From a virus: DNA of 23,147 bases. Positions 1 through 23,147 of the stretch are shown piece by piece. The translations under genes and the position numbers were made by a program. The notes under the pieces were generated by a model. That model did no database searches. It was not told where the DNA came from and was given only the letters and a program-made list of their open reading frames with translations. Location of the stretch: the IMG/VR virus record IMGVR_UViG_3300019487_000098, positions 1 through 23,147 of that record, one strand, 5' to 3'. Every line of letters starts with the position of its first letter. The first letter of the stretch is position 1.

Positions 1-1142
1 GAGATCGCCTCGGCGAGCTGGCCGATGACGTGCAGAAAACCCCAGCCGTAGAAGCCCAGGCCAGGAAAGAACTTGTACTGCGTGAACCAGATGCGCTTGG
101 CGAAGGTGGCATCGTTCTCACGCCAATTGCGGCGGATCGCCAGCACGTTCTGTGTCGTGGCATCCACCGTGACGATGTACTGCGGCTCCTGCCGGCCCTC
201 GTCGAACTCATCCACCCCCTCAGGCAGCGACAGCTCGACGTGGTACTCGAGGAACTGATACAGCTCATCGTCCTCGTGCAGCACGCGCTCACGCCGATCG
301 GCGCGGTCCTCGATCGAGCGGCCCTCCCCTTCATCGGCGAAGCTCGGTGGATCGGGCAAATCGATGTCGATGAACTCCCCGCGCGCCATGGCTCGGCGCA
401 CTTCGGCGCCCGTCATGGGATACCGGTGCGCATAACGCGGGCAGTTCTTGAGATCGCGCGCGAAATACGGCGCGATGAAGTCCTCGGCCTTGATGTAGCG
501 GGCGTGCGGCAGCCCGTCGCGTGCATCAATCCATACCTTTCGGAACACGCTGCCGACGACCGGCAGGTAGAACAGCATCTGATCGGTGTCGGCGTAGTAG
601 TCCGGGTCCTCGACCGTCAGGTAGTAGTTCATGAAGGTCTCGGCGCGCTTGACCTGCGCACGTGACTCCTCGGTACCCTCGCCGGCCAGGTCGCCCTTCA
701 CCGGCCCGGTGGCCGGGAAGAACTCCTCGATCGCGTGCGCCTGGAACTGCACGCAAGCCTCGGCGATGACCGGGTGCTGAACCGCGGCCGCACCCGGGAA
801 TGGCAAGGAGCTCGAATCGACACGCTCGATCCCGAGCAACCTCAGGGCACGATTGGTGAGGTCTTCCCACTGCGAGCGGGATTCCAGATCGACACGGGAG
901 TACTCCACCAGCTTCTGCGCCAGGCCGTAGCGCTGGGACGCAGTGAGCCGCTCGGCGAGATTCGCGCCGAATCCTTCCTGCTGGGCGTCGAGATCCGCGA
1001 GCGCGCTGTTGGTCGGCTCGCCGGCGAGCAGCGAAACGACTTCCGAGCCGTCGGGATGCAACGTGAACTCGGTATCCCCGGATCGGCTCGTGACCGGTCG
1101 GTCGGGAAAGAGTTCGATGACTTCGGCGAGTTGAGCTGCCAT
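1..1142 (-). CDS. Phage portal protein, N-terminal part (runs off the window)
   Basis: Reading the minus strand from the ATG at 1142 gives an uninterrupted frame of about 380 codons that leaves the window at base 1, so the C-terminal part is missing. Segments such as SLPFPGAAAVQHPVIAEACV followed by a stretch containing IEEFFPATGPVKGDL, FMNYYLTVEDPDYYADTDQM and GSVFRKVWIDARDGLP are typical of large podovirus/siphovirus portal proteins, the dodecameric ring at the capsid vertex through which DNA is packaged. It lies directly downstream of the terminase genes, the normal order terS-terL-portal. A 71-bp gap separates it from the preceding small gene. The family call rests on recognised sequence character and position, not on a search. 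Confidence 0.85.
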   Translation of the reverse strand, partial: MAAQLAEVIELFPDRPVTSRSGDTEFTLHPDGSEVVSLLAGEPTNSALADLDAQQEGFGANLAERLTASQRYGLAQKLVEYSRVDLESRSQWEDLTNRALRLLGIERVDSSSLPFPGAAAVQHPVIAEACVQFQAHAIEEFFPATGPVKGDLAGEGTEESRAQVKRAETFMNYYLTVEDPDYYADTDQMLFYLPVVGSVFRKVWIDARDGLPHARYIKAEDFIAPYFARDLKNCPRYAHRYPMTGAEVRRAMARGEFIDIDLPDPPSFADEGEGRSIEDRADRRERVLHEDDELYQFLEYHVELSLPEGVDEFDEGRQEPQYIVTVDATTQNVLAIRRNWRENDATFAKRIWFTQYKFFPGLGFYGWGFLHVIGQLAEAI

Positions 1143-1213
1143 ACCTGCTGTCCCGGGTGGGACGTGGTTTGATGGCGGCAGCTCGCGGGACGAGGGGCCG
1201 TACGGGCGAGATT

Positions 1214-1447
1214 CTATGCGCGGATCAGGGCGTTATCAAAATTTCGACATGTCGCGCTCGGGCCGCAGCCTGGGATAAGCATACCGTCTACGACGGCGTA
1301 TCGCGGTACGAAGCAGAAGCGGCAGTAATCGGTCTCCGAATCGAAGTCATGCGGCGGGAGCTCTGCTAACGGCGGCGAGGGGAATTCCCCGCCGCCGCCG
1401 GCTTCGCCCGTTGCTACGCCAGCCACCGAAATAGCCTTCGCGGTCAC
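1214..1447 (-). CDS. Small cysteine-containing protein between terminase and portal
   Basis: This 77-aa frame starts with GTG at 1447, whose last two bases and the next A form the TGA stop of the upstream gene (a GTGA overlap), which suggests translational coupling. The second half contains a CRFCF pair and a later CGPSATC pair (four cysteines), compatible with a small zinc-binding fold. The N-terminal third is rich in Ala, Gly and Pro. I do not recognise a family. Its position between the terminase and the portal is one where phages commonly carry small accessory proteins. Confidence 0.6.
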   Translation of the reverse strand: MTAKAISVAGVATGEAGGGGEFPSPPLAELPPHDFDSETDYCRFCFVPRYAVVDGMLIPGCGPSATCRNFDNALIRA

Positions 1448-1704
1448 GCCGCATCCCCCGCGATCGGCGTATCTGGTCTCAATCGCACCACGCGAACAGG
1501 CCGAGGCCTACTCTCCCGGTCCTGCAGCACCATCGCCCACCCTTCTGCGAAGTACTCGACAAGCACGCCGCGAAAAACGTGCCCGTTATGCTCGCTCCAC
1601 AGGGACGTGAACTCGACGCGGGCGCCCGCCGCAAGCTGACTGGCAAGCTCTGTTCTGGCGCGCGGCTCCCACCACGCGGTTTCGTCGATCAGTTCGTCAG
1701 CCAT
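1444..1704 (-). CDS. Small phage protein downstream of the large terminase (86 aa)
   Basis: The ATG at 1704 overlaps the end of the large terminase gene by 8 bp, and the stop overlaps the start of the next small gene. The product begins MADELIDETAWWEPRARTEL. It is a compact protein with a central section (VEFTSLWSEHNGHVFRG, then VLVEYFAEGWAMVLQD) that looks like a small beta-rich domain and ends in basic and hydrophobic residues. The same frame stays open further upstream, but only inside the terminase, so the internal ATG is preferred. Function unknown; the overlap on both sides places it firmly in the packaging operon. Confidence 0.65.
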   Translation of the reverse strand: MADELIDETAWWEPRARTELASQLAAGARVEFTSLWSEHNGHVFRGVLVEYFAEGWAMVLQDRESRPRPVRVVRLRPDTPIAGDAA

Positions 1705-4387
1705 AGAAGCTACTCCGCCGCGCGATCTTCGGGTCGAACAGCGACAAATCATCCTCGTTATCATCGTCGTCCTCAAGCTCCAGGTCCATGTGCTTGCGCA
1801 TGTACTGCAGCGCGATTGCCGCAGAGGCGATCTCGTCGTCGAAGTCCACGTCCGGGAACTTGGCGCACACGTCAATGAACGACTTCGCCCACGGTCGGTC
1901 AACGTACCAGATGGAGCCCTTCTCCAGCGGCAGACTGGCCATGTGTGCCCGATAAACCAAGTCGCCTTGGATTTTCACGGCGCGCACTGGCAGCTTCTTG
2001 GCCCGCAGCTCCTTAACCAGCGAATGACCAGAGGCTTTCTTCTCGACCAGGATGCGATCCGGCTCCCACAGCTGGCCCGCCTCGATCGCCTCGTCGCGCA
2101 GTTCGCCGAACCCAGGGCGCCACTTCTTTCGCTCGAGCAGCAGCGCGTTGACCCGCTCGGGACCGTAACCGATACGTCCCTTGTTGCCCTCAATCAGGTC
2201 CTGGTTGAGAAACAATCCCCACGTTGTGCGAACGCTGAATGAGTCCTGCTCACCTTCCTCGAACGCCGTGTCGTACGCTTGAATGACTTCGATGAACTCC
2301 GGCAACGGCCGCTCACTCTTGCGGTATTCCAGATGCCACTTAGGCCATGCCCACTTGCGCCACCACTTGAGCTTCCAGATCTTGCCGCCGGCGCCCTGCG
2401 GGTTCTGCTGATACTGTGCCTGATAGACGCGATCCGAGATTGCATCCCTGATCGCCTCGATCGTGTCCTCGTCATAGCGCGACGGGCACAGCAATGAGCC
2501 GGGCTTCTCCCGCGGATCTCGAAAGATCGGTTCGCCCTCTGGCCCCTTGCCGCGGTTTCGATACGTGATGCACTTGCGGCTGCCGTCGTACTCCATGGCG
2601 AGTCGAAGTACGACCCAACGCTTTTCCTCCTTGTCGAGCACGTGGTGCAGGACATCCTGCGCGTGTGTTGCCTGGGCGACGTAGATACGCCGGGCGGTGT
2701 TCGGATTGTTCACACGGGAGCGCCAGGCGCCGTCGTGCCAGGAGATCACCGCCTTGCGGGCGGCCTCATGCTCGACTTCGGCCGCATTGTGCGGATCATC
2801 TAAGCAGTTCGCAACTAATACTCCCCGCTCCCCGGCGAAGAAATTATGATTGCGCTCCACAGTGATGCAGTAGGTCTGGTTCGTGTGACCAAGCGAACGA
2901 ATGAGCGTTGGCTTCCGATTCCTGGATTTGATGGGCTTTACAGCGTGTCTGATCTCGGACGCATTCGTACCGAGGAACGAATTACAGCTTCCACCTCGGT
3001 TAGCGGTCGTAGGCGTATTAAACGGCGAATCCTTCGAACGCCAGATGACGGTAGAGGCTATGCGCGGTTCAACGCCAGGAAGGACGGTCGCTCTCATCAC
3101 CTGTTCGTGCATCAGGTCGTGATGTACACCTTTGTAGGCCAACCGCCAGCCGGATGCGAGGTCCGGCATCGCGACGGAAACAGTTCGCGAAACCACCTGT
3201 CGAATCTTTGCTATGGCACGCGCGCTCAAAACATCGACGACGCCAAGCGGCACGGAACGTTCCCCCGCTATGAACTTCGGCCAGGCGCGAAGCTGACCAA
3301 GTCCAAGGCGATCAAGATCGCTGCAAGTACCCAGAGCGCAGCAATACTCGCGCGTCGTTATGGGATCAAACCATCCGCCGTCTATCGGATTCGAACAGGC
3401 GATACGTGGGAGGCTGTCACGCGCCATATACGGTTGAAGAGCTATCCCAGGGTTTTCTACCAAGGTGGCCGCGTCAAGCTCACAAAGGCGAAGGTCATCG
3501 CACTCATGCGATCGAGTGAAAGCAACCGTGTTCTGGGCCACAAGTTCGGGGTAAGTCACCGCGCGATTTCGATGATCCGGCAAGGGCGCTCCTGGAAGCA
3601 CGTCGCTCGGCCGTAGCTGCTGCGCCTCCACCCATCCACGATTGAGCGTCAACAGACGATGGTCGCCCGTGCAATGCACGGCGGAGCCGTCGTCGCACTC
3701 CACGGCAATGATCTTTCGCCCAGGATTTTGGTGAAACGCCGTGATCCGCTGATAACTTGCAGCTCCAGTTGATTCATCGATCGAGAGTGCAAGCGCCCTG
3801 ATTCGCTCATGGACGATCTTTCCAATCGGCAGTAAGCCGCGATCGGTCCACACCAGCTCATCGCCGGGTAAGCACAAATAGTTGCCGCCGAGGCCGGTCG
3901 TTTTCGAGCCCACGCTGATCGTGGTGCGATAACCGCCGGCGGTAGTCGAAAAGCGATCGACGCGGTTCTCGTCCGAGAGAATCATCACGTCCGGATAGCG
4001 CGACTGATACCACTCCGATTCCACGAGCCGGCGGTTCTTCGCCGCATCGATCTTGGCCAGGTCGGCCGCGTAGGACGCGCATAGGAACTGCTCTTCCGGA
4101 TGATCGGCCCAGACCCATGCGGGAAACGCCACCGAAACGATCGAGGACTTCGAGGACCTCGGCGGCACCATGATCATGAGGTTGCGGATGTCACCGAGCA
4201 CAACGAACGCCAGGTGGTCGCACAGGGCATCAATGTGCCAAGCCGGCACGAACGGCGCCGGATCGATCAGCGGCCAGGACGTGCGAACGAACTTGCGAAG
4301 GGAACGCCGACAGGTCTCAGCGGTGACCGCGGTGTAGTAGCGCTCGACCCGCTGCGCGGGCGTGAGATCAGCAAATTGTTGCAGCAC
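1697..4387 (-). CDS. Terminase large subunit interrupted in frame by an intein (precursor, 896 aa)
   Basis: The precursor starts with GTG at 4387; an in-frame TAG lies immediately upstream, so no earlier start exists. The N-extein (residues 1-171) carries a Walker A-like VPPRSSKSS motif (75-83). The C-extein starts at C528 with CLDDPHNAAE, which completes the Walker B region (hydrophobic residues then DD). After removal of residues 172-527 the protein is 540 aa, normal for phage packaging ATPase/nucleases. The nuclease half shows the acidic positions YDTAF, LVEKKASG and FDDEIAS. The protein cuts concatemeric DNA and drives it into the prohead with the small subunit and the portal. Because the intein sits in the ATPase core, splicing should be required for packaging. 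The overlap with the next gene is 8 bp. Confidence 0.93.
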   Translation of the reverse strand: MLQQFADLTPAQRVERYYTAVTAETCRRSLRKFVRTSWPLIDPAPFVPAWHIDALCDHLAFVVLGDIRNLMIMVPPRSSKSSIVSVAFPAWVWADHPEEQFLCASYAADLAKIDAAKNRRLVESEWYQSRYPDVMILSDENRVDRFSTTAGGYRTTISVGSKTTGLGGNYLCLPGDELVWTDRGLLPIGKIVHERIRALALSIDESTGAASYQRITAFHQNPGRKIIAVECDDGSAVHCTGDHRLLTLNRGWVEAQQLRPSDVLPGAPLPDHRNRAVTYPELVAQNTVAFTRSHECDDLRLCELDAATLVENPGIALQPYMARDSLPRIACSNPIDGGWFDPITTREYCCALGTCSDLDRLGLGQLRAWPKFIAGERSVPLGVVDVLSARAIAKIRQVVSRTVSVAMPDLASGWRLAYKGVHHDLMHEQVMRATVLPGVEPRIASTVIWRSKDSPFNTPTTANRGGSCNSFLGTNASEIRHAVKPIKSRNRKPTLIRSLGHTNQTYCITVERNHNFFAGERGVLVANCLDDPHNAAEVEHEAARKAVISWHDGAWRSRVNNPNTARRIYVAQATHAQDVLHHVLDKEEKRWVVLRLAMEYDGSRKCITYRNRGKGPEGEPIFRDPREKPGSLLCPSRYDEDTIEAIRDAISDRVYQAQYQQNPQGAGGKIWKLKWWRKWAWPKWHLEYRKSERPLPEFIEVIQAYDTAFEEGEQDSFSVRTTWGLFLNQDLIEGNKGRIGYGPERVNALLLERKKWRPGFGELRDEAIEAGQLWEPDRILVEKKASGHSLVKELRAKKLPVRAVKIQGDLVYRAHMASLPLEKGSIWYVDRPWAKSFIDVCAKFPDVDFDDEIASAAIALQYMRKHMDLELEDDDDNEDDLSLFDPKIARRSSFYG
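2807..3874 (-). mobile_element. Class-1 intein (356 aa) in the Walker B region of the large terminase
   Basis: The intein runs from C172 to N527 of the precursor and is followed by C528 as the +1 nucleophile. Block A is CLPGDELVWTDRGLLPIGKI. Block B contains T240 and H243 in VHCTGDHRLLTL, then NRGWVEAQQL. Block F is YCITVERNHNFFAGE, and block G is GVLVAN before the downstream Cys. The first residue, the TxxH motif and the terminal Asn fit a class-1 splicing mechanism. The penultimate residue, usually His, is Ala. No LAGLIDADG endonuclease is seen in the intein's own frame. The roughly 240 residues between blocks B and F match no domain I know and are the antisense translation of an HNH endonuclease gene on the plus strand. 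Boundaries were deduced from motifs and from restoration of the Walker B motif. Confidence 0.92.
2846..3616 (+). CDS. HNH homing endonuclease encoded antisense inside the terminase intein
   Basis: This 256-aa protein has the architecture of phage homing endonucleases. A NUMOD4-type motif (ERWLPIPGFDGLYSVSDLG, residues 20-38) is followed by an HNH_3-type nuclease core at about 84-130, with H89, a segment HRDGNSSRNHLSNL that includes H108, N112 and N116, and N129. Two tandem HTH modules follow (about 149-190 and 210-250), each starting KLTKxK and ending IRxGxxW, for target recognition. An in-frame stop at 2816 limits the start to ATG 2846 or to a downstream GTG near 2884. The Shine-Dalgarno is weak, and only a loose TAATAC (2816-2821) could serve as a -10. 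The gene lies wholly within the intein but on the other strand, in exact codon register with the terminase frame, and is visibly less GC-rich than its surroundings. Confidence 0.9.
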   Translation: MIALHSDAVGLVRVTKRTNERWLPIPGFDGLYSVSDLGRIRTEERITASTSVSGRRRIKRRILRTPDDGRGYARFNARKDGRSHHLFVHQVVMYTFVGQPPAGCEVRHRDGNSSRNHLSNLCYGTRAQNIDDAKRHGTFPRYELRPGAKLTKSKAIKIAASTQSAAILARRYGIKPSAVYRIRTGDTWEAVTRHIRLKSYPRVFYQGGRVKLTKAKVIALMRSSESNRVLGHKFGVSHRAISMIRQGRSWKHVARP

Positions 4388-4520
4388 CTATCAAACTCAC
4401 CGCATCCAGTTCATGCGGGAGCGAGGGCCCGAGGGGCCGGCGCTGCCAATGGGAAAGCGTGTTCGGCTATCTACGTCTCGAGCGGCGAATTGTCATGCGC
4501 GGCTCGTGCACGAATGTACA

Positions 4521-4784
4521 TCACGAGGCGTCATCGACGGCCTGATCGATCCTTGCTTTACGCGCGATAATCTTGCGCGCAGCGCCGTAGGCTGACAGAT
4601 CGCGTGTCGGGTTCTCGGTCACCTTCGCTGGCGCTCGCTCCCGGCCCTTGCCGTATCGGTCGGGCTCTCGCTCGCCCAGGCGCTCCTTGAGCATGCGCTG
4701 GCGCGTCTCGGGATCGGCCGGACCGACCTTGCGGCGGCCGTCGCCCTGCATTTCGTCACGGATCGATCGATTAGGCATGGTCAT
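4521..4784 (-). CDS. Small charged protein upstream of the large terminase (87 aa)
   Basis: The frame starts with ATG at 4784 (or ATG 4778) and overlaps the end of the upstream gene by 8-14 bp. The product is hydrophilic and rich in Arg, Lys and Glu, for example GRRKVGPADPETRQRMLKER and the C-terminal AARKIIARKARIDQAV. It has no membrane segment. The composition suggests an extended helical, possibly nucleic-acid-binding protein. I do not recognise a family. A 133-bp stretch without a convincing gene separates it from the terminase start; that stretch holds a GC-rich inverted repeat near 4420-4445 and a five-codon frame ending just before the terminase GTG. Confidence 0.6.
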   Translation of the reverse strand: MTMPNRSIRDEMQGDGRRKVGPADPETRQRMLKERLGEREPDRYGKGRERAPAKVTENPTRDLSAYGAARKIIARKARIDQAVDDAS

Positions 4785-5148
4785 CGCCCTCCGAGGGTGG
4801 AGCTTTGGTCAAGGCAGACTCTTGCCGATCCATTTTGCCAGTCTGCTCGTAGCGGTGCTGACGCTCATCGAAATCTGCCGAATAGGCAGCTATCAGCATT
4901 TCGGTGGACTGAATCACCCTCTCAGGACGCAGGTCTTCCGGCCGCAGTGTGGTTCTAGAAACTGTCGCTGGCAGCGACTGCACACATCCAAGTAGACGAT
5001 TAATTTTTTCCTGCTTCTGGATGAACAGCTCCTCCATGAACTCTTCCTTTACGCGCCGCAGGTAGAGCTCACGACTCAGTTGCCGGACCTCGTACAAGTA
5101 CGAGAATTGCCGGAGACGACGTAACCACCGCTTCAGTCGAGTGAACAT
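4771..5148 (-). CDS. Coiled-coil-like hypothetical protein (125 aa)
   Basis: The start at ATG 5148 is preceded by a good ribosome binding site (GGAGAA, about 6 nt upstream). The longer reading from 5202 would run into the tRNA and is not supported. The N-terminus is strongly basic (MFTRLKRWLRRLRQF). A long predicted helix with heptad-like spacing follows (VRQLSRELYLRRVKEEFMEE, then LFIQKQEKINRLLG). The C-terminal half is acidic and ends SEGDDHA. It lies between a tRNA-Tyr gene and a small protein in the packaging operon. Function unknown. Confidence 0.6.
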   Translation of the reverse strand: MFTRLKRWLRRLRQFSYLYEVRQLSRELYLRRVKEEFMEELFIQKQEKINRLLGCVQSLPATVSRTTLRPEDLRPERVIQSTEMLIAAYSADFDERQHRYEQTGKMDRQESALTKAPPSEGDDHA

Positions 5149-5172
5149 GGACGTTCTCCGCAGGAGTACAAG

Positions 5173-5259
5173 TGGTGGAGCGGGGAGGATTCGAACCTCC
5201 ACGGTCTAGCCGGCCACTGATTTACAGTCAGGCACCCTGCCATTTTAGGTGTCCGCTCC
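5173..5259 (-). tRNA. tRNA-Tyr (anticodon GUA)
   Basis: The minus strand folds as a class II tRNA with an encoded 3' CCA (plus-strand TGG at 5173-5175). The acceptor stem is GGAGCGG paired with CCGCTCC. The D-arm stem CACC/GGTG has a GG-containing loop. The anticodon loop CTGTAAA (plus-strand 5221-5227) carries GTA at 34-36, closed by a 4-bp stem with one mismatch at its base. A long variable arm follows, as expected for bacterial tRNA-Tyr. The T-arm is GGAGG-TTCGAAT-CCTCC. Its 5' end overlaps the last codons of the upstream protein gene. Phage tRNAs often supplement host tRNA during late expression. Confidence 0.93.
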
Positions 5260-5631
5260 AGATCTCTTTGCGAGCTTCTTTGCCACGCGCCGCTCGCTGC
5301 GTGTCTTGGGCTGAGCCGCAGCCTTCTCGATCGCAGCCGCGACCGCCTGGTTGACCGACGGTGGGCGCACTATGGGGGATTGCGGGAACATCCCTGCGGT
5401 GTATTCGCGATCGATCTTCAAGTCGAAGATGCGTGACAGATGCGACAGCATCGCCGGCGCCATCGGGGTCCACCGCACGGCGGCGTTGCCGTCCTTGCGC
5501 ACGAACCCGATCATCAGGCTCTGCAGCTCGCCGGCATCGGCGGTGACCTGAGCAAGCAGTCGAGTGACATGGTCAGGCTGTGTGGGCGTCTGCAAACCTT
5601 CGGATTGTTTCTCGCTCGTCACGGCCGCCAT
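5245..5631 (-). CDS. Hypothetical protein whose stop codon lies inside the tRNA-Tyr gene (128 aa)
   Basis: The ATG at 5631 has a GGGGA ribosome binding site 7-8 nt upstream and overlaps the end of the upstream gene by 13 bp. The product begins MAAVTSEKQSEGLQTPTQPD, has a middle helical region (VTRLLAQVTADAGELQSLM) and ends in a basic tail (RSERRVAKKLAKRSGADT). The last 15 bp, including the TAA stop, coincide with the acceptor stem and D-arm of the tRNA-Tyr, so the same bases serve protein and tRNA. Function not recognised. Confidence 0.65.
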   Translation of the reverse strand: MAAVTSEKQSEGLQTPTQPDHVTRLLAQVTADAGELQSLMIGFVRKDGNAAVRWTPMAPAMLSHLSRIFDLKIDREYTAGMFPQSPIVRPPSVNQAVAAAIEKAAAQPKTRSERRVAKKLAKRSGADT

Positions 5632-6095
5632 ACGTAATCCCCTTTGTCTTCGACGATCTTCGGCTCGGTTTCGACGCAATGGCACACCGGTGACTGATTC
5701 TGCGCTACCGGTCGCCAGTAGTTGCGTATCAGGCCGTTTGGCACGTGGTTATCTTCCGTGGAATCGGTGAATTCGAATTGTTTCAGTACCCAGCGGGCGA
5801 GCGAGTCACTGCAGCGGTGAGGTTTCGGTGACAGGTATTTCAGACCGCTGATGCTGATGTGGTACTCGTGCCGATCGGGTCCTTCGCCGCTTACGTTCTC
5901 AATCGCGCTGAGTACCTGCACTTCGTGTGCACGGTTGTACCAGCGCTCGATCGCGTACGCTCGGGCGCGAAGCTCGGCAGTGATCATGCTCATGTCCCAC
6001 CGCTGCCAGCCATTGCCGCGCGGCCGCAGCGGCTGAATAATCAGCGGCACGGAACCTCGGAGCATGTTGATCTCGACACTACGAAGAACGTTCAC
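5619..6095 (-). CDS. Conserved-looking phage hypothetical protein (158 aa)
   Basis: The GTG start at 6095 is preceded by GAGGAG with 5-nt spacing and overlaps the stop of the upstream membrane protein. The middle (EYHISISGLKYLSPKPHRCS) and the end (HVPNGLIRNYWRPVAQ, then IVEDKGDYVWRP) look like a small globular alpha/beta phage protein. The pattern of aromatic residues and the terminal YVWRP recall the DUF7694-type phage proteins, but I hold this loosely. It lies between the terminase subunit genes, where small proteins of unknown role are common. Confidence 0.65.
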   Translation of the reverse strand: MNVLRSVEINMLRGSVPLIIQPLRPRGNGWQRWDMSMITAELRARAYAIERWYNRAHEVQVLSAIENVSGEGPDRHEYHISISGLKYLSPKPHRCSDSLARWVLKQFEFTDSTEDNHVPNGLIRNYWRPVAQNQSPVCHCVETEPKIVEDKGDYVWRP

Positions 6096-6262
6096 CTGGA
6101 CTCCTCATAGAGACGGAACTTGGTGCGCTCCAGCAGCCCAAGCGTGGTCAACGGGTCAGGGCTCGCGGGCGGGCCGAACAGCGGCAATGGGCCGAGCGAG
6201 ATCAGGATCAGCACGATGCCCACGAGGCCGAGACCGGCACCGATAAGTTGGTTGCGATTCAC
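6092..6262 (-). CDS. Small single-span membrane protein (56 aa)
   Basis: A GTG at 6262 overlaps the stop of the small terminase gene (GTGA), and the stop overlaps the GTG of the next gene, so the frame exactly fills the interval. The product is MNRNQLIGAGLGLVGIVLIL followed by ISLGPLPLF, a single hydrophobic segment at about residues 6-23. A Pro-rich turn and a polar C-terminus (RTKFRLYEESR) come next. The double overlap and clear membrane segment support it as real despite its size. It could be a small lysis-related or inner-membrane protein; the role is unknown. Confidence 0.7.
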   Translation of the reverse strand: MNRNQLIGAGLGLVGIVLILISLGPLPLFGPPASPDPLTTLGLLERTKFRLYEESR

Positions 6263-6936
6263 TTGACCTCCAGCGCCGAGCCGCGCGTACGGCCTTCGAT
6301 GAGTTTCTGCATGTTCGCTTCCATTGCCTCGAGCTGATCGAGCGGGACCTTGGACAGATCGACGTGGGCATGCAGGTGGCGGTGGCGGTGCTCGAGGATG
6401 ATCTTCTCCGAGAAGCCACCCAGGTGCTTGACCAGGTCGACCAGCCGACCTTCCTTGTTGCGCAGGATGTAGCCGAGCGCGCCGCTCGCGTCCGGCTTGA
6501 CCTCGATCGCCACCATCTGCTCGCGCGTGAGCTCGTCGAGCCGCTTGCGCCGAGCGACCGGCGGCTTGTTCTGTTCCTTCGCAGATTCGAACACCAGATA
6601 GTCGTACTCGTTGACGAACGCGATCTTCGCGATCTCCTGCAACACCGGCTCAAGCTCGATCGCGATCTGCTTGGCGGCCGCCTGCGCCTGGTGCGCGAGC
6701 AGCCACTGGATGTAGTCGTGGTTGCGCTTCTCGAGCAGATACGCGTTTTGCTTGGCGTTCTTCTCCGAGTATCCGGCACTCAACGCGGCTCGCATCGCGT
6801 TGCGATCGGCATCCTTGATGTATTCCTCGCAGAACCGTCGCTCCTTCGCGCTCTTCGGCATGAGCTTCGGCAGGCCGTAGCGAGTATCGAGCTGCGCCGC
6901 GGCCACCGGCTTTGGTCGAGGCTTGCGTTTCGTCAT
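6259..6936 (-). CDS. Terminase small subunit (225 aa)
   Basis: The ATG at 6936 overlaps the previous stop (ATGA). Residues 31-72 (KERRFCEEYIKDADRNAMRA, then ALSAGYSEKNAKQNAY) form the N-terminal DNA-binding region typical of Terminase_2-type small subunits. A long helical section at about 75-110 and a charged C-terminal part (EHRHRHLHAHVDLSKVPLDQ) would serve for oligomerisation and contact with the large subunit. The protein recognises the packaging site on phage DNA and loads the large subunit. The large terminase follows about 1.9 kb downstream after a cluster of small genes and a tRNA, an unusually wide separation. Confidence 0.85.
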   Translation of the reverse strand: MTKRKPRPKPVAAAQLDTRYGLPKLMPKSAKERRFCEEYIKDADRNAMRAALSAGYSEKNAKQNAYLLEKRNHDYIQWLLAHQAQAAAKQIAIELEPVLQEIAKIAFVNEYDYLVFESAKEQNKPPVARRKRLDELTREQMVAIEVKPDASGALGYILRNKEGRLVDLVKHLGGFSEKIILEHRHRHLHAHVDLSKVPLDQLEAMEANMQKLIEGRTRGSALEVK

Positions 6937-7253
6937 TGCCGCCTCGGCGGCGTCGGCACAACGATGCGCGCGCCATGCGCAGGCTCGCTCAACTGATGAC
7001 CGAATCGCGAGCGGAGCTCGACCTTCTCGGCATCGCGCAGATCCCGCTGCAGATACTCGTTCAGCGCATCGCGCAGCGACAGATTCGCCTGCGGATCGCG
7101 CGGATGGTCGTACGCATACTGGTAGCGCTGTCGCACCTTGCGCGCCAGCGGATCCCCGCGTGCGGCGAGCAAAGCAATCTCAGGGCCATACGTACGCAGC
7201 ACTTCTTGCACGTGTTCCCAAGGCCAGTTCAGTACGCCCGCGGCGCTCATCAT
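6933..7253 (-). CDS. Hypothetical protein upstream of the small terminase (106 aa)
   Basis: The frame starts with tandem ATGs at 7253/7250 preceded by a GAGTGAGTGA stretch, and overlaps the small terminase start by 4 bp. The product (MMSAAGVLNWPWEHVQEVLR and onward) is mainly helical and ends in VVPTPPRRQ. The segment LARKVRQRYQYAYDHPRDPQ suggests a basic surface. It is the first gene downstream of a highly structured 136-nt element. Function not recognised; the tight overlap with terS suggests a DNA-packaging accessory role. Confidence 0.65.
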   Translation of the reverse strand: MMSAAGVLNWPWEHVQEVLRTYGPEIALLAARGDPLARKVRQRYQYAYDHPRDPQANLSLRDALNEYLQRDLRDAEKVELRSRFGHQLSEPAHGARIVVPTPPRRQ

Positions 7254-7272
7254 TCACTCACTCGATGCTCAG

Positions 7273-7408
7273 ATGGTACGGCGCCCGCTCTGTCTGGCGT
7301 TCCCACGACCCCCGGTCTAAGGGGTTTGAGTCGTGCTACATCCGCGCGTGACTTCCCATTCAGCGACTTGAACGCTGAGCTGCAAGATCCCGCACGGGCG
7401 CCGTCCAT
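7273..7408 (-). ncRNA. Candidate structured RNA or DNA element with a three-way junction
   Basis: The element fills almost all of the 157-bp gap between the Fis-like gene and the next gene. Plus-strand 7278-7287 (ACGGCGCCCG) is perfectly complementary to 7395-7404, and ATGG at 7273-7276 pairs with CCAT at 7405-7408 across a one-base bulge, giving a 14-bp closing stem. Inside are hairpin 7304-7309/7330-7335 (CACGAC/GTCGTG) with a nested CCCC/GGGG helix (7310-7313/7321-7324), and hairpin 7360-7365/7373-7378 (TCAGCG/CGCTGA). On the minus, transcribed, strand the latter has the 7-nt loop TTCAAGT, which matches a tRNA T-loop consensus. It may be a leader, a processed small RNA, or a packaging-site structure near terS. 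Confidence 0.55.
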
Positions 7409-7410
7409 AT

Positions 7411-7629
7411 TCACAGCCCGTGCTGCGCCCAATTGCCGCGGTGGCGTCGGACTTCCACTTCGACGTTCAGCGCGTGGAGCAGCTTGTACGCATGCGTACG
7501 GTTCACACCGGCGGCGCGCGCCGCCGCAGCGACATTGCCGTCGGCGGCTTTGAGCGCCTGGCGCCAGTACGCGCGGGCCGCCTCGCGCATGCGCTGCGCG
7601 AACTCGCCCTGGCCAGCGAACAGCATCAT
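7411..7629 (-). CDS. Small Fis-type helix-turn-helix protein (72 aa)
   Basis: The ATG at 7629 overlaps the upstream stop (ATGA). Residues 21-51 (YWRQALKAADGNVAAAARAA followed by GVNRTHAYKLL) match the Fis/NtrC C-terminal HTH (HTH_8) pattern, in which A-ALG-NR/H-like residues contact DNA. The protein has no receiver or ATPase domain, so it is a stand-alone Fis-like DNA-binding protein. Lying just before the structured element and the terminase cluster, it may control late transcription or bind the nearby structured DNA. The family assignment rests on the HTH pattern. Confidence 0.7.
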   Translation of the reverse strand: MMLFAGQGEFAQRMREAARAYWRQALKAADGNVAAAARAAGVNRTHAYKLLHALNVEVEVRRHRGNWAQHGL

Positions 7630-8648
7630 GGGATCGTCTTCGAGGCGATATTGGACAACGCGCTTTCGGCGCCATGGGTGGTGTATGCCTTGAGCGCGAA
7701 GAACCAGGTGCCCGGGGTCAAGTTACTCACCACGTAGCTGGTAGCGCCGGCACTTTCGATCTGCGCAGTCTGTATCAGTGTGGCGGCGCTGGGGCCGTAC
7801 AGCACGCGGAAACCGGCGAGATCGGTGAGCGGGGAATTGTCCTCGTTCCGTGTTGGGGCGATCCACGACAGGCGGGCAGTGCCGCTGGCAGGTAGCGTTA
7901 CCGGCGTCCGCTCTTCGAGGATGTTGCTATAGGCACTGAACTCCTCGCCACTCACCGCGCGTACGCGATACTTCAGCGCCAAACCACCGGGGAGGTTGTT
8001 GTTGAGGTACGACGCCGCGGGCGCATTGACCGTCGCCAGCAGTGCGTAGTCCTCGCAGGTCCGGCCTGAGCAGCGCTCGATGGCATACGCGGTTGCGCGC
8101 GTCACGCTAGCCCAGCTGATCGTGATGTTACTGCGATCCGGGTTCGCTGCGTTCGGCGCGCGCACCGCGCTGATGACCGGAGCTGCAAGCGCCGGTGTTG
8201 GAGGCGTCTCGCACGCTCCCGCTGGCGGTACACTCGGCGCCCAACCCTCTGCGACCCAGCACGTCGGGGCCGGCGCGCTCGTGTGCGTGCGTGATTGCGA
8301 CCAGACGCCGGTCGTACCGACAGGACAGTCCTCCGAGCGCGTTTCGTCCGCAGGTTTCTCAGGACACGGCTCCGGCTCCGGCTGCGGGCCGGGCACTGGC
8401 GCAGTCCGGTTGATGCGATACGTCCCACCCTGCACCTTCGCTCCGGTCGGATTGTTGATGCACTCGATGATCGCGATCTCGGGGCGCTGATGATTGCTGA
8501 TCGGCGCGCCGCTCGCGTCCTGACACTGCCAATCGTAGGGTGTGGTGCGCGTCGGCTTTTCGATCTTCGCCTCCGCTGCACCAATCACTCCACCCAGCAG
8601 CATTGCAATCAGCACTACCGCTGTTTTGTGCAGATAACTCGTCTTCAT
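7626..8648 (-). CDS. Secreted protein with two fibronectin type III domains (340 aa)
   Basis: The ATG at 8648 has a GGAGGGC ribosome binding site. The product begins with a clear Sec signal peptide (MKTSYLHKTAVVLIAMLLGG, then VIGAAEA, cleavage after about residue 27). A Cys- and Pro-rich region at about 35-150 includes a PQPEPEPCPEKP linker. Two Fn3-like domains follow at about 155-250 and 252-340, with the usual ISWASVTRATAYAIER and LSWIAP / GTWFFALKAYT strands. A signal-peptide Fn3 protein is unexpected between a resolvase and a DNA-binding protein. It should be exported to the periplasm or surface and could be cargo or a surface-modifying protein. Confidence 0.8.
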   Translation of the reverse strand: MKTSYLHKTAVVLIAMLLGGVIGAAEAKIEKPTRTTPYDWQCQDASGAPISNHQRPEIAIIECINNPTGAKVQGGTYRINRTAPVPGPQPEPEPCPEKPADETRSEDCPVGTTGVWSQSRTHTSAPAPTCWVAEGWAPSVPPAGACETPPTPALAAPVISAVRAPNAANPDRSNITISWASVTRATAYAIERCSGRTCEDYALLATVNAPAASYLNNNLPGGLALKYRVRAVSGEEFSAYSNILEERTPVTLPASGTARLSWIAPTRNEDNSPLTDLAGFRVLYGPSAATLIQTAQIESAGATSYVVSNLTPGTWFFALKAYTTHGAESALSNIASKTIP

Positions 8649-8687
8649 GATGCCCTCCCTCAACATGGTCGTATCAACCCCTCTACG

Positions 8688-9212
8688 TCACTCTCGAACT
8701 ACGCGGGCCGCCGGCGCCGCGAAACTGCGATAAGCCCAATGCGCGATGAGCAACGCTTCCGCTCGCCCGTGATCCTTCACGCGATCCAGATCCGCGCTTG
8801 GAAAGAGCATGCGTGCGCGCGTGAGGCTGGTAGCCTTCTTCTCCTTGTCCGAGGCCTTCGGCATCAACAATCCGAGCGCCGCCTTCCATTTCTGCGGTGT
8901 GACGAGCTCGATCGAGACGCCGGCGATCTGCAGCGCTGCCAGCGTGGAACCCAGCGTCATGCCCTTACTGTTCGCCGCGACTGTACCGAGCTTGGGCATT
9001 GCATGCGTTGCCTCTACGAACGCACGCGGCATTTGCATATCACCATCCTTGAGCTTCGCTTCTCGGACCAGTGCGATCAGTGGCAATGGATCCACCCACT
9101 TCGATTTGCCATGCACGCAGATGGGCAGATCCGCCACGCTCACCAGCTGAGCGCAGCCATCGATAAAAGCGATAGCGCCCGTAATTCCGACATCGACACC
9201 GATCGTAAGCAT
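8688..9212 (-). CDS. RuvC-like Holliday junction resolvase (174 aa)
   Basis: The RNase H-fold nuclease motifs are visible in order: GVDVGITGAIAF with D7, FVEATH with E67, and DHGRAEALLIAHW with D147 and E152. The VTPQKWKAALGL segment at about 104-115 is characteristic of phage RuvC-like resolvases. The enzyme would cut four-way junctions to resolve recombination and replication intermediates before packaging. It starts with ATG at 9212, 9 bp after a small Cys-rich gene, and sits downstream of the replication module. Confidence 0.85.
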   Translation of the reverse strand: MLTIGVDVGITGAIAFIDGCAQLVSVADLPICVHGKSKWVDPLPLIALVREAKLKDGDMQMPRAFVEATHAMPKLGTVAANSKGMTLGSTLAALQIAGVSIELVTPQKWKAALGLLMPKASDKEKKATSLTRARMLFPSADLDRVKDHGRAEALLIAHWAYRSFAAPAARVVRE

Positions 9213-9221
9213 GAGTTGTTC

Positions 9222-9380
9222 TCAGGTTTTTACGGCAATGGCACCTTTTGATGGAATGCCACACACAAAGCATCCCCAGCCATTGAATCCCTTGGGTGCT
9301 TCGAACGCCAAGCACAGCACGTTGCGCACCGAGCCATCGTCGGGCTTACCGCATGCGCAACAGCTGCCGAGCGAGTCCAT
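9222..9380 (-). CDS. Small zinc-ribbon-like protein (52 aa)
   Basis: The ATG at 9380 overlaps the stop of the upstream gene (TGATG), and the stop lies 9 bp before the resolvase start. The product MDSLGSCCACGKPDDGSV continues to GWGCFVCGIPSKGAIAV. The CxxC (CCAC) and CFVC knuckles about 28 residues apart fit a small zinc ribbon. Many phages carry such a protein next to recombination genes. Function is unknown; the start and stop overlaps give confidence that it is translated. Confidence 0.7.
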   Translation of the reverse strand: MDSLGSCCACGKPDDGSVRNVLCLAFEAPKGFNGWGCFVCGIPSKGAIAVKT

Positions 9381-9994
9381 CAGTGCGGCCGCGTCTCGTC
9401 GACGTCCGATTTGCGTCGACTTGGCTTGTCGCTGTCATCGTCATCGCCGTTATCCTCGTCGGGATCCGCTCCACCATCGAGCTGCAGCTTTCCTTGGTTG
9501 TCCGTGTTTTCTTTCGCTGCTTCCTCATCGATGGCCGCAAACGAGAGGTTAAGGGTCACGACCTTGCCGAAGAACTCCTCGAGATCGAGCGTATCGACCT
9601 TGCGCGGCAACACGGCCGTAAGCGTTAACGACATCAGCCCGTACGCACGCTCGTTTTTGACCTTGACGCTGATGTTCCTGATCTTGCCGCCTTCGAAGTC
9701 GAGCTCTTTCTTCGACACGCCGAAGATGATTGCGCCGTAGACATCCTTGTACGCCTGGTCGAGCCAGATCGTGCCGACGTTGTCCTGCGCCGGTTTGGGC
9801 GGTGTGGTGCCATAGTCGAAGAAGAACCGATCAGCGATTTCGCTGCCGAACAGTTCGTTGAACTGATTCTTCGTCAGTGCGATCTGCGTGAAGCGGATGT
9901 CGCGGGCCGCGACGAGCTCGCCGGCGTCGCCGCCCTCCTCGCCCTCACCCGATTGCATCCGCACGTTATGCACGGACAGTTTCTTCGCCATCAT
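9380..9994 (-). CDS. Conserved phage protein with acidic C-terminal tail (204 aa)
   Basis: Tandem ATGs at 9994 and 9991 lie 17-20 bp after the previous stop; the longer frame up to 10162 overlaps that gene and is not preferred. The N-terminal 150 residues form a compact domain (KLSVHNVRMQ; FTQIALTKNQFNELFGSEIA; GTIWLDQAYKDVYGAIIFGV). The tail is strongly acidic (GGADPDEDNGDDDDSDK). Acidic tails of this kind are common in phage single-stranded DNA-binding proteins and recombination mediators, so an SSB-like role is possible. I see no diagnostic motif that proves it. Confidence 0.65.
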   Translation of the reverse strand: MMAKKLSVHNVRMQSGEGEEGGDAGELVAARDIRFTQIALTKNQFNELFGSEIADRFFFDYGTTPPKPAQDNVGTIWLDQAYKDVYGAIIFGVSKKELDFEGGKIRNISVKVKNERAYGLMSLTLTAVLPRKVDTLDLEEFFGKVVTLNLSFAAIDEEAAKENTDNQGKLQLDGGADPDEDNGDDDDSDKPSRRKSDVDETRPH

Positions 9995-10011
9995 CGCCGA
10001 CTTCTGAAATC

Positions 10012-10527
10012 TCACGACACGCCTCCCGTCGGCTGTGGCACTCGGGACTCCAGCAGCGAGAACCAGCCGTACGGCTCCTCGCTGCTCGCATCGATCTTCG
10101 GCACTGAACCAGCGGGATAGGGCTCGCCGTGATCCGGAAAGACCATCGCGTTGATACAACAACTTTCACTCCATGCGCGGTTCACGATCGCTGGATGCTC
10201 GTCTACGCCATTCGATAGCGGCCGATTGCGATCACGCACGATAACGGTGTCGCCGAGCTTGACCTGGCGATCCCCGATCTCGCGCTTCGCCTGGCCGACT
10301 TGGAACGGCATCCATTGTGCAAAGCGTGTTGGCGGCTGCGGGAGACCATCCCGTACCAGTTCCACCGATGTCTCGGCGCGCGAGACGCCATTGTGATCGA
10401 GCACCTGCAGATTGATGCAGCTGTCCGAGTGCACGAATACGATCGTCGCGTCTTCGGGCTGCTCGTCGCTGGTTCGCGGAGCATCTGCCCAGAACCACAC
10501 CTTTCGGCCAATCGTCGGCTTGATCAT
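10012..10527 (-). CDS. Conserved phage hypothetical protein (171 aa)
   Basis: The ATG at 10527 is preceded by GAGGAG with about 7-nt spacing. The product begins MIKPTIGRKVWFWADAP, includes ATIVFVHSDSCINLQVLDHN and WMPFQVGQAKREIG, and ends in SLLESRVPQPTGGVS. This arrangement is recognisable as a frequent but uncharacterised phage and prophage protein, often near replication genes. The VWFW start and the WMPFQVGQ segment are the recognisable signatures. No enzymatic motif is visible. Confidence 0.75.
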   Translation of the reverse strand: MIKPTIGRKVWFWADAPRTSDEQPEDATIVFVHSDSCINLQVLDHNGVSRAETSVELVRDGLPQPPTRFAQWMPFQVGQAKREIGDRQVKLGDTVIVRDRNRPLSNGVDEHPAIVNRAWSESCCINAMVFPDHGEPYPAGSVPKIDASSEEPYGWFSLLESRVPQPTGGVS

Positions 10528-10538
10528 CGTCGTTCTCC

Positions 10539-10859
10539 TCATGCGGCAGCGGGATGCTGCGGCGGTTGTTGTTCCTGCTCGTGATCTGCGTTGAGTTGAC
10601 GCAGATGTGCATTGAGCTGGCGCAGCACTGAGCCCTTGTTGACTGAGCCACAAACGTGCTGCGCAAATCGATTCGCATCGAGATTAGTCGTGCCAAACCA
10701 GCCGTCGTACCAATCGATGAGCCGGCCATCGCGCATCACCCGCGCGCGCGCGACGTGATAGCGAGCGCATTGGCTCACCGCGTGATACTCGGAGGTGACA
10801 CGCCATTTCAGCATCGCGTTCGACCAAGGTGAAACCAAGTTTTCGCACTCACAAGCCAT
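10539..10859 (-). CDS. Hypothetical protein (106 aa)
   Basis: ATG 10859 overlaps the upstream stop by 11 bp. An internal ATG at 10814 (MLKWRVTSEYHAVSQC) is an alternative start that would drop the first 15 residues. The core YHVARARVMRDGRLIDWYDG, then WFGTTNLDANRFAQHVC, is compact with one Trp-rich turn. The C-terminus is Gln-rich (HEQEQQPPQHPAAA) and probably disordered. It follows the helicase-loader-like gene in the replication operon. I do not recognise a family. Confidence 0.55.
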   Translation of the reverse strand: MACECENLVSPWSNAMLKWRVTSEYHAVSQCARYHVARARVMRDGRLIDWYDGWFGTTNLDANRFAQHVCGSVNKGSVLRQLNAHLRQLNADHEQEQQPPQHPAAA

Positions 10860-11361
10860 CACCGATCTGCGCGAAACCGCCAGGCAATCGGCGGTTGATT
10901 TCCGGAGAGGGTGCGATCTGCGGCAACGCTAAACGCGTGCTCTCCACGTCCGAGAGTTCCTCGTATGCGCAGAGAAATCGACGCTGGACATGCGGTAAAT
11001 CACGCTCCTCATCAGCCATGGCGATGGCGCGAAAGCCCCCAACCGCAGCTGCGGCCCGCGCAATGCGACCGGCCGGCAGGCGCTCGGGGCTGCGCCAATC
11101 CAGGCACGCGCGCAGCACGATGGTCCAGGCCTCCGATGGGGTCGGCTCAGCCGCTCGGCGCAGCGCGTTGAACTCGACCGGCCGCGGCATGAATTTCGCA
11201 CTCGCCATCAGGTGCGCGGCGGCGGACTTGAAATCCTCGAATGTCCAATCGCGCAGCGCCAGCCAGTACGCATCGAGCACTAGGCCATCCAGTTCCTGTC
11301 CGTACATGCGGCCCATGCCGCACAGCACGGCGCGAAAGCGTTTGCCGTCGAGCTCAACCAT
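10849..11361 (-). CDS. Replication-associated protein, probable helicase-loader-like partner (170 aa)
   Basis: The start chosen is ATG 11361, which overlaps the initiator stop by 8 bp; an in-frame ATG 24 bp upstream is possible. The segment LVLDAYWLALRDWTFEDFKS followed by MASAKFMPRPVEFNALRRA is typical of a widespread phage family (DUF6475-like) found directly after phage initiator genes. Its position parallels λ P, the protein that delivers host DnaB to the initiator at the origin. The helicase-loading role is inferred from position and not shown by an ATPase motif. Confidence 0.7.
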   Translation of the reverse strand: MVELDGKRFRAVLCGMGRMYGQELDGLVLDAYWLALRDWTFEDFKSAAAHLMASAKFMPRPVEFNALRRAAEPTPSEAWTIVLRACLDWRSPERLPAGRIARAAAAVGGFRAIAMADEERDLPHVQRRFLCAYEELSDVESTRLALPQIAPSPEINRRLPGGFAQIGDGL

Positions 11362-12334
11362 TGGCTGCCTCCCGTCGCTTGGCACGCGTCTCTGGCGGCT
11401 CCCAGTCCTCGGTCTGCTCGATGATTCGCCGCGTCTGCGCTGAGAGGTTGGTGCGCGGCGGTTCAGCGTAGAACTTCATCCCAGCGTCGATTTTCCCGGC
11501 ATCGCGCAGCAGCAGTTCGATGCTGTCGTAGACCGTGGCTCGGTCGTTCTGGCCCATGTGGTGCGGGGAGTTGCGATAGCCGCTGATCGACTGGCACAAG
11601 TCAGCTTCGCTGTAGGCATGCAGCGCTTTTGCGATCAGCTTGCGGCGTTTCTCGTCGAGATTTGCTCGCGGGTGGTCGTGCACGGTTCGCCAGTGCTCGA
11701 AGACGCGCTGGATGGCGTCTGTGGGGATTTTTCCCACACCCACGGGCTCCGAACCGTTCGCGGTCGAGCGCTCGGGCTCGACATGGTTCGGTAGAACTCT
11801 TCCCTTGACTTCTCTTCTCTTCTCTTCCCTTCCCTTCTCTTGGATAGAAGGCTCTGAAGTAGACTTCAGTGCGCTCTCAGGTGGGGTTGAGTCGTCTCTG
11901 AAATCAACTTCAGAAGACTCACTAGAGCGCTCTAAGTCGTCCTCAGGTGGATCACTAGAACCGCCGTTAGAGCCATCACTAGACGGCTCACTAGTGCGCT
12001 CACTAGAAATGAAATACAAACCGACTTTTTTGAGCTTCGCGCGCACCCAGCCTGGTGCGTGATCTGACCAGTCGTGCACCACGTAGCGGTGAGTTAGATC
12101 TGCATCGATGAGTCCGGACTGTAGTAGCGACTGCATGAAGACCTGGGGGTCGCCCATCCAATCGCACGCACGGGCGATCGCTCCGTCCGACCACTTGCCG
12201 ATGTTCCCCTGGGGCGCCATCTCGCTGGCGAAGGCCCATAGCAGCTCGAGGTGGCCGAGAGCAGTCGGCCGCGTAACGTCGAGCCGCGAGGCAAAGTCGA
12301 GCATCTTGGGATGCTTCAGGGCGTTGAGCTTCAC
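11354..12334 (-). CDS. Phage replication initiator, λ O-like organisation (326 aa)
   Basis: The GTG at 12334 overlaps the stop of a 34-aa frame. Residues 1-105 (ALGHLELLWAFASEMAPQGN, then IGKWSDGAIARACDWMG) form a winged-helix-like DNA-binding domain seen in phage replication proteins. Residues 110-195 are a low-complexity linker rich in Ser, Asp, Glu and Lys. Residues 204-290 (AIQRVFEHWRTVHDHPRANL; GQNDRATVYDSIELLLRDAG) form a C-terminal helical domain typical of phage replication proteins. The linker DNA holds repeated motifs and a polypurine tract, as in λ O where the origin lies inside the gene. The next gene is the probable helicase loader. Confidence 0.75.
   Translation of the reverse strand: MKLNALKHPKMLDFASRLDVTRPTALGHLELLWAFASEMAPQGNIGKWSDGAIARACDWMGDPQVFMQSLLQSGLIDADLTHRYVVHDWSDHAPGWVRAKLKKVGLYFISSERTSEPSSDGSNGGSSDPPEDDLERSSESSEVDFRDDSTPPESALKSTSEPSIQEKGREEKRREVKGRVLPNHVEPERSTANGSEPVGVGKIPTDAIQRVFEHWRTVHDHPRANLDEKRRKLIAKALHAYSEADLCQSISGYRNSPHHMGQNDRATVYDSIELLLRDAGKIDAGMKFYAEPPRTNLSAQTRRIIEQTEDWEPPETRAKRREAANG
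11795..12007. repeat. Candidate replication origin inside the initiator gene
   Basis: The plus-strand motif CACTAG occurs five times, starting at 11920, 11953, 11977, 11989 and 12001 (steps of 33, 24, 12 and 12 bp). Four copies extend to TCACTAGA and one to TCACTAGT. Next to it are the palindrome CTGAAGT-AG-ACTTCAG (11854-11869), a near copy CTGAAATCAACTTCAG (11898-11913), the 12-bp palindrome TAGAGCGCTCTA (11923-11934), and a polypyrimidine tract at about 11806-11850. The repeats encode Ser-rich linker using TCT and AGT, codons that look unusual in this GC-rich region. Iterons within the initiator gene are known from lambdoid phages; assignment here is by analogy. Confidence 0.55.
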
Positions 12335-12435
12335 GCCACGCTCCTCGGCCCGACAAATTCAGGCAAGCGCAGCTGACACAGCCAGATGAACAATACATCA
12401 AGCTCATCCGCGTTCTGCGCCTGCTCGAGCGTCAT
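12331..12435 (-). CDS. Small protein overlapping the initiator start (34 aa)
   Basis: ATG 12435 opens a 34-codon frame (MTLEQAQNADELDVLFIWLC, then QLRLPEFVGPRSVA) whose TGA overlaps the GTG of the initiator gene (GTGA). AGAGGA lies about 11 nt upstream of the ATG. The overlap suggests a coupled leader or small protein that helps translation of the initiator. It has a hydrophobic central helix and no recognised motif. Confidence 0.45.
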   Translation of the reverse strand: MTLEQAQNADELDVLFIWLCQLRLPEFVGPRSVA

Positions 12436-12684
12436 CACAAGAAATCCTCTCGCACTCCGGGATCGCCCCGGAGCTGCTGTCGTCTTTGTTGATCGCGCCA
12501 GAGCCCCTCACAGGGGGGTCTGGTTGTTCGCCGCTCGTGAGTCAGTCCGCACGTGCGACCCGCCATCTTTTCGTGTTGCAGTGCCTAGGGCACGGCTGAT
12601 CGAAGCTCAAAAAACCGGCGCCGGAACCGCTCGCAGTACACTGGCGAGGTAACCAACCGCTCCATTTCCTGCGAGGGTCCCGAC
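12436..12684. other. Gap with hairpins between the regulatory and replication genes
   Basis: No convincing gene starts here on either strand. It holds a strong hairpin at 12498-12523 (CCAGA...TCTGG around CCCC/GGGG) followed by TTGTT on the plus strand. A small stem GTGCC-TAG-GGCAC lies near 12582-12594. The palindrome CCGGCGCCGG (12615-12624) is next to an A-run, which on the minus strand reads as a GC-rich core followed by six Ts. The last could be an attenuating terminator between cro and the replication genes, similar in position to λ tR1. The stretch also contains the upstream region of the rightward gene at 12685. Confidence 0.4.
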
Positions 12685-12897
12685 ATGAACCCGTACGACG
12701 CCTTCACGTTCGCTGCCTCCGCGCTGCTGCATGCCCTGTGCGCGACACATCCAGATCCGGTGCGCCTGCAGTCGGCGTTTGTCTTCGAGATAAGCCGCGT
12801 GCTGTCTCAACTGGAGCAACATCCGCTCGGGCCCACATTTGCAGCCGAAGTGCGACAGCACTGCGACAACCTGCTCGGCAGAATCCCGGCGGCATGA
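12685..12897 (+). CDS. Small rightward protein opposed to the replication operon (70 aa)
   Basis: The ATG at 12685 has GAGGG about 6 nt upstream. The product MNPYDAFTFAASALLHALCA, then THPDPVRLQSAFVFEISRVL, has balanced composition and reads as a real helical protein. It is antisense to the C-terminal part of the minus-strand gene at 12704-13147, so one of the two may be shorter in reality. It would be the only gene in this area on the plus strand. Function unknown. Confidence 0.5.
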   Translation: MNPYDAFTFAASALLHALCATHPDPVRLQSAFVFEISRVLSQLEQHPLGPTFAAEVRQHCDNLLGRIPAA

Positions 12898-13147
12898 GCG
12901 AATCAATCAGCCGCTCAATCGCAGCCAGCTCAATGGCATCCTGCAGCAGTTGCTCGGCCGCACGATTGCGAAACCGCGACCAGTCAGTGGGCTTTACGGC
13001 CGCAACGCTCATCGCTGCTTGTTGCTCATGCAGTGCTTCGCGGACGATGTCCTGCTTGTCGCGCCCGCTTCGGCGCGACTTGGATTCCAGCCACACGCGC
13101 GTTTCACGAGTGAGCTTTGCCCGAAAGTCAAAGAGGTCGGCGGCCAT
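12704..13147 (-). CDS. Ribbon-helix-helix-like DNA-binding protein (147 aa; C-terminal part uncertain)
   Basis: The ATG at 13147 gives MAADLFDFRAKLTRETRVWL, then ESKSRRSGRDKQDIVREALH, a pattern resembling Arc/CopG-type ribbon-helix-helix proteins (a short strand, then two helices). The region up to about residue 90 reads like protein. The remainder (WARADVAPVETARGLSRRQT and onward) is low quality and lies antisense to the rightward gene at 12685-12897. It is the second gene of the leftward early operon, directly after the Cro-like gene, so a regulatory role is plausible. Confidence 0.6.
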   Translation of the reverse strand: MAADLFDFRAKLTRETRVWLESKSRRSGRDKQDIVREALHEQQAAMSVAAVKPTDWSRFRNRAAEQLLQDAIELAAIERLIDSLMPPGFCRAGCRSAVALRLQMWARADVAPVETARGLSRRQTPTAGAPDLDVSRTGHAAARRQRT

Positions 13148-13172
13148 GGATTAAGAAGGCATCGGTCGCGGA

Positions 13173-13421
13173 TCAGGCTGAAGCGCGAATAGGCGGCCCC
13201 GGAGAATGTGTATCCAACGGATATAGATCAGGCCGCAATTCATGACGGCTGACACCACTGACGCGCTCGATATCCAGCACGCGTTCGGCCGGAATCTTGG
13301 TGTTCTTCCATTTCGTGATTGCTTGTGGCGACACGCCTACGAGCTCAGCCAGGGTTCGCTGGGATCCGACTGCGTTCGCGGCTCGATCTACCGGATGGAC
13401 TGTCTCTGTGGGTTCGCTCAT
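13173..13421 (-). CDS. Cro/YdaS-like helix-turn-helix regulator (82 aa)
   Basis: Residues 14-55 (AANAVGSQRTLAELVGVSPQ, then AITKWKNTKIPAERVLDIER) match the Cro/YdaS-type HTH, including the SPQAITKWK recognition helix. The family is used by lambdoid phages as the lytic-side regulator. It is the first gene of the leftward operon and is transcribed divergently from the repressor across an 84-bp operator region. The promoter -10 (TATTTT) lies only about 9 bp from the ATG, so the message may be nearly leaderless. It probably shuts down the repressor promoter and helps commit the phage to lytic growth. Confidence 0.85.
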   Translation of the reverse strand: MSEPTETVHPVDRAANAVGSQRTLAELVGVSPQAITKWKNTKIPAERVLDIERVSGVSRHELRPDLYPLDTHSPGPPIRASA

Positions 13422-13429
13422 AGCGATAG

Positions 13430-13471
13430 AAAATACACCGCTGGTTTATGTTCTGTCTACCGCTGGCTGAT
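13430..13471. promoter_or_regulatory. Divergent control region with two operator-like palindromes
   Basis: Two related sites are spaced 22 bp apart: ATACAC-CGCTG-GTTTAT (13433-13449) and GTCTAC-CGCTG-GCTGAT (13455-13471). On the minus strand a promoter reads TAGACA (13454-13459), an 18-bp spacer and TATTTT (13430-13435) in front of the Cro-like gene. The operators cover its -10 and -35, as expected for repressor binding. No strong plus-strand promoter is seen, as for λ pRM, which needs activation. The same palindrome type recurs at 14989-15026. Confidence 0.65.
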
Positions 13472-13505
13472 TGCTCACCTAGCGCTCACGGCGAACAATC
13501 AACCA

Positions 13506-13991
13506 ATGGTGAACACTCCGCCGACTGAAAAGCGGCCCAGGCCGACGCCGGCCCCAGACCCGCGGGCGTATGACACTTTCGCTTCGTGGCTACGTGAGTC
13601 CGTACGAGAGCGTGGCCTACAGCGCCAGCTCGCAAACTATTGCGAGGCCAGTCCGCAAAGCGTTACGAAATGGCTGACAAAATCGACCCCGGGAATTCCG
13701 GCTCTCAAACAGATTGCAAGCTGGGCGCGCGTCGACGTGATGGACCTGCGGCGCCTTATCGATGGGACGTTCGATGACCCACAGTTCGATGCTGGAGTTG
13801 TTGGCAATAGCGATCAGTGGCCGTTTCGCTTTCAGCGTGCACGCTGGGAGCAGTTACTGCCGGGTCAGCGAAAGGATATCGAGGAGGTAGTGGAACGGAT
13901 GGTGCGGGCCTATGAGGCCGGTAGCCCCGGTCCACGGCGGAAAAGTGGCTCCGGTCGACGAGCCCCAAAGCAACATCGTGCAGCTGGATAA
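13506..13991 (+). CDS. CI-like lysogeny repressor lacking a peptidase domain (161 aa)
   Basis: The ATG at 13506 follows the operator region; GTG 13509 is an alternative, and the Shine-Dalgarno is weak. Residues 25-75 (TFASWLRESVRERGLQRQLA; EASPQSVTKWLTKSTPGIPA) form an HTH similar to that of the divergent Cro-like protein (SPQSVTKWL versus SPQAITKWK), which suggests both read related operators. The rest (GQRKDIEEVVERMVRAYEAG) is helical, with a basic tail. There is no S24/LexA-type protease domain, so induction cannot occur by RecA-stimulated self-cleavage. Another trigger would be needed. Confidence 0.75.
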   Translation: MVNTPPTEKRPRPTPAPDPRAYDTFASWLRESVRERGLQRQLANYCEASPQSVTKWLTKSTPGIPALKQIASWARVDVMDLRRLIDGTFDDPQFDAGVVGNSDQWPFRFQRARWEQLLPGQRKDIEEVVERMVRAYEAGSPGPRRKSGSGRRAPKQHRAAG

Positions 13992-14022
13992 TTACAGGCA
14001 TCGAAAGAAGCTCAAAGAATGA
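13912..14022 (+). CDS. Small frame overlapping the repressor 3' end (36 aa)
   Basis: ATG 13912 opens MRPVAPVHGGKVAPVDEPQS, then NIVQLDNYRHRKKLKE, which runs past the repressor stop and ends at 14022. The second half reads more like a real protein than the repressor tail encoded in the other frame (GSGRRAPKQHRAAG). It could be a small overlapping gene, or the true repressor C-terminus reached by a frameshift. No clear ribosome binding site is seen, so confidence is modest. Confidence 0.4.
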   Translation: MRPVAPVHGGKVAPVDEPQSNIVQLDNYRHRKKLKE

Positions 14023-14068
14023 TTCGTCCGCCTACGTTTCTGGTGCTGATCACAGTACGCGGCCATAG

Positions 14069-14449
14069 TTACCAGTTCCAAGTACCGTCAGGATTCCATC
14101 TGCTCCGTCGCGGTTTCACCAATCCGGCACGCTCTAGCGCCCTTCTTCCGATGGACGTGGGCTCATCCATGAAGGACCCCTTATCTCGACAATCCTCATC
14201 CGTCTCGTAACCGTGAGACCGAGCCTCCGAAAGCGACACGATGTGTGCACTCGAAATGCGCTGGCTGTAAACGTTAGCGCACGGTGGCGCCAGATACGTC
14301 TTTTTCTCTAGATCCAACACGACAATGGCATTGCCTGGCGCGACGCTCACTATCTTGGATCCGAACGCTACGATCACCGCAACCACGAGCAACGCAAGAG
14401 CATACCCGCCAGCGCTCTTAACGAATCCTGTAACACTCGCCGAATCCAT
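14069..14449 (-). CDS. Membrane-anchored protein paired with a lipoprotein (126 aa)
   Basis: The ATG at 14449 starts one base after the stop of the lipoprotein gene. Residues 14-38 (GGYALALLVVAVIVAFGSKI) form a membrane segment. The rest is a soluble domain with NAIVVLDLEKKTYLAPPCAN and a C-terminal NPDGTWNW. It is co-transcribed with the lipoprotein. The pair sits as an island between the two control regions. This is the classic place for genes expressed in lysogeny, so the pair may change the host envelope or exclude other phages. Confidence 0.65.
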   Translation of the reverse strand: MDSASVTGFVKSAGGYALALLVVAVIVAFGSKIVSVAPGNAIVVLDLEKKTYLAPPCANVYSQRISSAHIVSLSEARSHGYETDEDCRDKGSFMDEPTSIGRRALERAGLVKPRRSRWNPDGTWNW

Positions 14450-14450
14450 T

Positions 14451-14870
14451 TCAGTTCTCGATCACGAAAATCGCCAGCCCTGAACCGGCCTTGTGTATGA
14501 CGGGCACAGCGACCCCCGTGCCATAGGCATAGCCGCCTGCCGCGGTGGCGGACCCGCTGTTTACTGCGCCGGCGTACTGGTCCCCTGCCCCAGTCAGCAT
14601 CACGCCGTTGGCACCGAGTTCGGCCGCCTCTTCCTTCAGCCGCTCGATAACCTTGTTCATCTTGCCTTGGTCGCTGATCGCCCAGGACGCCTTGCTCGAG
14701 GCCTCCAGAATCGCAATCTCTTCGTACTTCGCCGGCGCTCGAACATAGAGCTTCACCTGCTCGGGTGAAATCGCCGGGCGAGCCTGGCCGATCAGGACGT
14801 GCGACGAAGCACATCCGGCTAGCATCGCCGACGCAGTGAACCCCAGAAGCCAAAAAATCCGGTTACGCAT
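14451..14870 (-). CDS. Outer-membrane-type lipoprotein (139 aa)
   Basis: The N-terminus MRNRIFWLLGFTASAMLAGC is a lipoprotein signal with lipobox LAGC, giving Cys20 as the lipidated residue. The next residues are Ala-Ser-Ser, with no Asp at +2, so Lol-type sorting to the outer membrane is likely. The mature part contains KYEEIAILEASSKASWAISD and LKEEAAELGANGVMLTGAGD, a pattern shared with small envelope lipoproteins of the DUF4156/RcsF-like kind. A Gly/Ala-rich stretch follows. It is the first gene of the two-gene island and may be a lysogenic-conversion gene, comparable in position to λ bor-type cargo. Confidence 0.75.
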   Translation of the reverse strand: MRNRIFWLLGFTASAMLAGCASSHVLIGQARPAISPEQVKLYVRAPAKYEEIAILEASSKASWAISDQGKMNKVIERLKEEAAELGANGVMLTGAGDQYAGAVNSGSATAAGGYAYGTGVAVPVIHKAGSGLAIFVIEN

Positions 14871-14960
14871 TTCTGTGTGCTCCTTATTTTCCGTAGATCG
14901 ACGTTGACACGGCCCCCACGGGGCAAACCGTGCTGGCGTTCCTGATTCTCGGGCGTGGCC

Positions 14961-14978
14961 GCGTGACCTCGGTCACGC
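14961..14978. promoter_or_regulatory. Perfect 18-bp palindrome upstream of the rightward operon
   Basis: GCGTGACC-TC-GGTCACGC is an inverted repeat with 8-bp arms and a 2-bp centre. It lies 11 bp before the operator pair at 14989-15026 in the 215-bp gap between the lipoprotein gene and the rightward operon. Its sequence differs from the operator family, so it may bind a second regulator, for example a host factor. A further short stem GCCCC-CAC-GGGGC lies at about 14912-14924. Confidence 0.4.
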
Positions 14979-14988
14979 TATTCCGTAA

Positions 14989-15029
14989 ATACACTGACGG
15001 TTGATTTTAATAAACTACTGGTTTATCTT
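14989..15029 (+). promoter_or_regulatory. Operator pair and promoter of the rightward early operon
   Basis: Two operator-like sites, ATACAC-TGACG-GTTGAT (14989-15005) and ATAAAC-TACTG-GTTTAT (15010-15026, a perfect 6-bp inverted repeat with a 5-bp centre), are 21 bp apart. They match the pair in the cro/repressor region. A promoter reads TTGATT (15001-15006), a 17-bp spacer and TATCTT (15024-15029). The operators overlap both promoter elements, so the repressor should block this promoter in a lysogen, as λ CI blocks pL. Confidence 0.65.
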
Positions 15030-15085
15030 CAGCCACTGAGGGGCAACTGCTATTCCACCGCCGCCCTCACGATGCAGGTCACAGG

Positions 15086-15595
15086 ATGAACGAACAACAC
15101 ACCGCCGACGCCTACGACGCCGCGACCGATCTGAAGGCCGACTATCAGACTGCAGAGGCCGCCGCGTCCCGCTACATCAAGATCGGCGCCGGCGGCGAGC
15201 AGCTTCCCATTGACGCAACCACCTGGTCCGCCGTGCTAGGCACGCGCACCGGCCTCATGTGGTCGGTGGAAGAGAGCCCGAAGATGACGCAGCCGAAATG
15301 CGTCGAGTACGCGCGGGACCTGGGGGCCGCGGGTTTCTCCGATTGGCAGCTGCCGACGCTCGCTCAGCTTGAGACGCTGCGCGACGTGACCCGGTACTCG
15401 CCGGCGATCGACACGGCGTACTTCCCCGGCTGTAAGTCGGACTGGTATTGGACCTCGACTCCGGCAGCAGGCTCGCCCGGCTATTGCTGCGCGTGGTTCG
15501 TCGATTTCGGTGACGGCGGCGCGGGCTGGTACTACCACGGCGGCAACGGTTTCGTCCGCGCCGTGCGCGTCGGTCAGTCCTTGGGGCTTGGCTAA
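15086..15595 (+). CDS. DUF1566 domain protein, first gene of the rightward operon (169 aa)
   Basis: The ATG at 15086 is about 57 bp downstream of the -10. Residues about 55-165 form a DUF1566 (Lcl C-terminal-like) domain: TGLMWSVEESPKMTQPKCVE, then GAAGFSDWQLPTLAQLETLR, SDWYWTSTPAAGSPGY and GNGFVRAVRVGQ. Such domains have a C-type-lectin-like fold and occur in phage and bacterial binding proteins, including variable proteins of diversity-generating retroelements. No reverse transcriptase is present in this window. A Cys-Cys pair (GYCCAWF) replaces residues usually aromatic or Ala. The role as the first early protein is unknown. Confidence 0.75.
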   Translation: MNEQHTADAYDAATDLKADYQTAEAAASRYIKIGAGGEQLPIDATTWSAVLGTRTGLMWSVEESPKMTQPKCVEYARDLGAAGFSDWQLPTLAQLETLRDVTRYSPAIDTAYFPGCKSDWYWTSTPAAGSPGYCCAWFVDFGDGGAGWYYHGGNGFVRAVRVGQSLGLG

Positions 15596-15789
15596 TGGAC
15601 GGCTTCGATTACCGAACAGGTCAAGGTGTCCGTCACCCGATCGCGGTGTGGCGCGAGCACATGCGCACAGTACTGGAGGCGCGCGGCTTTCGCCGGGCCG
15701 AACACGGTGAGACGTTCGCGCATGGCAGCGACGGCAAGATCGTGTTCGAGGTCTACAGCAACGTGGCACTGCGAGGCGATCAGCAATGA
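15595..15789 (+). CDS. Small phage protein (64 aa)
   Basis: The ATG shares its A with the previous TAA stop (TAATG overlap), and the stop overlaps the next ATG. The product MDGFDYRTGQGVRHPIAVWR, then EHMRTVLEARGFRRAEHGET, is a compact helical-beta protein with a central basic helix. It belongs to the chain of small coupled genes that fills 15.1-18.0 kb. No family is recognised. Confidence 0.65.
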   Translation: MDGFDYRTGQGVRHPIAVWREHMRTVLEARGFRRAEHGETFAHGSDGKIVFEVYSNVALRGDQQ

Positions 15790-15983
15790 GCGCGCGGCAC
15801 ACACTTTCGGAGCCCGAGACTCGCGTCGGCCACTGCTGCGGTTGCCACCAGTGCCCGATACCGCTGTTCAAGGTGCAGGGCGTCTACCGTTACCGCTGCG
15901 CGGACTGCTTTGAGCGCGAGACAGGATTCCGACACTACCTGTCACCATCGCGCACCGTGATCGCGCTGGAGATGCAGTCATGA
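15786..15983 (+). CDS. Small zinc-ribbon protein (65 aa)
   Basis: An ATGA overlap joins it to the previous gene. The product contains HCCGCHQC (residues 16-23) and CADC about 19 residues later, a four-cysteine zinc knuckle. The segment VQGVYRYRCADCFERETGFR fits a zinc ribbon. It may bind nucleic acid or act as a small adaptor. Function is unknown. Confidence 0.7.
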   Translation: MSARHTLSEPETRVGHCCGCHQCPIPLFKVQGVYRYRCADCFERETGFRHYLSPSRTVIALEMQS

Positions 15984-15996
15984 CCGCCCCGTCGAG

Positions 15997-16197
15997 GTGC
16001 TCTGGAACGCCGTCACGAGCGGCAACACCCGGCGGATCATCGAGCTAATGCGAGAGCAGGCCGACATGTGCCACGTGGAGCCGACGGATGCCGAGTTGCG
16101 CGAGCGACTGCGTCACGAGCAGCAGAGCGAGCCGCGCGAACACGCATGGTCGCCCTGGGACGACGATACCGGGCTACCGAAGCGGGGGCCGATGTGA
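15997..16197 (+). CDS. Small phage protein with uncertain start, possible frameshift (66 aa or slightly longer)
   Basis: The frame is open from upstream, but its first usable start is GTG 15997, which has no good ribosome binding site. A well-placed ATG at 15980, in an ATGA overlap with the previous gene, lies in another frame that stops after about 22 codons. One extra base near 15985 would join ATG 15980 to this frame and give a product continuing RPVEVLWNAVTSGNTRRI. Either a one-base deletion disrupted the gene start or translation begins at GTG. The product LMREQADMCHVEPTDAELRE is polar and helical. Confidence 0.5.
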   Translation: MLWNAVTSGNTRRIIELMREQADMCHVEPTDAELRERLRHEQQSEPREHAWSPWDDDTGLPKRGPM

Positions 16198-16520
16198 ACG
16201 CACGTCCCCTCGCCTGCGGCGGCGTGAACAGCGTGCGCGTAGAACATTCGCGCGGCCATTGGTCAGCGCATGAAACCGAAACGCGCACCGCCATCAAGGA
16301 TGACAAGGGTCGCACTGTCGCCTACGTGCAGCTCGGCCCGAATCAGGACTTCGATGCCGCGCTGATCGCGACCGCTCCCGCTCTGCTCGGGTTGGCGCGG
16401 CGGTACGCGGAGGAATGCATGGAATGTGCTGGCGTTGGCGTGCAGATCGATAACTCGCCGTGCGATGACTGCCGCGACATTCGCGAAGTGATCGCGCAAG
16501 CGACTTTCGTGGACGAATAG
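16194..16520 (+). CDS. Conserved phage hypothetical protein (108 aa)
   Basis: GTG 16194 overlaps the previous stop (GTGA) and has a GGGGG ribosome binding site. The segment FDAALIATAPALLGLARRYA is the well-known phage pattern (ALIATAPALL), followed by a four-cysteine end (CMECAGVG and CDDCRDIREVIAQA). Proteins with this ending are widespread in phages, usually near recombination genes. No role is known. Confidence 0.75.
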   Translation: MNARPLACGGVNSVRVEHSRGHWSAHETETRTAIKDDKGRTVAYVQLGPNQDFDAALIATAPALLGLARRYAEECMECAGVGVQIDNSPCDDCRDIREVIAQATFVDE

Positions 16521-16523
16521 CGT

Positions 16524-16766
16524 ATGAGCCACCGCAGCCTCGCCGCCGAAGATCAAATCCGCGCCAAGGTGCGCATGGTCGTGGCCGATGAACAATCCTT
16601 CGGCGTGCTCTCCACCGGCGAGAAGATCGCCGTCGCCATGGTGCTTGATCGCTACGATCTCGTGAAAGAGGCGTGGGGCACGATGTTGGCGGCGGCTGAT
16701 CGCCTCGGTGACACGTGGCTGCGCGCTTCTCTCCAGGTGCAGCGTGACGGCTGGGAGGCCGAGTGA
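16524..16766 (+). CDS. Small phage protein (80 aa)
   Basis: It starts three bases after the previous stop with ATG 16524. The product MSHRSLAAEDQIRAKVRMVV, then ADEQSFGVLSTGEKIAVAMV, ends in LRASLQVQRDGWEAE. It is a mostly helical, soluble protein without cysteine pairs. The regular spacing supports a real gene in the small-gene chain. Function not recognised. Confidence 0.65.
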   Translation: MSHRSLAAEDQIRAKVRMVVADEQSFGVLSTGEKIAVAMVLDRYDLVKEAWGTMLAAADRLGDTWLRASLQVQRDGWEAE

Positions 16767-16769
16767 CCA

Positions 16770-17033
16770 ATGGACTATCTCGCCACGAAGAACGCAATCG
16801 CACGGCTTCGCTGGAAGGTGCGCTGGTGCGAACGCGGCGGTTCGCAATGGCCCGCGCGTGATCTTCCGGATCTGCGCACCGAGCACGAACTCAGATACTG
16901 GCGCACCGTGCAGTTTCGTCTCTACCGCGCCCGGCGCGATCTCATCCACAAGCGTGCCAAACGCGAGCGGTTGCAGCGACCGCTCCTGGTCGGCCGCGCC
17001 GCGCAGCACCTCAACATCGCGGAGGTTCCATGA
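16770..17033 (+). CDS. Basic hypothetical protein (87 aa)
   Basis: ATG 16770 follows the previous stop by three bases. The product MDYLATKNAIARLRWKVRWC, then ERGGSQWPARDLPDLRTEHE, is strongly basic, with about a quarter Arg and Lys (LYRARRDLIHKRAKRERLQR). Such a protein could bind nucleic acid. It overlaps the next gene by 4 bp. No family is recognised. Confidence 0.65.
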   Translation: MDYLATKNAIARLRWKVRWCERGGSQWPARDLPDLRTEHELRYWRTVQFRLYRARRDLIHKRAKRERLQRPLLVGRAAQHLNIAEVP

Positions 17034-17347
17034 AAGAGCTCGATGACCTCTGGAATAAAGCCGAGCGCAATCCAGGCCACCCGATTCCCGTGGGCCGACT
17101 CGTGGTGTGCGACAGCTGCTCGGAGGACTTCACCGATTCGCCATTGCAGGGTGGTCTGATCTTTCAATCCAAGGCCATCTGTCCGACGTGCGCACCGACC
17201 TGGGAGCAGCGCATCCAAGAATTCGGCGAGGAGCGCCTCATTCGCATGCGGTGCCGATCAGGCCAGACCTTCGGCGACTTCGTGCGCGCTTATCGCGGGC
17301 CGAATGCGGCGATCTCTTTCACACCATTGTCGGTGGACAAGTTATGA
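17030..17347 (+). CDS. Zinc-finger-like hypothetical protein (105 aa)
   Basis: An ATGA overlap links it to the gene before. It has CDSC (about residues 27-30) and CPTC (about 51-54) pairs, a zinc-ribbon spacing, then a polar helical half (TWEQRIQEFGEERLIRMRCR, SGQTFGDFVRAYRGPNA). The next gene also overlaps by 4 bp. The role is unknown. Confidence 0.7.
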   Translation: MKELDDLWNKAERNPGHPIPVGRLVVCDSCSEDFTDSPLQGGLIFQSKAICPTCAPTWEQRIQEFGEERLIRMRCRSGQTFGDFVRAYRGPNAAISFTPLSVDKL

Positions 17348-17529
17348 CGGCAAGCAAATCACAGGTTGCTCTGCTGCCGACGCTCCCGACCTTGATCGTG
17401 GAGTTCGATCCGCACATTCGGCTCGGCGAGATCCTGCAGAAGCTCGGGCCCGAGTACCTCGTGCATGCGACCTGCAACGGGCCCGTGCGAGTCACATTCA
17501 GGCAACCACACCGGATCGAGAGCAAGTAA
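17344..17529 (+). CDS. Small phage protein (61 aa)
   Basis: ATG 17344 overlaps the previous TGA. The product MTASKSQVALLPTLPTLIVE, then FDPHIRLGEILQKLGPEYLV, ends in GPVRVTFRQPHRIESK. It is a small beta/alpha protein without notable motifs. The TAATG overlap with the next gene supports coupled translation. Function unknown. Confidence 0.65.
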   Translation: MTASKSQVALLPTLPTLIVEFDPHIRLGEILQKLGPEYLVHATCNGPVRVTFRQPHRIESK

Positions 17530-17768
17530 TGCCGTTCGGACCTGGCAAATACGACGAAATCTGCACGTATGTCCGTGAACAGATAAACGCGAGTGGAGTG
17601 CTCGTGATCGTGTTGGGCGGCAACAAAGGTTCTGGCTTCTCGTGCCAGGCCGATCTAATGACCACGTTGCAGCTGCCTGAGGTTCTTGAATCGGTTGCCG
17701 CGGCCATTCGCAAGGAGCGAGTTGCAGCAGCGTGTCAGGCGATGGAGAAGGCGAATGACGCCCACTGA
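17529..17768 (+). CDS. Conserved phage hypothetical protein (79 aa)
   Basis: The start shares a base with the previous TAA. The product MPFGPGKYDEICTYVREQIN, then ASGVLVIVLGGNKGSGFSCQ, is a recognisable small phage protein with a conserved beta strand followed by GGNKGSGF. I know of close relatives in phages of Gammaproteobacteria, all uncharacterised. The glycine-rich loop could bind a nucleotide or phosphate, but no Walker motif is complete. Confidence 0.7.
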   Translation: MPFGPGKYDEICTYVREQINASGVLVIVLGGNKGSGFSCQADLMTTLQLPEVLESVAAAIRKERVAAACQAMEKANDAH

Positions 17769-18009
17769 CCCGCACACGGCGCTCACGATCTGGAAGTTCG
17801 CTCTGCAAATGAAGGACGAGCAGCCGGTGCTCATGCCCGCGGGTGCATGTGGTTGTGCCCACTGGCGCCGATGCGTCCATTGCGGACAGTGGGACGATCC
17901 CAGAAATCTCTACATACCGCCACGCCGAGGCTCAATCGAACACCGCCGCTGTGGTAACACCTATCGAAAGGCGTGGCAGAAGATCCACAAGCCGTGGAGG
18001 CGGGCATGA
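17755..18009 (+). CDS. Cysteine-rich hypothetical protein (84 aa)
   Basis: The ATG at 17755 overlaps the previous gene by 14 bp and has a GGAGAAGG ribosome binding site. The product MTPTDPHTALTIWKFALQMK is followed by CGCAHWRRCVHCGQW (four cysteines), then a basic end (RKAWQKIHKPWRRA). The Cys pattern suggests metal binding. The gene ends in an ATGA overlap with the exonuclease gene, so it belongs to the recombination operon. Confidence 0.65.
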   Translation: MTPTDPHTALTIWKFALQMKDEQPVLMPAGACGCAHWRRCVHCGQWDDPRNLYIPPRRGSIEHRRCGNTYRKAWQKIHKPWRRA

Positions 18010-18899
18010 CTCTGTCTGCCGCACAACATGCGGCTCGGTCCGCTCGTCTCGGCGGCTCCGATACTGCAGCCGCGCTTGGGATGTCGCGCTACAAAACCGC
18101 TTACCAGTTGTATCTCGAAAAGCGTGGCGAAACGCCGATCTCTATCGAGGAGACGAACGCGATTCGCATGGGTCGATTGCTTGAACCAGTGGTGCGCCAG
18201 GTCTATAGCGATGACACGGGGTATGTGGTGCGCGCGCCGGACACGCTGTTTCATCCTACGTACGACTGGATGGTCGCGCACATCGATGGAGTTGTGGTCG
18301 AGCATGATCGCGGCTGGGAAGGAAAGAGCTGCGCGGTACCCCACTTCGAGGAGTGGGGCGAGCAAGGCTCAGATGAAGTGCCTCAGGAATATATTCTGCA
18401 GTTGCAGAAATACCTCATCGTCACCGGTTTGCCTATGTGGGATCTGAGCGTCATCACCGGCCGCTTCACGGTTCGCCACTACACGATCCATGCCGACTCG
18501 GAACTGCAGCGTTTGATCATCGATGGTGAGGCGGAATTCATCGAGCGGGTTCGGTCGGGTAACCCGCCTCCGCTTGATTACAAGCACCGCACTGCGCTCG
18601 AACTGCTGAAGGCGGTGTACCCCGGGACCAACGGGGCGCGCATTGAGGCGACCGAAGAAATGATCGCGTGCCGCGCGCATCTGGATGCCGCGAACGATGC
18701 AATCAAGACAGCCAAGGGCGTCGTGGACGAGATGAAAGCCCGCTTGCTTGATTTCATGGGCGAAGCCGCTCTGCTCTGCTTTCGTGACGGGAAGTGCTTC
18801 AGGCGTCAGAAACAGAACCGTGCGGCCTACTCCGTCGATGCCACGTCTTTCATCGCTTGTCGCTTTATCCACGATCCCACAGGAACCCGCCGCAAATGA
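18006..18899 (+). CDS. YqaJ/λ-Exo-type recombination exonuclease (297 aa)
   Basis: ATG 18006 overlaps the previous stop. The N-terminal RLGGSDTAAALGMSRYKTAY (residues 14-33) is the YqaJ family opening. E60 in GRLLEPVV, D94 in AHIDGVV, E105-x-K107 in WEGKSC and Q132 near LQLQKYLIVTG form the PD-(D/E)XK nuclease site. The enzyme degrades one strand of duplex ends to give 3' single strands for annealing. The next gene, probably the annealing protein, overlaps by 4 bp, as for λ Exo and Bet. The C-terminal third is helical and charged. Confidence 0.88.
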   Translation: MTLSAAQHAARSARLGGSDTAAALGMSRYKTAYQLYLEKRGETPISIEETNAIRMGRLLEPVVRQVYSDDTGYVVRAPDTLFHPTYDWMVAHIDGVVVEHDRGWEGKSCAVPHFEEWGEQGSDEVPQEYILQLQKYLIVTGLPMWDLSVITGRFTVRHYTIHADSELQRLIIDGEAEFIERVRSGNPPPLDYKHRTALELLKAVYPGTNGARIEATEEMIACRAHLDAANDAIKTAKGVVDEMKARLLDFMGEAALLCFRDGKCFRRQKQNRAAYSVDATSFIACRFIHDPTGTRRK

Positions 18900-19999
18900 G
18901 CACCGCAGAGAACGACACCAGAGTCGCCAACCCGTTTGCGAATGCACCGGTTGTGGCGGTACCCAGCGGCGCCTCCGCTGCCGCCCTCGTGCAACGCGAA
19001 ATCGCCGAGATCCAGGCTGCAATGACCGTGGCCAAGAAGTTCCCACGGGATCCGAAACTGTCGGTGGATCGCATCACGAACGCCTTTTCGCGCACGACAC
19101 TCGCTGAGTGCACGTTCTATTCGTATGCGCGTGGCGGCTCCAGCATCAGCGGACTGTCGATCCGCGCAGCCGAGCAGCTCGCGAGAGATTGGGGGAACAT
19201 CAAATGCGGTGTGAAAGAGCTTTCGCGTGGCAATGGACAATCCGAAGTGCTCACCTACGCGTGGGACCTCGAGACCGGATTCAGTGACGAGAAAATCTTC
19301 TTCGTGAAGCACTGGCGCGACACGAAGAAAGGCGGTTACGCGGTCTCCGATGAGCGCGACGTTTATGAAGTGGTCGCAAATGTCGCGGCGCGCCGCAAGC
19401 GCGCCTGCATTCTCGCGGTGATTCCCGGCGATGTGCAGGAGATCGCAGAGCGACAGGCCACGGTGACACTTAAGACCAAGGTGAAGATCACGCCGGAGCT
19501 CATTCAGAGCCTGATCGACAAGTTCACCGAGTTCGACGTGACTAAATCGATGCTCGAGCGTCGCATCCAACGCGCGATCGAGGCGATCGAGCCCGGCCAG
19601 GTGATCCAGCTCGGTCGCATCTACAACTCGCTGCGCGACAATATGGCCGTCGTCGCGGATTTCTTCGAGCCTGATACCCAGGCATTGAACGCCACCGAAG
19701 GCGAGGAGCCCGAGAAGAAGGGCACCGAAGGCGTGAAGGAGAAGCTCAAGGCCAAGCAAGCCAACAAGGCGAGTGCCGCCGGCCAGCAGCAGCAAAAGGA
19801 CGCGAAGGACCTCGGCAGCCACATCCCTCAATTCGATGAGAAGAGCGCGATTGAGAAGGTCCGCAAGCAGCAGACCAAGGAAGCAGTGCTTGCCGCCTAT
19901 GATGTCGTTGTGAAGGATTTCGAGCTCACCGGCCGCGATCTGCCGGTGTCGATCGAGGCGGCGAAGAACGACCGCATCGCAGCGCTCGAGCAGATCTAG
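18896..19999 (+). CDS. Probable RecT/Redβ-like single-strand annealing protein (367 aa)
   Basis: ATG 18896 overlaps the exonuclease stop (ATGA). The core ALVQREIAEIQAAMTVAKKF, then RITNAFSRTTLAECTFYSYA, GGSSISGLSIRAAEQLA, KHWRDTKKGGYAVSDERDVYE and RKRACILAVIPGDVQ, is characteristic of a widespread phage family encoded next to YqaJ exonucleases. I assign it to the RecT/Redβ-type annealing group mainly from this context and from the GGSSISGLSIRAAEQLA pattern. The C-terminal 130 residues are Lys/Glu/Gln-rich and probably flexible. It would pair the 3' strands made by the exonuclease with complementary DNA. Confidence 0.75.
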   Translation: MSTAENDTRVANPFANAPVVAVPSGASAAALVQREIAEIQAAMTVAKKFPRDPKLSVDRITNAFSRTTLAECTFYSYARGGSSISGLSIRAAEQLARDWGNIKCGVKELSRGNGQSEVLTYAWDLETGFSDEKIFFVKHWRDTKKGGYAVSDERDVYEVVANVAARRKRACILAVIPGDVQEIAERQATVTLKTKVKITPELIQSLIDKFTEFDVTKSMLERRIQRAIEAIEPGQVIQLGRIYNSLRDNMAVVADFFEPDTQALNATEGEEPEKKGTEGVKEKLKAKQANKASAAGQQQQKDAKDLGSHIPQFDEKSAIEKVRKQQTKEAVLAAYDVVVKDFELTGRDLPVSIEAAKNDRIAALEQI

Positions 20000-20012
20000 T
20001 CCCATGGCCGCT

Positions 20013-20091
20013 CGCCCGTCTGGCGCCTTTTCGAATGAAGTCTTCTGCCCCCGGCTCACGACGTGGACAGAACTTCATTGCCAGGCGGGCG
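20013..20091 (+). promoter_or_regulatory. Long hairpin in the csrA leader with a GGA in its loop
   Basis: CGCCCGTCTGGC (20013-20024) pairs with GCCAGGCGGGCG (20080-20091; one G-U pair). AATGAAGT (20034-20041) pairs with ACTTCATT (20072-20079), and TCTG (20044-20047) with CAGA (20068-20071). Bulges lie on the 5' side. The 20-nt terminal loop ends in GTGGA. A second GGA is in the csrA ribosome binding site (AGGAG). CsrA proteins bind GGA in loops and at ribosome binding sites, so autoregulation is plausible. Confidence 0.6.
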
Positions 20092-20119
20092 GGTCGGTCG
20101 CCAATCCAGGAGAACGACC

Positions 20120-20332
20120 ATGTTGATACTGACGCGCCGGCCCGGAGAGACGCTCCGCATCGGCGATGACATCGAGATCAGTGTGCTGAGCGTGAAAGGA
20201 GCGCAGGTCCGCATCGGCGTGACTGCGCCCAGGAACGTACCTGTGCACCGCGAAGAGATCTATGCGCGCATCGCCGCCCAGAACGGTGGACGCGTCGGCG
20301 TAGGCGTCGGGCAGCGCCGCGCCGTCAGCTAG
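20120..20332 (+). CDS. csrA: CsrA-family carbon storage regulator / translational repressor (70 aa)
   Basis: The start is ATG 20120 with AGGAGAA about 7 nt upstream. The N-terminus [20 protein letters not shown], then [20 protein letters not shown] and [11 protein letters not shown], matches bacterial CsrA/RsmA over its whole length, with the RNA-contacting Arg6 and the VHREEI arginine kept. The tail ([19 protein letters not shown]) differs from host-type tails. CsrA binds GGA motifs in mRNAs to block translation. In a phage it could redirect host metabolism or control phage genes. It sits between the recombination genes and the SMC-like ATPase. Confidence 0.93.
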
Positions 20333-20437
20333 GTTGCAAGCCGGAGGCGAACTCATCGCCTGATGAGACCGGCGGGTTCCGAGACGGCTCGGAGAGACGA
20401 GCAACCACGAAAGGCGATACGCAGAAGGGCAACGATT

Positions 20438-21835
20438 ATGGGCATTCCTCAATTCAATGACCTGACTGTACTGCGCATGCAGGTCATGAACGTGAAGCGG
20501 GCGCGGCTGATCGACATCACGCCGACCGAAGTCATCACCAAGATTGCTGGCAAGAACAGACAGGGCAAAACCTCGTTCATGAATGGGGTCGAGTGGCTGT
20601 TCGGCGGCAAGGCCAAGATCCAGATGGAGCCGATTCATCGTGGCCAGCAGGTGGGGCGCTTGTACGCGGAGCTCGGCAAGGAGGGCGGGCCGGTGGAGCT
20701 GCTCGTCACGCGCACGCTGCGCATGGTCGACGACGTGGAGTGGACCACCAGTGTCACCATCGAAACGCCGTCGGGGGCGACGTTCGGCAAGGCGCAGACG
20801 TTGCTCGACGCGCTGGCCGGCAACCTGTCTTTCGATCCGTCGTTGTTCTGGAAGATGAAGCCGCGCGAGCAGTTCGACGCATTGCGCTCGTTCGTGCCCG
20901 ACTACGATTTCGATCTCAACAAATCGCTCAATGACGGCGATTACAAGAAGCGCACCGACATCAATCGAGACGCCGACAAGGCCCTCAAGGCCGCCTCACT
21001 GATCCTCGTGCGGCAAGGCACGCCCGATGAGCCGATCGACGTATCGGAGCTCGGCGCGCAACTGGAGGCCGCCGGCGAACACAACACGCAGATCGTTCGG
21101 CGCCGGAACAACCGGACGATCAAGCAGAACGAGGCGGATGCGCTCAGGGTCCAGGCCGAGAGCCATCGCAGGCGCGCGGCACAACTGCGCGCCGAAGCCG
21201 ATGAGCAGGATGTGCTCGCGGAGCAAACACTGGTGGATGCCACCGCGATCGACCAAATGATCGCTGAAGCCCCTGACCTGCCCGAGCCGAAGAGCACCGA
21301 GGCAATTCGTAGGCAGATCGACGATGCCAACGTCATCAATGCCGCCGTCGCCGAGAAGCAACGCAAGGCTCGGCTGATTGCAGAAGCCAAAGAGTATGAA
21401 TGGCAGTCCGACGAGCTGACTGCACGCATGGTCGAGCGCGAGCAGGCGAAGCGGGACGCGATCGCCAAGGGGCATCTGCCGGTGGACGGCCTGGGCTTCG
21501 GGGACGGCTGCATCACGCTGAATGGCTTTCCGCTCGACCAGGCCAGTACGGCCGAGTCCATCGACGCCTGCGTGTCGATCGCCATGGCGCTCAATCCGAC
21601 GCTGAAAGTCATCCTGATCCGCGACGGCTCATCGCTGGATTCGGAGATGCGAGAGCGCATCGCGCTGCGCGCCGGCGAGAAAGGCTATCGGGTATTCATG
21701 GAGTGCGTCGATAACGAGGGCGGTGAGCGCATCACGATCGAGGACGGTGTGGTCAAGGGCGCGCCGCCGCCGCCCGAGGAGGATGCAGCATCGCGGCCGC
21801 GCAAGTCGCTCGGCTCGAGGGGAGCGCAGGCATGA
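20438..21835 (+). CDS. SMC/RecF-like ATPase with coiled coil (465 aa)
   Basis: ATG 20438 has GAAGGG about 10 nt upstream; the longer frame to 20363 adds a non-conserved Arg-rich leader. Walker A is GKNRQGKTSF (G38-F47). Residues 190-360 are a charged helical section typical of a coiled coil (AESHRRRAAQLRAEADEQDV; VNAAVAEKQRKARLIAEAKE-like). The C-terminal half-domain has the Walker B-like LKVILIRDGSSLD and a shortened signature region. The layout fits small AAA_23/RecF-SbcC-type phage ATPases, which cooperate with nucleases in DNA repair. The partner may be the exonuclease encoded downstream. Confidence 0.8.
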   Translation: MGIPQFNDLTVLRMQVMNVKRARLIDITPTEVITKIAGKNRQGKTSFMNGVEWLFGGKAKIQMEPIHRGQQVGRLYAELGKEGGPVELLVTRTLRMVDDVEWTTSVTIETPSGATFGKAQTLLDALAGNLSFDPSLFWKMKPREQFDALRSFVPDYDFDLNKSLNDGDYKKRTDINRDADKALKAASLILVRQGTPDEPIDVSELGAQLEAAGEHNTQIVRRRNNRTIKQNEADALRVQAESHRRRAAQLRAEADEQDVLAEQTLVDATAIDQMIAEAPDLPEPKSTEAIRRQIDDANVINAAVAEKQRKARLIAEAKEYEWQSDELTARMVEREQAKRDAIAKGHLPVDGLGFGDGCITLNGFPLDQASTAESIDACVSIAMALNPTLKVILIRDGSSLDSEMRERIALRAGEKGYRVFMECVDNEGGERITIEDGVVKGAPPPPEEDAASRPRKSLGSRGAQA

Positions 21836-21888
21836 CTGCCACCTGCCTACCGGCCGAGAACCGCCCGCAGCGGTACAAGCACTCGTAA
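21832..21888 (+). CDS. Short frame or truncated gene start before the HNH gene (18 codons)
   Basis: ATG 21832 overlaps the ATPase stop (ATGA) and has GGGGAG about 7 nt upstream, the best ribosome binding site in the area. It encodes MTATCLPAENRPQRYKHS and stops in a TAATG overlap with the HNH gene. It looks like the beginning of a normal phage gene cut off by the HNH insertion, or a leader that couples translation to the HNH gene. Confidence 0.45.
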   Translation: MTATCLPAENRPQRYKHS

Positions 21889-22445
21889 TGGGCGCATTCG
21901 TCGATCTCACGGGCCGCGCATTTGGACGTTTTGCCGTACAAAAAAGAGCTATCAACTCTCGTTGGCGTGAGACTCGATGGGAGTGTCTATGCCAGTGCGG
22001 GCACAGTTCAATTGTCCGTGCCAAGCATCTCTTATCCGGCCGTAGTCGTTCTTGCGGATGTCTGAAGCGCGAACTAGCAGTGGCTCTGCACCGAGTGCAC
22101 GGGCGGACAAAGACGCCTGTATACCGCTCATGGCAGATGATGTTGAACCGTTGCTACAACGAGCGTGGCAAGGATTATCGCCGCTATGGCGGTCGCGGGA
22201 TAACGGTGTGCGATCGGTGGCGTTTCGGAAACGGCGTTCATTCCGGCTTCGAATGTTTCCTCGCGGATATGGGCGAACGGCCACCGGCCACGTCTATAGA
22301 TCGCTACCCGGATAACGATGGCAACTACGAACCCAGAAACTGTCGGTGGGCGACTCAAAGTCAACAGTGCTTCAACAAGTCGCATCCGCGGCGTGCGCGC
22401 AAGCGCGACGCCGGCATGCGCCTAGCGAAGGAGGCGGTTGGATGA
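21888..22445 (+). CDS. Free-standing HNH endonuclease with N-terminal zinc ribbon (185 aa)
   Basis: The start is ATG 21888, in a TAATG overlap and with no Shine-Dalgarno of its own. MGAFVDLTGRAFGRFAVQKR is the usual opening of this phage family. A zinc ribbon follows (WECLCQCG and SCGCL, C33-C58), then YRSWQMMLNRCYN, YRRYGGRGITVCDRW and FLADMGERP. The HNH-type end is SIDRYPDNDGNYEPRNCRWA. Genes of this type are mobile and often interrupt or flank other genes. The gene is visibly less GC-rich than its neighbours, which supports recent arrival. Its last bases supply a strong GGAGG for the next gene. Confidence 0.88.
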   Translation: MGAFVDLTGRAFGRFAVQKRAINSRWRETRWECLCQCGHSSIVRAKHLLSGRSRSCGCLKRELAVALHRVHGRTKTPVYRSWQMMLNRCYNERGKDYRRYGGRGITVCDRWRFGNGVHSGFECFLADMGERPPATSIDRYPDNDGNYEPRNCRWATQSQQCFNKSHPRRARKRDAGMRLAKEAVG

Positions 22446-23143
22446 CATCTATCATTCTTGATGTTGAGACGACGGGTATTGATGAGCCGGAAGTCATCGA
22501 GCTTGCCTTTATGGGGCCACTTGATGCGCCCTTGTCTGACGCATCGACCATCGAATATCGATACCGCCCGAGCAAGCCAATCACCTTGGGGGCGATGGCA
22601 ACTCACGGCATCATCGAAGCTGACCTCGCCGATTGTGAACCGTGGAGCGCGAGTGCTTTCACGCTTCCGAGCTCCACACAGTTTTTAGTAGGCCACGGTA
22701 TCGATTACGACTGGAAGGCGATCGGCTCACCTGACATCCGACGTATCTGCACACTCGCCCTCGCCCGCGCGGCTTGGCCGACTCTCGATTCACATAAGCT
22801 CTCGGCATTGATCTATCACCTGTATCCGCACGGCATGGCGCGCGAGCTCGTGAAAGGAGCGCACAACGCCGCAGCCGATGTCGGGCTGTGCTATCGCGTG
22901 CTCGGTGCGCTCTGGGATGTCGCCGGACGGCCCGACACGTGGGAGCGGTTCTGGCAGATCTCGGAGAAGGCGCGCGTCCCCAAGGTGATGAGCTTCGGCA
23001 AGTTCGGTCCGAAGAATGGCCAGCCCGGCATGTTGATCAGTGAACTGCGACGCAAGAACCCGAGCTACGTGCGTTGGCTCCTCAGCGGTGCATGCGATCA
23101 GGTCAACGATGATCCGTATCTGCAGAAGGCGCTCACGCAATGA
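22442..23143 (+). CDS. ExoX/DnaQ-like 3'-5' exonuclease (233 aa)
   Basis: ATG 22442 overlaps the HNH stop (ATGA). The DEDDh motifs are D7 and E9 in ILDVETTG, D90 in GHGIDYDW, and H141 and D146 in GAHNAAADVGLC. The C-terminal part MSFGKFGPKNGQPGMLISEL, then PSYVRWLLSG, is the small domain often found after phage ExoX-like nucleases. The enzyme would trim 3' ends during recombination or proofread. The complete stop is at 23141-23143, and a possible next ATG overlaps it at 23140. Confidence 0.88.
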   Translation: MTSIILDVETTGIDEPEVIELAFMGPLDAPLSDASTIEYRYRPSKPITLGAMATHGIIEADLADCEPWSASAFTLPSSTQFLVGHGIDYDWKAIGSPDIRRICTLALARAAWPTLDSHKLSALIYHLYPHGMARELVKGAHNAAADVGLCYRVLGALWDVAGRPDTWERFWQISEKARVPKVMSFGKFGPKNGQPGMLISELRRKNPSYVRWLLSGACDQVNDDPYLQKALTQ

Positions 23144-23147
23144 GCCA

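What the first reader, a model, noticed from the sequence alone, without database searches (positions are those of the whole stretch)
2807..3874. Intein whose homing endonuclease is encoded on the opposite strand, nested between the splicing blocks
In known inteins the endonuclease is part of the intein polypeptide. Here the terminase intein has clear blocks A, B, F and G, but the linker contains no endonuclease in its own frame. The same DNA read on the plus strand encodes a complete NUMOD4-HNH_3-HTH homing endonuclease (2846-3616). The two functions of a homing intein, self-removal from the protein and spread of the DNA, would therefore come from convergent genes on the two strands. The terminase is expressed late and leftward. 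An antisense endonuclease transcript would have to be made at another time or from its own promoter. I do not know a described intein with this arrangement.
Basis: partly seen in the sequence, partly recalled or inferred. Interest (0 to 1): 0.95.

Follow-up and report, generated by a model that had tools for sequence, protein, structure and literature searches.

The report
Intein with endonuclease on opposite strand
In this phage and in at least twelve diverged relatives, one stretch of DNA is read on one strand as the middle of a self-splicing insert in the DNA-packaging motor protein, and on the other strand as a complete DNA-cutting homing enzyme, so the two halves of a selfish element are stacked back to back.

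Summary
The finding is confirmed and is a family, not a one-off. The window's terminase large subunit (TerL, 1697-4387, minus) holds a 356-aa class-1-type intein (2807-3874) just before the Walker B aspartates. [quoted passage not shown] Its opposite strand encodes a NUMOD4 + HNH_3 + two-HTH homing endonuclease, a relative of I-HmuI (E 4e-20). Thirteen diverged TerL inteins share the arrangement, always in the same codon register; they include isolate Escherichia phage BUCT618 and loci of 30-66% GC. In all 13, only the TerL and endonuclease frames are free of stops. Zero of about 400 Leu/Ser codons in the endonuclease genes are TTA/CTA/TCA, which would stop the intein (about 71 expected; combined P about 1e-39). 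The endonuclease is the conserved protein: 38% mean identity against about 21% for the linker, higher in all 78 pairs. AlphaFold folds the splicing domain (pLDDT about 90) and leaves the linker disordered (about 20). Splicing, expression and cleavage are inferred, not shown. Closest known: antisense endonuclease genes in group I introns; same-strand out-of-frame HNHs in phage genes and, as seen here, some phage inteins. One relevant 2025 preprint could not be read.

The parts
1697..4387 (-). terminase large subunit precursor, 896 aa, with intein
   Evidence: phrog_38 6e-65, phrog_4758 5e-36; spliced form aligns with intein-free TerLs
2807..3874 (-). intein, 356 aa (Cys1 ... Asn356, then Cys+1 of the C-extein)
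   Evidence: Hint fold in model, Foldseek to NpuDnaE 1e-7
3619..3874 (-). N-terminal splicing region (blocks A and B; T69-x-x-H72 invariant in 8 aligned inteins)
   Evidence: alignment; pLDDT about 90 for most of intein residues 1-97
2807..2887 (-). C-terminal splicing region (blocks F and G; His330, Cys336, Phe345, Val354, Asn356 invariant in 8 aligned inteins)
   Evidence: alignment; high pLDDT for residues 318-356
   Evidence: family alignment of start codons
2903..3067 (+). NUMOD4 domain
   Evidence: Pfam 2.3e-12
3104..3232 (+). HNH_3 nuclease domain with catalytic-type His (3110-3112), His (3167-3169), Asn (3203-3205)
   Evidence: Pfam 1.1e-9; alignment to I-HmuI; column check
3299..3397 (+). 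first helix-turn-helix
   Evidence: weak HTH hits; three-helix unit in model
3485..3583 (+). second helix-turn-helix
   Evidence: three-helix unit in model
2872..2875 (+). Shine-Dalgarno-like AGGT 9 nt before the GTG start, antisense of block F Thr-Tyr-Cys codons
   Evidence: stronger in relatives: AAGGAG in L030, AGGAGGTG in L127
2845..2850 (+). TATGAT, a possible -10 hexamer ending 35 nt before the start, antisense of block F Asn-His-Asn codons; suggestive only, no -35 in the window
2888..3618 (-). intein linker, antisense of the endonuclease gene, no domain, predicted disordered, stop-free

Best explanation
[quoted passage not shown] SHOWN by sequence: a mini-intein splicing domain on the minus strand; an intact NUMOD4-HNH-HTH endonuclease gene on the plus strand; both frames kept open by selection in 13 diverged lineages. 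INFERRED: TerL is translated through the disordered linker as a precursor and splices itself to a 540-aa motor. The antisense gene is expressed from its own transcript, with its start and ribosome site embedded in the antisense of block F. The enzyme nicks or cuts an intein-free terL near the Walker B codons, and repair copies the whole element. Because both products are needed, the endonuclease gene cannot use TTA, CTA or TCA codons.
For: Intein. Endonuclease: (I-HmuI 1u3e, 3.6e-20). Conservation of the arrangement: BUCT618; 30% GC Clostridia MAG; L033. Same register in 13/13, and zero stops in both frames only. Zero TTA/CTA/TCA in 13/13, combined log10 P about -39 by extein codon usage and -42 by own fourfold-site composition; L030 alone 5e-13, L127 8e-7. 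Related free-standing HNH genes do carry these codons, 13 of 14. Endonuclease identity exceeds linker identity in 78/78 pairs and third codon positions vary more than first in 78/78. Two of the 13 lineages (L132, L136) were found with the intein sequence, not the endonuclease.
Against: No expression, splicing or cleavage data. No close intein-plus/intein-minus nucleotide pair was found, and endonuclease and TerL distances are correlated (Mantel r 0.83), so recent homing is not demonstrated. The window has no clear sigma-70 promoter. Three lineages including BUCT618 have Ala in place of the first HNH histidine, with a His next to it. The intein lacks the usual penultimate His (Ala, Ser or Lys in the aligned members), though DnaE-type inteins also do (own knowledge).
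Confidence: 0.88

Rival explanations
1. The plus-strand ORF is a by-product of a GC-rich or constrained minus-strand linker and is not a gene.
For: In GC-rich DNA long antisense ORFs in this register are common; L109 shows one by chance.
Against: The frame encodes two Pfam domains above gathering score and an I-HmuI relative. It is more conserved than the linker in all 78 pairs. It occurs at 31-40% GC in L030, L127 and L033. It has a perfect Shine-Dalgarno in L127.
Confidence: 0.01
2. The endonuclease is a dying passenger: an HNH gene landed in the intein backwards, homed for a while, and is now only kept as an open linker.
For: Three lineages have lost the first HNH histidine; no recent transfer is visible.
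Against: Frame intact in all 13 copies at 28-71% pairwise identity; HNH residues intact in 10/13; c1 and c2 positions conserved relative to c3 in close pairs (0.25/0.15/0.57 for L012-L013), the mark of continuing purifying selection on the endonuclease.
Confidence: 0.08
3. The antisense gene is kept because its product or its RNA regulates terL (late, leftward), rather than for homing.
For: A convergent transcript would oppose TerL expression; placement inside an essential late gene (inference only).
Against: No direct evidence; the protein sequence itself, not only antisense transcription, is conserved; NUMOD-HNH proteins are classic homing enzymes.
Confidence: 0.06
4. Assembly chimera or sequencing artefact.
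For: Most copies are metagenome contigs.
Against: Thirteen independent sequences, two of them with duplicate contigs from other samples, and one deposited isolate genome, BUCT618.
Confidence: 0.005

Closest known systems
TerL inteins of mycobacteriophages (TerL1-a to -e, TerL6-f; PMC5050341)
   Same: Inteins in the TerL ATPase domain; one type (TerL1-e) sits in the Walker B motif; five spliced in a reporter and two cut intein-free alleles.
   Different: The endonucleases described there are LAGLIDADG domains in the intein's own frame between blocks B and F.
ShiLan domain of actinophage methylases (PMC11855218)
   Same: HNH endonuclease hidden in another frame of an open insertion in a phage gene.
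   Different: Same strand, and the authors found no intein or intron splicing features; here a true intein and the opposite strand.
Antisense homing endonuclease genes in nuclear group I introns (Didymium, PMC9548176)
   Same: Splicing element and homing gene on opposite strands of one mobile element; expression and cutting shown for I-DsqI.
   Different: The host element is RNA, so the antisense sequence is not translated and need not stay stop-free.
Same-strand out-of-frame endonuclease ORFs inside phage inteins (seen here: Gordonia phage Clown TerL; helicases of Vibrio phage 1.194.O, MR14, phi673)
   Same: Intein linker overlaps a nuclease ORF in another frame at the same place between blocks.
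   Different: Same strand, +1 frame, different nuclease families (HNH phrog_1271; DUF559/Vsr-like). Clown-type cases may be covered by the unread preprint 10.1101/2025.01.02.630785.
I-HmuI (HNH homing endonuclease of a Bacillus phage group I intron)
   Same: NUMOD4-HNH relative, 3.6e-20.
   Different: Intron-encoded; the window enzyme has two tandem HTH units after the HNH domain.
Fractured genes with split inteins and free-standing endonuclease (Dassa et al. 2009, own knowledge; paper not held)
   Same: Independent endonuclease gene between intein halves.
   Different: There the gene is split and splices in trans; here one uninterrupted TerL frame.

Membership tests
Intein (class-1-type, Hint fold) | Nucleophile at position 1 and block A | tested here: met
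   Cys1 and Pro3 invariant in 8 aligned members
Intein (class-1-type, Hint fold) | Block B TxxH | tested here: met
   Thr69 and His72 invariant
Intein (class-1-type, Hint fold) | C-terminal Asn followed by Cys/Ser/Thr +1 | tested here: met
   Asn356 invariant; Cys+1 in every member examined
Intein (class-1-type, Hint fold) | Penultimate His of block G (usual, not obligatory) | tested here: not met
   Ala in the window; Ala, Ser or Lys in the aligned members. DnaE inteins lack it too (own knowledge), so it does not exclude membership
Intein (class-1-type, Hint fold) | Hint fold | tested here: met
   Model residues 1-97 and 318-356 match NpuDnaE, 1e-7
Intein (class-1-type, Hint fold) | In-frame insertion whose removal restores the host protein | tested here: met
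   Spliced TerL aligns in one piece with CRP-901, 7e-97
Intein (class-1-type, Hint fold) | Protein splicing activity | not testable with these tools
   needs experiment
Canonical homing intein | Endonuclease domain in the intein polypeptide | tested here: not met
   No endonuclease domain in the TerL frame; linker disordered in model
HNH homing endonuclease with NUMOD4 (I-HmuI group) | NUMOD4 + HNH_3 domains | tested here: met
HNH homing endonuclease with NUMOD4 (I-HmuI group) | Catalytic His/His/Asn | tested here: met
   Intact in window and in 10 of 13 lineages; first His replaced in L005, L125, L126
HNH homing endonuclease with NUMOD4 (I-HmuI group) | Site-specific cleavage of intein-free allele | not testable with these tools
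   needs experiment
ShiLan-type hidden HNH insertion | Same-strand out-of-frame HNH, no splicing domain | tested here: not met
   Opposite strand and clear splicing domain

The most novel reading that the evidence does not exclude
A widespread class of inteins in which the homing endonuclease is an autonomous convergent gene on the opposite strand, with its start codon, ribosome site and perhaps -10 box written in the antisense of the conserved splicing block F. Intein removal and element spread are then expressed from different strands and possibly at different times, and DNA coding for both is held open by double-strand selection.
Probability: 0.75. Interest if true: 0.88.

Novelty: new variant of a known kind. 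Interest (0 to 1): 0.82.

Why it matters
It breaks the textbook picture that a homing intein carries its endonuclease in the same polypeptide. It gives a clean natural case of two functional reading frames on opposite strands with a measurable price (no TTA, CTA or TCA codons). It shows that the linker of an intein can be arbitrary disordered sequence, which bears on intein engineering and on how endonuclease genes colonise inteins. It suggests that intein annotation should check all six frames. An isolate, Escherichia phage BUCT618, already in GenBank and annotated only as 'terminase large subunit', makes it testable.

Tried and rejected
Chance antisense ORF: rejected. Linker as the selected protein: rejected, lower identity in 78/78 pairs. 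Split intein: rejected, the TerL frame is continuous. Assembly artefact: rejected. E. coli genome search for a near relative of the BUCT618 locus, to get an intein-plus/minus pair: no match. TerL single-protein scan of viral contigs: no hit. Intein alignment too diverged for a scan; a three-member version worked. Promoter search: none in the window; L005, L030 and L033 have weak sites. TATGRT ending 35 nt upstream in most members follows from block F codons, so I do not count it as evidence. L138, a TerL intein without a visible antisense HNH, ends inside the intein, carries a frameshift and is otherwise close to L125, so uninformative. L005 could not be used in structure prediction, so it was left out. 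Papers Gorbalenya 1998, Gosselin 2025 and Dassa 2009 were not held.

Full report
WHAT IS THERE. The window is a 23-kb linear virus record of 61% GC. Its terminase large subunit runs leftward, 1697-4387. Residues 172-527 are an intein: NCBIfam N-terminal and C-terminal intein models and Pfam Intein_splicing all match, and the exact boundaries are 3874..2807 with Cys1, Asn356 and Cys+1. Removing it gives a 540-aa TerL that aligns in one piece with intein-free TerLs. The best is Roseobacter phage CRP-901, E 7e-97, which has a native Cys at the +1 position, GGDIIC followed by IDDPHN. The linker between blocks B and F has no domain in the TerL frame. On the plus strand the same DNA encodes a NUMOD4-HNH_3-HTH protein, whose nearest solved relative is the intron homing endonuclease I-HmuI.

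A FAMILY. A search of viral contigs with the endonuclease returned contigs whose TerL carries an intein with the endonuclease on the opposite strand. Further searches brought the total to 13 distinct loci after removing near-identical contigs: window; L001 (=L002, L003); L005 (BUCT618); L012; L013 (=L014, L025); L029 and L030 in bacterial MAGs; L033; L125, L126, L127; L132, L136. The last two were found with the intein's N-terminal sequence, not with the endonuclease. In the same set, 53 other intein-like ORFs had no antisense gene of this kind detectable with the family's profile; only one of these, the truncated L138, matches TerL. GC of the endonuclease genes ranges from 31% to 66%.

TWO FRAMES UNDER SELECTION. 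In all 13 the codons of the two genes coincide as reverse complements. Over the endonuclease gene the TerL frame and the endonuclease frame have no stops; the other four frames have 3-40 each. In this register a TTA, CTA or TCA codon in the endonuclease would be a stop in TerL. There are none among about 400 Leu and Ser codons, where the TerL exteins' own usage predicts about 71. Combined log10 P is -39, or -42 from each gene's own fourfold-site composition. In L030, from a Clostridia MAG of 30% GC, 16.6 were expected (P 5e-13). Related free-standing HNH genes carry 1-10 such codons in 13 of 14 cases. This shows that the minus frame must stay open. The protein conserved is the endonuclease: mean identity 0.38 against 0.21-0.22 for the linker; higher in 78 of 78 pairs; differences at codon positions 1, 2, 3 are 0.49, 0.43, 0.67. 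Pairs share ancestry, so the 78 are not independent, but the closest pairs show the same (L012-L013: 0.25, 0.15, 0.57).

STRUCTURE. AlphaFold with seven intein homologues gives pLDDT about 90 for most of residues 1-97 and 318-356, a Hint fold like NpuDnaE, and about 20 for 98-317. The endonuclease gene from GTG 2885 covers intein residues 87-330, almost exactly the disordered part. The endonuclease model has mean pLDDT 78.5, with only residues 1-17 forming a stretch below 50.

START AND EXPRESSION. The family's aligned start codon (ATG or GTG) lies opposite intein His330 in the window and at the corresponding place in most members. A Shine-Dalgarno-like AGGT/AAGG lies about 8-10 nt upstream in most members, as the antisense of block F Thr-[Phe/Tyr]-Cys codons; it is AAGGAG in L030 and AGGAGGTG in L127. 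Promoters are not established.

INSERTION SITES. Cys+1 falls at three nearby codons of Walker B: four before the DD (L005, L029), two before (window, L001) or one before (L012, L013, L030, L033). BUCT618 has Cys where its intein-free relatives MR14 and 1N2-2 have Ala.

CONTEXT. Comparator inteins from other phages show same-strand out-of-frame nuclease ORFs: HNH in the Gordonia phage Clown TerL intein, DUF559/Vsr-like in three helicase inteins. So placing an endonuclease in a frame other than the intein's own seems a repeated solution, of which the antisense form is the most extreme. Published parallels are the ShiLan element (PMC11855218) and antisense endonuclease genes in group I introns (PMC9548176). 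I found no published antisense case in an intein, but the library lacks three papers that could hold one.

LIMITS. Everything about splicing, antisense expression, cleavage and homing is inferred from families. Endonuclease, intein and TerL distances correlate, so transfer between phages is not demonstrated. The BUCT618 clade lacks the first HNH histidine at its usual place.

Noticed in passing
L112 2385-3524 (Gordonia phage Clown TerL, MT771343.1): TerL intein with an HNH endonuclease ORF on the same strand but in the +1 frame (phrog_1271, 2.5e-31); annotated only as terminase.
   Followed up: partly
L120 2754-3542, L122 2658-3395, L119 2652-3296: Helicase inteins of Vibrio phage 1.194.O, Pseudomonas phage MR14 and Corynebacterium phage phi673 contain a same-strand out-of-frame ORF with a zinc-finger-like N-terminus and a DUF559 (Vsr-like) nuclease domain.
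   Followed up: partly
L116 1814-4540 (Salmonella phage S16 uvsW): uvsW split into two genes that appear to carry intein halves with a same-strand hypothetical gene between them, a fractured-gene arrangement.
   Followed up: no
window 5173-5259: tRNA-Tyr gene on the minus strand overlapping the start of the ORF 4771-5202.
   Followed up: no
window 21723-22445: ORF with a C-terminal part resembling phage HNH/AP2-type proteins (ATSIDRYPDNDGNYEPRNCRWAT), possibly a second homing-type endonuclease in the window.
   Followed up: no
L005, L125, L126 endonucleases: Ala at the position of the first HNH histidine with a His one residue on, shared by the BUCT618 clade.
   Followed up: partly
TerL Walker B region in all loci: Three different intein insertion codons within four codons, among inteins with the same type of endonuclease.
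   Followed up: partly
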